NCBI RefSeq assembly: GCF_003287285.1
Contig: NZ_QMIG01000002.1
Span: 248,001 to 312,000, forward strand
Direction of reading: 5' to 3'
Length of the DNA stretch: 64,000 nucleotides
Source: Phytoactinopolyspora halophila
GTDB lineage: Bacteria; Actinomycetota; Actinomycetes; Jiangellales; Jiangellaceae
This document shows, in pieces, positions 1 through 64,000 of this stretch. A model generated the notes under the pieces. That model had not been told where the DNA came from, did no database searches, and saw only the letters and a list, made by a program, of their open reading frames with translations. Position 1 is the stretch's first letter; each line of letters begins with the position of its first letter. The translations under genes and the position numbers were made by a program.

Positions 1-591
1 GAAGCTGTACGGGGCGGTGGTGTCGTCGCCGGCAAGGCTCCCGTCGAGATAGAACTCGACCCGATCGATCTCGCCGTCCTCGCTGCTCGCCTCCGCCTCG
101 ACCGTGACGTCGGCGGGTGCGGTGAACTCCGCGCCGTCAGCTGGACTGGCAATCGACACCTCGGGCGCCGTCGTGCCCGGGTCGTCGCCGCACAGCGTCC
201 CGTTGACGAAGAACTCGTCCGGGTCTCCGGCATAGCCCGTGCCGTTGAATCCGAGCGTGGCCTGCTCGCCGGTGTCCAGCGAGTTCCACGACGGGCCGTG
301 CGCGCTGACCTCTTGCCCGTCCTGTTCCCAGTCCGCGTTCCAACCCTGCACGAGCTGCGCATCGCCGGGCAGGTCGAAGCTGAGCGTCCAGTCGTCCAGG
401 GGATCACCGAGGTTGGTGAGGACCACCTCGCCCGTGAATCCTCCGGAGCCGTCACCCCACTCGTCGGCCCCGAAATCGACGTCGCACGCCACCGCGGCGT
501 GCGCCGTGCCGGGGATGGCCGTCAAACCAGCGGCCACCAGCGCGCCGGCCGCCAGGGCGGCGGCCGGGCGCCATCGTTTCTCTTTCGCCAT
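1..591 (-). CDS. Secreted CBM2 protein, N-terminal part (cut by window edge)
   Basis: Only the first 197 codons are present; the gene runs off the left edge. Residues 1-32 form a signal peptide (KEKRWR, a hydrophobic stretch, then AHA). A CBM2-type cellulose-binding module follows from Cys36 to about residue 130, with the typical VVLTNLGDPLDDWTL and SWNSL patches. After a short linker an Ig-like domain starts (SPADGAEFTAPADVTVEAEA). A catalytic domain is expected beyond the edge, because in this family an N-terminal CBM2 plus Ig module usually leads to a glycoside hydrolase; its class cannot be told. The ATG has a GAGGAG ribosome site 7 nt upstream. It is divergent from the GH74 gene and so likely shares its control. 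Confidence 0.85.
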   Translation of the reverse strand, partial: MAKEKRWRPAAALAAGALVAAGLTAIPGTAHAAVACDVDFGADEWGDGSGGFTGEVVLTNLGDPLDDWTLSFDLPGDAQLVQGWNADWEQDGQEVSAHGPSWNSLDTGEQATLGFNGTGYAGDPDEFFVNGTLCGDDPGTTAPEVSIASPADGAEFTAPADVTVEAEASSEDGEIDRVEFYLDGSLAGDDTTAPYSF

Positions 592-840
592 GGGCACTCC
601 TCGTCCGTCATGTCACGCGAGCGTCGGCCGATGCTGGAGTCTGTGTTCACGGCGACGAACCGGACAAGGCCCGAACCCGCCCGATCTGCCCGGCCCGCCG
701 GTGACCTGCGGATACGCGGATCGTACGGAAGGAATGCGATGAAACATTCACGAATGCCGGCAGCACGCCGAGCCGCGACATGAGGGCTCGAACGCGGATC
801 GGTTCGCTACCGATCGCGGACGTCCCGAGAGATCATCTGG

Positions 841-855
841 CGTGAAAGTTTCACG
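841..855. promoter_or_regulatory. 15-bp palindromic operator candidate upstream of GH74
   Basis: CGTGAAAGTTTCACG is a perfect palindrome around a central G. It lies 108 bp before the GH74 start in the 372-bp gap between two divergent exported-enzyme genes. The 13-bp core GTGAAAGTTTCAC recurs exactly at the centre of the long palindrome before the GH9 gene. It resembles the GAAA-N-TTTC sites of LacI-type xylan regulators in streptomycetes (known family pattern); that assignment is inference. I see no other clear element in the gap. Confidence 0.6.
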
Positions 856-963
856 AGAAAATATCTATCGACGCTGCTCACAGGATGACATCCCGCCTGG
901 TCCCATCGCAGACCCCGCGATCGCGCGCGAAGCTGTAAACGTCCCCGCGGAGAGGAGAGAACC

Positions 964-3657
964 GTGCTGGAAGGAACCAGACGGCGCCGCGCTCGCCTTG
1001 CCTTCGTTGCCATGGTCACCGGGACGGGCATCGCCGCCGCCCTCGCCATGGTGGCCGCGCATCTCACGGTGAACGCGACCGCGGCAGAGGACGGGGCCTA
1101 CGAGTGGGAGAACGTCGAGATCGTCGGTGGCGGCTTCGTCCCCAATATCATCTTCAACGCCACCGAGCCGGACCTGATCTATGCCCGCACGGATGTCGGC
1201 GGGGCATACCGGTGGCACGAAGACAGCCAGCACTGGGAACCCTTGCTGGACTGGATCGGCTGGGACGAGTGGGGCTGGAACGGTGTCTCCAGCCTCGCCA
1301 CCGACCCGGTGGATCCGGACCGGCTCTATGTCGCGGCGGGGATGTACACGAACGATTGGGATCCGAACAACGGGGCGATCCTGCGTTCCGACGACCGCGG
1401 CGAGACGTGGGAGGCGTCGCCGTTGCCGTTCAAGCTCGGCGGCAACATGCCCGGGAGAGGCATGGGCGAGCGGCTGCGCGTCGATCCGAACGACAACTCC
1501 GTCGTGTACTTCGGGGCACCCGAGGGCAACGGGCTGTGGCGCAGCACCGATTCCGGTGTCACGTGGGATCCGGTCGAGAGCTTCCCGAACCCCGGCGGGT
1601 GGTCCGAAGATCCGGACGGCCCCTACGGCTACCTCTCCCACGAACCTGGAGTGGTGTGGGTGACCTTCGATCCACGCACCGGCACGCCGGGTGAACCAAC
1701 GCAGACGATCTACGCGGGTGTCGCCGATCCGGACAACACCGTGTATCGCTCGACCGATGGCGGGCAGAGCTGGCACCGCCTGGAGGATCAACCCACCGGC
1801 TTCATGGCCCAGCAGGGGGTGCTGGACGAGGACGGCGGTTACCTGTACATCGCGACGAGCGACAACGGTGGACCGTATGCCGGCGACGACGGCGCGGTGT
1901 GGCGTTTCGACACCGCGACCGGAGAGTGGACCGAGATCACGCCCCTTCCGTTCGGTGGCGACGACCCCTACTTCGGCTACGCCGGGCTGAGTATTGACCG
2001 CCAGGACCCGGACACCATCATGGTGACCGGTTACAGCTCCTGGTGGCCGGACACCTGGATATTCCGCAGCACGGACCGCGGAGAGACGTGGCAGAGCTTC
2101 TACGACGTGTCGTGGCCGGAACGCGACAACCACTACACCCTGGACATCTCGGCCGCGCCGTGGCTGGACTTCGGTGGCGGCCAGCCGGAGCCGCCGGAGG
2201 AAACACCCAAGCTGGGCTGGATGACGCAGGGCCTGGCCATCGATCCGCACGATTCCGACCGAATGATGTACGGCACCGGTGCCACGATCTACGGCACGAC
2301 GAATCTGACCGCGCTGGACAGCGGCGGCTCCGTCGACCTTCGGGTGATGGCCCACGGCCTCGAAGAGACGGCGGCGAACGCCCTCGTCAAGCCACCGGGC
2401 GGTGACCTCCTTTCCGGGCTGGGCGATATCGGCGGCTTCCGGCACACCGATCTCGACCAGGTGCCGCCGAGCATGCACCAGCAGCCTTATCACGACAACA
2501 CGACGAGTATGGACTTCGCCCAGGGCGAGCCGGAGTGGATCGTCCGGGTCGGAGACACCGGAGACGACGCCGACGACGGGACGAGCCACATCGGGTACTC
2601 CAGCGACGGCGGGGCCAGCTGGTGGCCGGGAAGCGAACCCGGGGGTGTCACCGGTGGCGGCTCGGTAGCCATCAACGCCGACGCCAGCGGCGTCGTCTGG
2701 AGTCCCGACGGCGCCGGGGTGCACTACTCCACGAGCGTCGGCGGGGCCTTCACGCCCTCGACCGGAGTGCCCGACGGTGCCAAGGTGGCTGCCGACCGGG
2801 TGGATCCGGACACGTTCTACGCGTACGCGAACGGTTCCTTCTATGTCAGCGATGACGCCGGAGAGACGTTCACCGAAACCGCCACCGGCGTGCCGGATGA
2901 CGGTTTTGTGGGTTTCTCGGCAGTGCCCGGCTCCCGGGGCCATGTCTGGCTGGCTGGCGAGACCGGACTGCTGCGGTCCACCGACGGCGGCGAGACCTTC
3001 ACGCCGCTACCGGAGATCACCTGGGCCTACAACGTGGGCTTCGGTGCGCCGGCGCCAGGAGCTTCCCACCCGACTGTCTACACCGTGGCCACAATCGACG
3101 GCGTGACCGGCCTGTTCCGCTCCGACGATGCGGGAGCCAGCTGGGTACGCATCAACGACGACGAGCACCAGTGGGGCAACATGGGGGCCGCTCTCACCGG
3201 TGACCCGGAGATTTACGGACGCGTCTATCTCGGCACCAACGGCCGGGGTGTGATGTATGGGGAGCCAGACGGCACCAACCCGTCACCGACCCCCAGCCCG
3301 ACACCTACTCCCACCACACCCGGGCCGCCCGGAGAGTGCACGGTGCACTATGACATCGCCGGAGAGTGGGACGGTGGGTTCCAGGGCAACGTCACGGTGA
3401 CCAACGAGTCCGGGTCCGCCGTCGACGGGTGGACTCTGGAATGGTCCTTCCCAGCCGACCAGCAGATCACCCAGCTCTGGGGCGGTCACTACACGCAGAC
3501 CGGCGCCGACGTGAGTGTCACCGACGACGGGTGGAACGCGACGATCGAGCCCGGTGACACGGTAAGTTTCGGATTCCTGGCCAGCTGGGATCGATCCAAC
3601 CCCGAACCCACCGAGTTCACGCTCGACGGCCAGCCCTGCACGAGCGAGTCCGGCTAA
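964..3657 (+). CDS. Secreted xyloglucanase, GH74 + CBM2
   Basis: 897-residue exported enzyme predicted to cut the glucan backbone of xyloglucan. A signal peptide of about 41 residues is followed by a two-propeller GH74 domain to about residue 767, with many Asp-box patches (RSDDRGETW, RSTDGGETF and similar). The two catalytic aspartates of GH74 should be Asp77 (YARTDVGGAYRW) and Asp517 (SMDFAQ). A Pro/Thr linker near 773-790 leads to a C-terminal CBM2 from Cys792. The GTG start has GAGAGGAGAG upstream. It is convergent with the LacI-type regulator downstream, and the palindrome 108 bp upstream suggests induction by plant cell wall sugars. Oligoxyloglucan reducing-end-specific cellobiohydrolase is the alternative GH74 activity. 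Confidence 0.93.
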   Translation: MLEGTRRRRARLAFVAMVTGTGIAAALAMVAAHLTVNATAAEDGAYEWENVEIVGGGFVPNIIFNATEPDLIYARTDVGGAYRWHEDSQHWEPLLDWIGWDEWGWNGVSSLATDPVDPDRLYVAAGMYTNDWDPNNGAILRSDDRGETWEASPLPFKLGGNMPGRGMGERLRVDPNDNSVVYFGAPEGNGLWRSTDSGVTWDPVESFPNPGGWSEDPDGPYGYLSHEPGVVWVTFDPRTGTPGEPTQTIYAGVADPDNTVYRSTDGGQSWHRLEDQPTGFMAQQGVLDEDGGYLYIATSDNGGPYAGDDGAVWRFDTATGEWTEITPLPFGGDDPYFGYAGLSIDRQDPDTIMVTGYSSWWPDTWIFRSTDRGETWQSFYDVSWPERDNHYTLDISAAPWLDFGGGQPEPPEETPKLGWMTQGLAIDPHDSDRMMYGTGATIYGTTNLTALDSGGSVDLRVMAHGLEETAANALVKPPGGDLLSGLGDIGGFRHTDLDQVPPSMHQQPYHDNTTSMDFAQGEPEWIVRVGDTGDDADDGTSHIGYSSDGGASWWPGSEPGGVTGGGSVAINADASGVVWSPDGAGVHYSTSVGGAFTPSTGVPDGAKVAADRVDPDTFYAYANGSFYVSDDAGETFTETATGVPDDGFVGFSAVPGSRGHVWLAGETGLLRSTDGGETFTPLPEITWAYNVGFGAPAPGASHPTVYTVATIDGVTGLFRSDDAGASWVRINDDEHQWGNMGAALTGDPEIYGRVYLGTNGRGVMYGEPDGTNPSPTPSPTPTPTTPGPPGECTVHYDIAGEWDGGFQGNVTVTNESGSAVDGWTLEWSFPADQQITQLWGGHYTQTGADVSVTDDGWNATIEPGDTVSFGFLASWDRSNPEPTEFTLDGQPCTSESG

Positions 3658-3757
3658 GCCGGCCCGGCCGCCCGAGCCAGCGCCATGCGCCATCACGGAC
3701 ACAGGACGGTCACCATGTCAGACGCCGAGGTCTCCCCGTCGGCCGACGTAACGCGGC

Positions 3758-4753
3758 CTACGCGGAGTGCCGCACGACGAGCTCGGTCGGCAACGGCCGG
3801 CCGTCATCATCGCAGGCGTGACCGGTCATATCGGACAGCAGCAAGGTGGTGGCTCGGAGCGCGAGCTCCTCCACCGGCTGCCGTACCGTCGTCAACGGTG
3901 GATCGAGGTGCTTGGCGAAATGCGCGTCGTCGAAGCCGACCGCCGCGACGTCGTCGGGAACCCGCCGGCCCGTCCGCCGCAGTGCTTGCAGGGCTCCCGC
4001 GGCCATCGTGTCAGCGATCGCGAAGACGGCGTCCAGATGAGGCGAGCGGTCCAGCAGCCATCGCATGGCATGCGTACCGGATGCGTGGCTGAAGTCGCCA
4101 TGGGCCACGGGTATGTCCTCGATACCCGCTTCGCGTAGCGTACGGACGAACCCGTCGAGCCGATCTTGCGCCGTCGGCATCCCCCGTGGCCCCGCGATGA
4201 CGCCGATGCGCTGGCGACCCGACCTCAACAGATGCCGCGCAGCCTGGCGCGCACCATCCGCATTGTCAACGTCGACATACGGCACCGCCGCGCCCTCGGG
4301 CGGGCGCCCGGCACTGCGTACGGGAACGCCGGACGCGGCGAGCGCGACGGCCACCGGTTGCTGATCTGCCGCGCCGATCAGGAGGACCCCACCGTAAGCA
4401 CCGGTGAGAAGAGACTGGACCGCCATCGCCCCCGTCGATGGAACGACCACCAGGGATGAGCCGCGCTCGCTGAGTGCCTCTTCACACGTGCCCAGCAGGC
4501 GCAGGTGGGCCGGATTGGTCAGTACTCGTGGGAGTGGTTCGCAGATCGCCGCAGCGACGACCTGTCTGGTTCGCATCCGGTCGAGGGTGTACATGGCACG
4601 GCGCCGGACGTAGCCGAGACGGGCCACCGCCTCGTTCACCCGGCGCCGTGTCGACGTCGTCACTCTCACAGAACCGGACAGGACACGTGATGCGGTTGCT
4701 GGCGACACCCCCGCAGCCGTCGCCACATCGGTCAAAGTTGGTGCGCCGGACAT
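3758..4753 (-). CDS. celR: LacI-family transcriptional repressor, CelR type
   Basis: 331-residue repressor, the usual LacI-family length. The N-terminal helix-turn-helix (TLTDVATAAGVSPATASRVL) and hinge are followed by a periplasmic-binding-protein-like sugar domain. Start chosen at the ATG with GGAGG 5 nt upstream; a reading-frame extension 29 codons further has no ribosome site and would run through the operator. A perfect 18-bp palindrome with the exact core known for CelR of Thermobifida and CebR of Streptomyces lies 28 bp upstream. This supports autoregulation and control of the flanking cellulases with cello-oligosaccharides as inducer (inference). The protein could equally be named CebR. 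Confidence 0.88.
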   Translation of the reverse strand: MSGAPTLTDVATAAGVSPATASRVLSGSVRVTTSTRRRVNEAVARLGYVRRRAMYTLDRMRTRQVVAAAICEPLPRVLTNPAHLRLLGTCEEALSERGSSLVVVPSTGAMAVQSLLTGAYGGVLLIGAADQQPVAVALAASGVPVRSAGRPPEGAAVPYVDVDNADGARQAARHLLRSGRQRIGVIAGPRGMPTAQDRLDGFVRTLREAGIEDIPVAHGDFSHASGTHAMRWLLDRSPHLDAVFAIADTMAAGALQALRRTGRRVPDDVAAVGFDDAHFAKHLDPPLTTVRQPVEELALRATTLLLSDMTGHACDDDGRPLPTELVVRHSA

Positions 4754-4780
4754 CTCGCCTCCGGGGAAGGTGAGAACCGA

Positions 4781-4798
4781 TATGGGAGCGCTCCCATA
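4781..4798. promoter_or_regulatory. CelR/CebR-type operator
   Basis: TATGGGAGCGCTCCCATA is a perfect 18-bp palindrome. Its inner 14 bases, TGGGAGCGCTCCCA, are the established binding site of CelR/CebR repressors that control cellulase genes in actinobacteria. It lies between the divergent regulator and GH9 genes, where it can act on both. Confidence 0.9.
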
Positions 4799-4873
4799 CT
4801 GCTGCACTATCAACTGTTTGTCAACGGGTGATTTCTTCACCGTGTCACGTTCGTGAAATCGCCGGCTCCGCCC

Positions 4874-4916
4874 TCGCCGGGTGGTTCGGTGAAAGTTTCA
4901 CCGAACCACCCGGCGA
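4874..4916. repeat. 43-bp perfect inverted repeat upstream of GH9 cellulase
   Basis: Arms of 21 bases (4874-4894 and 4896-4916) are exact reverse complements around one central G at 4895. The centre, GGTGAAAGTTTCACC, repeats the core of the palindrome before the GH74 gene. It lies 200 bp before the GH9 start. It could be an operator for a second regulator, with the outer arms giving a cruciform, or a terminator-like hairpin; no T tract follows. Confidence 0.8.
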
Positions 4917-5115
4917 TTCCGGTGCTTCTCAGTGGTGCCGAAGAACGCACGGTGACGAGCGTTTGCACAGGTCACGGGACATGCCACGCGCCACGCGAGC
5001 AACGCACCGTCGGCGGACGGCATCGTCGGCCGCCGTCCACACCATGGCCACCGCGGCAGAGGGCGGGCATGGTCGTCATCCGGAACCCCTGTCCACCCCT
5101 GCGGAGTTGATTGCC

Positions 5116-7584
5116 ATGCGCTTACGCTGCCGCTCCTTCGAGGTCGCCGCCACCAGTCTGGGGACGGCCGCCCTGGTTGCCAGCGGGCTCACCGTGGCGA
5201 CGGTGCCCGCTTCGGCTGATCCGGAGATCGGACCGTCAGTCAAGGTCAACAACACCGGATACGCGCCCGGCCTGCCGAAAGAGGCGTCGGCGGTACACAG
5301 CTCGACCAGTCCCGTGCCCTGGTCGTTGCAGGATGCATCCGGCCAGAGCATCGCCGACGGCCAGACCACGGTCTTCGGCAACGACACGGCGTCCGGAGAC
5401 CACGTCCACACGATCGACTTCACCCACGTCGACGACCCGGGCACCGGCTACACGCTCGTCGTCGACGGCGTCGAGAGCTATCCGTTCGACATCTCGGGCG
5501 ATCCGTACCTCCAGCTGCGCTATGACGCCCTGGCCTTCTATTACCACCAGCGCAGCGGGATCCCGATCGAGGAACAATACGTGGGCAGCGAGTACGCGCG
5601 CCCGGCCGGCCACGTGAACGAGCCCCCGAACACCGGAGACAATGACGTGCCGTGCCGTCCGGCCGACCAGTGCGATTACACCCTCGATGTGCGCGGCGGC
5701 TGGTACGACGCCGGCGACCACGGCAAGTACGTCGTCAACAGCGGGATCTCGACCTGGCAGCTCCTCAACACCTACGAGCGCACGCTGCACGTCGACGACG
5801 CCGACTCCACCGCCCTGGGTGACGGCGAGCTGAGCATCCCGGAGAGCGGCAATGGCGTCCCGGACATCCTGGACGAAGCGCGATGGAACATCGAGTTCAT
5901 GCTCTCGATGCAGGTTCCGGACGGGAACGATCTCGCCGGGATGGCGCATCACAAGATCCACGACGAGAACTGGACCTCGGTACCTACCCTCCCGCACGAG
6001 GACGCCGAGAACCGGTATCTCGCCCCGCCCAGCACGGCCGCCACGCTCAACCTCGCCGCCGTCGCTGCCACCTGTGCCCGGCTCTGGTCGGACATCGATT
6101 CCGGCTTCTCCGACACCTGCCTGACGGTGGCCGAGGACGCCTACGCCGCGGCGCAAGCCAACCCGAACATCATCGCGCCGAGCGACGACGATCAAGGCGG
6201 CGGCGCATACAGCGACAGCGATCTGTCCGACGAGTTCTACTGGGCAGCGGCCGAACTGTTCGCCACCACGGGTGAATCGCAATATCAGACCGATCTCCAG
6301 TCGCACGAGCTGTACTACGGCGAGAGCTTCTCCACACGTGGAGCCGACTGGGCGAACACGGGCCTGCTCGGCGACATCACACTCGCCCTCGTTCCGGGCA
6401 CGCTGCCGTCGGGGGACGCCGAGTCGCTCCGCAACGAGTTCGCGTCCTTCGGCGACTCGCTGCTGGACCTGATCGACGGTCAGGGCTACCCGGCGCCGTA
6501 TCAGGAGGAAGGCTCCGGCGGCCAGGAATACGACTGGGGATCGAACAACCTGGTCCTCAACAACGCCGTCGTCCTGGCCCTGGCGTTCGACTTCACCGGC
6601 GACACGCGCTACCGCGACGGCGTCTTCGCCACCATGGACTACATCCTGGGCCGCAACCCGCTGAACCAGTCGTACGTCACCGGGTACGGCGAGCAGGCGA
6701 CCGAGAATCCGCACCACCGGTTCTGGGCCAACCAGGCAGACTCTTCCCTCCCCGGCCCGCCTCCCGGGGTCCTCGCGGGTGGGCCGAACACCGGCCTCCA
6801 GGACTCGCTGGCCGAGCAGGAGCTGGCTGGATGCAGCCCGCAGAAGTGCTACCTGGACCACATCGAATCGTGGTCGACCAACGAGGTGACCATCAACTGG
6901 AACTCGGTGTTGTCCTGGGTGGCGGTCTGGGCCGGTGAACACGTTTCCGGTGATGAGGATCCAGACCCCGACCCCCCGTCGCAGCCCGGTACCCCCGAGC
7001 CGTCGGATGTCACGGCATCGTCGGCCGCACTCGGATGGGAGCCAGGCGACGACACGGCAACCGCCTACGACGTCTATCGCGATCTCGGCTCCTCCGGCGA
7101 CGAGCTGCTCGGCACGACGTCGACGACGTCACTCACGCTGACCGGCCTGGAACCGGAGACGGAGTACACGGTGTATGTCGTGGCTCGAAACTCCGCGGGC
7201 GAGTCGGACCCGTCCGCATCGGCCACCTTCACCACGCTTCCGGACAACGGGGATCCCGGCGACGACGAATGCCAGGTGACCTACGAGACGGCGTGGGACA
7301 ACGGACAGGGCGAGTTCGGCGCGGACGTCACGATCACCAATCTGGGCGACCCGATCGACGGCTGGAGCCTCGTCTTCGACTTCCCGAACGATCAGAGCAT
7401 CGATCACGGCTGGTCTGCGCAGTGGTCCCAGACCGGCAGCGAGGTCACCGTCGCCAGCGAGTCGTGGAACGGCCAACTCGACACCGATCAGTCGATCAGC
7501 GTCGGCTTCAACGGCACCTACGGCACCACCAACGACGATCCCACCGAATTCACCCTCAACGGCGCGTCGTGCTCGATCGAATGA
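5116..7584 (+). CDS. Secreted GH9 cellulase with Ig-like, FN3 and CBM2 domains
   Basis: 822-residue endo- or processive cellulase. Signal peptide about 1-38; CelD_N-type Ig domain about 42-125; GH9 barrel about 135-615; fibronectin III about 621-705; CBM2 from about 718 to the end. Catalytic features are visible: RGGWYDAGDHGKY carries the Asp pair (Asp198, Asp201), the barrel motifs GRNPLNQSYVTGYG and PHHRF are intact, and Glu590 in TNEVTINWN is the predicted general acid. The chosen ATG precedes a good signal peptide; the frame stays open 96 codons upstream, but that part crosses the long palindrome. It probably forms an operon with the LPMO gene 49 bp downstream. Confidence 0.93.
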   Translation: MRLRCRSFEVAATSLGTAALVASGLTVATVPASADPEIGPSVKVNNTGYAPGLPKEASAVHSSTSPVPWSLQDASGQSIADGQTTVFGNDTASGDHVHTIDFTHVDDPGTGYTLVVDGVESYPFDISGDPYLQLRYDALAFYYHQRSGIPIEEQYVGSEYARPAGHVNEPPNTGDNDVPCRPADQCDYTLDVRGGWYDAGDHGKYVVNSGISTWQLLNTYERTLHVDDADSTALGDGELSIPESGNGVPDILDEARWNIEFMLSMQVPDGNDLAGMAHHKIHDENWTSVPTLPHEDAENRYLAPPSTAATLNLAAVAATCARLWSDIDSGFSDTCLTVAEDAYAAAQANPNIIAPSDDDQGGGAYSDSDLSDEFYWAAAELFATTGESQYQTDLQSHELYYGESFSTRGADWANTGLLGDITLALVPGTLPSGDAESLRNEFASFGDSLLDLIDGQGYPAPYQEEGSGGQEYDWGSNNLVLNNAVVLALAFDFTGDTRYRDGVFATMDYILGRNPLNQSYVTGYGEQATENPHHRFWANQADSSLPGPPPGVLAGGPNTGLQDSLAEQELAGCSPQKCYLDHIESWSTNEVTINWNSVLSWVAVWAGEHVSGDEDPDPDPPSQPGTPEPSDVTASSAALGWEPGDDTATAYDVYRDLGSSGDELLGTTSTTSLTLTGLEPETEYTVYVVARNSAGESDPSASATFTTLPDNGDPGDDECQVTYETAWDNGQGEFGADVTITNLGDPIDGWSLVFDFPNDQSIDHGWSAQWSQTGSEVTVASESWNGQLDTDQSISVGFNGTYGTTNDDPTEFTLNGASCSIE

Positions 7585-7633
7585 ACACGTCACTTCCAGT
7601 CCCTGGTAACCCCTCACTGAAAGGAGACGGTTT

Positions 7634-9040
7634 GTGGTGAGAACATTACGCAAAGCAGCTGCCACCACAGCCACAGCTGCCATCGCGTTCGCGGGCGCGA
7701 TGCTCATCAATCCGGGCACGGCAAATGCCCATGGCGCCACGATGTTCCCCGGAAGTCGGCAGTACTTCTGCTACATCGACGGGCTGGAGGGCGGCTCCGG
7801 GGGCGATCTCGCCCCGACGAATCCCGCCTGCCAGGACGCCATGGCCGAGAGCGGCACCACGCCGCTGTACAACTGGTTCGGCAACCTGCACCCGTCGAAC
7901 GACGGGGGTACTGTCGGATCGATCCCCGACGGGCGGATCTGTGACGGCGGTGACGCCGGGCCGTACGACTTCTCGCCCTACAACGAGATGCGCGACGACT
8001 GGCCTCGCACGCACCTCACGGCAGGAGACACGTACACGATCCAGCACAACAACTGGGCGCATCATCCCGGCGATTTCAACGTCTACGTCACCCAGCAAGG
8101 GTGGGACCCCTCGTCGGAGCTGTCGTGGTCCGACCTGGAGTTGATCCACACCGAGACCAACCCGCCACAGAACGGTGGGCCGGGCACGGACGATGGTCAC
8201 TATTACTGGGATGTCACCTTCCCATCCGACCGGAGCGGCGATCACATCGTCTTCATCCACTGGGTGCGGTCGGACAGCCCCGAGGACTTCTTCAGCTGCT
8301 CGGACGTCGCGTTCGACGGCGGCAACGGGGAGGTGACCGGCATCGGCGGCGACCCGGGGAACGGCGGCGACCCACCCGAGGTGTGCCCGGACGAAGCACC
8401 GACGACGCCGGGCGAGCCGGTCGTCTCGGACGTGACCTCCGAATCTGCCCACGTCATGTGGTCACCCAGTGATGGCTGCGTGACGGCATACCAGCTGGTG
8501 AACACCGCAGATGGTGGTGAGCAAGTATTGGCAGAGGTCACCGGCGACCCGCCGGGGCAGATGACCGACATCACCGGCCTCGAGCCGAACACCTCGTATG
8601 AGGTGGCGGTACGTGCGGTCAACGACAACACGGGCGACGTGTCGAGCCTCAGCGCGTCCGAATCGTTCACCACCCCCGAGGAGGGCGAAGGCGATCCTCC
8701 GGAACCCGGGGAGTGCGTGATCGGCTACGAGGCCGAAGGCTGGGGCGATGATCCCGGATTCACCGCCAGCGTCACGGTCACCAATACCGGTGGGACGGAC
8801 ATCGACGGCTGGACGCTGGAATGGGACTACACCGCCGGGCAGACTGTGGAGGAACCCGGTTGGAGTGCTTCGGTCTCGCAGAGTGGCACCACGGTGACCG
8901 CGGAGAACGAATCGTGGAACGGCACGATATCGGCCGGGAGCTCCGTGACGTTCGGGTTCAACGGCACGGCTTCCAGCGCCGGTGACAACCCGGCACCCGA
9001 AGAGTTCACGCTCAACGGCATGGACTGCTCGGTCGAGTAG
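7634..9040 (+). CDS. Lytic polysaccharide monooxygenase AA10 with FN3 and CBM2
   Basis: 468-residue copper enzyme that cuts crystalline cellulose oxidatively and boosts the neighbouring hydrolases. The signal peptide ends in TANA, so the mature protein begins with His33, the first ligand of the histidine brace; the second is His143 in NNWAHHPGDF. The AA10 domain covers about 33-226, FN3 about 256-345, and CBM2 from 361 to the end. The CBM2 and overall layout match cellulose-active AA10 enzymes rather than chitin-active ones, though substrate is inferred. GTG start with AAGGAG upstream; a second GTG follows directly. A hairpin terminator lies just downstream. Confidence 0.93.
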   Translation: MVRTLRKAAATTATAAIAFAGAMLINPGTANAHGATMFPGSRQYFCYIDGLEGGSGGDLAPTNPACQDAMAESGTTPLYNWFGNLHPSNDGGTVGSIPDGRICDGGDAGPYDFSPYNEMRDDWPRTHLTAGDTYTIQHNNWAHHPGDFNVYVTQQGWDPSSELSWSDLELIHTETNPPQNGGPGTDDGHYYWDVTFPSDRSGDHIVFIHWVRSDSPEDFFSCSDVAFDGGNGEVTGIGGDPGNGGDPPEVCPDEAPTTPGEPVVSDVTSESAHVMWSPSDGCVTAYQLVNTADGGEQVLAEVTGDPPGQMTDITGLEPNTSYEVAVRAVNDNTGDVSSLSASESFTTPEEGEGDPPEPGECVIGYEAEGWGDDPGFTASVTVTNTGGTDIDGWTLEWDYTAGQTVEEPGWSASVSQSGTTVTAENESWNGTISAGSSVTFGFNGTASSAGDNPAPEEFTLNGMDCSVE

Positions 9041-9065
9041 ATCCGCACGCCGCTGATGTCCACTG

Positions 9066-9107
9066 AGCGGTGGGAGGGTTTCTTTTCGAAGGAATCCTCC
9101 CACCGCT
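9066..9107 (+). terminator. Hairpin terminator after the LPMO gene
   Basis: Perfect 12-bp arms, AGCGGTGGGAGG at 9066-9077 and its complement at 9096-9107, enclose an 18-nt loop. It lies 25 bp after the LPMO stop. There is no strong T run. Confidence 0.65.
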
Positions 9108-9215
9108 TCATGCGAGCCGGCCCTCGCGGATCCGTCCCGTGAGAAGGCTCTCCCCGATCCATCCCGTGAGCCAGCCCGCGCGGATTCGGCCCGCAAGGGC
9201 CTGCCAGGGTAGACA

Positions 9216-9230
9216 TGAGAATGAATCTCA
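9216..9230. promoter_or_regulatory. Fur/Zur-like palindrome
   Basis: TGAGAATGAATCTCA is an imperfect palindrome (TGAGA arms) that matches 12 of 15 bases of the Zur/Fur-type box TGAAAATGATTTTCA known in actinobacteria. It lies in a locally AT-rich stretch 86 bp before a small cysteine-rich protein. The regulator cannot be told from sequence alone. Confidence 0.4.
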
Positions 9231-9315
9231 ATTATTATGTATGTGTTGGGGCACGGTTGGTCTCATGCCCGGGTGGACCGTGTCCCAACACTTTGCGCCC
9301 TCCTACACTGAAGGT

Positions 9316-9531
9316 GTGCCGACATACGCGTTTCACTGCCGAGCCTGCGACACGACGTTCGATGTTGCCCGCCCGATGGCCCAAGCGAACGCGCCCGCGA
9401 GCTGTCCTGACGGACACGAGGACACGGTGAAACTGCTCACCACGGTAGGCATTGCAAGCACCGGCAGCGCTCCCAGCCCCGCACCGGCTGGCGGGGGCTG
9501 CTGTGGCGGCGCCTGCGGTTGCGGCCACTGA
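9316..9531 (+). CDS. FmdB-like small zinc ribbon protein
   Basis: 71-residue protein. The start (PTYAFHCRACDTTFDV) is the hallmark of the FmdB regulatory-protein/zinc ribbon family, with CRAC as the first metal knuckle and CPDGH as the second. The tail is unusual: GGGCCGGACGCGH, a Cys/Gly/His-rich end that could bind extra metal. GTG start with a weak GAAGG 2 nt upstream; the longer open frame upstream lacks any ribosome site. The family's role is not settled. The Fur/Zur-like box upstream hints at metal control (inference). Confidence 0.75.
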   Translation: MPTYAFHCRACDTTFDVARPMAQANAPASCPDGHEDTVKLLTTVGIASTGSAPSPAPAGGGCCGGACGCGH

Positions 9532-9614
9532 ACGCGCCCCTACCTCGGCACGCAGGATGCTTGCCGGACAGCGTGGCCGATCCCGCCGATCTCGTCGGCT
9601 GGGCGCATCCCGAA

Positions 9615-9662
9615 GATCATTGACGGCCGCACACACGTCCATGTCGGCCATCGTCAATGATC
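9615..9662. terminator. Long stem-loop after FmdB gene
   Basis: GATCATTGACG (9615-9625) and its exact complement CGTCAATGATC (9652-9662) enclose 26 nt, and the stem can continue through GCCG/CGGC with a CAT bulge. It lies between the FmdB-like gene and the acetyltransferase gene. It may end transcription of the first or serve as an operator for the second; there is no T run. Confidence 0.45.
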
Positions 9663-9718
9663 AGCACGGAACAGGGTAGGGAGGACCAGTCACTCCGAGA
9701 TACCGTGAATCCCATACG

Positions 9719-10276
9719 GTGAAGGGCATGATCTGGAACATCAACACAGAGCTGGGATCACTAACCCTCCGTGAACAGATCGAGCCCGAAGACGAGAGTG
9801 ACATCATCGCCCTGTTCCGTGCCTGTGACGACTGGTTCGAGGCCGCGACCGGCGGACCATCCGCGCCGGGCGACGTCCAGAGCCTGTTCTACTCGCTGCC
9901 CGAAGGCGCCAACATGAACGACAAGCGCCTGTTCACGCTTCGCGACGACGGCGACATCATCGGCCTCGTCGATGCCGTCCTTCATTACCCCAGTCCCCAG
10001 TCCTGCGCCATCGGCACCTTCCTGATCGCGCCGTCCTATCGCCGCCATCGTGCTGGAACGTTGGCCGCCCATCTACTCCTGGACGAGGCCCGATCCGCAG
10101 GCCTCGACCACATCACCGCCACCGTTCCCGATGGCTGGCGACCCGGTATTGAATTCCTGAAATCGCTCGGGTTTGAGATCGGCGACATCCAGCCCCGCAG
10201 CACCAACCGCCGCATACACGATCACGAGCCTCCCGTGCGACGAGCCACCCTGACCCTCGCGTCTCCAGGAACCTAA
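9719..10276 (+). CDS. GNAT-family N-acetyltransferase
   Basis: 185-residue protein with the GNAT fold. The central strand GTFLIAPSYRRHRAGTLAAHLLLDEA holds the acetyl-CoA pyrophosphate-binding turn (YRRHRAG) and is followed by the TATVP strand and the FLKSLGFE motif that ends most GNAT domains. The N-terminal part (IIALFRACDDWFEAATG) is like many uncharacterised GNATs, and the substrate cannot be predicted. Start is GTG, but an ATG three codons later is equally possible. It stands alone: a stem-loop precedes it and a good promoter for the next gene follows. Confidence 0.8.
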   Translation: MKGMIWNINTELGSLTLREQIEPEDESDIIALFRACDDWFEAATGGPSAPGDVQSLFYSLPEGANMNDKRLFTLRDDGDIIGLVDAVLHYPSPQSCAIGTFLIAPSYRRHRAGTLAAHLLLDEARSAGLDHITATVPDGWRPGIEFLKSLGFEIGDIQPRSTNRRIHDHEPPVRRATLTLASPGT

Positions 10277-10283
10277 AAATCGA

Positions 10284-10312
10284 TTGACGCACGCGCTGCG
10301 GCGCCGTAATCT
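10284..10312 (+). promoter_or_regulatory. Sigma-70-type promoter before the HelD gene
   Basis: TTGACG and TAATCT are separated by exactly 17 bases, close to the consensus of the housekeeping sigma factor. The pair lies about 80 bp upstream of the HelD-like start codon. Confidence 0.55.
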
Positions 10313-10395
10313 GCCAAACTCTTCGCGACTGGACCGGCAGCCCGGGCCGTCGGAAAGATCCATCTTCCGCCGAGCCTTGAGGAGGCCGACATCTC

Positions 10396-12459
10396 ATGGC
10401 TGCCCAGCCGCCCGCCACCCCCGAGGACGTTCTCGCCACCGAACGCGCCTACATGCGTCGCGCCCGGACGCTTCTCGGGGCGATGCGCGAGCGCACGGTG
10501 TCCCTCACTGCGCAGAGCGGTGACCACGTATCTACCGAGTATCTGAAGGCATCGCTGTACCGGCGAGCCAAGGCCCTGGAGGACGACCCGTCACTGCCGC
10601 TGTTCTTCGGCCGCATCGACCGGCTGCAGACCACGGAGCCGGGCAGCGACGCTCCTGCCGATGCCGAGACCTTTCACATCGGCCGCCGCCATGTGATGGA
10701 CGAAGCCGGCGACCCCGTCGTCGTCGACTGGCGCGCGGACGTCGCCCGGGCCTTCTATCAGGCGACCCGCAGCGATCCGCACGGCGTGACGCGACGCCGT
10801 CGCTTCGGTTTCGCTGCTGGTGAGCTGACCTCTTTCGAGGATGAGCACCTCCTGGATCCCGATGAACCAGATACGGCGAGCCGGATTCTCGCCGAGGAAA
10901 TCGAACAGCCTCGGGTGGGACCGATGCGTGACATCGTCGCGACCATTCAGCCCGAGCAGGACGACGTCGTGCGGTTTCCACTGGAACGTTCCGTGTGTGT
11001 GCAGGGCGCCCCGGGCACCGGCAAGACGGCCGTCGGTCTCCACCGGGCCGCCTACCTCCTGCACACGTACCGTGACCGGCTCCGCCGTACCGGCGTGCTG
11101 ATCCTCGGTCCCAACCGTGCGTTTCTGCACTACATATCTCAGGTCCTGCCGGCGCTCGGCGAGGTCGATGTCCAGCAGATGACGGTATCCGAGCTCGTCG
11201 ACCACGTGCCCATCCGTGGTCGGGATGACCTCGAAACAGCAGCCCTCAAGGGCGATCCGCGAATGGCGCACGTGATCCGTCGGGCTATCTGGTCACACGT
11301 GAACGACCCCGTCGAGCCGCTACACGTTCCTCGCGGCGCCCGCACGTGGCGTGTACCGGCCAGCGAGGCCGCTGAGACGATCGCCGCACTACGCGCCCGC
11401 GGCGACGGATACGCCACCGCACGCGCCCTGCTCGCACAGCGGCTGGCACATCGAGTCCTGCTGCGGATCGAGGCATCCGGACAGGTCACGGACGATCGCG
11501 TGCAAAACGCCGTGGCTCGCTCGCGGCCGATGAAAGCCTATGTCGACGCCATCTGGCCGGCCCTGGACCCGGCAAAGATCGTGATGCGCCTGCTGAGCGA
11601 CACCGACTTTCTCGCCGATGCGGCCGCGGGCATCTTGCGCGACGACGAGCAGGACCTGATCCGCTGGTCCCGAGCCCCCAGGAGTGTGCGTTCGGCACCG
11701 TGGACCCATGCTGATGCCGTTCTGGTCGACGAAGCGACCGCGATGATGCAGCGATTCAGCGGGCTCGGTCACGTCGTCCTCGACGAGGCGCAAGATCTCT
11801 CCCCGATGGAATTGCGTGCCGTCGGCCGCCGTATCAGCGGATCGACCACCGTCCTCGGTGACATCGCCCAGGGAACGACGCCGTGGGCGACGCCGGCGTG
11901 GCCGGATGCGCTGGCCCACCTCGGCCAGGAAGATGCCCACATCGAGATCCTGCGTCAGGGGTTCCGGGTGCCGGCCACCGTCGTGGCATTCTCTTCCCGC
12001 CTGCTGCCCACCATCGCGCCCGAGATCGCTCCACCCGAGCCGGTACGCACCAACCGCGGTCAGCTAGAAGTGATCTCGGCGGGGGACGCGTCGTTCGTGT
12101 CCACAGTGCGCCGCGTTCGCGAACGTCCGGGCTCGCTTGGCGTGATCGCCTCCGATCCGATGGTCGACGAGGTCGGCCGATGGCTGCAGGAAGCTGGCCT
12201 GGCGTTCGGTCAGCTCGACGACGACGCCGCGTCCACGCTGGTCCCGGCGAGCCTGGCCAAGGGACTCGAATATGATCACGTCGTGGTCGTCGAGCCCGCC
12301 GCGATCGCCTCCGAGGAACGGTCCACCGGCGAACTCTCAGGGCTTCGCCGGCTCTACGTCGCCCTCACCCGGGCCGTCTCGTCACTCACGGTGGTGCACA
12401 GCGCGCCGCTTCCGGAAGCACTCCTCGACGCCGATGCTCACCGTGTTCCTTCGTCGTAG
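10396..12459 (+). CDS. helD: HelD-like UvrD-family ATPase (RNA polymerase recycling)
   Basis: 687-residue superfamily 1 ATPase. Walker A is GAPGTGKT at residues 204-211, Walker B is VVLDEAQDLSPME, and motifs near the end (GLEYDHVVVVEP, RRLYVALTRA) are intact. The N-terminal stretch with IGRRHVMDEAGDPVVVDWRADVARAFY and the GLHRAAYLLHTYR patch after Walker A are typical of HelD, which binds RNA polymerase and releases stalled complexes; in actinobacteria it can also protect against rifampicin (family knowledge). The last 22 bases overlap the convergent XPB helicase gene, so each gene must end transcription inside the other or share antisense RNA. A plain DNA helicase IV is the alternative. Confidence 0.85.
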   Translation: MAAQPPATPEDVLATERAYMRRARTLLGAMRERTVSLTAQSGDHVSTEYLKASLYRRAKALEDDPSLPLFFGRIDRLQTTEPGSDAPADAETFHIGRRHVMDEAGDPVVVDWRADVARAFYQATRSDPHGVTRRRRFGFAAGELTSFEDEHLLDPDEPDTASRILAEEIEQPRVGPMRDIVATIQPEQDDVVRFPLERSVCVQGAPGTGKTAVGLHRAAYLLHTYRDRLRRTGVLILGPNRAFLHYISQVLPALGEVDVQQMTVSELVDHVPIRGRDDLETAALKGDPRMAHVIRRAIWSHVNDPVEPLHVPRGARTWRVPASEAAETIAALRARGDGYATARALLAQRLAHRVLLRIEASGQVTDDRVQNAVARSRPMKAYVDAIWPALDPAKIVMRLLSDTDFLADAAAGILRDDEQDLIRWSRAPRSVRSAPWTHADAVLVDEATAMMQRFSGLGHVVLDEAQDLSPMELRAVGRRISGSTTVLGDIAQGTTPWATPAWPDALAHLGQEDAHIEILRQGFRVPATVVAFSSRLLPTIAPEIAPPEPVRTNRGQLEVISAGDASFVSTVRRVRERPGSLGVIASDPMVDEVGRWLQEAGLAFGQLDDDAASTLVPASLAKGLEYDHVVVVEPAAIASEERSTGELSGLRRLYVALTRAVSSLTVVHSAPLPEALLDADAHRVPSS

Positions 12460-14102
12460 AGCACCTCTTCGGCGTCGGTGATCCGATAGGCGTAGCCCTG
12501 CTCAGCCAGAAAACGCTGACGGTGCTGGGCATACTCCTGGTCCAGAGTGTCGCGAGCGATCACCGAGTAGAACCGCGCCGTGCGGCCGTCCTGCTTGGGG
12601 CGCAAGAGACGCCCGAGCCGCTGCGCTTCTTCCTGGCGCGATCCGAATGTGCCGGATACCTGGATGGCCACGCTCGCCTCGGGAAGGTCGATCGAGAAGT
12701 TGGCAACCTTGCTCACCACCAGCGTCTCGATCTCGCCCGTCCGGAACGCGTCGAACAATCGCTGCCGCTCGCGGACGCTCGTGTCCCCCTTGACGACCGG
12801 CGCATCCAGCAGTTCGCCGAGCTCGTCGAGCTGGTCGATGTAGTGGCCGATGATCAGAGTTTGCTCACCGTCGTGCTGCTTGACCAACTGCTCGACGACG
12901 CGTGTCTTCGTGTCAGTACATGAGGCAAGCCGATAGCGCTCGTCGGGCTCGGCAGTCGCGTAGGCAAGACGCTCGCTGTCGGTGAGGGTGACCCGAACCT
13001 CGACGCAGTCGGCCGGCGCGATGTATCCCTGGTTCTCGATCTCCTTCCACGGAGCGTCGTAACGCTTGGGACCGATGAGGGTGAACACGTCACCTTCCCG
13101 GCCGTCCTCCCGCACGAGCGTGGCGGTCAATCCCAGCCGCCGCCGGGCCTGCAGATCGGCGGTCATCCGGAAGATCGGCGCGGGCAGCAAGTGGACCTCG
13201 TCGTAGATGATCAGGCCCCAATCTCGCGCCTCGAACAGCTCCATGTGGGCATATGCGCCCTTGCGGCGCGTCGTCAGAACCTGGTACGTCGCCACCGTGA
13301 TGGGACGCACCTCTTTCTTGGTCCCGGAGTATTCGCCGATCTCGTCTTCGGTGAGGTTGGTGCGCCGGATCAGCTCGGAACGCCACTGCCGTGCGGCCAC
13401 GGTGTTGGTCACCAGAATCAGGGTGGTGCATTGCGCGTACGCCATGGCCGCCGCGCCCACGAGCGTCTTGCCCGCACCACACGGCAGCACCACGACGCCC
13501 GAACCGCCGTGCCAGAAGCCCGACGCGGCATCGCGCTGGTAGGGCCGCAGCGACCAGCCCTCCTCGTTCAGCGTGATGGCATGCGCCTCGCCATCCACAT
13601 ACCCCGCGTAATCTTCGGCTGGCCACCCCAGTTTCACCAGGGCCTGCTTGAGATTTCCACGCTCGGACGGGTGCACGATCACCGTGTCGTTGTCGATGCG
13701 CGCGCCAACCAGCGGTGCGACCCGTTTAGACCGCAGGACCTCCTCCAACACCGGGCGGTCCGTGGCATGCAAGACGAGTCCGTGCGCCGGGTGAGACTCC
13801 AGGCGTAGCCGACCGTATCGGGCCATGGTCTCGGCGATGTCGACGAGCATGGCGTGCGGCACGGGGTACCGCGAGTATTGCATCAGCGTATCGACCACTT
13901 GTTCGGCATCGTGCCCGGCGGCCCGAGCATTCCAGAGTCCCAGGGGTGTCACGCGATACGTATGGACGTGCTCCGGTGCGCGTTCCAGCTCGGCGAAGGG
14001 CGCGATCGCCCGGCGGCAGGCCTCGGCCATCTCGTGGCCGGCCTCGAGGAGCAAGGTCTTGTCACTTTGCACGATCAGCGGTCCGTCGGTCACGCTCGCC
14101 AT
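12438..14102 (-). CDS. XPB/Ssl2-type DNA repair helicase
   Basis: 554-residue superfamily 2 helicase of the bacterial XPB family, about the size of the mycobacterial homologue. The N-terminal damage-recognition-like domain is followed by LRPYQRDAA, Walker A PCGAGKT, DEVH (IIYDEVHLLP), GLTATLVREDG and the C-terminal QRLGRLLRPK motif. It unwinds DNA 3' to 5' in vitro in other actinobacteria; its cell role is thought to be in repair. The ATG has GAGAGGAGA just upstream; a longer open frame in that direction crosses a gene-free gap and is not convincing. It lies near a WYL/XPB-associated gene, as in Mycobacterium, with an LCP gene in between. Confidence 0.92.
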   Translation of the reverse strand: MASVTDGPLIVQSDKTLLLEAGHEMAEACRRAIAPFAELERAPEHVHTYRVTPLGLWNARAAGHDAEQVVDTLMQYSRYPVPHAMLVDIAETMARYGRLRLESHPAHGLVLHATDRPVLEEVLRSKRVAPLVGARIDNDTVIVHPSERGNLKQALVKLGWPAEDYAGYVDGEAHAITLNEEGWSLRPYQRDAASGFWHGGSGVVVLPCGAGKTLVGAAAMAYAQCTTLILVTNTVAARQWRSELIRRTNLTEDEIGEYSGTKKEVRPITVATYQVLTTRRKGAYAHMELFEARDWGLIIYDEVHLLPAPIFRMTADLQARRRLGLTATLVREDGREGDVFTLIGPKRYDAPWKEIENQGYIAPADCVEVRVTLTDSERLAYATAEPDERYRLASCTDTKTRVVEQLVKQHDGEQTLIIGHYIDQLDELGELLDAPVVKGDTSVRERQRLFDAFRTGEIETLVVSKVANFSIDLPEASVAIQVSGTFGSRQEEAQRLGRLLRPKQDGRTARFYSVIARDTLDQEYAQHRQRFLAEQGYAYRITDAEEVLYDEGTR

Positions 14103-14219
14103 TCTCCTCTCCCGGCGCCGCGTGTCCACAATCCATGACTGCTCGTACGATCGCACCAAGGTCAGGTTTTGATTGCGTTGTGACGGGTGCCCTAGGTCAG
14201 ATGATCGGTCTTGGGCACA

Positions 14220-15833
14220 ATGAGCGCGATGCCCACACGAGATCGCCCCCCGCATCCGACCGGAGCCACCGCCATGGGCCGGTCGCGAGGGGGACCAGCG
14301 CCTGGCGCGTTCCGGCGCTTTCTCGGCTGGTCCATTGCCGGCGTTCTGATACCAGGGCTCGGCTTGCTCGCCGCCGGGAGGCGTTGGATCGGTTCCGCCA
14401 TCCTCGCGCTCTTTCTCGGCGGGATCGCTGCCGCGGGCATCTACGCGTACCGGGCCGGAACGAACGGACTGGTACGGCTCGCCGCCGATTCCGAGCGAAT
14501 GACCATCGTCGGATTCGCGCTGCTCGCTATCGCCACCCTGTGGCTGCTCAACGCCGTCGTCGGCTTCCACCTGCTTCAGCCCCCGGGGTTGCGCATCTCG
14601 CAGCGCCTCCTCGCCGTGTTGCTGGTGATCGCAGTCGCGTCCGTCGTGATCACCCCGATCGGTATCGGAGCTCGGTACGCGTCGACGCAGCGCGACTTCA
14701 TCGAGTCGGTCTTTCCCGACGAGCGGGATCGGCACAGCCTGACCATTCCGGACAATTCCACGGACGAAGACCCGTGGGCAGGCAAGGATCGGGTCGACAT
14801 CCTCCTTCTCGGATCGGACGCCGACGAGAACCGCACGGGTGTGCGACCCGACACGATCATGGTGGCGAGCGTCCACACCGAGACCGGCGACACCGCGCTC
14901 TTCTCGGTACCCCGCAACCTCCAGTACACCCCCCTGCCCGAAGGACCTCTGGCGGAGGCCTATCCGGACGGGTTTCGCGGAGTTCCCGAGTCCGAGTACT
15001 GGGTTTCTTCGATCTACAACAACCTTCCCGCCCAGTTCCCCGACTATTTCGAGGGAATCGAGGATCCCGGTGCGGAGGCGATGAAACTTGCCGTGGGCGA
15101 AGCCCTCGGGCTGGACATCGACTACTACATCATGGTGAATCTGGACGGTTTCGAGGCAATCGTCAACGCGCTCGGTGGCGTCGAGATCGACGTTCCCTAT
15201 CGCATCCCGATCGGAACGCAGCTCACCAGCGCAGGGACGTGCACACCCGCCCGGGGCTGGATCGAAGAAGGTGATCAGCAGCTACTCAGTGGCGGCGAAG
15301 CGCTGTGGTTCGCTCGGGCCCGCTGCGGCCCACCGCCGGTATCCGACGACTACGAACGGATGCGGCGGCAGCGCTGCCTCATCGGCGCGATCGCTAACCA
15401 GGTCAATCCGTCTACACTGCTGACACGGTATCTTCAACTGGAGAGCGCCACGCGGGAGAACTTCTCGACCGACATCGGGCGGCAGCGGCTGGAAGACTTC
15501 GCCGAACTGGGATTGCGAGTCCAGGACGCCGAGATCCGGAGCCTCCCGTTCACCGATAAGATCGTCGACTACTACGAACCGGACTTCGAGCTGATGCGCC
15601 AGTTCGTCCAGGAGTCGATCGCCTCACTCACGGAACCGCCCGACGAGCATTCCCCCGATCAGAACGAGGGCACGGGCGACGTCGGCGAGGAGACGCCGGG
15701 CGACGTCGACGGCGAGCCGAACCCTGGGAGCGATCCGGGCGATCAACGAGAACCGGAGCAAGATCCCGGACAAGATGCCGGCCCAGGCGACCAGCCAGAC
15801 CGAGGTGCCGAGCCCATCGACGAGGTCTGCTGA
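14220..15833 (+). CDS. LytR-CpsA-Psr (LCP) family glycopolymer ligase
   Basis: 537-residue membrane protein that probably attaches teichoic-acid-like or other glycopolymers to peptidoglycan. Three or four hydrophobic segments occupy roughly residues 30-160, more than the single anchor of most LCP proteins. The extracellular LCP domain starts near 193 (DILLLGSDADENRTGVRPDTIM) and has the SVPRNL motif and the conserved arginines. The C-terminal 70 residues are acidic and Pro/Gly-rich, probably disordered. ATG chosen; another ATG lies three codons later and a TTG three codons earlier, none with a strong ribosome site. It is convergent with the next gene with only 10 bp between stops. Confidence 0.85.
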   Translation: MSAMPTRDRPPHPTGATAMGRSRGGPAPGAFRRFLGWSIAGVLIPGLGLLAAGRRWIGSAILALFLGGIAAAGIYAYRAGTNGLVRLAADSERMTIVGFALLAIATLWLLNAVVGFHLLQPPGLRISQRLLAVLLVIAVASVVITPIGIGARYASTQRDFIESVFPDERDRHSLTIPDNSTDEDPWAGKDRVDILLLGSDADENRTGVRPDTIMVASVHTETGDTALFSVPRNLQYTPLPEGPLAEAYPDGFRGVPESEYWVSSIYNNLPAQFPDYFEGIEDPGAEAMKLAVGEALGLDIDYYIMVNLDGFEAIVNALGGVEIDVPYRIPIGTQLTSAGTCTPARGWIEEGDQQLLSGGEALWFARARCGPPPVSDDYERMRRQRCLIGAIANQVNPSTLLTRYLQLESATRENFSTDIGRQRLEDFAELGLRVQDAEIRSLPFTDKIVDYYEPDFELMRQFVQESIASLTEPPDEHSPDQNEGTGDVGEETPGDVDGEPNPGSDPGDQREPEQDPGQDAGPGDQPDRGAEPIDEVC

Positions 15834-15843
15834 CCGCTTCGGC

Positions 15844-18228
15844 TCACGTTTCCGCGGGGACCCGGGCGACACCGCTGATGCGGTGAACGGCGAAGGATCG
15901 TATCTCGTTGCTCCGATGGTCGAAGGCCGCCAGCCATCCGCCTTCCAGGCGCACCGGATCGACGACGCGTTCGCTGGTGGAACCGTGGTGATCGACGTAG
16001 CCGATCCAGACCGTCGATCCTTCTTCGAGCGCCCGTCGCAGATCGGTCATGGTCTGCACCGACGCGTTCTGCTCCAGCCTGCCCGGAACGGCGTCGGGAG
16101 GTCGCGCCGCAGACGAGCGGTCACCAGCCCGCAACGCCCGCACGGCGGCGGCCAGCACTTCCTCGGTGGGCGACGTGCGCTCTGCCGCCGGTTGGGGCGG
16201 AACGGTGCTCGGCGTCCGCCGCGGCTCGGATCGCGCGACGACGATCGAGCCGTCCGCGTTCTCGGGCGTCGGGGCGAACCCGAGCTGGCGCAACCGTTCC
16301 AGCAACGTGATGCCATCGAGCGACGACACGAGAACGGTCGGCGCCAATCGTCGCAGTCCCAGCGCCGACGCCTGCGGGCTCGCCATGATCTGGGCAAGCA
16401 CCGCGTGATCGTCACTGCGGATGAACGACGACGCGGGCCCGACTCGCAGTGACCCGTGCCGGCGAGCGACATCGTCCACCAGGTAGGACAATGGTTGTGG
16501 AACCGGTGTCCGAGACACCGACGCGAGGAACTCGTGGACATCATCCGCCGTCCGGCCGGCATCGAGTGCTCGCCGGATGGAATCCTCGGTGAATCGGTGC
16601 ACCGAAGCCCCGCCTCGGCTCTCGACCTCGGCGAGCAGGCCCAGCTCACGGATGATGTCCGAACGCAGAGGTCCGGGGGCCACGGCGGTCAGATCGGCTT
16701 GCAGGAGCACGTGGTCCAAGGGCTCGGGAAGGTGCGGCTCCAGCGCCGACGATGCGGCACTGCTGGCCCGCTCTCCCGTACCTCCGAGTAATGGCCGTGC
16801 GTACGAGGCCAATGCACCGCGGCCGGTGACCCCGAGCAGTTCGGCTTCCCGTAACGTCCACCCGACGAGATCATCGCGCAGCCGTCCTCCGCGGCGCGGC
16901 CGCCGCCAGCGTACCGCCGCTGTGACTCCGTCGCGGGTCGGCGCCGATCCGGGAGGGAGCCCGTTGAGCACATCGAGAACTTGAGCCCTGATCTCCGGGG
17001 CAACGGGGCGGTCGAGATCTCCGCCGAGGGCGGGAATCAGCCGGTCCCGGTCGTCTCGGGTGCCGACCAGCCCGGCGACCCGGCTTGTCGTCAGCCAGTC
17101 GCGGACGATGCTCACCCAGCGTTCGGCAATACTGCCGCGTTGCCACGTGTCGTACTCGCTCGTCGGAAGCCAGACGTCTTCGTCGTCCTGCGCCGTGGCA
17201 AGAAGGCCGCCGATGTACGTCAACTCGACGATCAAGGCCGCGCCGATCTCGTCGGTGTCCAGAAGCCCTGGCAATTTACGGAAGTCGCGCACCCCGAGCC
17301 CACCGGTACGCAAGACCGATGGCGGCGCTGCCGCCCAGGCGTCAAGCAGGGTCTCGATCTTTCGGACGATGTCGAAGGCGCTGGCCGCTCCCGTGCGGTC
17401 CACGAGGTCGGGATCGTGTTCCGTCACCTCCGGCTCCGGCGCGCTGACCTGGAAGTCTTTTCCTATGGTGCCGCCTCGGAGGTGCAGCCCGACTTCCCTG
17501 GGGAGCACGACGGCGTCGTCGCCGACCGGGATCAGGAGTCCGGTGGCGAGTAGATGATCGATAGGAGTGTGGGCGGAGTTTCGGTCGACGTCCCGCCGCG
17601 CGTTCTCCACCCGGCCCGTCGGTGGCCCGTCGGCGAGCACGTGCAGCGCGGGGATGGTCTCCGAGCCCAGTTCGTCGAGCAGGGCGCCCAACGCTCGCGG
17701 AGCGCTCACGTGTGCCGCGATGGTCGCCGCGTCCGCGGCGTGGTCACCGGCGAGCTGTAGCCCCAGACCTGTCCCAATCGTCGACAGCCGGGAAGCGGGT
17801 AGCGAGAGCAAGAGTTGGTGCACCGGCGGGCCAAGGCCGGCCGGGTGCGGTCCGATGATCTCGCCGATCACGCGAAGCAGGTGGATGTCCTTGTCGTCAC
17901 CCCAGATCAACGCACGGGCTCGCAGCTGCTCCAATGCTTCGCCGATCGCGTCTGCGGGGCTGTCGAGCAACTCGTGCACAGCGGTGGCCGTCGTCGGATC
18001 CGGCAAGATCGTCAGAGCGTCGACGACGTGCAGTGTGAACCGGTCGAGCCGATCCAGGGCTCGGGTGGCCGAGGCGCGGGTAGCCGCCCGGGAAGCGAGC
18101 TGACCGATGTCCACCGGTACGGGGACGACCAGATCCGGCCGCAGGCGAAGCAGGGCCGCCAGCTCGTCGTCGGTCCGAGCCCGAAGGTCGTCGGCCAGAC
18201 TCCGGGTAGGCGCGGCAGTCCTGGTCAT
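15844..18228 (-). CDS. XPB-associated helicase C-terminal/WYL-domain protein
   Basis: 794-residue protein of the actinobacterial family annotated as helicase-associated or Helicase_C_3 domain (mycobacterial Rv0862c-like). It has winged-helix-like N-terminal segments ([21 protein letters not shown]), a central domain that includes [26 protein letters not shown] and [17 protein letters not shown], and a C-terminal WYL-like module ([19 protein letters not shown]). It lacks helicase ATP motifs, so it is likely a partner or regulator of XPB. ATG with GTG directly before it; the ribosome site is weak. The gene lies next to the tandem repeats that begin 27 bp upstream of its start. Confidence 0.82.
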
Positions 18229-18254
18229 CACTGCCTACGATACGTCCTCTGTAC

Positions 18255-18486
18255 GGAACGGCGAGCCGGCGGACGAGGGACGAGGGAGCCGGCGAGCGTG
18301 ACCATTCAGCCCGGAACGGCGAGCCGGCGGACGAGGCACGAGGGAGCCGGCGAGCGTGACCATTCAGCCCCGAACGGCGAGCCGGCGGACGAGGCACGAG
18401 GGAGCCGGCGAGCGTGACCATTCAGCCCCGAACGGCGAGCCGGCGGACGAGGGACGAGGGAGCCGGCGAGCGTGACCATTCAGCCC
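18255..18486. repeat. Four tandem 58-bp repeats
   Basis: Four head-to-tail units (18255-18312, 18313-18370, 18371-18428, 18429-18486) differ at only a few positions: GG or CG at the first two bases and GGGACG or GGCACG in the middle. Each unit holds two GAGCCGGCG motifs and ends in GTGACCATTCAGCCC. The length is not a multiple of three and there are no spacers, so it is neither coding nor CRISPR. It lies directly upstream of the XPB-associated gene. Confidence 0.95.
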
Positions 18487-18516
18487 GCGTGGCCAGTCGC
18501 GAGGGAACGGGTGTTC

Positions 18517-18657
18517 TTAGAGGCGCCGGAGTCGTTCGAGGAGTTCCGCGCCACGTTCGGCGAATTCGCGCCGAGCTTCCTGGTCTGCCGCCTGCAGATC
18601 CGCGGTGATGGTGGGATCCACCGGCATCGCTTCGGGATTCCGTCGCTCGATATCCAC
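18517..18657 (-). CDS. Small charged hypothetical protein
   Basis: 46 codons from a GTG that begins VDIERRNPEAMPVDP, ending in a charged helix (ADQEARREFAERGAELLERL). An in-frame GTG nine codons upstream (at 18684) gives 55 residues. Codon use fits a high-GC gene: third positions are mostly G or C, and the helix is amphipathic. The GGGAGG patch directly abuts the nearer GTG, too close for a normal ribosome site; TTGACTAAT lies just upstream and could be promoter sequence of a leaderless gene. I do not recognise the family. Confidence 0.4.
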   Translation of the reverse strand: MDIERRNPEAMPVDPTITADLQAADQEARREFAERGAELLERLRRL

Positions 18658-18847
18658 CCTCCCGAGATTAGTCAATCTGTACACATCAGCAACCGGAGGA
18701 GTGATACGACTACTGACTGTTGATCATTACTTACTCTTCCGATACACGTTCTGGGTGATTGATCCCTGGGTGCCAGGTATGAGCGCCTTGCACGCTGACT
18801 CCACCCCAGAAAGCGTTTTCCGAGATCGATTAACGTGGATTCGCCGT

Positions 18848-19002
18848 GCATGGCAAAGCGTTCACCGCGCACGGCAGGGCCAGCTCACTGCGCACGGCAG
18901 GGCCGCTCGCCGTGCATGGCAGGGCCGCTCACCGCGCACGGCAGGGCCGCTCGCCGTGCATGGCAGGGACAGGTCAGCGGGCACGGCGGGGACAGGTCGG
19001 CG
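18848..19002. repeat. About seven degenerate 22-bp tandem repeats
   Basis: Units such as GCACGGCAGGGCCGCTCGCC followed by GT repeat with a period of 22 (21 to 23 in the first copies). GCATGG and GCACGG versions alternate, and the last two copies diverge to GGGACAGGTC. Twenty-two is not a multiple of three, so all reading frames are used equally and coding is unlikely. The stretch lies between the small minus-strand gene and the protease gene. Confidence 0.9.
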
Positions 19003-19325
19003 AGCAACAGACTGGAGAGTCGGCGTGGAGCCGACTGAGCAGTTAGCCGGCACGCGCAACGAGGTACAACAAGATCGACAGTCTGGGAAAGCGCCGGCCC
19101 CAGCCGCACGTGCGGGACGGCCGTGACTGCACACCGGCCACCCGTCGTTCAGGAATCGACATTAGGCGAGCATATGCCCCTAAATGGCCCACAAGATCAT
19201 TAAATGAACTCTCTTCGCATGTACCGCAATGTCCCTTATTGAAAAACTGCTACATTCGAGAAAATCCGGATATCGAGTACCGAGTGAATGTTCACCTCGC
19301 GCTCGCTTCGAATCCGGTCCGAACG
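19003..19325. other. AT-richer gap downstream of the protease gene
   Basis: No convincing gene. The part from about 19140 to 19290 is much richer in A and T than its surroundings, as is 18660-18760 on the other side of the 22-bp repeats. Together with the two repeat arrays this suggests foreign or recently rearranged DNA. Confidence 0.5.
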
Positions 19326-20570
19326 TCACGCGCGTGGGAAGACAACGCGCGGGCCGACACCGGGAAGCCCGGCAACAGCAGCCTCGTCGAGCACGATGTC
19401 ACGTGCCGTCGGAGCGTCGACGCCACGCTCCACCATCCGCCGCGCGATCATTCCAGCCACCACGGGTGCGGAGAACGATGTGCCGGACCACAACACGTGT
19501 CCGGTCCTCAACTCGGCGCTCGTTCCATCCAGGTACTCGTATCGACCGTTCGGAAACGGTAGAATCGCATGCTCGCCGGTCGCGTAGACATCCACCCAAT
19601 GTCCGACGTTGGACCATCCGGCGCGGGCGTCGCCACCCGTGGTGAGCGCGCCGACCGCCGTCGTCCACGGATAGGCGGCTGGCCAGAACGGCTTGTCCGA
19701 GCCCGCATTCCCGGCCGCAGCGATGATCACTGTGTTCGCATGGCGTCGCAGGACGCGGCGGTAGAACGCCGTGAAAGCCTTCGGGGACGTGCCGGCCCGG
19801 GTGTACATCCCGGCCTGGAGACTGATGACGTCCACCCCTATGGCAACGACTCGCTCAAGATCCTCGACGATAGTCAGCTCGTCCACAGCGCCGCCGACGA
19901 GGCAATCGTGGACCCGCACCGTTACCGAGTCGGAGCCGGACACCGACAGCAACCGGCCGGTCGTTGCGGTGCCGTGCCCGCCGTACGGGCGAATTGCGCC
20001 GTCGGCGTCGTACACCTCGTCGTCGGGCTCGAAATCGTCATGCACGGCACCGAAGCGCGAAAACCCGGAGGATTCCGCAACGGCCGGAACGTACCCCGTG
20101 TCGATGACCGCCAGCCGCGGGCGACCGGGCCCGTAGGGTTCACCGAGCAGGGGCACGGGCCCTTCCCACGGCAGCGGCTCGGTAACCGGACACATCACGA
20201 CGTTGTTCTGCGTGTCCAGCACGTGGTTGAGCGAGACCGTGTCCTCGTCCACCACCTCGGTGAGCTGGCCCACGAGATCGTCCGCGTCCCGCGATCCGAC
20301 GTCGAGGATCTTGAGGCCCACCGGTCCGTCCGCTATCGACGCCGGAGGATCCGCACCGATCTGGGTGAATGCCTCCAGGACGTCGGGCAGGTCGGAAGCA
20401 TCACATATCACCTGGTGGTTCCGGTACAGGTAGGAGACTTCCGTGCCGCTGGAATCCCACCGCGCGGCCAACGGGAACTCCCGGCCACGTGTTCGCTCCG
20501 CGCTGTTTCGTTGCAGCCGTTCGACCTCACGCGCGAGCGCCTCGGGTCTACTGCCTCGCACTGCCATCAT
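19326..20570 (-). CDS. Cytosolic subtilisin-like serine protease (S8), CHAT partner
   Basis: 414-residue S8 protease with an intact triad: Asp157 (AVIDTGY), His199 (GGHGT) and Ser365 (SGTSFSAP), plus the oxyanion Asn288 (AAAGN). There is no signal peptide or membrane anchor; instead about 145 residues of unrecognised N-terminal domain precede the catalytic part, possibly a regulatory or inhibitory prodomain. ATG (a second follows) with GGAGGGG 7 nt upstream. It is divergent by 112 bp from a TPR-CHAT protease gene. Pairs of proteases of this kind occur in bacterial conflict systems, so a proteolytic activation cascade is the working idea; the direction of activation is unknown. Confidence 0.85.
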   Translation of the reverse strand: MMAVRGSRPEALAREVERLQRNSAERTRGREFPLAARWDSSGTEVSYLYRNHQVICDASDLPDVLEAFTQIGADPPASIADGPVGLKILDVGSRDADDLVGQLTEVVDEDTVSLNHVLDTQNNVVMCPVTEPLPWEGPVPLLGEPYGPGRPRLAVIDTGYVPAVAESSGFSRFGAVHDDFEPDDEVYDADGAIRPYGGHGTATTGRLLSVSGSDSVTVRVHDCLVGGAVDELTIVEDLERVVAIGVDVISLQAGMYTRAGTSPKAFTAFYRRVLRRHANTVIIAAAGNAGSDKPFWPAAYPWTTAVGALTTGGDARAGWSNVGHWVDVYATGEHAILPFPNGRYEYLDGTSAELRTGHVLWSGTSFSAPVVAGMIARRMVERGVDAPTARDIVLDEAAVAGLPGVGPRVVFPRA

Positions 20571-20682
20571 TCAGCCCCTCCGTCGAAACGCGTACAAGCC
20601 CGGGACGATACCGGACGTATCGGAACGAATAGCGGATCGACACCATTGCCCGCTCACCACCGCATCCCTCTAGCATCGTCAG

Positions 20683-23286
20683 GTGCGGTTCGGGCCTGAC
20701 GAAATCGCGAACCTGCCGGCGCTTGCCATGTCCCATCCGAAGGCAGCGACGGAACGGGCTCGTGCAATATTGCATGCCCGTTCCCCGGCACGCGAGCGGA
20801 CGTACGCGCTGCACGCGCTCGGAATCATCGAACGCGACGGGGGGCGTGTCGGACCCGCGTTGCGATATTTTCGCCGGGGCCTGCGGATAGCGGAGGCCGA
20901 GTCGCTCGACGATCGACGCGTCGAACTCGGTGCAAGCTTGGGGACGGCCCTCGCCTTGGCGGGCCGCCGGCGCGAAGCTCTCGATGTGTTCGAGGCTGCC
21001 CTCGACGGCGCCACGCGGCACGAACGCGCACGGGTACTCGTGCGCCGCGGTGCCGCGCGCACATTCTTCGGCGACCACACGGGTGCATTCGACGACAATG
21101 ACGAAGCCGCCCGGATTCTCGGGGAACTGGACGAGCCGGTGTGGGAGTCCCGGGCACATCAGAATGCGGGTTCGGCACTGGTCAGCCTGGGCCGATTCGA
21201 CGAAGGCGAAGCTCGCCTCGCACGGGCGCAGGCGATGGCAGAGCAACACGGCGACCATTACAGCGCGATCGTCGCACTCAGCAGCCGAGGCGACTGCGCA
21301 CACCGGACCGGCCGCGTTCCCGATGCGCTGCGCATGCTCTACGAGGCCCGGCAGCGACACGAGCGTCTCGGCGTCGTCCCGCCCGAGATCCTGCGCGATC
21401 TCGCCGTCGTCCAGCTCTCTGCGGGATTGACAGAGGAGGCAGCGGCGGCAGCCGACCATCTCGTGGCCGTCCTGGAACAAGATCCCGCATCGGCGCTGCG
21501 GCGCGCAGACGGGTTCATCGCCGCCGCCATGGTCCATCTCGGGTCCGGCAATGCAGCACGTGCCATCGATCTCGCCCGCCGCGCCCGGAGATCCAGCCGG
21601 CGTCAAGGTCACGTCGAAGCCGAGCAGCACGCTCGGTTCGTCCTTCTCCGAGCACAGTTCGCCGCCGGAACCGTGACCAAGCGACATGCGCGGGCGGCTG
21701 CGGAACTCGCCGGAGAGCTCGGAGACCGATACGCCTCCGAACGGCTCGACGCGCTGGTACTCGCCGGACGGCTGGCCGTTGCTACCGGGCTCGACGACCT
21801 CGCCCGCTCGTGTTTCAGTGTCGCTGCTGGAGAGCGCCACCGGGGACCGGCGCTGCGCAGGGCAACCGCGTGGTATGCCCGGGCGCAGCTGGCGGCGTTG
21901 AACGGCGATCAACCCGGCATGCTCCGAGCCGGTACCCGTGGCCTGGACGTCCTCGACACGCACGCACTGTCCTTCGGCGCTCTGGAGCTGCGTGCCCGGG
22001 CGACGATTCACGGCACCGACCTGGCCGCGCTCGCGACCCGCCAGATGGCGGCCAACGGGACCCCGCGCCAGCTCTTGTACTGGATGGAGCGATGGCGCAG
22101 CACCGTGCATGCGTTGCCCGTGCCCCCGACGCCCGACGATCCGGTGCTTGCCGCTGAACTCGGCAGGCTGCGCGCGGCCAGTCGTGATCTGGCGTCAATG
22201 GCCGACGCCAGGCACGAAGCTCGCCGCAACACGGTCGAGGATCGGATCCGGCGCTACGTTCACTCCCGGCGCGGCGACACGTCCGCTCGACGACGCCGCT
22301 TCGACGTCGATGAACTGCTCGATGCCCTGGGTCGCGACACCACCATGGTCAGCATCATCGGCATCTCGGGTAAAGAGTTTCACATCACCGTCGCCCGACG
22401 GGGACGCGTCCGGCGTTTCCGGGGTGGCCGCGTCGATGACGTGTTCGCCGAGCTCGACCATGCCCGATTCGCACTGCGTTCCGTCGTGCTTGCCCCGGAA
22501 CCCGCTGCCAAGGGTCTGCTGGAGGCGCTCGACTCGGGCCTCGCTTCCCTCGAACGCACCGTTCTCGGGCCCGCTGCCCGCGAGCTCGGCGACGGGCCGG
22601 TGGTGCTGGTTCCTCCCTCCCGGTTACAAGCCGCGCCCTGGGGAGCCCTTCCATCACTACGCCGGCTGCCCGTCGCTGTCGCTCCCTCGGCCACCGCGTG
22701 GTTGCGAGCACGCGAGGCTGCGAGCTCCGAGCGTGCGGAGCATACCGTGCTGATCGCCGGCGACGATCTCGAGTCCTCGGGTGCCGAGGTCCCCGTGCTG
22801 GCCAGCATGTATCCGGACGCGACGGTACTCACCGGCGACGACGCCACGGTAGACGCGGCCTTGCGAACCATGGACGGGGCGAGCCTGGTGCACATCGGCG
22901 CGCATGGCCGTTACCGCGGGGACAGCCCGATGTTCTCGTCGCTCGAACTGGCCGACGGCCCGATCACGGTCCTGGATGTGGAGCAACTGGCCCGCCCGCC
23001 GCATCGGCTGTTGCTCACCGCATGTGAATCTGGCGTCGGCTCTCCCACCGGCGATGACGAACTCCTGGGGCTGGCCAGCACGCTCTCCGCCCTGGGAACC
23101 GCGGGGATTCTGGCCAGCATCGTGCCGATCAGCGACGCGGGTTCGGTCCCGTTCAGCGTGGCCATCCACGAACGAGTACGTGCTGGCGACGACCTTCCCA
23201 CGGCCCTCCTCGCCGCGCGTGAGGCCGCCGACGATCCGTTAAGCACGGCGACGTCGTGGTCGTTCCTCGGGCTCGGCGCTGCCTAG
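20683..23286 (+). CDS. TPR-CHAT caspase-like protease
   Basis: 867-residue protein. Residues from about 15 to 480 form a helical array of TPR-like repeats (LGTALALAGRRREALDVFEAAL, NAGSALVSLGRFDEGEARLA and others). The C-terminal third is a CHAT domain of the caspase clan with an intact catalytic dyad: His741 in HIGAHG and Cys781 in LLTACESG. There is no signal peptide. GTG start is the first in the frame after the divergent promoter gap; upstream sequence lacks a strong ribosome site. TPR regions usually sense a ligand or partner, so the repeats may trigger the protease. The cytosolic S8 protease next door is the obvious partner or substrate. Known relatives include the TPR-CHAT of type III-E CRISPR, but no CRISPR genes are here. 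Confidence 0.85.
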   Translation: MRFGPDEIANLPALAMSHPKAATERARAILHARSPARERTYALHALGIIERDGGRVGPALRYFRRGLRIAEAESLDDRRVELGASLGTALALAGRRREALDVFEAALDGATRHERARVLVRRGAARTFFGDHTGAFDDNDEAARILGELDEPVWESRAHQNAGSALVSLGRFDEGEARLARAQAMAEQHGDHYSAIVALSSRGDCAHRTGRVPDALRMLYEARQRHERLGVVPPEILRDLAVVQLSAGLTEEAAAAADHLVAVLEQDPASALRRADGFIAAAMVHLGSGNAARAIDLARRARRSSRRQGHVEAEQHARFVLLRAQFAAGTVTKRHARAAAELAGELGDRYASERLDALVLAGRLAVATGLDDLARSCFSVAAGERHRGPALRRATAWYARAQLAALNGDQPGMLRAGTRGLDVLDTHALSFGALELRARATIHGTDLAALATRQMAANGTPRQLLYWMERWRSTVHALPVPPTPDDPVLAAELGRLRAASRDLASMADARHEARRNTVEDRIRRYVHSRRGDTSARRRRFDVDELLDALGRDTTMVSIIGISGKEFHITVARRGRVRRFRGGRVDDVFAELDHARFALRSVVLAPEPAAKGLLEALDSGLASLERTVLGPAARELGDGPVVLVPPSRLQAAPWGALPSLRRLPVAVAPSATAWLRAREAASSERAEHTVLIAGDDLESSGAEVPVLASMYPDATVLTGDDATVDAALRTMDGASLVHIGAHGRYRGDSPMFSSLELADGPITVLDVEQLARPPHRLLLTACESGVGSPTGDDELLGLASTLSALGTAGILASIVPISDAGSVPFSVAIHERVRAGDDLPTALLAAREAADDPLSTATSWSFLGLGAA

Positions 23287-23470
23287 CCGATTGATTCCTG
23301 GAACGTTCCCGGCTCAGGGACCGCGGCCGACTTCGACACCCACACACGCGAAAACAGCGCCAGATTGGCGAATAAACGCACGTTTCGGTATCGAAGTCGG
23401 TGGACGCGCCCCGCGTTGCTGCGGACATCCGGACGCGGCCCAGAGCGTGGGATGACGAACCTCGTAAAGT

Positions 23471-24103
23471 ATGGATATGCATTTAGTCGTCGGATTCGAC
23501 CTGGATCTCACGCTCGTCGACTCCGCGGACGGCATCACCGCTTCCTTTGTCGAAGCAGCACGGCGCGTGGACGTGACGATCGATCCCGACGAGCTTCGCC
23601 CGCTGGTCGGCCTGCCGCTTCCGGACACGATGGCACGTTTCGTGCCTCGTGAGTCGTTGCCCACAGCTATTGCTGCCTACCGCGAGGTGTATCCGAGCTT
23701 GGGTGTCCCTGCATCGAAGCTGCTACCCGGGGCCGCAGAGGCCATTGCCGCCGTCACGGCGCACGGCGGGCGAGTGATCGTCATCAGCGCCAAGATTGCA
23801 AGCGCTGTCCGGCAGGTACTGGAACATGTCGGGCTGGAGGCGCACGACGTCGTCGGTGAACGGTTCGCCGAAACCAAGGGCGATGCCTTACGTGAACACG
23901 GCGCGGTCATACACGTGGGTGATCACCCCGGCGACATGATCGGCGCTCGTTCGGCCGATGTCTGTGCCGTCGGCGTGACCACCGGCGGCCACGACGCGGT
24001 CGCGCTACGCGAAGCCGGTGCCGACGTCGTCTTCACCGACCTTCTCGACTTTCCGTACTGGTTGGACGATTTCATCGCTGCCCGCGACACGAACGAGAAT
24101 TGA
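23471..24103 (+). CDS. HAD-family phosphatase
   Basis: 210-residue hydrolase. Motif I is GFDLDLTLVDS (nucleophile Asp10, acid Asp12), motif II lies in VIVISAK, and motif IV is HVGDHPGDM. The cap domain between motifs I and II has the four-helix form of phosphoglycolate phosphatase-like enzymes. The substrate is not predictable. ATG chosen; a second ATG lies two codons on. A hairpin follows 10 bp after the stop, so it is probably a single-gene unit. Confidence 0.85.
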   Translation: MDMHLVVGFDLDLTLVDSADGITASFVEAARRVDVTIDPDELRPLVGLPLPDTMARFVPRESLPTAIAAYREVYPSLGVPASKLLPGAAEAIAAVTAHGGRVIVISAKIASAVRQVLEHVGLEAHDVVGERFAETKGDALREHGAVIHVGDHPGDMIGARSADVCAVGVTTGGHDAVALREAGADVVFTDLLDFPYWLDDFIAARDTNEN

Positions 24104-24113
24104 TCACCAGACG

Positions 24114-24133
24114 AGCCCGTCCGAACGGACGGG
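24114..24133 (+). terminator. Hairpin terminator after HAD gene
   Basis: GCCCGTCCGAACGGACGGGC is self-complementary over 9 bp per arm and is followed by GTGTTCCT. The rest of the 266-bp gap to the cold-shock gene shows no other clear element. Confidence 0.6.
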
Positions 24134-24369
24134 CGTGTTCCTCGGCTGGATCATCCGTCAGCCCAGGATGCACGGGGCCGGGCTGAACGACGGCGCCGCG
24201 ATGCGCTCGGTAAGGTCGAGGAGGCCGTACCGATTCCGCCACGAACGTGACGTTACGGCACACGAAGGTGTCACGGCCCTCTGGGAACGGCACGCGAGTC
24301 ACCGTAGGGTGGTGGTGTCGTGCCCGAGGGGCATGACGGTCCGACGTCCGACGACAAACGAGGTCTGCG

Positions 24370-24753
24370 GTGCCAACCGGCAAGGTGAAGTGGTACGACA
24401 CGGAGAAGGGATTCGGATTCCTCTCCAAGGACGATGGCGGCGACGTCTTCGTGCACTCTTCGGTGCTGCCCGGAGGTGTCAGCACACTCAAGCCCGGCCA
24501 ACGCGTCGAGTTCGGCGTGGCCGCAGGCAAGCGCGGTGAGCAGGCACTGTCCCTACGGGTGCTGGACCCTCCACCGTCGGTGTCGGCTGCTGTGCGCAAG
24601 AAGCCGGACGAGATGGTGACCATCGTCGAGGATCTGATCAAGCTCCTCGACGGGCTGTCCAATACGTACCGGCGCGGGAAGCATCCTGATCAGAAGACGG
24701 CGCGGAAGGTCTCGTCCGTGCTGCGCGCCGTGGCTGAAGATCTCGAGACCTGA
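24370..24753 (+). CDS. Cold-shock domain protein with C-terminal extension
   Basis: 127 residues: a 66-residue cold-shock domain (GKVKWYDTEKGFGFL with RNP1, DVFVHSSVL with RNP2) plus about 55 extra residues rich in charged helix. This long form is like CspB of mycobacteria rather than the 67-residue CspA. It binds single-stranded nucleic acid and acts as an RNA chaperone. GTG start with CGAGG upstream. The stop is 2 bp from the stop of the convergent MFS gene. Confidence 0.92.
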   Translation: MPTGKVKWYDTEKGFGFLSKDDGGDVFVHSSVLPGGVSTLKPGQRVEFGVAAGKRGEQALSLRVLDPPPSVSAAVRKKPDEMVTIVEDLIKLLDGLSNTYRRGKHPDQKTARKVSSVLRAVAEDLET

Positions 24754-24755
24754 GC

Positions 24756-26243
24756 TTATTCGGCTCGGTCCTGCGTCGACGTTCCCTCCGTGTCGGTCAG
24801 GGACTTCGGCCTGATCCGCGTAGCCCAGACAAGTCCCGCCACCAACACGCCGGCCACGATGCCCATCCCCAGGGGCGGCAGGAGCGGCAGCATGATGCCG
24901 ACGCCCCCGCCGAGGACCCACGAGAGCTGAAGCGACGTCTCCGAGCGGGCGAACGTGTTGGAACGCATCCGGTCCGCCACTTCCCGTTGGATGATGGCGT
25001 CGAGGCACAGCCTGCCGAGTTGCTGCCCGAAGCCGGCCATCAGCGCGGCTACCATGACCGTCGCGAGACTCCACCAGATCGCCGCGACCACGGCGACGAC
25101 GGCCGCGAGGCCGGCCAGCACGAGATTGGCCGTATCCGGGCTTCGCGAACGCACGAACGCACCGAACGACGTGCCGCCCGCGCTTCCTACCCAGGCAGCA
25201 GCGGCCACGATGCCGAGCAAGAAGAATCCGTCCAGTCCACCGACGGGTTCCTCGCGAAGGACGAAGGCGAAGAACATGATCAAGAAGCCGGAGTAGAACC
25301 GCAGGGCCGCGTTGGCCCGAAGGGCGCGAACTACGGCACCTCCGACGCTGAACCGGCGTCCCGGCTTCTTCTGCCGGAACTGTGCCTTGGTCTCGTCAAC
25401 GGAGGAATCGACCTGCTTCGAAAGCAGCGTTGCCAGGATCGTCACCCCGGCGTATGCGACGAAGGCCGCCCGCAGGGGCCAATCGTCGCCGATCTGCGCC
25501 AGGCCGAGCCCGAGTGGCGCGCCCAGCATCGTGCCGAACGTCGCCGCGAGTTGCAGCCGGGAGTTGGCAGAGACCAGCGTGATCTCGGCGGGCAGGAGTC
25601 TCGGAACTGCCGCGGCGCGGGTGACCGCATAGGCCTTTTGCCCGACCAGGATTCCCAGGGCAGCGGGATAGAGCCACACTCCGGTATCCAGCACCGCGTC
25701 AGCGGCAATCCAGGCCAAGAAGCCGCGGACCGCGGCGGTCAGCCCGATGGCCCATCGGCGACCGTGGCTGAACCGGTCGAGAAACGGGCCGATCAACGGA
25801 GCGACGATCGCGAACGGTGCCATGGTCAGCGCGAGATAGAGGGCGACGTTCCCCCGCGCCTCATCGGTGGGCACCGTGAAGAAGAGGGTCCCGGCCAAGG
25901 CGATCATGACGAGTGCGTCCGCGAACGCGCTCAACGCGTTGAGCTCGATCAGCCGGGACAGCCCGGTCTGCCCCGCTCCCTTGGCCTCGGCCGCGCGATG
26001 CAATCGACCCGCGCCGTGCCGGGTCACCCGCGCCGTGCCCGCCGCCGCCTTCTTCGCGGCGCGCGCCGAGACGCCACCTACCCGCCGTGCCCGCGATCTC
26101 CCCTGCGGTCCGTCGCCGCGTGGCGGGGCGGGCTGGGTCGGCTCGTCATCAGCGTGAGGTGCTGGCGGACCGTGACGTTCGTCGGCGTCGCCGGTCCCGC
26201 GCGACGGAGGGGGGACTTCGGACACATCACCATCCAATCGCAT
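24756..26243 (-). CDS. MFS transporter
   Basis: 495-residue membrane protein with about twelve hydrophobic segments after a long, basic, hydrophilic N-terminus of about 95 residues (ARAAKKAAAGTARVTRHGAGRLHRA). It resembles the MFS proteins that lie beside DUF3027 and cold-shock genes in many actinobacteria. Substrate unknown. The start is uncertain: the open frame continues further, but the ATG used (MRLDGDVSEVPPP) lies close to the divergent gene's promoter. A start inside the basic stretch is possible. Confidence 0.8.
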   Translation of the reverse strand: MRLDGDVSEVPPPSRGTGDADERHGPPAPHADDEPTQPAPPRGDGPQGRSRARRVGGVSARAAKKAAAGTARVTRHGAGRLHRAAEAKGAGQTGLSRLIELNALSAFADALVMIALAGTLFFTVPTDEARGNVALYLALTMAPFAIVAPLIGPFLDRFSHGRRWAIGLTAAVRGFLAWIAADAVLDTGVWLYPAALGILVGQKAYAVTRAAAVPRLLPAEITLVSANSRLQLAATFGTMLGAPLGLGLAQIGDDWPLRAAFVAYAGVTILATLLSKQVDSSVDETKAQFRQKKPGRRFSVGGAVVRALRANAALRFYSGFLIMFFAFVLREEPVGGLDGFFLLGIVAAAAWVGSAGGTSFGAFVRSRSPDTANLVLAGLAAVVAVVAAIWWSLATVMVAALMAGFGQQLGRLCLDAIIQREVADRMRSNTFARSETSLQLSWVLGGGVGIMLPLLPPLGMGIVAGVLVAGLVWATRIRPKSLTDTEGTSTQDRAE

Positions 26244-26345
26244 CCGGCGCCCTCGGCACGAGAGAATCCCCCGGGAATTCGGCCTCCCACAACCCTTTCG
26301 AGTCCGGATGCCATCTCTGGACGCGATTTGAGATACTGGTGACTC

Positions 26346-27122
26346 GTGAGCTCCACTGCCAGCCGTGCCCGCACGCCAAAGGCCGATGCCGTCATCCAAG
26401 CGGCCGTCGAGCAGGCGCGCGCCGTCGCCCACGAGACCGGCGGCGCCGACGCAGTCGGTGAGCATCTGGGACACCGGGCCGAGGATCAACGCGTGCTCAC
26501 CCACTACTTCGCCTGCACGCTACCCGGCTATGTCGGCTGGCGATGGGCGGTCACGATGGTCCGTGCCTCGCGCTCGAAGCGGGTCACCGTCAACGAGTGC
26601 GTGTTGGTACCCGGAGACGACGCCGTCCTGGCACCCGCCTGGGTGCCCTGGGAACAACGGGTGTCCCCGGAAGATCTCGGCCCCGGCGATCTCCTTCCCG
26701 TCGCCGACGACGACACGCGCCTGATACCTGGCTACACCTCAATCACCGATCCCGACGTCAACGATGTCGTCGACGAGCTTGGCCTGGGCAAGGAATGGGT
26801 GCTGTCTCGTGAAGGGCGCGACGCGGCGGCACAACGCTGGTACGACGGCGAGGCCGGACCGCACACCGAGCTGGCCAAAACCGCCCCCGGGCGGTGCGGC
26901 ACGTGTGGGTTCGCGATCGCGCTGGGCGGATCGCTGCGCCAAGCGTTCAGCGTGTGCACGAACGAGCGGACACCGTTCGACGGGACCGTCGTCAGCCACG
27001 ATCACGGCTGCGGCGGGCACAGCGACGTCCGGCTTCCCACGACCGCCGGCGAGACACCCGAGCACGTGGTTGACACCCTGACCTACGAGCTCGTCCCGCT
27101 CGAGTCCGGTCGATCGCGCTGA
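26346..27122 (+). CDS. DUF3027 family protein
   Basis: 258-residue soluble protein of a family restricted to actinobacteria and of unknown function. Recognisable parts are GYVGWRWAVTMVRASRSKRVTVNE, LVPGDDAVLAPAWVPWEQRV and a Cys/His-rich region (CGTCGF...CTNERTPFDG...HDHGCGGHSD) that could bind a metal. GTG start. The same order, cold-shock, MFS, DUF3027, then the large Hsp90-like protein, is conserved in related genomes, which suggests a functional link but not what it is. Confidence 0.88.
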   Translation: MSSTASRARTPKADAVIQAAVEQARAVAHETGGADAVGEHLGHRAEDQRVLTHYFACTLPGYVGWRWAVTMVRASRSKRVTVNECVLVPGDDAVLAPAWVPWEQRVSPEDLGPGDLLPVADDDTRLIPGYTSITDPDVNDVVDELGLGKEWVLSREGRDAAAQRWYDGEAGPHTELAKTAPGRCGTCGFAIALGGSLRQAFSVCTNERTPFDGTVVSHDHGCGGHSDVRLPTTAGETPEHVVDTLTYELVPLESGRSR

Positions 27123-27200
27123 CAGCCGGGAGATTCCGAAGCGACCCGGCCGGAGCCGACGCGTTCGCTCTCTCGCCTCCGCGACACCGATACTGACCTC

Positions 27201-30200
27201 GTGGACACATTGGGCACGCAGGCGATCCGGGAACGCGTGCTGGCGGCCTGGACCGCGTCGCCGGCTCGATTTCGCGAGGACGCCAACGCCGAGGAAGAGC
27301 TGGCTCTCGGCGCCTATCGGGACCGGCTCGTCGTGGAACTGGCTCAGAACGCCGCGGACGCGGCACTTCGGCACGGCACACCCGGACGGTTGCTCCTGCG
27401 CCTCGACGGCACCACCTTGCTCGCCGCGAACACTGGCGCGGCATTGGACTCCGAGGGGGTCGAAGGGCTGTCCACGCTGAGGGCGTCGACCAAGCGCGCC
27501 GTGGCGCCGTCGAGCGGGGACCGCCACAAGGACGACGAGGACGGCGAGCACGCCGCCACCGAACCCGTCGGGCGCTTCGGGGTCGGGTTCGCGGCGGTCC
27601 TGGCCGTGACGGACGAACCGCTGATCATCTCTGGGCATGACGTCGTGTACTGGTCCAGGTCCCGCACCCGCGACATCGTCGCGCAGCTTCCCGAGCTCGC
27701 TCCCCAGATCGCCGAGCGCGGGCGTGCCGTTCCCGTGCTCCGGCTGCCGTTCGCGACCGATCGGGAAAGCATGCGCGACGTGCTACCGGACGCCGTCCAC
27801 ATCCCCGGACTCGATCAGATCCTCGATACTCACGACACGGCGGTGCTACTGCCGCTGCGCGACGACGACGCGGTGGCGACCGCGCGGCGGCTGATCGATG
27901 CCATCGACGACGCGCTGCTCCTCGTCCTTCCCGCCCTTGGCGAGATCGTCATCGAGTCCGGCACCGGGCGCCGCACTCTCACCGCGAGCTCGGCGACCGT
28001 ACTCGACCACGCCGGTGGAATCTGGGAGCGGCACGTCGGTGCGCGGCGATGGCGCCTGGCACATGCGACGGGCAGCGCATCGGCGGAGCTACTCGCCGAC
28101 CGTCCGGTCGAGGAGCGCGCCCGGCCGCAGTGGTCGGTCACGGTCGCGGTGCCCGTGGACGACGGGGAGCACCCGGCGCGCCTTCCGGGCACCCAGGGGA
28201 CAGCCGAGGGCGAGCGGCCGCCGTCGACGGTCGTCCACGCTCCGACTCCTACGGACGATGCCACCGCCCTTCCAGCACTTGTCGTCGGCACCTTCCCGCT
28301 CGACTCGACCCGAAGGCGCATCGCGCCCGGACCGCTGACCGACCATCTCGCGAGCCAGGTGGGTGAGACGTACGCGCGCCTCGTGGCCTCGTTCTCGGCA
28401 CCGTCCGCGCTGGCGCTCGTCCCCGGACCGGTAGGTGAGAGCGAGCTGGACGCCAGCCTGCACCGCTCGGTACGCGAAGCGCTGTCGCGCACCCCGTTCG
28501 TCCCCGCCGCGCGCGCAGGCGAGGCGGGGAGCGAGACAGAGATCGTCGCGGGTAGGCGCCTGCGGCCGACAGAGGTACAGCTGGTCGACGGCCTGGAACG
28601 GGCAGCGGATCCATCCGCGCTGGCCACCGTCGTGCCCGGGCTGCCGGCTGCGGGCTGGTGGCAACGTGGACCATTGACCAGGCTCGGCGCCACGATCACC
28701 GCGCTGGCCGACCTGATCGACGAGCTCGCCACGGTGAACCTGCCCGCCTCCCGCTGGCGGGAGATCTACGCCGCGTTGGACGGTGCCGATCCGGAGGCGC
28801 TCGGGGCGCTACCCGTCCCCCTCGCTGACGGACGCCTGGGACGAGGACCCCGCGGCGTGCTCCTGCCCGGCGAGGTGGACGCGGACCTTCTCGCCACCTT
28901 CCAGCTCCGCGTGGCCGCACCGGAGGCCGTACATCCGCTGCTGGCCCGTCTCGGCGCGGTTCCGGCAACGCCGTCGTCCGTGCTGCGCGATCCATCGGTG
29001 CGCGCCGCCATCGACACCGCCGACGACGATCGTGCGCGCGAGCTCGCGGACGCCGTCCTCCAGCTCGTGGCAGCCGGTGACCTGACGGCTGCCGACGAGC
29101 CGTGGCTGGCCGAGCTGCCCGTTCCCGATGCGACCCAGACGTTGGCCCCCGCAGCCGAGTTGCTGCTTCCGGAGTCACCGCTGGTGGCCGTGCTCGATGT
29201 CGAACCCGCCGAGTACACGGTGGATGCCGACGTCGTGAACCGGCACGGGCGTGAGGTACTCCGCGCCGTCGGCGTGCGGGAGAGTTTCGCCGTCGTGCAG
29301 GAGAACGATGTCCCCCTCGATCAGGAGCTCTGGCACGATCTCGACGGCGAGGACACGTGGGTCGAGGCCACGCTGCGCGATCTCCCTGACGACGACCTGC
29401 CGCCCCTCATCCCGACGTTCCGGGCGATACGTGACCTCGATCTCGTCCATGATGGGTCCTGGGCCCGCGCGCTCGGCTTGCTGGCCAGCGATCCCGAGGC
29501 ACGTCCGGCCATCGTCGAGCCCATGTTCGCCGTGACATCCGACGGCGTGCGCCACGCGGCCGAGCCATACAGCGCCTGGTGGTTGCGCCGACATGCGCGA
29601 TGGGAGGGCTGGCGGCTGGACGAACTCTGCACCCATGACGCCACCCCGACGCTGCGTGCCTTGCTGCGCCCCGTGGCACTCGACACCGACCTGGCGATCG
29701 ATACCACGTTCGCTTCAGCGCTCGGAATCGCCCGGTCGCTCGCCGACGTTCGCACTCGCACACTGCTGGAACGCCTTGGCGACCCGGCCGTTTCCCTGAG
29801 CTCCACCCAGCTGGTCGAGATCTACACCGAGCTCGCCACGCGGTCACCGGACACTGCCGAACCACCGCAGTGGCTGCGCGTCCCGGATGGCGCCACCACC
29901 CGGCTGGTCGACGCGCGCGATGCCGTGGTCTGCGCGGAGCCGCACTGGCTCCAGCTGGAACTGCCCGCCGTCGTTCCCGGCCCACCCCGCCTCGCCGACC
30001 TCTTGGAAATCGACCTGGCCGAGGAACGATACGACGCCGGGCCCAGCCACGACGGCCGGCAGCTGCCCGTGCCGGAGCTCACACATGCGGTCCTCGACGA
30101 AGCGCCACGCAGCTATGTGGAGCACGACGATCTCGTCGTCGCCGGCCAATCGGTCGACTGGTGGATCGACCGGGCGCACGGCCACAGCACGGTGCACGCG

Positions 30201-30362
30201 TCCACGCTGGACGGTCTCGCGCGTGGGCTCGCCTGGATGGCGGGCGCGTGGGAACGGCGATGGCTGCTCGCTCAAGTTTTGCAGGATCCAGCGGCACTGA
30301 CCGTTGCGCTGCTGGAAGAGTCCTTCACCGACCGCGCCGAACGGCACTCCAACTCCTGGTGA
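27201..30362 (+). CDS. Sacsin/Hsp90-like ATPase-domain protein
   Basis: 1053-residue soluble protein. The N-terminal 250 residues form a GHKL (Hsp90-like) ATP-binding domain: VELAQNAADAALR (Asn50 and Asp53), AANTGAALDSEGV and GRFGVGFAAVLAVTDEP. The remaining 800 residues have no recognisable enzyme motifs. The N-terminal domain is closest to that of sacsin, a chaperone-like protein, and members in actinobacteria are annotated as sacsin N-terminal ATPase-like. GTG start, 78 bp after DUF3027. A role in protein quality control is inference. Confidence 0.8.
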   Translation: MDTLGTQAIRERVLAAWTASPARFREDANAEEELALGAYRDRLVVELAQNAADAALRHGTPGRLLLRLDGTTLLAANTGAALDSEGVEGLSTLRASTKRAVAPSSGDRHKDDEDGEHAATEPVGRFGVGFAAVLAVTDEPLIISGHDVVYWSRSRTRDIVAQLPELAPQIAERGRAVPVLRLPFATDRESMRDVLPDAVHIPGLDQILDTHDTAVLLPLRDDDAVATARRLIDAIDDALLLVLPALGEIVIESGTGRRTLTASSATVLDHAGGIWERHVGARRWRLAHATGSASAELLADRPVEERARPQWSVTVAVPVDDGEHPARLPGTQGTAEGERPPSTVVHAPTPTDDATALPALVVGTFPLDSTRRRIAPGPLTDHLASQVGETYARLVASFSAPSALALVPGPVGESELDASLHRSVREALSRTPFVPAARAGEAGSETEIVAGRRLRPTEVQLVDGLERAADPSALATVVPGLPAAGWWQRGPLTRLGATITALADLIDELATVNLPASRWREIYAALDGADPEALGALPVPLADGRLGRGPRGVLLPGEVDADLLATFQLRVAAPEAVHPLLARLGAVPATPSSVLRDPSVRAAIDTADDDRARELADAVLQLVAAGDLTAADEPWLAELPVPDATQTLAPAAELLLPESPLVAVLDVEPAEYTVDADVVNRHGREVLRAVGVRESFAVVQENDVPLDQELWHDLDGEDTWVEATLRDLPDDDLPPLIPTFRAIRDLDLVHDGSWARALGLLASDPEARPAIVEPMFAVTSDGVRHAAEPYSAWWLRRHARWEGWRLDELCTHDATPTLRALLRPVALDTDLAIDTTFASALGIARSLADVRTRTLLERLGDPAVSLSSTQLVEIYTELATRSPDTAEPPQWLRVPDGATTRLVDARDAVVCAEPHWLQLELPAVVPGPPRLADLLEIDLAEERYDAGPSHDGRQLPVPELTHAVLDEAPRSYVEHDDLVVAGQSVDWWIDRAHGHSTVHASTLDGLARGLAWMAGAWERRWLLAQVLQDPAALTVALLEESFTDRAERHSNSW

Positions 30363-30435
30363 AACGCTGCCGGCCCCGAAGCTTTCGGCCGATCGGTTCG
30401 CAGCCTCCCGTCGATGCCAACTAGGCTCTTCCTAT

Positions 30436-31611
30436 ATGGGGAAGGGACGACGTCGGACCCGAGAAGCATCGGACGTCCAGCCATTGGACGTCGACGGTGT
30501 CCGTACTGTCGCCATCCTCACCGTTCTGTGGGCCGTCGCTTTCGTCGTTCTGGCCTTCAACCGCGCACGGCTCGAACAGGCCGGTCATGGCTGGCTGCTC
30601 TGGACCTGCCTCGCCGGCGTCGGCGCCGGACTCCTGGGGATCGAGTACACGCGCAAGCGCCGAGAGGCGATCGCGGAAGCGGAGGACGAAGACGAGGTCG
30701 AGGTCGAAGACGGCGAGCCCGATCCCTTGCCTGCCGAGTCCGGCTACGAGCCCGGCCCCGTGACCGGCACCCCCGCGTACGGCACCACCCCCGCGCACGG
30801 CACCGAGCCGCCCGGAATGACGGACGACCATACCAACCGCTATCCCGGCGCTGGCGATCCCCACACGGATCCGGGCACCAACCAGGGCGCCACCGCCGGG
30901 CCGGGTCCGGTCGACACGTCTTCTCGCATACCCGGAGCACCTACCGAACCGGACCCGGCCGAGACACCCGACACACCGTCTCCAGCCCACACACCGATCC
31001 CGCCGGGCACAGGCGGCCCATCCGGCACGCCGCACACACCGGCCTCACCCGGTACGCCAGCCCCTCCCGGTGTGCCACACACGCCCGCTGCGCCGGGAAA
31101 CGCGCACCCGCCGATGGACACGGGTGGAACGTCACCGAGCGCACCCACACGGCCGATCCAGAGCTCGCCAGCGGCCGAACCACCGGCGGATCCACCGTCG
31201 GATCCGCCGGATGGGAACGGCGGACCACCCGCTCACCCCGCGCAGCCACGGCGTCGCCGTTCCCGGGGTCCTGCACGTCCCGGACGCGTCGACGTCGCCG
31301 ACGTGCCGGAGATGTTCCCCCCTGACGACACGGGTGACACGCCGACGTCCGAGGGCTCCGGCGAACGGGACCGAGGATCCGAACCCGGCTCGATATGGTC
31401 GGAGCTCATCGACACCGATGTTCCCAGGCAGCCGGATCCCGAGCCCACCACCGGGCTCTCCGATCCCGACGAGCCGCTGCTCGACGACACCACGCTTGGC
31501 GGTCGCCGGGCCAGGCGCTCCGACGCGGATTCCGAGGTCGACGACACGACCCGCGGCGGTGGCCGCCCTTACCGTGGCCGGCGCGCACGCCGCGACTCGG
31601 ACAGCGCCTGA
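30436..31611 (+). CDS. DUF2530-like membrane protein with long Pro-rich tail
   Basis: 391 residues. Two hydrophobic segments near the N-terminus (AILTVLWAVAFVVLAF; WLLWTCLAGVGAGLLGIEY) after VQPLDVDGVRT match the short DUF2530 family, which is normally 80 to 100 residues. Here an acidic linker and about 270 residues of low-complexity Pro/Gly/Thr sequence (PGTPAPPGVPHTPAAPG and similar) are fused behind it, ending in Arg-rich RGGGRPYRGRRARR. The tail is likely disordered and cytoplasmic. ATG chosen at MGKGRRR; an open extension upstream overlaps the previous gene's end. Confidence 0.72.
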   Translation: MGKGRRRTREASDVQPLDVDGVRTVAILTVLWAVAFVVLAFNRARLEQAGHGWLLWTCLAGVGAGLLGIEYTRKRREAIAEAEDEDEVEVEDGEPDPLPAESGYEPGPVTGTPAYGTTPAHGTEPPGMTDDHTNRYPGAGDPHTDPGTNQGATAGPGPVDTSSRIPGAPTEPDPAETPDTPSPAHTPIPPGTGGPSGTPHTPASPGTPAPPGVPHTPAAPGNAHPPMDTGGTSPSAPTRPIQSSPAAEPPADPPSDPPDGNGGPPAHPAQPRRRRSRGPARPGRVDVADVPEMFPPDDTGDTPTSEGSGERDRGSEPGSIWSELIDTDVPRQPDPEPTTGLSDPDEPLLDDTTLGGRRARRSDADSEVDDTTRGGGRPYRGRRARRDSDSA

Positions 31612-31694
31612 CCTCTCGCCAAACCGTCCTGTCAGGAGCGTCTGTCACGTACGTGACTGGAACTTAGCAAGGGTAATAAGTTACAGTAACGAAA

Positions 31695-32174
31695 GTGTCA
31701 GCGACAGAGCCTGGTAATCAGCAAGCCTTGGGCAAGCTCAAGGTGCAGCATCCACGTACCCAGGCAGGGTTGGCCAGCTCGCTGCGGATCGCTATCGGCC
31801 GGCTGAACCGCCGTATCAGGAACGAGAAGGAAGACGATTCCCTCACGCTCAACCAGCTCTCCGCGCTCGGGGTGTTGGAGCGGCGCGGGCCGATGCCGGT
31901 TGGTGAGCTCGCCGCCCTGGAACGCGTCCGGCCGCCGTCGATGACCCGGATCGTCTCGGCACTGGAGGAGCTCGGCCTCGTGGTGCGCGAACCGCATCCG
32001 GTCGACCGCCGGCTGGCCGTCGTACGCATCACCGAAGCCGGACTCGGCCGCACCGCCGCGGACCGTAAACGCCGAGATGCGTGGCTCGCGCATCGGCTTC
32101 GTGACCTTACCCCCGACGAACGGAAACAGCTACGTGACGTACTACCGATATTGGAGAAGCTGAGTCGCTCGTGA
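31695..32174 (+). CDS. MarR-family transcriptional regulator
   Basis: 159-residue winged-helix regulator. The recognition region (MPVGELAALERVRPPSMTRIVSALEELGLVVRE) and the wing (PVDRRLAVVRITEAG) are typical. GTG start. The stop codon overlaps the GTG of the following MFS gene in GTGA, a four-base overlap that implies translational coupling. It most likely represses the exporter until a ligand binds. Confidence 0.9.
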   Translation: MSATEPGNQQALGKLKVQHPRTQAGLASSLRIAIGRLNRRIRNEKEDDSLTLNQLSALGVLERRGPMPVGELAALERVRPPSMTRIVSALEELGLVVREPHPVDRRLAVVRITEAGLGRTAADRKRRDAWLAHRLRDLTPDERKQLRDVLPILEKLSRS

Positions 32175-33490
32175 GATCCATGTTCCGCTCCCTACGTCAT
32201 CGCGACTACCGGCTGTACTGGTCGGGCATGCTGGTGTCCAACATCGGCACCTGGATGCAGCAAGTCGCGCAGCTCTGGCTCGTACTCGTCGTCCTCGATG
32301 GGGGAGCTCGGGCAACGGGTATCACGATGGGACTCCAGTTCGCCCCTTTCCTCCTCGTCGTGCCATTCGGTGGTCTCCTGGCCGACCGGCTGCCCAAGCG
32401 GCAGCTGCTGATGTTCACCAACGCCTTCCTCGGCAGTGTCGGGCTCGGGCTCGGCATCCTCACGCTCACCGGCGTCGCCGAGATCTGGCATGTCTACGTG
32501 CTCGCGTTCCTGCTGGGAGCCGCCAAGGCCCTCGACAACCCGGCGCGTCAGGCATTCGTCTCCGAACTGGTCGGCAAGGACGACCTCCCCAACGCCATCG
32601 CCCTGAACAGCACATCGTTCAACACCGCACGGCTCATCGGACCGGCCGTGGCGGGGCTGCTCATCAGCCTGCTGGGGACCGGCTGGGTCTTCATGATCAA
32701 TGCCGCGACGTTCGCCTCCCCGATCATCGCCTTGTCCTTGCTGCGTTTCCGGCCGGAGAGAGCCGCCGGCCACGACGACACGGGGACGGCTCTCGGCCGG
32801 CTCCGCGAAGGCGTCAGCGTCGTCCGGTCCCGACCGGATCTGCTCATGGTCATGCTGGCCATCTTCGGGCTTGGCACGTTCGGCATGAACTTCGAGATGA
32901 CGATGGCGCTCATGGCCACCGAGGTCTATGGCAAGGGCGCCGGCGAGTACGGCGCCCTCGGCTCGCTGCTCGCCGTCGGAACGCTCTCCGGGGCTCTCCT
33001 GGCCGCACGCCGCAAACACCCACGGCGCCGACTCATCCTGGGTGGCGCGACCGTGTTCGGAACGCTGCAGGTCGGGGCCGCGTTCATGCCGAATTACTTC
33101 CTGTTCGCCGCAGCGCTCATTCCGTTGGGCCTGATCACCATGACCGTGCTCATCGCGGCGAACACCTACGTGCAAATGACTGTTGCCCAGGAGGTCCGCG
33201 GGCGGGTCCTGGCCCTGTACATGATGGTCCTCATGGGAGGAAAGCCGCTCGGAGCGCCGGTCGTGGGCTGGGTGGCCGACGTCTTCGGCGCACCGTGGTC
33301 CTTCATCGGCGGCGGCACTCTCACCGTGACGTTCGCCATACTCGCCCTCGCGCTCTTCGCACCTCGCAGCGGTGTCAGGCTCCGGCCGCACATCCGGCCC
33401 CGTCCGGGCGTGGACGTAATCGTCAACATGCCCGTCCGCCGGCCACCGGATCGCACACCGCAGGAGGATGCGAAACCGCGCGCAGCCTGA
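32171..33490 (+). CDS. MFS exporter (EntS/DHA3-like)
   Basis: 439-residue membrane protein with 12 predicted segments. FRSLRHRDYRLYWSGMLVSNIGTWMQQVAQ at the start and the motif FGGLLADRLPKRQLL in the loop after segment 2 are typical of the drug or siderophore exporter branch of the MFS. It is coupled to the MarR gene upstream, so export of a toxic small molecule sensed by that regulator is likely. The substrate is unknown. Confidence 0.88.
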   Translation: MRSMFRSLRHRDYRLYWSGMLVSNIGTWMQQVAQLWLVLVVLDGGARATGITMGLQFAPFLLVVPFGGLLADRLPKRQLLMFTNAFLGSVGLGLGILTLTGVAEIWHVYVLAFLLGAAKALDNPARQAFVSELVGKDDLPNAIALNSTSFNTARLIGPAVAGLLISLLGTGWVFMINAATFASPIIALSLLRFRPERAAGHDDTGTALGRLREGVSVVRSRPDLLMVMLAIFGLGTFGMNFEMTMALMATEVYGKGAGEYGALGSLLAVGTLSGALLAARRKHPRRRLILGGATVFGTLQVGAAFMPNYFLFAAALIPLGLITMTVLIAANTYVQMTVAQEVRGRVLALYMMVLMGGKPLGAPVVGWVADVFGAPWSFIGGGTLTVTFAILALALFAPRSGVRLRPHIRPRPGVDVIVNMPVRRPPDRTPQEDAKPRAA

Positions 33491-33528
33491 TATCGAGGGT
33501 TGGTACCTTCCATCGACGAAGTTGACTC

Positions 33529-34074
33529 GTGAGACTCTTCACCGCGATCGTCCCGCCGTCGGCGGCCATCACCCACTTGGCCGCTGCGGTCCAACGTGTC
33601 CGCGATGATCACCTGCGCTGGACGGACACGACGGCATGGCACGTGACACTCGCGTTCTATGGCGATGTCGAGGAAGCCGTGGTCCCCAAACTGGTCGAGC
33701 GCCTCACCCGGGCCGCACGCCGGTACGCGCCGATGGAACTCCAACTCGCCGGATCGGGCCGGTTCTCGCGCAGCGTGCTGTGGATCGGTGTCCACGGCGA
33801 GCGCCGCCCCCTCGGCCGGCTCGCATCGTCCATGGTCTCCGCAGGCCGGCGCTGTGGAATACCACAGCATCCCAAACGCACGTTCCGGCCACATGTGACC
33901 ATCGCGCGTGCCGCCCGGCGAGCGGACCTCCGCCCCTATGTGTCATCCCTGGCCGACTATTCCGGGCCTCCGTGGGAGGCCGAGGAAGCAGCCCTGATCC
34001 AATCCCACCTCGGCGAGGGATCCGAGGGCCACCCCCGCTACGAAACGATCGCTCGCTTCCCGCTGGGCGCCTGA
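33529..34074 (+). CDS. thpR: RNA 2',3'-cyclic phosphodiesterase (2'-5' RNA ligase family)
   Basis: 181-residue member of the 2H phosphoesterase family. Both catalytic HxT motifs are present: WHVTLAFYG and FRPHVTIAR. RLFTAIVPP at the start is typical. It opens 2',3'-cyclic phosphate ends of RNA, and in vitro joins 2'-5' linkages. GTG start, 38 bp after the exporter gene, so it may be cotranscribed. Confidence 0.9.
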   Translation: MRLFTAIVPPSAAITHLAAAVQRVRDDHLRWTDTTAWHVTLAFYGDVEEAVVPKLVERLTRAARRYAPMELQLAGSGRFSRSVLWIGVHGERRPLGRLASSMVSAGRRCGIPQHPKRTFRPHVTIARAARRADLRPYVSSLADYSGPPWEAEEAALIQSHLGEGSEGHPRYETIARFPLGA

Positions 34075-34135
34075 ACCCCAGCGACACCACGGTCTGGTCA
34101 TCGTGTCATGTGCTGGGCCGTCCTCAGCACCTCCA

Positions 34136-34219
34136 TCAGCCGATCGACGCGATGACCACCACGGCAACCATCAGGATGAGAACGATCCCAACGATTCGCC
34201 GGGTGCTCTTTCGTTTCAC
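34136..34219 (-). CDS. 27-residue single-span membrane peptide
   Basis: GTG start with AGGAGA 5 nt upstream, a good ribosome site. The product has a basic start (KRKSTRR) followed by one hydrophobic stretch (IVGIVLILMVAVVVIASIG), a textbook membrane span with its N-terminus inside. It is too short for most gene finders. It is convergent with thpR. The function is unknown. Confidence 0.55.
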   Translation of the reverse strand: MKRKSTRRIVGIVLILMVAVVVIASIG

Positions 34220-34730
34220 GCTCGTCTCCTACGTGCCCGCTTCTCCCGAGAACGCCGATGCCTGTACCAGCGAGCATGTCACAAGCGTCGCTCCACGACG
34301 CGCCTGCACCAGGGCGCAGCCGTCGTTGGAATGCACCACCAGACAGCTCCCGGCCGTGCGCCGACCCTTGAGCTCACCTGACGCCCGGCTGGAATGCGGG
34401 CCGGAAAGGGCGGGCGGAAAACCACTACCTGTGGCACCGACAACGCGAAAAGGCGATAGTCAATCATCGTCCGGTCTAGCCGAGAATGGCCGAACGGACG
34501 ATCGTGTCACCCGCAATCGCGGGTTTATGCTCTTCATAAGCGAGCACGACGGGGGATATCGCGAGCCCCTCCATTCGGAGGCATCCGGGGTTGACGCCCA
34601 GCCGCTGCGGCTCTCGCGCGGCTGGGCGCCCTCTCCAGCGGCCTCCAGCGGAATTGCCCGCTCACAACGGCTTCTCCCGCTCCACCATGACAGGACTCTC
34701 TGGTGAAGCGGGAGACTTCCACATATGAAG
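34220..34730. other. Gene-free gap
   Basis: About 500 bp between the membrane peptide gene and the serC terminator. I see no coding stretch with good codon use on either strand, no tRNA and no repeat. It includes the upstream region of the membrane peptide gene. Confidence 0.5.
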
Positions 34731-34768
34731 AAAGTGGGGTCCGGACGAAACTATCCGGACCCCACTTT
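34731..34768 (-). terminator. Strong terminator after serC
   Basis: AAAGTGGGGTCCGGA (34731-34745) and its exact 15-base complement at 34754-34768 enclose an 8-nt loop. A/T-rich ends on both sides make it work in either direction. It lies 49 bp after the serC stop. Confidence 0.9.
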
Positions 34769-34816
34769 TCTTGAGCGAGTGTGGGACAGGGACGCAAAGC
34801 GACCCCCTACCCCCGA

Positions 34817-37124
<2,308 letters not shown>

Positions 37125-37349
37125 GTGCACTCCTTCGTGTCAGTCCCGCGCCGCGCCGGCGAACGGGACGAATACCCACCAGACCGAGTTTCCATCATGC
37201 CCCGGAGATAGTGAGGAGTGACAAGTTGAGATGTACATAATGTGTGTTTTCCCACAATTCATTGATACTTCATGCTAGGCATCCCCTGACGTGCCGACTT
37301 TCCCGGCATGCCCACGACACGGATAGGGAACGCCTGTCAGAGTGTGCAT

Positions 37350-38012
37350 GTGACGAACACGCTGGGCCGCCTGCGACGTCGATATGCATCGACCCGCCTG
37401 CTGGAACAAGATCTGGCCGACGAACCCTTCACGCAATTCCGCGCGTGGCTGCACGATGCCGTCACGGCCGGGCTGAGCGAACCGAATGCGATGGTGCTGG
37501 CGACCGCGACGGCAGACGGCACGCCGAGCGCCCGCCACGTGCTGCTCAAGGAACTGGATTCCGAAGGATTCGTCTTCTTCACCAACCACGAGTCTCGAAA
37601 AGTGTCGGAGATCCACGAGAATCCACGAGTCTCCCTATGCTTTCCCTGGTTTCCGATGGAACGGCAGGTCGTGGCGTGTGGAACGGCCGCACCGGTCAGC
37701 CGGGAGGAGAGCCGGGCGTACTGGGTGACGCGCCCGCGCGAATCGCAGATCGGCGCATGGGCCAGCGCGCAATCGGCCGTCATCGATTCGCGTGCGGACT
37801 TGGAGGCGTCCGCGGCCGCCGTGGCCGCGAAGTATCCGCACGATCTTCCATTGCCCGACTTCTGGGGCGGGTATCGTGTCGTGCCGGACACTGTCGAATT
37901 CTGGCAGGGTGGCCCGGGCCGCCTGCACGATCGTCTGCGGTACCGGCGCGCCGGTGCCGGACTGCCAGATGATCAGACGGATGCGTGGACGATCGAGCGG
38001 CTGGCACCGTGA
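37350..38012 (+). CDS. pdxH: Pyridoxamine/pyridoxine 5'-phosphate oxidase
   Basis: About 220-residue FMN enzyme that makes pyridoxal phosphate. Recognised by PNAMVLATATADGTPSARHVLLKELDSEGFVFFTN (FMN and substrate contacts), SRESQIGAWAS-like PRESQIGAWASAQS, and FWGGYRVVP with EFWQGGPGRLHDR at the end. The start is uncertain: GTG at this position gives the usual family length, but GTG two codons earlier and ATG 14 codons earlier are open. It is convergent with a thioesterase-like gene across a structured 347-bp gap. Confidence 0.93.
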   Translation: MTNTLGRLRRRYASTRLLEQDLADEPFTQFRAWLHDAVTAGLSEPNAMVLATATADGTPSARHVLLKELDSEGFVFFTNHESRKVSEIHENPRVSLCFPWFPMERQVVACGTAAPVSREESRAYWVTRPRESQIGAWASAQSAVIDSRADLEASAAAVAAKYPHDLPLPDFWGGYRVVPDTVEFWQGGPGRLHDRLRYRRAGAGLPDDQTDAWTIERLAP

Positions 38013-38027
38013 GTCTCGTCCATCGCG

Positions 38028-38061
38028 TTGCTGGCCGTCCCGGATTGCTGGCCGTCCCGGA
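38028..38061. repeat. Two adjacent 17-bp direct repeats
   Basis: TTGCTGGCCGTCCCGGA occurs twice with no gap (38028-38044 and 38045-38061), 15 bp after the pdxH stop. It lies beside the three-way-junction element. Confidence 0.85.
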
Positions 38062-38100
38062 CGTTGTGCCCTCGGCAGCCATTCCTCCCGGACGAAGACA

Positions 38101-38163
38101 GCCCGTGGGCCGCTTCCGTGCACGAGGCACGGCCGGGGCGGACTGACCCCGGAGCCCACGGGC
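38101..38163. ncRNA. Candidate structured RNA: perfect three-way junction
   Basis: The outer stem pairs GCCCGTGGGC (38101-38110) with its complement (38154-38163). Inside lie two perfect hairpins: CCGTGC-ACGAG-GCACGG (38116-38132) and CCGGGG with an 8-nt loop and CCCCGG (38133-38152). Only 5 and 1 bases are unpaired at the junction. The fold is equally good on both strands. No T tract follows on either side, so a simple terminator is not the best reading. It lies between convergent genes. On the minus strand it lies 76 bp downstream of a micro-ORF. Confidence 0.5.
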
Positions 38164-38238
38164 CGGGTGACTACTCCGTATTGCCAGCACACCTGCCGAC
38201 AGAACGAGGCCACCTAGGTCCTCGATTCGGGCACGCTG

Positions 38239-38277
38239 CTAGCGAGCAGCCACCTCACGTGTCCAAGAGCTATTCAT
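38239..38277 (-). CDS. 12-residue micro-ORF with very long Shine-Dalgarno match
   Basis: ATG to TAG encodes MNSSWTREVAAR. The bases at 38280-38296, read on the minus strand, are AAAGGAGGTGGTCCAGC, which pair with the 3' end of 16S rRNA at 16 of 17 positions (one G-for-A, itself able to wobble-pair). That match is far longer than any other ribosome site in the window. A 6-bp GCTGCT/AGCAGC hairpin overlaps the stop. It may encode a tiny peptide or act as a ribosome-binding regulatory element. A role as leader or downstream element of the thioesterase-like gene is possible. Confidence 0.45.
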   Translation of the reverse strand: MNSSWTREVAAR

Positions 38278-38359
38278 CTGCTGGACCACCTCCTTTCCCG
38301 TGTACTCGACACAGTAGACGCGACATATCCGGCGGGGCAATGGATTATCCGCACGGAGT

Positions 38360-39052
38360 TCACGTCGGCAGGGTGATCCAGGTGGCCAGCGCCCGGCCAA
38401 GCTCGTGGCCACCCGCGGAGTAGATGGTGGTGGCCGTCCAGGTCTTTCGGCCTTCACCGCCGAGGAGCTGTCCCATGACGACGCACACCTCGCCGGCACT
38501 CGGCGTTGCCTCGATCCGGGCGGCCATCCGGCCCAGCACCATGGGCCGCCCCTCGATCGGCGCGGTCCATCCACCCGGGCAATCGAGTCCGGCCCACACC
38601 CGGCGCACGTCACCGGCGTCGTCCTCGGAGACCGTCCAGAGACACGCGGTGCGTTCGCCGTCCAGCCGACCCGGAAACAGCCGCATGCCGTCGCCCGCCT
38701 CCCGGAGGGGACCACAGACGAAACACTCCGGGAAGGGGTGCTCGGCCAGGCCCGGGTATGCCGCCGACGCGGCACGCGCCTCGGCGACGTCGACGGGCGG
38801 CACCGCGACGGAACCCTCCATCGCCGACGGGGCCGGCACGCCCTCAGCGACCGTCTCGTCACCCTCGACGAGCCGCGCCCCGCCGTCGCCCGGCACGATC
38901 TCCAGCGGCACCTCCAGCGGTGGTGGTTTGCGCAGCGTCACCTCCACGACCGGGGCCTGCATGTGCGCCGCGACGAGACCGCAGACGTAGCCACCGTTGC
39001 CCGATGAGACCGGTCCGCGAAAGCGCCGGTCGATGCTCAGCCTCATGTCCAT
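38360..39052 (-). CDS. Hotdog-fold thioesterase-like protein
   Basis: 230-residue protein. The N-terminus (DRRFRGPVSSGNGGYVCGLVAAHM) and the middle Cys-rich FPECFVCGP motif resemble actinobacterial proteins annotated as hotdog or acyl-CoA thioesterase-like. No residue set proves catalysis, and the substrate is unknown. ATG, with an in-frame ATG two codons on; no strong ribosome site. It is divergent from nagA by 58 bp, so the dre-like site there may affect both. Confidence 0.65.
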   Translation of the reverse strand: MDMRLSIDRRFRGPVSSGNGGYVCGLVAAHMQAPVVEVTLRKPPPLEVPLEIVPGDGGARLVEGDETVAEGVPAPSAMEGSVAVPPVDVAEARAASAAYPGLAEHPFPECFVCGPLREAGDGMRLFPGRLDGERTACLWTVSEDDAGDVRRVWAGLDCPGGWTAPIEGRPMVLGRMAARIEATPSAGEVCVVMGQLLGGEGRKTWTATTIYSAGGHELGRALATWITLPT

Positions 39053-39100
39053 GACGGTAGCCGATCAAGGCCTGGTGCACGGGCAGCGCCGAGACGGTAC

Positions 39101-39110
39101 GGTCTAGACC
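39101..39110. promoter_or_regulatory. DasR (dre-type) operator core at nagA start
   Basis: GGTCTAGACC is the perfect 10-bp core of the DasR-responsive element (consensus A[C/G]TGGTCTAGACCA[C/G]T, known from Streptomyces). It abuts the nagA ATG directly, so DasR would block transcription at the start, and nagA mRNA may be leaderless. Confidence 0.75.
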
Positions 39111-40241
39111 ATGACCGTAATCGCTGGTGGCTCGGTGGTCACGTCCCATGGTCCCCTCGACGGCGGCTGGGTGCGTATCCAGGACGGCCGGATCGCCGCG
39201 ATCGGCCAGGGCGCACCGCCGTACCCGGCCGATACGACCTTCGACGGGTGGCTCGTCCCGGGATTCGTCGACATTCACAGCCACGGCGGAGGCGGGGCGA
39301 GCGTCGTCGGAGGCGACCACGAGGACGTACGGACCTTTGCCGAGACGCATCGCAGGCATGGCACGACGACCCTCATGGCAAGCCTGGTGACGGGCTTCCC
39401 GGACGATCTGGAGCGCGACGTACATGCGCTCGCCGACATGGTGGACGACGGGCTGGTTGCCGGCATCCACCTGGAAGGGCCGTGGATATCACCGCAGCGG
39501 CGAGGCGCACACGACCCGCATGCCCTGGCCGCGCCGGACCCGTCGACGGTACGGCGATTGCTCGACGCGGGCCGCGGCCGGATCCGGATGGTGACGCTCG
39601 CCCCCGAGCTCGATCAAGGCATGGCGGCAGTTCGCGAGATCGCCGATACCGGCGCGATCGCCGCGATCGGCCACACCGACAGCTCGTTCGACGTGGCACG
39701 GGAGGCCATAGATGCCGGCGCCACCGTGGCCACGCACCTGTTCAACGCCATGGCGCCCGTCCATCACCGCAATCCCGGGCCGATCGTCGCGCTCCTCGAT
39801 GACCCACGCGTCACCGTCGAGCTCATTCTCGACGGCGCGCACGTGCACGAGGCCATCGCGGCACACGTCCACCGGTCCGCCGGTGCCGAGCGCATCGCGC
39901 TGGTTACCGATGCGATGTCGGCCGCCGGTGCGGGTGATGGTGACTACGTCCTGGGCGATCTCGCCGTCCGGGTCGAGGACGGCATCGCCCGCCTCGTGGA
40001 CGGGGGTTCGATCGCCGGTAGCACCCTCACCATGGATCAGGCCTTCCGATTCGCCGTCACGCGCGCCAACTTCTCGATCGCCGATGCGGTGCACGCCGCG
40101 TCGACCACGCCGGCGAGGGCCCTCGGCATCGCGCACCGCACGGGCGCCATCTCCGAGGGATATGACGCTGACCTCGTCCTCCTCGACGACGAGCTCACCG
40201 TCCAGGCAGTCATGGTGCGGGGTACCTGGGTCGCTTCCTGA
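39111..40241 (+). CDS. nagA: N-acetylglucosamine-6-phosphate deacetylase
   Basis: 376-residue amidohydrolase that removes the acetyl group of GlcNAc-6-phosphate, the first committed step of aminosugar use. Motifs: PGFVDIHSHGGGG (metal), HLEGPWISPQRRGAH (Glu ligand), IGHTDSSFD, HLFNAMAP and VTDAMSAAG (catalytic Asp region). The start codon is fixed by length and the divergent gene. It is followed 89 bp later by ideR. The DasR-type site at its start links it to GlcNAc-controlled genes. Confidence 0.95.
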   Translation: MTVIAGGSVVTSHGPLDGGWVRIQDGRIAAIGQGAPPYPADTTFDGWLVPGFVDIHSHGGGGASVVGGDHEDVRTFAETHRRHGTTTLMASLVTGFPDDLERDVHALADMVDDGLVAGIHLEGPWISPQRRGAHDPHALAAPDPSTVRRLLDAGRGRIRMVTLAPELDQGMAAVREIADTGAIAAIGHTDSSFDVAREAIDAGATVATHLFNAMAPVHHRNPGPIVALLDDPRVTVELILDGAHVHEAIAAHVHRSAGAERIALVTDAMSAAGAGDGDYVLGDLAVRVEDGIARLVDGGSIAGSTLTMDQAFRFAVTRANFSIADAVHAASTTPARALGIAHRTGAISEGYDADLVLLDDELTVQAVMVRGTWVAS

Positions 40242-40330
40242 TCGCGCTCGCCGAAAGGCACGAGCCATCTGGCGTCCGGGCGAGATAAGGTTGGGCTGAA
40301 GTGCGGGCACGAACAAGGAGAGCGGTCCCG

Positions 40331-41014
40331 GTGAGCGACCTGATCGACACCACGGAAATGTACCTCAAGACGATCTTCGAGCTTGAGGAAGAGGGTATCG
40401 TGCCCCTGCGCGCGCGGATCGCCGAGCGCTTGCACCAGTCCGGCCCGACGGTCAGCCAGACGGTATCGCGGATGGAGCGGGACGGTCTGCTCCATGTCGA
40501 CGAGGACCGACATCTCGAACTCACCGACAAGGGCCGGCTGCTGGCCACGCGCGTCATGCGCAAGCACCGGCTCGTCGAGCGGCTCCTGGTGGACGTCATC
40601 GGGCTCGACTGGGAACTGGTACACAACGAGGCCTGCCGGTGGGAACACGTCGTCTCCGAAGCCGTCGAACGACGTCTCGTCGATCTCCTCCACGAGCCGT
40701 CTACCGATCCTTACGGCAACCCGATCCCCGGCCTCGACGAGCTCAACATCGGCGAACACATCGAAGCCGCTCGCACGGGTACCTTGACACTTCGCCACGC
40801 CAGCAGCTCGGACGGCCGGGCCGTGACGATCCGGCACATCGGTGAACCGCTCCAGGTGGACGAGAAGCTGCTCTCGGATTTCCGGCGTGCCTCGATCATG
40901 CCCGGTTACACCGTCCGGGCGACGACCAAGGATTCCGGCATTCAGCTCTGGGGAACCGAGAGCGTCGATTTGGCCACGGCGGACGCGAATCACGTCTTCG
41001 TCAGTACCGGGTGA
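40331..41014 (+). CDS. ideR: Iron-dependent repressor, DtxR/IdeR family
   Basis: 227-residue repressor with all three domains: winged helix (LRARIAERLHQSGPTVSQTVSRMERDGLL), dimerisation and metal domain, and C-terminal SH3-like domain (PGYTVRATTKDSGIQLWG). Metal ligands of the IdeR type are intact: Met10, the His and Glu of MRKHRLVERLL, and Cys/Glu/His of NEACRWEHV. It should repress iron uptake and siderophore genes when Fe(II) is plentiful. GTG start with AAGGAG 11 nt upstream; the open frame extends ten codons further but without a site. Confidence 0.95.
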   Translation: MSDLIDTTEMYLKTIFELEEEGIVPLRARIAERLHQSGPTVSQTVSRMERDGLLHVDEDRHLELTDKGRLLATRVMRKHRLVERLLVDVIGLDWELVHNEACRWEHVVSEAVERRLVDLLHEPSTDPYGNPIPGLDELNIGEHIEAARTGTLTLRHASSSDGRAVTIRHIGEPLQVDEKLLSDFRRASIMPGYTVRATTKDSGIQLWGTESVDLATADANHVFVSTG

Positions 41015-41044
41015 GCTGCGCGAGCGCTCCCCGCCGATCAACCC

Positions 41045-41308
41045 TCAAAGTTTGCGAACGTGCTGGACCAGGATGCCGGGCGCGCTTTCCGTGGTCTGTG
41101 GCTCCGGTGCCGGAACGCCCACCACCTCGACCTCGTCGCCGAGTTCTGCCGTGCTCGCGAACGGTCCAAGCAACTCGACGTGTCCTTCTTCGGTCTCGAG
41201 CTCAAGGACGCCACCCCGGCGTGCCGGCATCAGCTTGCCCCGCCGGGTCACGGTGGTCAGCGCATCCGAAGACGGCAGCGGCTCGCCGAACTCCTGAACG
41301 TCACTCAT
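41045..41308 (-). CDS. Small hypothetical protein, SH3/OB-like
   Basis: 87 residues with alternating strands (LTTVTRRGKLMPARRGGVLELETEEGHVELLGPF...LGDEVEVVGVPAPEPQ), the pattern of a small beta-barrel like SH3 or OB folds. ATG without a visible ribosome site. It is convergent with ideR with 30 bp between stops. I do not recognise a named family. Confidence 0.55.
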   Translation of the reverse strand: MSDVQEFGEPLPSSDALTTVTRRGKLMPARRGGVLELETEEGHVELLGPFASTAELGDEVEVVGVPAPEPQTTESAPGILVQHVRKL

Positions 41309-41429
41309 AGCGTCCGAGTATGAAGGTTCTGTGACCCTTGAGACTACTCACTTCCCCCGATCGGTGACGAGTCTCACTGGATAACCCCCATATATCGATC
41401 CCTCAATTGCACCAGAAATCAGAGCGAGA

Positions 41430-42071
41430 ATGGAGCGCATGGACCTGCTCAGCCGCTGGAGTGCCGTTGCCGGCGATTCGCCAGCAGCGCGCCGCCGGGG
41501 GAGGGAATTGCTGGCGCGCTGGTCGCAACCACACCGCCACTACCACTCGACGGCTCACCTGCGAAACATCCTGGAGGCGCTCGACCTCCTGGCCGAGGAG
41601 ATCAGAACACCGTCGACGGTCCAGCTCGCAGCGTGGTTCCACGACGCCGTCTACGACGGCAACCCCGGCGACGACGAGCGGGCGAGCGCCGCCCTGGCCG
41701 CGCACGTCCTCCCGACGATCGGGTTCACCCGGGCCGAGGCCGACGAGGTGGCCCGCCTGGTGCGGCTGACGATCGGGCACGATCCCGCGCCCGATGACGC
41801 CGACGGAGCCGCCCTGTGCGACGCCGATCTGTCCGTACTCGGCGCCGACCCGGACGGCTACGAGGCGTACACGCGGGCCGTTCGCCTCGATTACGCTCAC
41901 GTGCCCGAGGACACGTTCCGCCGCGCCAGGGCCGCGGTCCTGGCGCAGCTACTGAACAAGGAGTCGCTCTTTCACACGCCGACGGGTCGCGCGCTCTGGG
42001 AAGGTGCGGCCCGCCGAAACGTCGGCGACGAGCTCCGCCACCTCCGCCAGTCCACAGGGCACGATCGCTAG
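41430..42071 (+). CDS. HD-superfamily metal-dependent hydrolase
   Basis: 213-residue predicted phosphohydrolase. RHYHSTAHLRNIL supplies metal-binding histidines and AAWFHDAVYDG is the HD motif itself. Annotated relatives are called predicted metal-dependent HD phosphohydrolases; the substrate is not known. ATG start; another ATG three codons on has GGAG just before it and may be the real one. Its last 4 bases overlap the convergent acyltransferase gene. Confidence 0.82.
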   Translation: MERMDLLSRWSAVAGDSPAARRRGRELLARWSQPHRHYHSTAHLRNILEALDLLAEEIRTPSTVQLAAWFHDAVYDGNPGDDERASAALAAHVLPTIGFTRAEADEVARLVRLTIGHDPAPDDADGAALCDADLSVLGADPDGYEAYTRAVRLDYAHVPEDTFRRARAAVLAQLLNKESLFHTPTGRALWEGAARRNVGDELRHLRQSTGHDR

Positions 42072-43219
42072 CTCAGCGACAGGGCCCGGCGAATCCGCTG
42101 TTCGATCGGCGCGAAGATCGCGACCAGGATCGCCAGCACGGGCACGGGAGCGATCAGCCACAACGGGCGGCGCATCCACCATTCCGCCGTCGGCTCACTC
42201 ACCGGCGTGAACCCGAGCCCTTCGGCTGCCAGGAAGGCGGCGAGCATCGCGGTCATGTGCCACAGGAAGACGGTGAGCAGGACACCGCCCAGGAGAACGA
42301 CCAGCCGATACGGCACTCGCCGTTGCAACCAGCGGTTCAGGATCGGAGCCGCCAGCATGATCAGGCCAGTCTGGCCGATCGCTAGCGCAGCGATCACAGC
42401 GGTAGTGGGCCACATGGGACTAACCTGCTCGCCCGGGATGGAGACCATCGAGCGCGGGTAGGCATCGTGCACGGTGGCCAGTGCGACGATCGAATAGCCA
42501 CCAACGGCCAGCGCGCACCGGCGCCAATACTGGTCGAGGTAACCGTCCCGCCACAGGTAGCCGAGCTGGTGCACGAAGATCCACACCACCGCCGAGTTCA
42601 CGTAGCCCAGCCATTCCTGATCCCCGGCGAATCTGCCCACGTCGACGACGGCCACCGCGACGCCCAGAAACACCGAGCTCATGGGGCCGAACCGGCGATG
42701 CATACGGGCGGTCAGCGGCACCATGAGCGTGGCCCACGTATACGCCGCGAGGAACCACAGGGGCGTGAACACCAACGGCATGACGTTCAGCGCACCCGTG
42801 TAGTCCGGAATCGTAACTCGGGCGATGACGTCGATGATCACCCAGACGAGGATGAACACGAGCGCCGGAAGAACGAGCCGGCCCAGCCGCCGCCACACGA
42901 AGGCGAGCGTCCCCTGCCCGGAGCGCACCACCGAGTCCCATCCGGTCAGGTTGGCGAAGCCACCGATGATGAAGAAGATCGGCATGACCTGAAACAGCCA
43001 GGTGAGCAACCATCCGCCGGCCACATGCTCGATCGGGTTGGGGTTGACGATCTGGCCGTCTTGCCGATGGGTGATGGAAAAGACCCAATGCCACAGGATG
43101 ACCACGCAGATCGCCGCGACGCGCAGGAAATCGGCGGCCCGGTTCCGGTCGGCAGGCGTCTCGTCGACACGCTCATCGACCTGGGCTATGACGCTTCGAA
43201 ACCGCTCGGAAGAGCGCAT
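42068..43219 (-). CDS. Acyltransferase-3 family membrane protein
   Basis: 383-residue integral membrane protein of the OafA-type acyltransferase family, which O-acylates surface polysaccharides or small molecules. About ten hydrophobic segments. The early segment with NRAADFLRVAAICVVILWHW carries the conserved Arg and His of this family. ATG chosen at MRSSERF; the frame is open 13 codons further into the next gene. It is directly downstream of the DUF4031-cutC pair. Confidence 0.85.
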   Translation of the reverse strand: MRSSERFRSVIAQVDERVDETPADRNRAADFLRVAAICVVILWHWVFSITHRQDGQIVNPNPIEHVAGGWLLTWLFQVMPIFFIIGGFANLTGWDSVVRSGQGTLAFVWRRLGRLVLPALVFILVWVIIDVIARVTIPDYTGALNVMPLVFTPLWFLAAYTWATLMVPLTARMHRRFGPMSSVFLGVAVAVVDVGRFAGDQEWLGYVNSAVVWIFVHQLGYLWRDGYLDQYWRRCALAVGGYSIVALATVHDAYPRSMVSIPGEQVSPMWPTTAVIAALAIGQTGLIMLAAPILNRWLQRRVPYRLVVLLGGVLLTVFLWHMTAMLAAFLAAEGLGFTPVSEPTAEWWMRRPLWLIAPVPVLAILVAIFAPIEQRIRRALSLS

Positions 43220-43223
43220 ACGT

Positions 43224-43481
43224 TCAGTGTGCCTTGCGACGACGCAAGCCGGACGCATTCAGCCGGGAGAGGAGTTCGCGCCCGCTGACCGGTTGCGCTC
43301 CCGCCGCGATCGCCGCCTCGTACATCGACGCCGGAACATCGTAGTGATCTCCATCGAAGCCGCGCTCCGGCAGCCCCAGCTGAGCCGCGAACGCGTGCAA
43401 CTCCGCGTAGGACTCGTCCGATATCAAGTGCGACCAGAAGCGGCCGTGAGCAGGCCAGATAGGCCGATCGATCAAAATCAC
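43224..43481 (-). CDS. DUF4031 family protein
   Basis: 85-residue soluble protein of the DUF4031 family of unknown function (ILIDRPIWPAHGRFWSHLISD, DHYDVPASMYEAAIAAGA). Its GTG start overlaps the cutC stop in a four-base GTGA, so it is translated together with cutC. Only 4 bp then separate it from the acyltransferase start. Confidence 0.88.
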   Translation of the reverse strand: MILIDRPIWPAHGRFWSHLISDESYAELHAFAAQLGLPERGFDGDHYDVPASMYEAAIAAGAQPVSGRELLSRLNASGLRRRKAH

Positions 43482-44182
43482 AGCCCCGCCACCGTATCAT
43501 CGATGAGCGTCCGCCAGGAGCGTACGAGGCGCGCGTCGACGTAAGCCTTCCACGTTCGGTCGGGACGCGCCGCACTGCCGATGTGATACTTGCGAACACC
43601 GGCGCGCGCGAGCCACGGCACGTGTTCTGGAGCCAGACCACCGCCCGCCATCATCAGCTCGGCGACCACCGGCGAGTCCGCTGCCCTCTGGCACAGCTCA
43701 TCCAGCCCATCTTTGACACCACGTACGGAACCCGCCGTCAGGACCGTGTCGACGCCCGGCAGCAATGCCACGACGTCCCACGCCCGGTCGTGATCCAGAG
43801 TGTGGTCGATGGCCCGATGAAACGTCCATGGCGCCCCGCTCAGTTCGTCTATCAACGTGGTCATCGCCTCGACGTCCACCTCAACGGAAGGGTTCAGGAA
43901 ACCGAGCACGAAACCGTCGGCCCCTGCCGCGTAGAGCTGGTGTGCCGCTCCCATCAAGCGACTCAGCTCCGATCCGCTCGTGGCGAAGCCGTCGTTGGCC
44001 CGCAGCATGACTCGCAGCGGAAGATTACATTCCCGTTTCAGATCACGTACGGTCTGCACCGACGGCGTCAGGCCGTCGGCGTCCATGTCGGCCGCGACTT
44101 CGAGCCGATCCGCACCACCTTCGACCGCTCCTGCTGCATCTCCAGGCCCCAGAGCGATGACTTCAAGCAATGGCCGCACCAC
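43478..44182 (-). CDS. cutC: CutC-family copper homeostasis protein
   Basis: 234-residue TIM-barrel protein. LLEVIALGPGDAAGAVEGGADRLEV, SELSRLMGAAHQLYAAGADGFVLGFL, TFHRAIDHT and VLTAGS(V)RGVKDGL are hallmarks of CutC. The original copper role is disputed and some relatives may act in other metabolism. GTG start (a second GTG follows). It is coupled to DUF4031 downstream. A small gene diverges 55 bp upstream. Confidence 0.9.
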   Translation of the reverse strand: MVRPLLEVIALGPGDAAGAVEGGADRLEVAADMDADGLTPSVQTVRDLKRECNLPLRVMLRANDGFATSGSELSRLMGAAHQLYAAGADGFVLGFLNPSVEVDVEAMTTLIDELSGAPWTFHRAIDHTLDHDRAWDVVALLPGVDTVLTAGSVRGVKDGLDELCQRAADSPVVAELMMAGGGLAPEHVPWLARAGVRKYHIGSAARPDRTWKAYVDARLVRSWRTLIDDTVAGL

Positions 44183-44237
44183 AGTGCACAGTGTGCCAGG
44201 TCGATCACATGCAGAGAAGGTGGCAATATCGGGGGAT

Positions 44238-44585
44238 GTGACCAACGACAACGTCTTGCTAGCCGCCCGCGCTCGCGTCCTACGCGACATGACCAGCCAT
44301 GGTGTGGACACCGCACGGGCAGTCGACATCCTCGACGAAGTACTGAGCGAGCGGCGCTGGTGGATCGAGCAATGGCCCGAGGGCTCCGATTACGTCGACG
44401 GCCAGGTGGCACAAGACGTGCAAGACCGGATGCTCGACGCGGGCCTGGGCCGCTGGCCGCGATGCACGTCGTGTGACGAGACGCAGCAGCACGAGTTGCG
44501 GATCGAGCCCGAACTCGGCCCCGAACCGCGATGGATCTGCGAGAAGGCCGGTATCACGGTCGCACCGCTGGGCTCTCTCACCTGA
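44238..44585 (+). CDS. Small hypothetical protein with Cys pair
   Basis: 115 residues. Helical N-terminal half (ARARVLRDMTSHGVDTARAVDILDEVLSERRWWIEQWPEG), then CTSCDETQQHELRIEPELG and a single Cys (WICEKAGI), suggesting a partial zinc knuckle. GTG start after GGGGGA. The sequence pattern is like uncharacterised actinobacterial proteins. It is divergent from cutC. Confidence 0.65.
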   Translation: MTNDNVLLAARARVLRDMTSHGVDTARAVDILDEVLSERRWWIEQWPEGSDYVDGQVAQDVQDRMLDAGLGRWPRCTSCDETQQHELRIEPELGPEPRWICEKAGITVAPLGSLT

Positions 44586-44659
44586 CGCTCCGGGAATACT
44601 CCGGTCGCTGGCATTGTTAGCTCCTTCCTGCCAGCCAGACCAGCCCCTGGAGGTCATCG

Positions 44660-47326
44660 GTGGAGACGGAGCTCCTTCGCTCGTCAGTTACCTTTCAATC
44701 CCATGACCCACCACGAAGCGGGCGTTTCGTCCCGTCAGCTCCCGAGTCCGGCAGTCATTCCGAATGGTCCCTTGCCGAGGCCGTGCCCGCGCTGTGCTCG
44801 GTGGCACGGCCCGCACACCCGGTAGCGGAGTTCTGGCGGGCCGCCACCTTGACGGCTCTCACGCTGGTCAAACAGCGTCGGATCGAGCCATACGTGACCG
44901 GCGCCGGTGACGTCGCGTGGCGGCTCGCCGAACTGTCTCCCGCCGAGTTGCAACGGCTCCACGACCTGGAATCCAGCGCGCCCCCGGGAATCACCGACGT
45001 GCGTGCCTACCTGGACGCCGTCGCCGACTATCTGGCGAATCCGGACATGGCCGCAGGTGTGACGGTCTCGCTTCGGATCGAGCTTCCTGGCGGTCTCGCC
45101 GCCCTCGAACGTGACGAACCGGACGGGCGGTTCCTCGCGATCGTCCACACCCGCAGCGTCGCCGATCCGGAGCGCGCCGCCGACGCGGCGGATCTCTGGG
45201 AACACACGGACCAGTTCGGGCTCGGGGCGCGGGCCGCCACGATGCTCGCGCTGCGACGCGCAGCCTCCGCATGGCAGCCCTTGAACCGTCTCCTGCGCCA
45301 GCCCGTTCCCGGACAGCTGCTCCTCGACGACGACGAGATGGCCGACCTTCTCGGTGGAGGGGCCGAGCGCCTGGCCGACATCGGCGTCGAGGTCGCATGG
45401 CCGGTCGAGCTCGGCGCCGACCTGACCGCGACGGCCGTCATCCCGAGTGCCGGCCCGCTGGCGCCGGACCCCGGCCAGCCCGGCGCCGGGCCAGCTCCCG
45501 CCCTCCTGGACCCGTCCGAGACGCTGCACATGGGCTGGCGATTCAGCCTCGGGGGCGCCGAGCTCGATACGGAGGAACGCGAGGCCCTCGCCCGGGCCCG
45601 CCAGCCGTTCGTACGGCTGGGTGAACGCTGGACACTGGTCGACCCCCGCATAGCACAGCGGGCAGCCCAGACCGATCTCAAGGCGGTGAACGCCATCGAG
45701 GCGCTCGGGGCGGCTCTCACCGGAACCACGGAGATCGACGGCGAACGCGTCGCCGTCGACCCGACAGGATGGCTGCGCGTGCTCGTCGAGCAGCTGTCCG
45801 ACCCCGAGTCGGGCACCGAACGTGTCGTTGCTCCCGCTGGCCTCACGGCCACCCTTCGCGACTACCAGCTGCGTGGCTTGCGCTGGCTGCACCAGCTGAC
45901 CTCGATCGGGCTCGGTGCCTGTCTCGCCGACGACATGGGACTCGGCAAGACGATCACCGTCATCGCCCTGCACCTGCATCGCCAGAGCAATCCGTCGACC
46001 GCGGGTACCACGCTCGTGGTCTGTCCCGCATCAGTCATGAGCAACTGGGAGCGGGAGATCGCACGTTTCGCACCCGGCACTCCGGTCCGGCGCTACCACG
46101 GCTCCCGACGGCGGCTCGCCCGCGACCTCGAGGATTCTGCCGGTGGCTTCGTCATCACCACGTACGCCACGCTGCGCTCCGACGTTGCCGATGCCGTCGA
46201 TCACGACGATGACGACGACGGCGCTACCCTCACGACGGCGCCGTGGAGCATGATCATCGCCGACGAAGCCCAGCACATGAAGAATCCGCAGTCCAAGACG
46301 GCGCGGGCCATGCGTTCCGTCCCCGCGCCAGCACGTGTCGCACTCACCGGCACGCCGATCGAGAACAATCTCTCGGAACTGTGGGCGATTCTCGACTGGG
46401 CGACACCGGGGCTGCTCGGCTCGCATGCGGCGTTCCGCCGCCGCTGGGCCGACCCGATAGAGTCGGGCCGCCTCGAGCCCGAACGCCGCCGCGCCGCCGA
46501 CGAGGCGACGAAGCAGCTGAACCGGCTGGTCGGACCGTTCCTGCTGCGCCGGCGGAAGTCGGACCCCGGCATCGCGCCGGAGCTGCCGTCGAAGATCGAG
46601 ACCGACCGGCCGTTCCCGCTCTCCGCCGAACAGGTAGCGCTTTACGACCGGGTGACACGGGAAACCATGGAGCGGATCAGGTCCAGCCGCGGGATGGAAC
46701 GCCGCGGGCTGATCCTGGCGCTGCTGACTGCCCTGAAGCAGATCTGCAACCATCCCGCCCAGTATCAGAAGCAGCCGTTGGGTGCCGCCGGGCGGTCGGG
46801 AAAGCTCGATCTGCTGGACGAACTCATCACGAACATCACCGCCAGCGACGACGCGGTGCTGGTGTTCACCCAGTACGTGGCCATGGCCCGGCTGCTGGAA
46901 GAGCACTTCGCGCAGCGGGGTGTACCGGTCCAGGTGCTGCATGGCGGAACGCCGGTGGAGCAGCGAGAGGAGATGGTCCGCAGGTTCCAGGAAAGCCCAC
47001 CCGCCGAGACGCCGGTTTTCGTGCTCTCCCTCAAGGCAGCCGGTACCGGATTGAACCTCACCCGCGCCGGCCACGTGGTCCACTACGACCGCTGGTGGAA
47101 TCCGGCGGTCGAGGAGCAGGCCACTGACCGGGCATATCGAATCGGCCAGGATCGGTCTGTCCACGTGCACCGGCTGATCGCCGAAGGCACCGTCGAGGAC
47201 CGCATTACCACGCTGATGCGGCACAAGCGCGAACTCGCCGACGCGGTGCTCGCCTCGGGCGAGGCGGCGCTGAGCGAGCTCTCGGATGCCGAGCTGGTCG
47301 AGCTCGTCCAGCTCCATCAGAGCTAG
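44660..47326 (+). CDS. SNF2-family ATPase/helicase
   Basis: 888 residues. The N-terminal half holds a SNF2-associated region; the ATPase starts near 400. Motif I is DDMGLGKT (Lys430), motif II DEAQ (535-538), motif III TGTPIENNLSELW, and the C-terminal lobe ends with VFTQYVAMARLLEEHF, LSLKAAGTGLNL and RAYRIGQD. It probably moves on double-stranded DNA; bacterial relatives include RapA/HepA, which act on RNA polymerase. GTG start. A SWIM zinc finger gene follows 59 bp downstream, a pairing common in actinobacteria. Confidence 0.9.
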   Translation: METELLRSSVTFQSHDPPRSGRFVPSAPESGSHSEWSLAEAVPALCSVARPAHPVAEFWRAATLTALTLVKQRRIEPYVTGAGDVAWRLAELSPAELQRLHDLESSAPPGITDVRAYLDAVADYLANPDMAAGVTVSLRIELPGGLAALERDEPDGRFLAIVHTRSVADPERAADAADLWEHTDQFGLGARAATMLALRRAASAWQPLNRLLRQPVPGQLLLDDDEMADLLGGGAERLADIGVEVAWPVELGADLTATAVIPSAGPLAPDPGQPGAGPAPALLDPSETLHMGWRFSLGGAELDTEEREALARARQPFVRLGERWTLVDPRIAQRAAQTDLKAVNAIEALGAALTGTTEIDGERVAVDPTGWLRVLVEQLSDPESGTERVVAPAGLTATLRDYQLRGLRWLHQLTSIGLGACLADDMGLGKTITVIALHLHRQSNPSTAGTTLVVCPASVMSNWEREIARFAPGTPVRRYHGSRRRLARDLEDSAGGFVITTYATLRSDVADAVDHDDDDDGATLTTAPWSMIIADEAQHMKNPQSKTARAMRSVPAPARVALTGTPIENNLSELWAILDWATPGLLGSHAAFRRRWADPIESGRLEPERRRAADEATKQLNRLVGPFLLRRRKSDPGIAPELPSKIETDRPFPLSAEQVALYDRVTRETMERIRSSRGMERRGLILALLTALKQICNHPAQYQKQPLGAAGRSGKLDLLDELITNITASDDAVLVFTQYVAMARLLEEHFAQRGVPVQVLHGGTPVEQREEMVRRFQESPPAETPVFVLSLKAAGTGLNLTRAGHVVHYDRWWNPAVEEQATDRAYRIGQDRSVHVHRLIAEGTVEDRITTLMRHKRELADAVLASGEAALSELSDAELVELVQLHQS

Positions 47327-47385
47327 ATCGAAGGAGCTGCACCGGATCCGCCAGAGATTCACCACCATGCGAGGACGTCACCGAC

Positions 47386-48066
47386 ATGAGTACACGTGCC
47401 CGAGGATTCTCTCCGTTCGCCGCCACCAAACGCCGCACGCGGCGGGCCCGGACGTGGCTGGCAAACGCGTGGATCGATGCGCTGGAAGACATGTCGCTCG
47501 ACTCGGAGCAGCTACGCCTGGGACGCCAGCTGGCCCACAGCGGACACGTTGGCCCGATTACGGTCAGCCCCGGTCAGGTCTCCGCCGTCGTGCACGGGAC
47601 GGATCATGTGCCGTATGAGGTAACCGTCACCCTGGCAGAACTCAGCGGCGAGGAATGGGAACGGCTGCTCGCGCGTATCGCCGCGCGCGCCGATCACGTC
47701 GCGGCACTGCTCGATGGGGCGATTCCCGACGAGCTCGCCGACACGGCCGACGACGCGGACGTCCGCCTTCTGCCGGGAGCCGGTGACTTGGAACCACGCT
47801 GCGACTGTCCCGAGTGGGGATATCCCTGCGAACATGCCGCAGCCGTGAGCTATCAGGCGTCGTGGCTGCTCGACCACGAGCCGTTCCTGCTGTTCTTGCT
47901 GCGCGGACACGAGCCCGAGGAGCTGCTGGCCGAACTCCAGCAGCGCAACTCCGGCCGGCAGGCGGGAGCCGTCCTGGACCCGGAATCGGTGGAGCGGATC
48001 GTCGATGCTGCCGCCGCTCGTGCCGACGAGCTTCTCTCTCCTCCCCCTCATGATCATGAACACTAA
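47386..48066 (+). CDS. SWIM zinc finger protein, partner of SNF2 ATPase
   Basis: 226 residues. The SWIM motif CDCPEWGYPCEHAAAV (CxC...CxH) is complete. The N-terminus is basic (STRARGFSPFAATKRRTRRARTW), suggesting nucleic acid contact. SWIM domains bind DNA or proteins, and this gene is regularly found after SNF2 ATPases, so it likely forms a complex with the product of the gene upstream. The C-terminus is acidic and His-rich. ATG start. Confidence 0.88.
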   Translation: MSTRARGFSPFAATKRRTRRARTWLANAWIDALEDMSLDSEQLRLGRQLAHSGHVGPITVSPGQVSAVVHGTDHVPYEVTVTLAELSGEEWERLLARIAARADHVAALLDGAIPDELADTADDADVRLLPGAGDLEPRCDCPEWGYPCEHAAAVSYQASWLLDHEPFLLFLLRGHEPEELLAELQQRNSGRQAGAVLDPESVERIVDAAAARADELLSPPPHDHEH

Positions 48067-48123
48067 TTTGGCCACACGGATCGGCTAGTGTTCATGATCA
48101 TGGTCGGGGAGATGGTCTGGGAA

Positions 48124-48164
48124 GACGACGGTGCCCCGGCCGTGGAGACCGGGGCACCGTCGTC
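48124..48164 (-). terminator. Terminator after groL
   Basis: GACGACGGTGCCCCGG (48124-48139) pairs with its exact 16-base complement at 48149-48164 across a 9-nt loop. It lies 27 bp after the groL stop and between convergent genes. Confidence 0.88.
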
Positions 48165-48190
48165 GTGCTCGGGCGAAAGGAGCGCTGGAC

Positions 48191-49942
<1,752 letters not shown>

Positions 49943-49969
49943 CTATCACTCTCACCTTAAGAGTGCTAA
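49943..49969. promoter_or_regulatory. CIRCE element, distal copy
   Basis: CTATCACTC, nine bases, GAGTGCTAA. The consensus is TTAGCACTC-N9-GAGTGCTAA: the right arm is perfect and the left matches 7 of 9. It is the binding site of HrcA. It lies 112 bp upstream of the groL start. Confidence 0.75.
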
Positions 49970-49976
49970 TGCCGTT

Positions 49977-50003
49977 TTAGCACTCTCCCCTCACGAGTGC
50001 AAG
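49977..50003. promoter_or_regulatory. CIRCE element, second copy
   Basis: TTAGCACTC, nine bases, GAGTGCAAG: left arm perfect, right arm 7 of 9. It begins 34 bp from the start of the first copy, about three helical turns, so two HrcA dimers could bind on the same face. Confidence 0.85.
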
Positions 50004-50025
50004 CCGCCGATGTGCACCTCGAACG

Positions 50026-50313
50026 TCACAGGTCACAAACCAAGAACGCCAAGTGCTGCCGCACGGCAGCCAGATGTCCGGCATCTACCGTGGCGACATG
50101 CTCCACAAGCCAGTGGCGTGGATGCATAGCTAGGCGGTCGGGCAAGAGTACGCCGTGCGGGGTATCGACGGCGAACGGTTGGAACCCGGCAGGTGGTGCC
50201 GACCGGACCACCGCAGTAATGACCTGGTTGAGCTGCGACGTGTTGTACGTCGCGTTGCTCAGCACGAGTCTCAGACTCTGATCTTCAAGGCGCCAGATCT
50301 CGCCGGGGTTCAC
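50026..50313 (-). CDS. MazF/PemK-like toxin candidate
   Basis: 95 residues. VNPGEIWRLEDQSLRLVLSNATYN matches the first strands of PemK/MazF toxins (GEIW and a following S-N), which cleave RNA. The later LLPDRLAMHPRHWLVEHVATV resembles the LxxRL/LP-type region, but the usual RPVVVVS and T/S-E strands are diverged. GTG start overlaps the antitoxin stop in GTGA. Its small size, coupling and position fit the second gene of a type II toxin-antitoxin pair. It might be an inactive or specialised member. Confidence 0.65.
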   Translation of the reverse strand: MNPGEIWRLEDQSLRLVLSNATYNTSQLNQVITAVVRSAPPAGFQPFAVDTPHGVLLPDRLAMHPRHWLVEHVATVDAGHLAAVRQHLAFLVCDL

Positions 50314-50534
50314 GACGCGGCTTCGTCCTGCCACGAAAGGAGATCCCGCAGCGACCGTTCCTCGTCCCGATCCATGCGCGGCGGCATGGCCTGCGCCAGC
50401 AGGCGTCGATAATGCTCGTGCCGCAGCACCCGTTCGACGTACTCGGAGCGGCTCAGGCTGTCGGCACGAGCATCCGCGTCGACATACTGGAGCGTCTGCG
50501 GATCGATGGTGATCGTCATCTTCTCTCGTGCCAT
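50310..50534 (-). CDS. Ribbon-helix-helix antitoxin
   Basis: 74 residues. KMTITIDPQTLQYVDADARADSLSRSEYVERVLRHE is an RHH (CopG/MetJ-like) DNA-binding domain with the strand TITID and the SRSEYVERVL helix. The remaining tail is acidic and probably wraps the toxin. ATG chosen; a GTG two codons earlier or an ATG five codons later are possible. A perfect 9-bp inverted repeat upstream is its likely operator. Confidence 0.78.
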   Translation of the reverse strand: MAREKMTITIDPQTLQYVDADARADSLSRSEYVERVLRHEHYRRLLAQAMPPRMDRDEERSLRDLLSWQDEAAS

Positions 50535-50558
50535 ATCCACATCTTACTACTCGCCTTA

Positions 50559-50580
50559 TTTCCGGTGGTATCACCGGAAA
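50559..50580. promoter_or_regulatory. Operator palindrome of the toxin-antitoxin pair
   Basis: TTTCCGGTG (50559-50567) and its exact complement CACCGGAAA (50572-50580) flank GTAT. It lies 25 bp upstream of the antitoxin start, as expected for RHH autoregulation. Confidence 0.7.
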
Positions 50581-50640
50581 CCGTGCAGCCCGCCATTGCC
50601 CCAGCGTGTCCGGTGGGGAACGGAGCGCCGAGACGCGGGC

Positions 50641-52110
50641 TCACTCCTGCGGATCGAGCCGTGGAAGACGGCGAATGCCGAAGCGGGCACGGAGGGCCCG
50701 GCGGGCGGCGTGCAGCCCGCACATGCCGTGCACGCCGGGGCCCGGAGGCGTCGACGCCGAGCACAGGTAGACCCCCGGAATCGGGGTCGCCCACGGGTTC
50801 CACCGCAGGGCTGGCCGGGCGAGCAGCTGCCACGTGGTCATGGCGCCGGCCGCGATGTCCCCACCGACGTAGTTCGCGTTGTGCTCCGGCATTCGAGCCG
50901 CCGGAATGGTTCGCCGGGCGACGACGACATCGCCGAACCCCGGCGCGAAACGCTCGATCTGGGCCTGCACCACCTCACCGACGTCGAGCGTCGAGCCCGA
51001 CGGCACGTGAGCGTAGGACCACAACGGCCGCACTCCGCCCACCGCACGATCCGGATCGGTGACAGTCGGATCCGATACGAGCATCATGGGACGCTCGGCA
51101 TGCCGGCCGGCCGCAACCTCCGCTTCCGCACGAGCCATCTCGGCTTGCGTACCACCGAGGTGTACCGTGCTCGCCCGTGCCACATCGGGGTGTGACCACG
51201 GCACCGGGCCGGACAGGACGAAATCCACCTTGGCCGCACCATCACCGTGCCGGAACCGCTCGATCGCGTGCCGGTACCGGGACGGCAGCGCGTCGCCGGC
51301 GATCCGGGCCAGCGTGCCCGGCGCCGTATCGAACAGGTACGCCCGAGCCTGCGGCAACTGGGCGAACGAGGTGATCTCGGCGCCGGTGACGACCTTTCCT
51401 CCATGAATCTGAAGATCGTCGACCATCGCATCGACGATGGCCTGGCTCCCGCCGACGGGAAGCGCCCAACCGGGAGAATGTCCCAGCGCGGCCAGCAGCA
51501 CGGCGGTTCCCGAGGCCGGCAAGCTCGGCAGCGTCGATATCGCGTGTGCACCCACGCCCGTGAGCAGGGCGGGCGCTTGATCACCCGACCATCGCCGCGA
51601 CCACAGGGCGGTGCCTTGTTCGAGGACTGCCCAGCCGAACTGGGCCGCCGTCAGGGGATCTTTTGGCAATCGGCGGAAGTCCGACATCCCGACGTCGACC
51701 ACACCCGGCACGTGCCGCGTCAGCGGCTCGAACAGGCGGCGCCATGCCGGGCCGTCGACACCGAGCCCGTCGACGGTCCGTTCGAGATCGCGGTAGGCGA
51801 TAGCCGCGCGCCCACCATCGAGCGGCTGAGCGTAGGACACCTCCGGAAATCGCAGCTCGACACCGCGAGCGCGCACATCGAAATCCCGGAAGAACGGTGA
51901 CGCCGCGGCCATCGGATGGACCGCCGAGCACAGATCATGCACGATTCCCGGCGCCAGATCCAGGGAAAGCGTGCGGGCTCCGCCGCCGATGGTGGACTGG
52001 GCTTCGTAAACCCGCACCTCGAGTCCGGCACGAGCCATGGTCACCGCGGCAGCGAGCCCATTCGGTCCTGACCCCACCACGACGACGTCACACGACTCGG
52101 CTGGGCTCAC
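50641..52110 (-). CDS. FAD-dependent oxidoreductase, phytoene dehydrogenase-like
   Basis: 489 residues. The N-terminal dinucleotide fold is VVVVGSGPNGLAAAVTMARAG followed by VYEAQSTIGGGART, and the C-terminal FAD contact is PGPGVHGMCGLHAAR. The overall layout resembles CrtI/COG1233 enzymes, many of which have no known substrate and no carotenoid cluster nearby; none is seen here either. GTG start with no clear site. It stands alone: a TA pair follows and a membrane protein lies upstream. Confidence 0.88.
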   Translation of the reverse strand: MSPAESCDVVVVGSGPNGLAAAVTMARAGLEVRVYEAQSTIGGGARTLSLDLAPGIVHDLCSAVHPMAAASPFFRDFDVRARGVELRFPEVSYAQPLDGGRAAIAYRDLERTVDGLGVDGPAWRRLFEPLTRHVPGVVDVGMSDFRRLPKDPLTAAQFGWAVLEQGTALWSRRWSGDQAPALLTGVGAHAISTLPSLPASGTAVLLAALGHSPGWALPVGGSQAIVDAMVDDLQIHGGKVVTGAEITSFAQLPQARAYLFDTAPGTLARIAGDALPSRYRHAIERFRHGDGAAKVDFVLSGPVPWSHPDVARASTVHLGGTQAEMARAEAEVAAGRHAERPMMLVSDPTVTDPDRAVGGVRPLWSYAHVPSGSTLDVGEVVQAQIERFAPGFGDVVVARRTIPAARMPEHNANYVGGDIAAGAMTTWQLLARPALRWNPWATPIPGVYLCSASTPPGPGVHGMCGLHAARRALRARFGIRRLPRLDPQE

Positions 52111-52214
52111 CGAGACCCCCTCAGCTCAGAAATACGGACCCGGACCACCCGTCATCGTAAAGGGATACCGGCCGCCGTACGTGACATCTGGCCGGATTCA
52201 CCGGAAACGACGTG

Positions 52215-52658
52215 TCAGTCGTCATGCGGTGTCGCGGTGTCCTCGTAGAACAGGCGACCGCTCGGACTGATCTTGACCGTCTTGTCCCTCAGGAGCAGGT
52301 CACGCAGCTCCTCTTCGGTCTTGCCGTTCTTCTGCGCGACGGCCGCGAGGTCCTCACCGAGCGCGTCGATCGCCTCCTGCCCGCCCAGCGGCTCTGGCAA
52401 GACATCTCCTCCGGCAAGCGAGGCTTCTCCGTTCACGTCGTCGCCACTTTCGGCATCGTCCCCTTCGGCATCGTCTTCACCTTCCTCGTCGCCCTCCGGC
52501 TCCGTGGGCTCCGGCGACGACTCCGGTACCGCAACCGTCTCATCGTCGCCATCCAACAGCCCACCCAGGGCGGCCGCACCGACCGCTACGATGAGCACGG
52601 CCGCAGCCGATACGGCGATCACGACGATCGTTTTGCGACGTTCGGTCATGGCCGACAC
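52215..52658 (-). CDS. Acidic membrane-anchored protein sharing a domain with the metzincin
   Basis: 147 residues. A membrane span (KTIVVIAVSAAAVLIVAVGAAAL) near residues 9-32 is followed by a very acidic linker (DDAEGDDAESGDD) outside the cell. Residues 95-140 form a small helical domain ending KISPSGRLFYED. The same domain occurs at residues 70-116 of the neighbouring secreted metallopeptidase (VVSPSGFVSFVDD), where it sits in the propeptide. GTG chosen with GGAGG 5 nt upstream. An anchored inhibitor or partner of the peptidase is possible (inference). Confidence 0.75.
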   Translation of the reverse strand: MSAMTERRKTIVVIAVSAAAVLIVAVGAAALGGLLDGDDETVAVPESSPEPTEPEGDEEGEDDAEGDDAESGDDVNGEASLAGGDVLPEPLGGQEAIDALGEDLAAVAQKNGKTEEELRDLLLRDKTVKISPSGRLFYEDTATPHDD

Positions 52659-52786
52659 ATGAACCTCCAGCAGAGGATCTCCTCAAAACGGACACCAGTG
52701 TGACGGCCTGGTGCCCCCCACCGGTTCCATTCTGCTGTCGCTGATTCACCAAGAACTCGTTCCCACCCCGTTTCCCGGCAAATACG

Positions 52787-52822
52787 AACTGGGGCGCGAG
52801 GACGGATCCTCGCGCCCCAGTT
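52787..52822 (-). terminator. Terminator after the metallopeptidase gene
   Basis: AACTGGGGCGCGAGGA (52787-52802) and its exact complement at 52807-52822 enclose CGGA. It lies 36 bp after the peptidase stop. Confidence 0.9.
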
Positions 52823-52857
52823 GATCAGCTGTCAGGTGCTATATGCCCGGGACCGGA

Positions 52858-55251
52858 TCACACGGTGACTCGGCGGGTCCGCGCATACAGGGCACCACCG
52901 ACGGCCAGCAATCCGAGTCCGGCCGCGAGGGTGAGCAGGTTACCCGCACCGGTGTCGGGCAAGTCGTCTTCGCCCTCCTCGTCCTCACCGTCCTCGGTGC
53001 CGTCGTCCTCATCATCACCGGAGTCGTCCACGTCGACCGTGAAGTTCACCGGTTCCGTGCTCGGCGATGTCGCGTCACCGATCGTCTGTGTCGCCGTGAC
53101 CGAGCACTCGCCGTTCGGCAGGCCCTCCTCCGGCGTGAACGACCATTCACCGTTCCCGTCGACGTCGGCATCACCCTCGACCGTGGTGCTGTCACCACAC
53201 TCGATCGTGACGTTCACCGTGGCGTCCGCCACGCCCGTACCGGTGAAGGTGGGAGTGGCGTTCGTCGCGGTGTCGCCCTCTTCGGGCGTGGTGATGGCCG
53301 GAGCATCCAGCGGCACGGTCACCGTCACCGAGTCCGTGTTCGGATCCTCCATATCGGCAACCGTCTGCTGAGCCGTGATCGTGGTGTCTCCGTACGGCAG
53401 CCCGTCTTCGATCACGGCGTCCCAACGACCTTCGTCGTCGGCACTCGCCTCGGCGACGACCTCGTCGTCGACACTCAGGGCGACGGAGGCCTCGGGCTCC
53501 GCGGTCCCCTCGACCGGGAGATCGCCCCGCTCGACCTCGGCACCGTCCTCCGGCGACGCGATGTCCACCGGCTCTGCGTCGAACGGTTCGGCCTCACCCG
53601 AGATGCTGTAGAGGCCGAGGCTGCCGTAGTCGGAGTAGCAGCAGCCGTTCTCTGGGGTGTTGTCCTGGGGGTCACCCTGGCCGCGGCCCTCGACTGCCAG
53701 ATAATACACACCGGCGTCGACCTCTTCGTCAACCGAGGCGTCCAAGCCGGCAGCCTCTCCGGTGCCGGGCACGGCCGACGTCTCCTGCTCTCCCTCGGCG
53801 ACAACGTCACCCTCGGCGTCGAGCAGCGTCAGCTTGAGGTCGAGGTTGGGACGGTTGCCACCCGGCTCGACGCTCGCGGTGATCGGTCCACCGTCCGTGG
53901 TGAAGGTGAACACGTCCACATCACCCGCGGTCCCGACCAGGCCGTCTGCTGCGAACTCCCCATCGGAGTTGTCGAGCGACGTGGCGTCGTCGCTCGAATC
54001 ACCGTGGGAATCCTGCACGTGATCGGTGCGGTCCGAGTAGTCCCAGCGGTCCGTCAGCTCCGGCCCGGGGGGATTACAGGTGTTGTCCTCGTTGGGTTCG
54101 AAGAACTCGTCCCCCGGTTGTGGGTTGTTCGGCTCTCCCGTGGTGCAGTACGGATCGGTCCAGCGGTTGCCGTTCTGGTCCAGCAGAATGAGCTGTTCCA
54201 TGACCGCATCGTCAGCGGTCATCGTGGCGACGTCATCCTGCTCGGGGTTCGTCGCGTCGGCGTATTCGCCGTTCGACCACGTGGCGAGCGGGACGCCAAA
54301 GGGAGCACCCATGAGCGGACCCCAGAGCGCATCCGGCGCTGGCTGCGTCTGGCCGTAGTAGTACTCCTCGTCGCCGATCCCGTGGTGCTCGAGGCCGAGC
54401 TCGTGGCCGAGCTCGTGCGAAGCAACCATTCCGATGGACTCGCTGTTGTGATTTAGCTTGTCGGCCCAGACCAATGCAGGGGTGCCGACCTCCATGCCGT
54501 AGAGTCCCAGCCACGCCCTTCCGCTAGCGCCGGTGTGGATTTCCGAAGGGAACTCTTCACTGTCCGGAGCGACCAACAGGCGCGCGCCATAGGAATCGTC
54601 GTCCGCAGACGTCTTGTTCAGGGCATCGTCGCCGGGATCGGAGATGGTGACGTTGATGTCGAAGGGCGCGTAATTCTGCGCGACCCGTTCCCAGACCTCA
54701 TGCTTGAAGTCGTCATCCACCTCGTATGGCGAGACCTCGATGGTGTCGACGTCGTATATACGGTTCCATTCCGTGTTTTCGATCGTGTCGCCGTCGAAGT
54801 CGATGTAGATCGTGTGCGAAGCATCGGGGCGCGAACCATCGATCGGGTTCCCCGGCACCTCCGCGTTCCCGATCTCAGGTTCGTGCACGTCTTCAGGCAC
54901 GTCCCAATCGTCGACGAACGAGACGAAGCCAGAGGGAGAGACAACGGCTTGCTCGTTCTTCAGGTAGGACTCCAGCCGTTCCGCCGTCATCCCCGCACGT
55001 TCGGCGACCCGAGTCAGATCGGACTCGTCCAGCTGGCTGAGTGCCTCGGGTCCGCTCGACAGCGGCTCGACCAAGTCTCCCGCGACCTCGAAGTCGCCTG
55101 ACCCCTCGGAGTCTTCTGATTCGTCTAAATCGATGTTTTCTGGTTTGATCTCGGCACCGGCAGCCGGCAGCGACGCGGCACCGAGCGCCAAAGCGCTGGC
55201 ACCGGTCACAGCCACGGCGGCTGCCAGCCGCCTTCGCTGCGTCACTTTCAC
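52858..55251 (-). CDS. Secreted, LPDTG-anchored metzincin metallopeptidase
   Basis: 797 residues. Signal peptide about 1-33; pro-region with a small helical domain (70-116); catalytic domain with HELGHELGLEHH at 279-290, the HExxHxxGxxH zinc site of metzincins (His279, Glu280, His283, His289). Behind it lie a PPC-like beta domain (VDVFTFTTDGGPITASVEPG), two Ig-like repeats and an acidic linker. The end is a cell-wall sorting signal: LPDTG at 764-768, a hydrophobic span and RTRR. GTG start with GGGAG 9 nt upstream. A class E sortase gene diverges 253 bp upstream and is the likely anchoring enzyme. Confidence 0.9.
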   Translation of the reverse strand: MKVTQRRRLAAAVAVTGASALALGAASLPAAGAEIKPENIDLDESEDSEGSGDFEVAGDLVEPLSSGPEALSQLDESDLTRVAERAGMTAERLESYLKNEQAVVSPSGFVSFVDDWDVPEDVHEPEIGNAEVPGNPIDGSRPDASHTIYIDFDGDTIENTEWNRIYDVDTIEVSPYEVDDDFKHEVWERVAQNYAPFDINVTISDPGDDALNKTSADDDSYGARLLVAPDSEEFPSEIHTGASGRAWLGLYGMEVGTPALVWADKLNHNSESIGMVASHELGHELGLEHHGIGDEEYYYGQTQPAPDALWGPLMGAPFGVPLATWSNGEYADATNPEQDDVATMTADDAVMEQLILLDQNGNRWTDPYCTTGEPNNPQPGDEFFEPNEDNTCNPPGPELTDRWDYSDRTDHVQDSHGDSSDDATSLDNSDGEFAADGLVGTAGDVDVFTFTTDGGPITASVEPGGNRPNLDLKLTLLDAEGDVVAEGEQETSAVPGTGEAAGLDASVDEEVDAGVYYLAVEGRGQGDPQDNTPENGCCYSDYGSLGLYSISGEAEPFDAEPVDIASPEDGAEVERGDLPVEGTAEPEASVALSVDDEVVAEASADDEGRWDAVIEDGLPYGDTTITAQQTVADMEDPNTDSVTVTVPLDAPAITTPEEGDTATNATPTFTGTGVADATVNVTIECGDSTTVEGDADVDGNGEWSFTPEEGLPNGECSVTATQTIGDATSPSTEPVNFTVDVDDSGDDEDDGTEDGEDEEGEDDLPDTGAGNLLTLAAGLGLLAVGGALYARTRRVTV

Positions 55252-55504
55252 AGTGTTGATCTCCCAAATTCGCTCATACCAGGGCATAGGTTAGAGATGG
55301 TGCTACTAACCACCAGGAGGACGCTAGCAGATATGTCGGACAAGTCCAGACGCGGGCCGCCACGTGATACGCGCCATTTGTGGGCATATGCCGCGAGTGG
55401 CACGCGTCATGTCGAGCAGCACCGGGTGTCACGTGCGATGAACGGCATCACATACCGGGCCGCACTGGTCGGCAGCGGGGCGTCCTAACAGTTAAGCTCT
55501 AACC

Positions 55505-56218
55505 ATGCATCGCAAGGCGCGGAGAGGTCGTCGCAGGGCGCCCAAGCGCAGTCCGGTCGCCGTGATCGCCGGGGTCATGGGTGAACTATTGCTGACTGCT
55601 GGCGCGATTGTCCTGCTCTTCGTTGTCTATACCCTCTGGGGTACCGGCCTGCAGACGGCGGCAGCACAAGATGATCTTCGAGAAGAATTCGACCTACAGA
55701 TCCAATCCGACGACGAGGACGAGTCCGAGGACGAGTCCGAAGAGCCCGGAGATCTCGAACTCGGCGACGCATACGGCATCCTCCGTATCCCCCGGTTCGG
55801 CGAGGACTGGGAATGGCTCGTCGTCGAAGGTGTCGAGGACGACGACCTCAGAGACGGCCCGGGGCGGTATCCGGACAACGCTCATGCTGGGGAACTCGGT
55901 AATTTCGCGATTGCCGGCCACCGTTCCGGCCACGGCGAGCCGTTCGCGCCGTTCCCCGAGCTTCACGAGGGCGACATCGTCGAGATCGAGACGCGAACCG
56001 GTATCTACCAATACGAGCTGGACAGCGCGCCGAACGGGGATCCCGACGGCAACCGGATCGAGATTTCGGACAGCTGGGTCGTCGACCCCGTTCCCGGCGA
56101 GCCCTCCAGCACCGAACCCGAAGAGGCGCGGCTGACGTTGACGACATGCTGGCCACGGTGGGGGTCGTCACACCGCATGTATGCGAGCGGCGTACTCGTC
56201 AGCGAAGAGGAGCGTTGA
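55505..56218 (+). CDS. srtE: Class E sortase
   Basis: 237-residue transpeptidase that links proteins with sorting signals to peptidoglycan. Basic N-terminus, one membrane span (about 17-45), then the catalytic beta-barrel with His139 (IAGHRSG), Cys215 (TLTTC) and Arg224 (SSHRMY). The TLTTCWPRW form and length fit class E of actinobacteria. This class usually prefers LAxTG, whereas the neighbouring substrate has LPDTG. ATG with no strong ribosome site. A 51-residue membrane protein gene follows 7 bp on. Confidence 0.92.
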   Translation: MHRKARRGRRRAPKRSPVAVIAGVMGELLLTAGAIVLLFVVYTLWGTGLQTAAAQDDLREEFDLQIQSDDEDESEDESEEPGDLELGDAYGILRIPRFGEDWEWLVVEGVEDDDLRDGPGRYPDNAHAGELGNFAIAGHRSGHGEPFAPFPELHEGDIVEIETRTGIYQYELDSAPNGDPDGNRIEISDSWVVDPVPGEPSSTEPEEARLTLTTCWPRWGSSHRMYASGVLVSEEER

Positions 56219-56225
56219 TAAGGAG

Positions 56226-56381
56226 ATGTACGCGTGGGTCTGGCGCCATCTTCCAGGACCGTGGCCGGTCCGGCTGCTCATCTACCTGGCGATAATCCTG
56301 GGAATCATCGCCGCGCTCTTCTTCTGGGTATTTCCCTGGGTTGAAGAGACGTTCGGAATCAACCGCGTGACCGTCGACTAA
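56226..56381 (+). CDS. Small membrane protein next to sortase
   Basis: 51 residues with one membrane span (VRLLIYLAIILGIIAALFFWVF) between YAWVWRHLPGPWP and PWVEETFGINRVTVD. This is a conserved companion of class E sortase genes in actinobacteria. AAGGAG directly abuts the ATG, unusually close, which may mean reinitiation after the sortase stop. The function is unknown. Confidence 0.82.
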   Translation: MYAWVWRHLPGPWPVRLLIYLAIILGIIAALFFWVFPWVEETFGINRVTVD

Positions 56382-56397
56382 CGGATCGTCGCCGCGA

Positions 56398-56685
56398 TCA
56401 GCAGCCGCCGGCCACGGCGGGGATCACCGACACCTTGGAGCCGGGAGGCGTGTGGGTCTGCAGGCCGGACGCGAAACGAACGTCATCGTCGTCGACGTAC
56501 ACGTTCACGAAACGCCGGATCTCACCCGTGTCGTCGAGAACCCGCGCGCCGATCCCCGGATACGACGCGTCCAGGGCCGTGAGGACGTCGGACAGCGTGG
56601 CATCGTCGGCCACGTCCACGCTCACGTCGGCCTCGCCCTTGGTGTAGGTGCGCAGGATCGTCGGGACTCGTACAGCAACACTCAT
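56398..56685 (-). CDS. ThiS/MoaD/CysO-like sulfur carrier ending Gly-Gly-Cys
   Basis: 95-residue beta-grasp carrier. SVAVRVPTILRTYTKGEADVSV, IRRFVNVYVDDDDVRF and VSVIPAVAGG closely match mycobacterial CysO. Carriers of this family end in Gly-Gly, the site of thiocarboxylate formation; here one further residue, Cys95, follows. It must be removed, for example by a Mec-type JAMM protease, before sulfur loading; none is in this window. The ATG overlaps the stop of the thrC-like gene by one base, so the two are translated together. With the SAM riboswitch upstream it most likely serves methionine synthesis. Confidence 0.88.
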   Translation of the reverse strand: MSVAVRVPTILRTYTKGEADVSVDVADDATLSDVLTALDASYPGIGARVLDDTGEIRRFVNVYVDDDDVRFASGLQTHTPPGSKVSVIPAVAGGC

Positions 56686-57968
56686 CAGTTTTCAGCCTCC
56701 GGGACGAGGGCGCGGAACGCCTCGGTGGTCGGTGCAATGGTTCCCGCCGGTCCGACGACCGGCGTGACGGCGTCGAGCGTCTTCAACCCTTCCCCGGTGT
56801 TGAAGATTACCGTCTCCGCATCCGGGTCGAGCTTGCCTTCGCGAAGTAACTTGGCAAGAACGGCTACCGTCACGCCGGCAGCCGTCTCACCGAAAATACC
56901 TTCCGTTCGAGCCAGCAGGCGGATTCCGTCGATGACGTCGTCGTCGGTGACATCCTCGACCGCGCCACCCGTGCGCCGGGTCACGTCCAGAACATACGGG
57001 CCGTCGGCCGGATTACCGATGGCCAGCGACTTCGCCACGGTATCCGGGCGTACCGGACGCACCACGTCATGTCCAGCTTTATAAGCGGCCGCGACCGGCG
57101 AGCACCCGCTCGCCTGCGCCCCGAAAACAGCCGGCCCCCCGCCGGCTACCAGGCCGAGTTCGGTCAGCTCACGAAATGCCTTGTCGACCTTGACCAGCTG
57201 TGCACCGCTCGCCACGGGGATGACCACCTGTTCGGGAAGCCGCCAGCCAAGCTGTTCGGCCGTCTCGAACCCCAGCGTCTTCGAGCCCTCGGCGTAGTAG
57301 GGGCGGACGTTCACGTTGACGAACGCCCAGTCTTCGTATTGCCCTGCCAGCTCCGAGGCGAGCCGGTTGACATCGTCGTAATTGCCATCGACGGCGACCA
57401 GCGTGGTGTCGTAGACGGCACTGGTGACGATCTTCTGTTGTTCGAGATTGCTCGGGATGAACACGAAACTGCGAATGCCAGCCCGGGCGGCTGCCGCAGC
57501 CACGGCGTTGGCGAGGTTTCCCGTGGACGGGCACGCCAGCACCGAGAATCCGAGCTCACGCGCGGCTGCGAGGGCGACCGCTACCACGCGGTCCTTGAAC
57601 GAATGGGTGGGGTTGGCGGCGTCGTTCTTGACCCACAACGCTTTCATTCCCAGCTCGCGGGCGAGGTTGTCCGCCTTCAGCAGTGGCGTGAACCCCGGCT
57701 CGGTGTTGGGAACTTCCGTGACGTTTCGCGGAACGGGCAGGAGATCCTTGTAGCGCCAGATCGATATCGGACCGGATTCAATCTTCTCCCGGGTGACGTC
57801 CCCGAAGTCGTACGCCACCTCCAACGGACCGAAGCACTCCAGGCACGCGTAGTACGGCCCGAGCTCGGTTGTAGCCGAACACTCACGACATGAGAGGTGG
57901 GTCGCCGGTCCGAGGTCGAGGGCGCTGGCCTCCGAACGCGTCGATGCCGGCGTGTCGGTGATGGTCAT
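56685..57968 (-). CDS. thrC: Threonine synthase-family PLP enzyme (possible homocysteine synthase)
   Basis: 427 residues. The N-terminus is a zinc ribbon (LSCRECSATTELGPYYACLECFGPLE) as in some threonine synthases; PLP binding is shown by NPTHSFKDRVV (Lys) and the ACPSTGNLANAVAAAAA phosphate loop. By family it converts O-phosphohomoserine to threonine. However, it is preceded by a SAM riboswitch and coupled to a sulfur carrier, and hom and thrB are not near. A role as O-phosphohomoserine-dependent homocysteine synthase, as reported for a Streptomyces thrC-like enzyme (from memory, MetM with carrier MetO), fits better. ATG with GGAGGAG upstream; an open extension upstream lies on the riboswitch and is not coding. 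Confidence 0.88.
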   Translation of the reverse strand: MTITDTPASTRSEASALDLGPATHLSCRECSATTELGPYYACLECFGPLEVAYDFGDVTREKIESGPISIWRYKDLLPVPRNVTEVPNTEPGFTPLLKADNLARELGMKALWVKNDAANPTHSFKDRVVAVALAAARELGFSVLACPSTGNLANAVAAAAARAGIRSFVFIPSNLEQQKIVTSAVYDTTLVAVDGNYDDVNRLASELAGQYEDWAFVNVNVRPYYAEGSKTLGFETAEQLGWRLPEQVVIPVASGAQLVKVDKAFRELTELGLVAGGGPAVFGAQASGCSPVAAAYKAGHDVVRPVRPDTVAKSLAIGNPADGPYVLDVTRRTGGAVEDVTDDDVIDGIRLLARTEGIFGETAAGVTVAVLAKLLREGKLDPDAETVIFNTGEGLKTLDAVTPVVGPAGTIAPTTEAFRALVPEAEN

Positions 57969-57984
57969 AAACGAAAACTCCTCC

Positions 57985-58091
57985 CTCATCTGTCCCGCGT
58001 GGCCAGCGGGCCGGACTTGGCACCACTCCCGCGCCAATGCGGGCGGTTGCCGGGGCTTCACCGGGCCGGTCCCTCTGCCCCTCTGGATGAG
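57985..58091 (-). promoter_or_regulatory. SAM riboswitch (S-box/SAM-I clan)
   Basis: 107 nt with the conserved SAM-I core: CTCATC and GATGAG close helix P1; CAGAGGGGCAGAGGGACC, GAAGCCCCGGCAACC and GGTGCCAAGTCC match the SAM-I/IV signature in order. The 3' strand of P1 (GATGAG) runs straight into GGAGGAG, the ribosome site of the thrC-like gene, so control of translation is likely: SAM binding would hide the site. I see no separate terminator hairpin. SAM-IV is the alternative subtype. Confidence 0.88.
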
Positions 58092-58246
58092 TACGTCCGC
58101 ATACATTACGACGCCCACCCGCGACCTCGCGCCTCTCGTCCAGATCGTAAGACAAAATCGTCTCACTTCGTAGACAGATGGGCCCAATGCAGGAGAAAAG
58201 CCCTCTCGCCCTACCCGGTCGCCGAGGTCGCCCCGGAGCACGGACG

Positions 58247-59053
58247 TCACAGCAGGAGCTGGCGCAGCGCCTCCAGCACCCCTTCCGGACCCCGGACCAC
58301 CAAGTCAGCACGATCCCGCAGTTCCGGCACCACGGCGTCCGCTTCGCTACAGATCACCATGCCGGTCACGCCCTCCCGCCGAAGAGCACTCACGGCCTCG
58401 ACAGCAGGGAGATCTCCGATGTCGTCGCCGGCATAGACAACGGCCGAGGGCGACATCTCCGTCACCAGCTCACGCAACGTCGCCCCCTTGTCGACACCGG
58501 CTGGACGCAACTCGAAGACCAACCGGCCGGGCGTGAGCTCCAATCCCGTTTCTCGTGCGATCTCCGTGACATACGGCTCGATCGCCACCAGTGCCGCTGG
58601 TGGATCGGCCGCCCGGCGCGTGTGCACGGCTACTGAATGTCCCTTGTCCTCGATGCTCGCCCCGGACCATCGATCGGCTCGCTCGGGCCGCAGCAAGTCT
58701 TCGACCCGCGCCCGTGCCTCGGCGACGGCCGCCGCATGCGGCGGGCTCTCGAGCTCGCCGGAGGACCATCGTTCCAAACCATAGTGGCCGCACACGATCA
58801 GGCCAGGGACGGAAGAAAACCCGCCCAGCCGCACCGCCTCGGCGGCGGGTCGGCCGGTGATGATCGCCGTTCTCGCTACCCGGTTCGAGATGGCAGTCAA
58901 GACATCAGCGGCTCCCGGAGCCGCGCGAGCATCTTCCGGGCGCTCGACTATCGGCGCCAGCGTCCCGTCGAAATCGAGCGCGACGAGCGTCTCGGACAAG
59001 ACGGGTGCGAGCATGGCAGCGAGCTCTGCGCGCCGGTCGCGGCCCGCGGTCAC
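58247..59053 (-). CDS. otsB: Trehalose-6-phosphate phosphatase
   Basis: 268-residue HAD phosphatase. Motif I ALDFDGTLAPI, IITGRP and the C-terminal VYAGDDIGD are intact; GHYGLERWS and EDKGHSVAVHTRR are typical of OtsB. It completes trehalose synthesis from the product of OtsA, encoded 1.1 kb away on the other strand. GTG start overlaps the stop of the upstream LytR_C gene by four bases. Confidence 0.95.
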   Translation of the reverse strand: MTAGRDRRAELAAMLAPVLSETLVALDFDGTLAPIVERPEDARAAPGAADVLTAISNRVARTAIITGRPAAEAVRLGGFSSVPGLIVCGHYGLERWSSGELESPPHAAAVAEARARVEDLLRPERADRWSGASIEDKGHSVAVHTRRAADPPAALVAIEPYVTEIARETGLELTPGRLVFELRPAGVDKGATLRELVTEMSPSAVVYAGDDIGDLPAVEAVSALRREGVTGMVICSEADAVVPELRDRADLVVRGPEGVLEALRQLLL

Positions 59054-59697
59054 CCTCCGCCCTCGTCGTCCTCGTCATCGACGACCTCGAGGTAGTCGTC
59101 CACGAGGATCACGACCAGGCGATCCGGATTGACTCCCTCGATCGTGGGCTGCACCCGCCCGATCTCGGGAAACTGCTCCGAGAGCGCCTGGGCGTACTCC
59201 TCGTACCCGGGTGGGAAGAAGACGGTCGTCTCCGGGATCTCGCCGGAGTAGTACCCGGTGGCGGCGACCTCCCAGCCACCGTCCTCCAGACGATCCTGGG
59301 CCACGAGCTCCAACCCGTCGATCGTCGTCTGGTTCGCGATGCCCACGGGGGAGCGTAGCTCCGGTGGAGCCGTCACACCCTCGTCTTCGTCGGGCTCGTC
59401 GGGCTCATCCGGGTTCTCCGGCTCGTCGGTTTCTTCCGCATCCTCGCCAGAAGACTCCTCGTCATCGGGCTCGTCGGTGGCGTCATCGGGCGACTCGGTG
59501 GATTCCGTGTCCTCCGTCCCCGCATCGCCGTCCGTCCCGTCGTCGGTGCCCGCGTCGTCGCCGGCCGCCAGGTCATCCGTTTGGTCGCCGTCCGTGTCAT
59601 CCCCGAAGAGGAAAAGTAGCGCGACCACGACACCCACAGTGCCGAGCAGCGCTACGAGCGACGGCCACGCCCGATCAAGTCGTTCGCGCATCGTCAC
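59050..59697 (-). CDS. LytR C-terminal-domain membrane protein
   Basis: 215 residues. One membrane span (SLVALLGTVGVVVALLFLF), an extremely acidic Asp/Glu/Thr linker of about 75 residues, then a LytR_C domain (SPVGIANQTTIDGLELVAQDRLEDGGW). LytR_C domains usually follow LCP domains in cell-wall ligases; here the domain stands alone. GTG, with ATG two codons later. It is coupled to otsB. Confidence 0.88.
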   Translation of the reverse strand: MTMRERLDRAWPSLVALLGTVGVVVALLFLFGDDTDGDQTDDLAAGDDAGTDDGTDGDAGTEDTESTESPDDATDEPDDEESSGEDAEETDEPENPDEPDEPDEDEGVTAPPELRSPVGIANQTTIDGLELVAQDRLEDGGWEVAATGYYSGEIPETTVFFPPGYEEYAQALSEQFPEIGRVQPTIEGVNPDRLVVILVDDYLEVVDDEDDEGGG

Positions 59698-59764
59698 GGA
59701 ACCGTAGATTACGCCACGAGCCGAGCCGCGGGCACGAAGAACGATGTGGACGGCACGTCAACGG

Positions 59765-60067
59765 TCAGGCCTCCGGTGTGGCGCGCCGGGCGGTACGGGC
59801 GCGCGTACGCGACGAACGCAACCGCCGTAACCGTTTCACCAGCATGGGATCTTCGGCCATGGCCTCCGGCCGATCGATCAAGGCGTTGAGCACCTGGTAA
59901 TAGCGGGTAGAGCTCATATCGAACTGTTCACGGATCACCTGTTCCTTCGAGCCGGCGTACTTCCACCACTGCCGCTCGAATCTCAAGATCGCTCGTTCCT
60001 GCTCGTCCAGCGCTCCCGACGGGGCATCCGCTACAGGCATTTCGGCAACCGTGTCCATATCGGCCAT
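59765..60067 (-). CDS. DUF3263 family protein
   Basis: 100 residues. LDEQERAILRFERQWWKYAGSKEQVIREQFDMSSTRYYQVLNALID is the conserved DUF3263 core, a helix-turn-helix related to sigma factor region 4, with a basic tail. It is an actinobacterial protein of unknown function, likely DNA binding. ATG at MADMDTV; a second ATG three codons on. It is divergent from otsA. Confidence 0.9.
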   Translation of the reverse strand: MADMDTVAEMPVADAPSGALDEQERAILRFERQWWKYAGSKEQVIREQFDMSSTRYYQVLNALIDRPEAMAEDPMLVKRLRRLRSSRTRARTARRATPEA

Positions 60068-60182
60068 AGTAAACACACTGGCAAAACCACACGCGCTTCG
60101 ACACAGTACGCCAGGTTTGCCCCTTCCCTCGTGAGGGTGTGGTGACGAAGGCAGGTACCGTAGAAGCGGACGAGGAGGCCAT

Positions 60183-61583
60183 GTGGAAAGCACTGGAAAG
60201 AGCAGCTTCGTCGTTGTCGCCAACCGGCTCCCGGTAGACCGGGTGCTTGCCGCCGACGGCACCCCAACGTGGCGCCGCAGCCCGGGCGGCCTGGTCAGCG
60301 CCCTGGCTCCGGTGATGCGCAAGTATCACGGTGCCTGGGTCGGATGGCCGGGCTCGTCCGATGACGCACCGGGCTCATTCTCCAGCGAGGACATGGATCT
60401 GGTCGCCGTCTCGCTGTCGGCCGAAGAAGTGGCCATGTATTACGAGGGGTTCTCCAACGCGACCCTGTGGCCGCTGTATCACGACGTCATCGTCGCTCCC
60501 GAATATCACCGCGAATGGTGGGACGCGTACCGCCGGGTCAACGAGCGGTTCGCGCGCAAGGCGGCGGACGTCGCCGAGCACGACGCCATCGTCTTCGTGC
60601 AGGATTACCAGCTCCAGCTGGTTCCGAACATGCTGCGCCAGCTTCGCCCCGACCTGAAGATCGGATTCTTCCTGCACATCCCGTTCCCTCCCGCCGAACT
60701 CTTCGCCCAGCTACCGTGGCGCCGGCAGATCCTCGAAGGCTTGCTGGGCGCCGATCTCATCGGGTTCCAGCGCGAAGGCGCCGCCCATAACTTCGCGGCT
60801 CTGGCCGATCGATACACCGAGGCAACCGCAGAAGACCATCGGATCCACACCGCCGACGGCCGCAGCGTGCGTGTCCAGCAGTTCCCCATTTCCATCGACG
60901 TCGCCGAGATCACCGATCTGGTCTCCGAACCCGACGTCGTCATGCGTACCGCACATATTCGCGAAGAGATCGGCTCTCCAGAGCACATGTTGCTGGGAGT
61001 CGATCGCCTGGACTACACCAAGGGCATCGGCCACCGGCTCAAGGCCTTCGATGAGCTGCTCGCCGGTAAGGAGATCACTCCCGACGACGCCGTTCTCGTC
61101 CAGGTCGCCACGCCCAGCCGCGAGCGGGTCGAGGCCTACCAGACACTCCGCGACGAGATCGAGCTCCAGGTCGGGAGGTTGAACGGCGAGTACGGACGTA
61201 TCGGCCAGCCGGCGGTGCATTACCTGCACTCCTCCTACGAACGCCCGGAGTTGGTCTCGCTGTTGCGAGCCGCCGATGTCATGGTCGTTACACCACTACG
61301 CGACGGTATGAACCTCGTCGCCAAGGAATACGTGGCCGCCCGCACGGACCTGCGTGGAGCGCTGGTGCTCTCCGAGTTCGCCGGGGCCGCTGACGAGCTC
61401 GGTGACGGCGCGTTCCTGGTCAACCCGCACGACATCGACGGACTCAAGCGAACCCTTCTCGCCGCAATGCGTATTGACGACGCCGAGGCCGAGCAACGGA
61501 TGCGGGCGCTGCGCGAGCACGTCCTCCACTACGACGTCACACGCTGGGCAGAGGACTTCGTGGCAACGCTGCGCGCTACGTAA
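60183..61583 (+). CDS. otsA: Trehalose-6-phosphate synthase
   Basis: 466-residue GT20 glycosyltransferase joining UDP- or GDP-glucose to glucose-6-phosphate. [43 protein letters not shown] and the C-terminal [10 protein letters not shown] are all present. GTG start after a GAGGAGGCC ribosome site. With otsB it forms the OtsAB pathway for this protective sugar, which fits a salt- or dryness-stressed actinobacterium. Confidence 0.96.
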
Positions 61584-61601
61584 GCGCGTCACCCGCAGCC
61601 G

Positions 61602-61865
61602 CTATTCGCGCTCGATCTCGGTGTAGGCGAGCCACGCCTGGGTGTCGGCCGCATCGAGGGGCTCACTCGTCGGTTCGGCCACGGGCTCCTGCTCGTCCAG
61701 GATCGCCAGGCTGGCTTCGGCCTGTTCGACGCGAGCGAGTTCCCGGTTTGCCAGGGCGATCAGGGTGCGCAACCCGGAAGCTCCGAACCGGTCACGCACA
61801 GTCTGAACGGCATTCTCGACCACGGGTTCGGTGTCGGACGCGGTGGTTTCGGATTCGTTCATCAT
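61602..61865 (-). CDS. Hypothetical protein
   Basis: 87 residues, acidic. A helical centre (AVQTVRDRFGASGLRTLIALANRELARVEQAEASLAIL) is followed by WLAYTEIERE at the end. ATG (a second follows) with GAGGAGGAG upstream. It is convergent with otsA. No family recognised. Confidence 0.65.
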   Translation of the reverse strand: MMNESETTASDTEPVVENAVQTVRDRFGASGLRTLIALANRELARVEQAEASLAILDEQEPVAEPTSEPLDAADTQAWLAYTEIERE

Positions 61866-62189
61866 CGAAAACTCTCCTCCTCGTCTTCGCGCCCGCATTA
61901 CCGTACCGTGTGACATGCCTCCACCAGTGACCGATTCGGCTGTCACGGCGTGGCGCAATGATGTTCATCATGGAATAACATCCACGCTGCCATCAAATGG
62001 ACAGGCAGTGATAATCGATAACACAGGGGCCAAAGTGGCGAAGATCGACCGTCTCGACACCGGCACGGCGTCGTGACACGTGCGACAGTATCCAGCAAGA
62101 TATGCAGCGGGCCGGCCGGGCAATACGGGGGAGCATTCCGGCCAGACGAAGGTCCGGCCGCTGTTCACGGTCCGAGTACGGGTGATCAC
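61866..62189. other. Gap with AT-richer stretch
   Basis: About 320 bp. The part from 61955 to 62040 is clearly richer in A/T and may hold divergent promoters. A 53-codon frame beginning with ATG at 61917 is open but has no convincing ribosome site. No repeat or RNA gene is seen. Confidence 0.4.
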
Positions 62190-62744
62190 GTGTTCCCTCG
62201 CAGGTTCGCGCTCGTCCGGCACGTCGATCTCACCGGCGTGTCCGGCGTCGGCGTGGTCGCGTACGGCGTGATGTTCGCCGACGGACACGTAGCCCTGCGG
62301 TGGTGTTCGGACCATCCGGCGACGAGCCTGTGGAACTCCATCGACGACCTGATGGCGGTCCACGGACACGGCGACTCGACCAGCGTGCAGTGGATCGACA
62401 GTGCCGAGGATCGCCTCCAGGAAGCCATCGACTCCCTCAACGCGCCGCAGCAAGGACGCCGGGCCCGGCGTGCTCCGCGACAGCTCAACCCCGCAGCCGC
62501 AGAGGAACCGAGTCCCGCACCCCCTCCGCCGCCTCGCGAGGAGTCACCCCCACCGGACGAAGATTCGCCCCCACCGGTATCGGTGCACGCCGCTCCCTCG
62601 ATTCCCCCGGAAACCCAGCAACGAGCAGACAATACGGGGCGGGACGCCGAGCGTGAAGAATCATTTTTACCCGCTCAACGCCGAACTGGGGGCCGGCACC
62701 GGCGCCGCCAGGAGCCAGGCGAGGAGTCCGCCCACCGGAGATGA
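62190..62744 (+). CDS. Hypothetical protein with Pro-rich tail
   Basis: 184 residues. The first 70 (FALVRHVDLTGVSGVGVVAYGVMFADGHVALRWCSDHPATSLWNSIDDLMAVHGHG) form a small beta-alpha domain seen in uncharacterised actinobacterial proteins; the rest is Pro/Glu/Arg-rich and disordered. GTG chosen where the domain begins; the open frame continues 39 codons upstream into poor coding sequence. The function is unknown. Confidence 0.6.
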   Translation: MFPRRFALVRHVDLTGVSGVGVVAYGVMFADGHVALRWCSDHPATSLWNSIDDLMAVHGHGDSTSVQWIDSAEDRLQEAIDSLNAPQQGRRARRAPRQLNPAAAEEPSPAPPPPPREESPPPDEDSPPPVSVHAAPSIPPETQQRADNTGRDAEREESFLPAQRRTGGRHRRRQEPGEESAHRR

Positions 62745-62790
62745 CCCGCGTGCCGCGCCAGGTGCGCGTCGGTGACGCGCGAGCCGTCAG

Positions 62791-63492
62791 CTACGTCGGC
62801 TGCAGCTCGACCCGGAACTGGTACCGGTCACCGCGGTAGACCGAGCGGACGAACTCGACCACATGGCCATCGCGGGAACGCGACGTCCGCTCGAAGAGGA
62901 ACGCGGGCGAATGCAGCGGGACTTCGAGAATCTCCGACTCCCGCTCGTCGGTGACGGTCGCCTCGATGTTCTGCACTCCGCCGGCGATGGCGATCCCGTA
63001 CTGCTCGTGCAGCAGCTCGTAGAACGACGCGTCGTCCAGCTCGTGCCCTTTCAGACCCGGCGCCACCCGGCCCGGTACGTGCAACGTCTCGAGCGCCATC
63101 GGTGCCTCGTCGGCCATCCGTAGCCGCACGACGCGGAGCACGGGATCGCCGGTGGAGATCTCCAGTCGCTTGGCGAGTTTCGGGCTGGCTGACATCTCAC
63201 CGGTATCGAGCGTCTGGCTCGACGGCGTCGCGCCGCGCTGGCGCATGTCTTCGGAGAACGACGAGACCGCCAGGCCCTGGGCGATCTTCGGCCCGGCCAC
63301 GAACGTACCCGCGCCATGCTTGCGCATCAGGCGCCCTTCACGAACCACTTCCTCGATGGCACGGCGTAGCGTCATCCGGGCCACCCCGAACTGTGGAGCG
63401 AGCGCCCGTTCCGGCGGGAGCGCTTCGCCGACGTCCATTTCCGCGATCAGATCGAGAATCTGGTCCCGGACCGAGAGATACTTCTTCGCCAC
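62791..63492 (-). CDS. GntR/HutC-family regulator, DasR-like
   Basis: 233 residues. N-terminal winged helix (LPPERALAPQFGVARMTLRRAIEEV), then a UTRA ligand domain with GTFVAGPKIAQGL, FSEDMRQRGATPSSQTLD and FVRSVYRGDRYQFRVEL, the same signature as DasR/NagR, the GlcN-6-P-responsive regulators. It lacks the longer N-terminus of Streptomyces DasR. ATG start, no strong site. A dre-like operator lies between it and the divergent glycan hydrolase gene. Confidence 0.85.
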   Translation of the reverse strand: MAKKYLSVRDQILDLIAEMDVGEALPPERALAPQFGVARMTLRRAIEEVVREGRLMRKHGAGTFVAGPKIAQGLAVSSFSEDMRQRGATPSSQTLDTGEMSASPKLAKRLEISTGDPVLRVVRLRMADEAPMALETLHVPGRVAPGLKGHELDDASFYELLHEQYGIAIAGGVQNIEATVTDERESEILEVPLHSPAFLFERTSRSRDGHVVEFVRSVYRGDRYQFRVELQPT

Positions 63493-63643
63493 GCTGCCCC
63501 TTCCGATCAGATGCCTGTATTTTCCCGCCCCTTGTCAAGTGTCACAGCAAGGGGAGGGCAGGCAGCGCGCCGCAGGTCGAAAATAATTCTCCGCCGGGTC
63601 TGGACGGATCTGGTACGGATCATCCAGACTGTGGGCCACCCAT

Positions 63644-63659
63644 ATTGGTCTAGTCCACT
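63644..63659. promoter_or_regulatory. dre-like operator
   Basis: ATTGGTCTAGTCCACT matches the DasR element A[C/G]TGGTCTAGACCA[C/G]T at 14 of 16 positions. It lies 14 bp upstream of the GHL10 start codon. An imperfect inverted repeat (GTCTGGA ... TCCAGAC) lies just upstream at 63599-63630. Confidence 0.7.
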
Positions 63660-63673
63660 GAGGAGGATCCTCC

Positions 63674-64000
63674 ATGGCACGATCACTTCGTAGCCGCATG
63701 TTCACCTCGATCGGGGTGGCTGCGGCAGGTCTCCTCGCCACGACGATGGCGGTGCCGTCGACGGCATCCACGAGCGATGATCCACCCGAAGAGTGGCGCA
63801 GCTACTGGGTCGACGCGTTCAACCCGGGGATATACAGCCCGGAAGAAGTCGACAAGCTCGTCGACGACGCCCTGGCCATCAATTCCAACGCCATCATCGT
63901 CCAGACCGTCCGGCGTTACGACTGTTTCTGCAACGACGCGCTGTACCCGCGTACCGATGCCGCAGTCGACGCCGAACCCTACGATCCACTTGCCGAGATC
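63674..64000 (+). CDS. Secreted glycosyl hydrolase-like protein (GHL10/DigH type), 5' part
   Basis: First 109 codons; cut by the right edge. Signal peptide about 1-32 (SLRSRMFTSIGVAAAGLLATTMAVPSTAS), then WRSYWVDAFNPGIYSPEEVDKLVDDALAINSNAIIVQTVRRYD, the start of a GHL10 (DUF187) barrel. The best-known member, DigH of E. coli, cuts peptidoglycan strands stripped of peptides. ATG with AGGAGG 7 nt upstream. The dre-like site and divergent DasR-like gene tie it to GlcNAc signalling. Confidence 0.85.
   Translation, partial: MARSLRSRMFTSIGVAAAGLLATTMAVPSTASTSDDPPEEWRSYWVDAFNPGIYSPEEVDKLVDDALAINSNAIIVQTVRRYDCFCNDALYPRTDAAVDAEPYDPLAEI

Follow-up and report, generated by a model that had tools for sequence, protein, structure and literature searches.

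The divergent pair of protease genes carried by a 64,000-nucleotide stretch of the Phytoactinopolyspora halophila genome (the window) is probably the protease half of a four-gene module, composed of an ECF sigma factor, a small soluble anti-sigma-like protein (SM), a TPR-CHAT protease and a subtilisin-like S8 protease, in which the proteases would release the sigma factor from SM. Most likely, the module uses proteolysis to activate a set of genes and does not kill the cell. The features of the pair, in window coordinates, are as follows:

19326..20570, minus strand: S8 (subtilisin-like) protease of 414 aa, the only copy in this genome, identified by Pfam and an AlphaFold model
20220..20471, minus strand: S8 N-terminal domain, residues 34-117, propeptide-like with the order beta-alpha-beta-beta-alpha-beta in the secondary structure of the model
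20571..20682, no strand: divergent intergenic region between the S8 and CHAT genes, 112 bp
20671-20676: -10 box TAGCAT, 6 nt upstream of the CHAT GTG start, aligned in 16 family members
20683..23286, plus strand: TPR-CHAT protein, 867 aa, with TPR repeats in the N-terminal half and a CHAT cysteine-protease domain at residues 623-849

Both open reading frames and the 112-bp spacer (20571-20682) lie where the original prediction had placed them. Pfam analysis assigned a Peptidase_S8 domain (E 6e-19) to the first protein, and CHAT (E 4e-22) and TPR_12 (E 7e-12) domains to the second. The catalytic residues Asp157, His199 and Ser365 of the S8 protein, together with the oxyanion residue Asn288, were invariant in 74/74 homologues, and His741 (22903-22905) and Cys781 (23023-23025) of the CHAT domain were found in 92/92 readable homologues; the claim that both active sites are intact was thus correct down to the residue numbers. 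Neither protein has a hydrophobic N-terminus or, as had also been predicted, a signal peptide, and signal peptides were absent from nearly all S8 proteins across the window's class. The AlphaFold model of the S8 protein (pLDDT 91, pTM 0.92) has a subtilisin fold with a prodomain and a linker of low confidence at residues 122-125, and its top PDB match was unprocessed pro-subtilisin E (3whi), across 403 columns. Because a propeptide-like domain precedes the catalytic domain and pro-subtilisin E is the best match, the S8 protease probably starts out as an inhibited zymogen. At several loci of the window's family (L036, L039, L040, L041 and L042), a second S8 paralogue stands in tandem with the first, with the triad intact where aligned.

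The conservation of the pair was analyzed in 22 genomes of the window's family and 297 genomes of its class. Within the family, S8 and CHAT were both present in 17/22 genomes and both absent from three (G017-G019) that are at least 93% complete; another genome without the two genes (G003) is only 75% complete, and G004 carries a distant tandem version of the pair. When clear CHAT loci were defined by E<=1e-60 and S8 was counted as linked within 3.5 kb, S8 adjoined CHAT in 54 of the 59 clear CHAT loci of the class. Co-occurrence of the two families across genomes, which had been set beforehand as the test of the original prediction, therefore exceeds chance, and S8 and CHAT are a real, ancient pair: a conserved unit whose catalytic sites are both intact by sequence and whose proteins are mostly cytoplasmic.

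Around the pair, gene order is shared among the family members whose loci are extended, and runs helicase-C/WYL, S8, CHAT, HAD, cold-shock protein, MFS, DUF3027 and sacsin-like. The sacsin-type ATP-binding protein (window 27201-30362) resembles the PADLOC model TmtA (2e-31) and, since it is syntenic in the family, is probably no defence gene here. The surroundings had been described as repeat-rich and AT-richer. Repeats are indeed present, as a tandem repeat of four 58-bp units, 97% alike, which lies at 18254-18487 between the helicase gene and S8, and as a 22-bp tandem array of about six copies (18862-19006) downstream of S8, where there is no convincing gene. The 58-bp unit also forms arrays elsewhere in the genome (contigs 12, 23 and 59, 75-84% identity); because it belongs to a genome-dispersed family, the repeats were ruled out as part of the system. 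As to base composition, only a slight dip was found (63.6% GC at 19-20 kb versus about 67%), and the GC3 of both S8 and CHAT resembles that of the neighbouring genes.

This setting bears on the proposal, made from the window alone, of a two-protease cascade with a trigger-sensing TPR part. Read as a conflict or cell-death system, it would have the TPR part sense phage or damage and CHAT activate S8, and cell proteins would be destroyed. Fungal death systems linked to gasdermins do contain CHAT and S8 domains (PMC12881547), and the zymogen-like appearance of S8 would suit such a role. However, the pair sits at a fixed syntenic core location where defence neighbours are absent, its partners are a sigma factor and SM, and one clade drops S8 alone. 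PADLOC returned no match for the CHAT, sigma and SM proteins of the window's genome and, for S8, only a generic subtilase hit that was weak, and mobile-element searches gave two weak plasmid matches and one weak phage match, so that the genes are nearly absent from plasmids and phages. Given the synteny and the outcome of the PADLOC and mobile-element searches, we rejected the defence or cell-death assignment and consider it very improbable.

Outside the window's family, the pair is accompanied by an ECF sigma factor of about 190 aa and by SM of about 150 aa. Among 79 CHAT loci outside the family, SM was found in 71, sigma in 67, S8 in 58 and all three in 45, and among the CHAT-positive genomes outside the family, 64/65 carried SM (Fisher 4e-44, uncorrected for kinship). 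Sigma and SM were never on opposite strands and mostly overlapped by 4 nt, and the order and orientation of S8 and CHAT were reshuffled between families. A contig scan started from a Streptomyces sequence returned Streptomyces and one 'Actinobacteria bacterium' record. In Streptomyces all four genes are present in 72/80 loci, with a tight S8-sigma-SM operon divergent from CHAT, in which S8 often shares a 4-nt overlap with sigma. A free-standing two-gene system was thus ruled out, as sigma and SM belong to it. The window's family has no linkage between sigma-SM and S8-CHAT, and the window's genome carries the sigma and SM genes at a second locus (gene starts outside the window are approximate, being taken from a simple codon-usage gene caller):

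L127:9486-10067, minus strand: sigma gene of the window's genome, on contig G000:C6
L127:9007-9486, minus strand: SM gene of the window's genome, G000:C6:93010-93486

The sigma protein of this locus is of the ECF type (TIGR02937 1.6e-25, Sigma70_r2 4e-15, Sigma70_r4 3e-5). SM was present in 17/17 family genomes with the pair, and sigma adjoined SM in every locus examined. Of the family genomes without the pair, G017-G019 lack all four genes, and in them both loci are closed up with intact flanks and no remnants: at the pair locus HAD adjoins the helicase gene, and at the sigma-SM locus a 368-aa gene adjoins the gene that elsewhere comes after sigma. Nothing speaks more strongly for a joint action of the four genes than this shared loss at two unlinked sites, although it may reflect a single evolutionary event. 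The four genes are therefore not only conserved and coupled but also inherited and lost together, even where they are unlinked.

In the structure model of SM, residues 9-58 form a helical hairpin and residues 69-140 a beta-sandwich of seven strands, with an uncertain linker at 51-64, and the protein has no membrane segment. Its Pfam match is weak and to a carboxypeptidase regulatory-like domain, a name that denotes a fold rather than an enzyme. The fold search gave generic beta-sandwich matches only, none under E 0.001, and the SM sequence had no significant match among PDB chains. Profile searches recognised no anti-sigma domain in SM of the window's class, in which the N-terminal part lacks the length of a classical anti-sigma domain. 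In family f56, which belongs to another class of the phylum (L287-L301), the four genes are together again, and the SM homologue, linked to SM by profile comparison (A1 vs A6, probability 98%, E 5e-14), is longer at the N-terminus. This N-terminal region matched the NCBIfam anti-sigma factor model NF052375 in 11/15 proteins, with a best value of 5e-5 that is below the curated cut-off, and weak RskA_N and zf-HC2 matches, likewise below curated cut-offs, were also obtained. Since the N-terminus of this deeper homologue resembles anti-sigma factors, SM is a probable candidate for a soluble anti-sigma factor.

The gene set fits the group ECF54 (Casas-Pastor 2021, Huang 2015, via PMC8999054), with which we compared it by described gene context: the passage on ECF54 in PMC8999054 describes an actinobacterial ECF sigma factor with carboxypeptidase, subtilase and CHAT neighbours, experimentally unstudied, its regulation being guessed from gene context. 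According to the same passage, these conserved neighbours would act without an anti-sigma factor, the proteases degrading sigma until a signal stops the degradation. The same gene set was found here, a point in favour of that view. However, SM weakly matches a carboxypeptidase regulatory-like fold, it is encoded directly after sigma, the usual place of sigma partners, and in f56 its homologue is similar to anti-sigma factors. On these grounds we regard regulation by sigma degradation as unlikely. To judge from the model, the "carboxypeptidase" of ECF54 is no carboxypeptidase but a helical segment joined to a beta-sandwich.

The place of S8 in the module is less constant. One clade (L239, L241, L243, L249, L250, L254, L255 and L262-L269), with 15 members and well supported on the CHAT tree, has no S8 near the module and keeps a sigma-SM-CHAT operon. 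On this tree S8 looks ancestral and later lost in the one clade, and CHAT, SM and sigma form the constant core of the module. Because the clade keeps the other three genes, S8 is no obligatory step. The S8 proteins of f56 mostly begin with a hydrophobic N-terminus and so probably do not meet SM in the cytoplasm, which speaks against a single universal role of S8. Both observations, dispensability in one clade and the hydrophobic N-termini of f56, would agree with S8 being an output, made or activated within the response, while CHAT alone controls SM and sigma. Against this stand the near-universal lack of a signal peptide in the S8 proteins of the window's class and the frequent 4-nt overlap of S8 with sigma in Streptomyces. 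A third point against it is the distribution of SM helix 1, which was lost in 12/20 loci without S8 and in 0/63 loci with S8, essentially within one clade; this gives a hint that the helix concerns S8 and that S8 and SM are directly linked. An output role of S8 therefore appears possible but rather doubtful.

Under the favoured reading, in which the proteases release sigma from SM, the N-terminal helices of SM would bind the sigma factor and thereby inactivate it. In the CHAT protein, the TPR part would sense a cytoplasmic signal and activate the CHAT protease, which would then cleave SM, either directly or via the S8 zymogen and probably in the flexible linker of SM, and the released sigma factor would alter transcription. 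What the analysis shows are the four genes with their conservation, coupling and joint inheritance, the intact active sites, the two-domain, soluble build of SM and the anti-sigma similarity of its deeper homologue; that SM binds sigma and is cleaved, which protease acts first and what they respond to is inferred. The promoters are consistent with this scheme and prove nothing: because the conserved TAGCAT box ends 6 nt before the GTG, the CHAT transcript is probably leaderless and starts at 20683, and the box is of the ordinary type (TANNNT) near the start, as is that of sigma, judged by eye. No sigma-specific promoter was found at the S8-CHAT pair. Ordinary boxes of this kind would fit post-translational control.

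Setting aside the papers that define ECF54, the split arrangement and the joint loss appear to be new with respect to the literature, as does the assignment of a probable anti-sigma function to the small partner and the observation that a second class has the module too. A concrete inhibitor candidate can now be named for a group whose regulation had been a guess, and the proposed switch is testable with four proteins. If the scheme is true, Streptomyces would be a tractable host for finding the signal.

Several known systems can be compared with the module. The window's S8 protein shares the triad, the oxyanion Asn and a propeptide-like domain with the pro-subtilisins of family S8, but it has no signal peptide and is encoded alongside a CHAT protease. 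With soluble anti-sigma factors of the zf-HC2 or RskA_N type, SM shares a sigma gene directly upstream, the lack of a membrane segment and, in the f56 homologue, the putative N-terminal helices; unlike them, it has no zinc ligands, its N-terminus is shortened in the window's class, and it carries a C-terminal beta-sandwich domain. The likeness to ECF54, as far as the passage in PMC8999054 describes that group, lies in an ECF sigma factor with subtilase, CHAT and 'carboxypeptidase'(-regulatory-like) neighbours, for which proteolytic control is proposed there. Such genes stand near sigma in the related families, whereas in the window's family they form unlinked halves and are split over two loci; a further difference concerns the small partner, which we take to be probably a soluble anti-sigma factor and for which the published passage assumes no such role.

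A parallel in logic would be Craspase, or CASP, of type III-E, in which an ECF sigma factor is inhibited by Csx30 and this inhibitor is cleaved by Csx29, a TPR-CHAT protease (PMC10028731); by analogy, the module's TPR-CHAT protein would cut a sigma inhibitor. The two differ in that no Cas7-11 or CRISPR was found among the neighbours identified here, which are housekeeping-type genes, in that the window's CHAT protein scored 15.7 bits against a Csx29 cut-off of 300 and so falls outside Csx29, and in that the module adds an S8 protease and an SM without significant PDB sequence match. We put forward, tentatively and with more doubt than confidence, that the module is a widespread, CRISPR-independent counterpart of Craspase in Actinobacteria, in which TPR-CHAT, together with S8, would open a soluble anti-sigma factor (the ECF54 'carboxypeptidase') and free an ECF54-type sigma factor, and that it is a possible source of Csx29, Csx30 and CASP-sigma. 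If CHAT does open the inhibitor, caspase-like cutting of anti-sigma factors would be a general signalling device of bacteria rather than a peculiarity of CRISPR systems.

What the first reader, a model, noticed from the sequence alone, without database searches (positions are those of the whole stretch)
56398..58091. SAM riboswitch-controlled thrC-like enzyme coupled to a CysO-like carrier with a Gly-Gly-Cys end
Seen: a full SAM-I-type riboswitch, then a threonine synthase-family gene, then a one-base overlap with a ThiS/MoaD-fold carrier. Established: SAM riboswitches control methionine and SAM genes, not threonine genes. Inference: the operon makes homocysteine from O-phosphohomoserine using the carrier's thiocarboxylate as sulfur donor. 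The extra C-terminal Cys must be trimmed first and may act as a safety cap.
Basis: partly seen in the sequence, partly recalled or inferred. Interest (0 to 1): 0.75.

Follow-up and report, generated by a model that had tools for sequence, protein, structure and literature searches.

The report
MetM–MetO methionine operon under SAM riboswitch
This is an actinobacterial copy of a recently described methionine route, in which a threonine-synthase look-alike takes sulfur from a small carrier protein to make homocysteine and an RNA switch that senses SAM turns it down; the odd extra cysteine at the carrier's tip is probably an incidental tail that an existing protease trims off.

Summary
Minus strand: a complete SAM-I aptamer (58093–57983, 86 bits), a PLP enzyme of the threonine-synthase family (57968–56685), then with a one-base overlap a ThiS-fold carrier (56685–56398) ending Ala-Val-Ala-Gly-Gly-Cys. 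The arrangement is not unique: all 80 fetched relatives carry a SAM-I aptamer upstream, and 63 carry the carrier downstream. It matches MetM–MetO, a published SAM-riboswitched homocysteine synthase/sulfur-carrier pair of Streptomyces (Hasebe et al. 2024, known to me only through PMC12172450). The genome supports that role: a separate hom–thrC–thrB operon, MoeZ, a CysM–CysO–Mec cluster, no metA and no clear metX. The 'safety cap' idea is not supported. In the window's family all other carriers seen end in plain Gly-Gly. The Cys is always GGC-TGC-stop, as a CTG duplication in GGCTGA would give; it is scattered on the tree, and half of the CysO proteins carry other tails. Gly-Gly-Cys has the same chemistry as the CysO-cysteine adduct that Mec is known to cut, so trimming needs no new protease. 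Verdict: a new member of a known kind, usually mislabelled threonine synthase. Enzyme activity was not tested here.

The parts
57983..58093 (-). SAM-I (S-box) riboswitch aptamer; the 3' strand of P1 abuts the purine-rich ribosome-binding site
   Evidence: RF00162 86.2 bits; 80/80 relatives also have it
57969..57982 (-). 14-nt gap between aptamer and ATG, holding the end of the Shine-Dalgarno-like purine stretch; too short for a terminator, so control of translation is inferred
   Evidence: sequence and alignment
56685..57968 (-). metM: threonine-synthase-family PLP enzyme, 427 aa, with N-terminal CxxC...CxxC and SFKDR lysine; predicted O-phosphohomoserine-dependent homocysteine synthase
   Evidence: TIGR00260 and PF00291 matches; clade-specific residues against canonical ThrC
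56398..56685 (-). metO: ThiS/CysO-fold sulfur carrier, 95 aa, ends AVAGG-Cys
   Evidence: PF02597, CysO 3dwg, C-terminal codons GGC GGC TGC TGA

Best explanation
The locus is a metM–metO operon. When SAM is low the SAM-I riboswitch lets the ribosome reach the metM start. MoeZ (adenylation plus rhodanese) puts sulfur on the C-terminal Gly of MetO as a thiocarboxylate. MetM takes O-phosphohomoserine from the threonine branch, eliminates phosphate on PLP, and adds the carrier's sulfur at C-gamma. Hydrolysis, probably by the Mec-type JAB protease, releases homocysteine, which becomes methionine and SAM. The extra C-terminal Cys of this MetO is most likely an incidental one-residue tail, removed by the same protease because Gly-Gly-Cys equals the CysO-cysteine adduct that Mec normally cuts. 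Shown here: the architecture, its conservation, and the presence of each partner gene. Inferred: substrate, chemistry, level of riboswitch control, trimming by Mec. The MetM activity was shown by others for Streptomyces.
For: SAM-I upstream in 80/80 relatives and in 13/13 further loci. Carrier with AVAGG-type end downstream in 63/80. Separate hom–thrC–thrB in the genome, with one canonical ThrC in each of 32 genomes searched. The MetM group differs from ThrC at invariant positions, including those aligned with ThrC S178, N180, R183 and N211. MoeZ-type ThiF-rhodanese present. Mec in 32/32 genomes. No metA; only a distant metX-like gene at 148 bits, against 355–441 bits for strong metX hits, which 21 of 32 genomes lack. 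Published MetM/MetO with upstream SAM riboswitch (PMC12172450).
Against: No direct sequence comparison with S. albulus MetM/MetO was possible, and the primary paper (10.1128/aem.01247-24) is not held. PMC12172450 reports threonine synthase and threonine deaminase activity for a Microcystis homologue, so homology alone does not fix the activity. The genome has a cystathionine gamma-synthase-like gene, so another route could exist if the distant MetX-like protein works as MetX. 12 Pseudonocardiales MetM loci have no adjacent carrier.
Confidence: 0.9

Rival explanations
1. The enzyme is an ordinary second threonine synthase that happens to lie beside a CysO paralogue; the riboswitch frees O-phosphohomoserine or saves it by shutting the enzyme down when SAM is high.
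For: It passes the TIGR00260 threonine synthase cut-off (267 against 167 bits), and a Microcystis homologue makes threonine in vitro (PMC12172450).
Against: A canonical ThrC already sits in hom–thrC–thrB. Residues at the ThrC substrate/phosphate region are replaced in all MetM. Co-conservation with a carrier and a SAM switch has no reason in threonine synthesis.
Confidence: 0.06
2. The Gly-Gly-Cys end is a selected cap that keeps MetO inactive until a protease removes it.
For: GGC ends recur in several lineages (10 of 64 carriers, at least 8 changes on the MetM tree), and Mec is always present.
Against: 50 of 64 carriers end in plain GG; all other MetO seen in the window's family end in GG. 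Other tails (AR, SS, SR, A) also occur. All ten cases are GGC-TGC-stop, as expected from a CTG duplication in GGCTGA. CysO shows equally variable tails.
Confidence: 0.07
3. The carrier with its Cys is never trimmed and works through the Cys thiol (persulfide or thiol carrier) instead of a thiocarboxylate.
For: Only that the gene encodes a terminal Cys.
Against: The Cys is absent from nearly all relatives with the same operon, while the GG is present in all 64 carriers examined.
Confidence: 0.02

Closest known systems
MetM–MetO of Streptomyces albulus (Hasebe et al. 2024, 10.1128/aem.01247-24; described in PMC12172450)
   Same: ThrC-family enzyme beside a sulfur carrier, upstream SAM riboswitch, homocysteine synthase role using O-phosphohomoserine
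   Different: The carrier here ends Gly-Gly-Cys; direct sequence identity to the S. albulus proteins was not measured
CysM–CysO–Mec cysteine pathway of Mycobacterium tuberculosis
   Same: CysO-like carrier (best solved relative 3dwg), PLP enzyme acting on an O-phospho amino acid, MoeZ and Mec
   Different: The enzyme is ThrC-like, not CysM-like; this genome has its own separate CysM–CysO–Mec cluster
HcyS–HcyD–MetY of Wolinella succinogenes (from general knowledge)
   Same: Protein-thiocarboxylate homocysteine synthesis, with a carrier that needs C-terminal trimming
   Different: MetY is a Cys/Met-metabolism PLP enzyme (PF01053) that uses O-acetylhomoserine; here the enzyme is PF00291
Canonical threonine synthase ThrC (hom–thrC–thrB)
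   Same: Fold, PLP lysine motif SFKDR, substrate O-phosphohomoserine (predicted)
   Different: N-terminal CxxC pair, remodelled substrate-site residues, SAM-I control, carrier partner

Membership tests
MetM–MetO | ThrC-family enzyme distinct from the genome's canonical ThrC | tested here: met
   37% identity to the hom-operon ThrC; many group-specific invariant residues
MetM–MetO | sulfur carrier gene directly downstream | tested here: met
   one-base overlap; PF02597 and CysO match
MetM–MetO | SAM riboswitch upstream | tested here: met
   RF00162 86.2 bits
MetM–MetO | sequence identity to the characterised S. albulus proteins | not tested
   record and primary paper not held
MetM–MetO | O-phosphohomoserine plus carrier thiocarboxylate gives homocysteine | not testable with these tools
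   needs an enzyme assay
canonical ThrC | gene in hom–thrC–thrB | tested here: not met
   another gene holds that place
canonical ThrC | TIGR00260 score over cut-off | tested here: met
   267 against 167 bits; the canonical gene scores 287, so the model does not separate the two
canonical ThrC | conserved NSVNPxR...GQK substrate-site motif | tested here: not met
   NVNVRP(Y/F)Y...EGSK in 81/81
CysM–CysO | CysM-type enzyme with Mec in one cluster | tested here: not met
   that cluster is elsewhere, on contig C12
HcyS–MetY | PF01053 enzyme next to the carrier | tested here: not met
   the enzyme is PF00291 only
SAM-I riboswitch RF00162 | covariance-model match over gathering score, full length | tested here: met
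   86.2 against 44.4, model 1–108

The most novel reading that the evidence does not exclude
The genetically encoded Gly-Gly-Cys makes MetO a built-in mimic of the CysO-cysteine adduct, so methionine-carrier maturation competes for Mec with cysteine release and couples the two sulfur pathways in the few lineages that carry it.
Probability: 0.06. Interest if true: 0.5.

Novelty: new member of a known kind. Interest (0 to 1): 0.22.

Why it matters
About 70% of sampled genomes of the class encode this enzyme (106 of 148), and the NCBIfam models scanned label it threonine synthase and its carrier a small archaeal modifier. The proper reading explains how many actinomycetes without metX may make methionine. 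The variable tails after Gly-Gly suggest that carrier maturation by a JAB protease is general in this group.

Tried and rejected
Primary paper on MetM: not held; the account rests on PMC12172450. Literature searches for threonine synthase plus thiocarboxylate found nothing else of use. Plain minimum-energy folding of the leader gave a non-S-box fold no more stable than shuffles (z 0.31); the covariance model is the relevant test. A search for Streptomyces relatives among plasmid records gave only Nonomuraea gerenzanensis, 65%. The MetX-like gene on C4 was considered as metX and judged a distant paralogue (148 bits). Safety cap: considered and set aside on the tail survey.

Full report
1. Observation. 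On the minus strand lie, in order, a complete SAM-I aptamer (58093–57983; RF00162, 86.2 bits against a gathering score of 44.4), an ATG 14 nt later that opens a 427-aa threonine-synthase-family gene (57968–56685), and a 95-aa ThiS-fold gene whose ATG shares one base with the preceding stop (56685–56398). The carrier's nearest solved relative is M. tuberculosis CysO, 3dwg, and its last codons are GGC GGC TGC TGA. This is the only RF00162 match in the genome.

2. Conservation. A search of genome contigs returned 80 relatives of the enzyme. All 80 have a SAM-I aptamer upstream (16, 16, 18, 17, 13). 63 of 80 have the carrier found by tblastn in the locus, all on the same strand as the enzyme. Most of the rest are Pseudonocardiales (12 loci). 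In a draw of 148 genomes of the class, 106 encode the enzyme at E <= 1e-100; 13 of 13 further loci tested have the aptamer. The system is common in Actinomycetes.

3. What it is. A paper in the library (PMC12172450) describes MetM of Streptomyces albulus, 'a novel homocysteine synthase', with an upstream SAM riboswitch and a sulfur-carrier gene metO. It cites Hasebe et al. [quoted passage not shown] That paper is not held, so its details are taken second-hand; from memory, it showed MetO thiocarboxylate as the sulfur donor. The window operon has the same three parts in the same order. I did not compare sequences with S. albulus directly.

4. Genome context. The genome has a canonical hom–thrC–thrB operon on contig C74, and each of 32 genomes searched has one strong ThrC relative of that gene. 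It has CysM, CysO and a JAB protease together on contig C12, the latter being the only PF14464 match, and a MoeZ-like ThiF-rhodanese protein. PF01053 enzymes over the cut-off with a full-length match are two: a cystathionine gamma-synthase-like and a cystathionine gamma-lyase-like protein. There is no metA. The best metX match is 148 bits, while strong metX in relatives scores 355–441 bits; 21 of 32 genomes lack a strong one. MetM–MetO is therefore the most evident entry to homocysteine here. A cystathionine gamma-synthase route would need a working acyltransferase that was not found.

5. Enzyme anatomy. All 81 enzymes have the N-terminal CxxC...CxxC pair and SFKDR. Against 30 canonical ThrC from the same genomes, positions aligned with ThrC S178, N180, R183 and N211 are changed throughout: NSVNPxR...GQK becomes NVNVRP(Y/F)Y...EGSK, and N211 becomes Ser. 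From memory, residues of this region bind the phosphate in Thermus ThrC, where the released phosphate assists water addition at C-beta. Loss of that site fits replacement at C-gamma rather than threonine formation. This is inference.

6. Riboswitch. The gap from aptamer to ATG is 14 nt and the 3' strand of P1 runs into the purine-rich ribosome-binding stretch. There is no room for a terminator, so control of translation is inferred. Relatives whose match reaches the first residue show similar gaps, about 11–13 nt for L026 and L066.

7. The extra Cys. Of 64 carriers, 50 end in plain GG, 10 in GGC, 2 in GGAR, 1 in GGSS and 1 in GGSR. In the window's family, all others seen (Jiangellaceae loci L023–L026 and L028, and ten same-family genomes, L205–L214; the two sets may overlap in species) end in GG. 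Every GGC case is GGC TGC followed by a stop (nine TGA, one TAG), which is what duplicating CTG in GGCTGA yields. Parsimony on the MetM tree needs 8 changes. CysO from the same genomes also has tails after GG in 15 of 30 cases (S, SSR, APAAR, AVDSL and others), including Gly-Gly-Ser in this genome. All 32 genomes have the JAB protease. A carrier ending Gly-Gly-Cys is chemically the CysO-cysteine adduct that Mec is known to hydrolyse (established for M. tuberculosis; from knowledge). The simplest account is an incidental tail tolerated because Mec removes it. A selected cap is not excluded but has no positive support.

8. Verdict. The main interpretation is right in outline and already published for Streptomyces. 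The cap idea is not supported. The locus is a new member of a known kind.

Noticed in passing
window 56398-57968: The NCBIfam hits that would name these genes are misleading: the MetM-like enzyme passes the threonine synthase model TIGR00260 and the carrier passes the archaeal SAMP1 model NF041918.
   Followed up: partly
window 38093-38303 (-): A strong match to the actinobacterial sRNA family Ms_IGR-5 (RF02471, 101 bits).
   Followed up: no
window 52858-56218: A secreted protein with a HELGHELGLEHH zinc-protease motif and an LPDTG anchor (52858-55287, -) lies divergent from a small sortase-like gene (55505-56218, +); read from sequence only.
   Followed up: no
window 58247-61583: Genes that look like trehalose-phosphatase (58247-59053, -) and trehalose-6-phosphate synthase (60183-61583, +) lie close together; read from sequence only.
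   Followed up: no
L066, L070, L073, L075, L077, L078, L081, L082, L084, L085, L086, L092: Pseudonocardiales-type MetM keep the SAM-I aptamer but have no carrier gene nearby; the three genomes tested have a strong metX. Some have other carriers elsewhere (L195, L196).
   Followed up: partly
L104:5386-5661 and Mec loci L117-L145: CysO next to Mec carries variable tails after Gly-Gly in about half of the genomes (S, SSR, APAAR, AVDSL, RR and others), which suggests that carrier trimming is general.
   Followed up: partly
L058: A MAG labelled Spirochaetaceae carries an actinobacterial-type MetM with SAM-I; more likely misbinned or transferred than native.
   Followed up: no
L146:3707-4747 (-): A distant MetX-like alpha/beta hydrolase near a sugar-transporter-like gene; whether it acylates homoserine is unknown.
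   Followed up: partly
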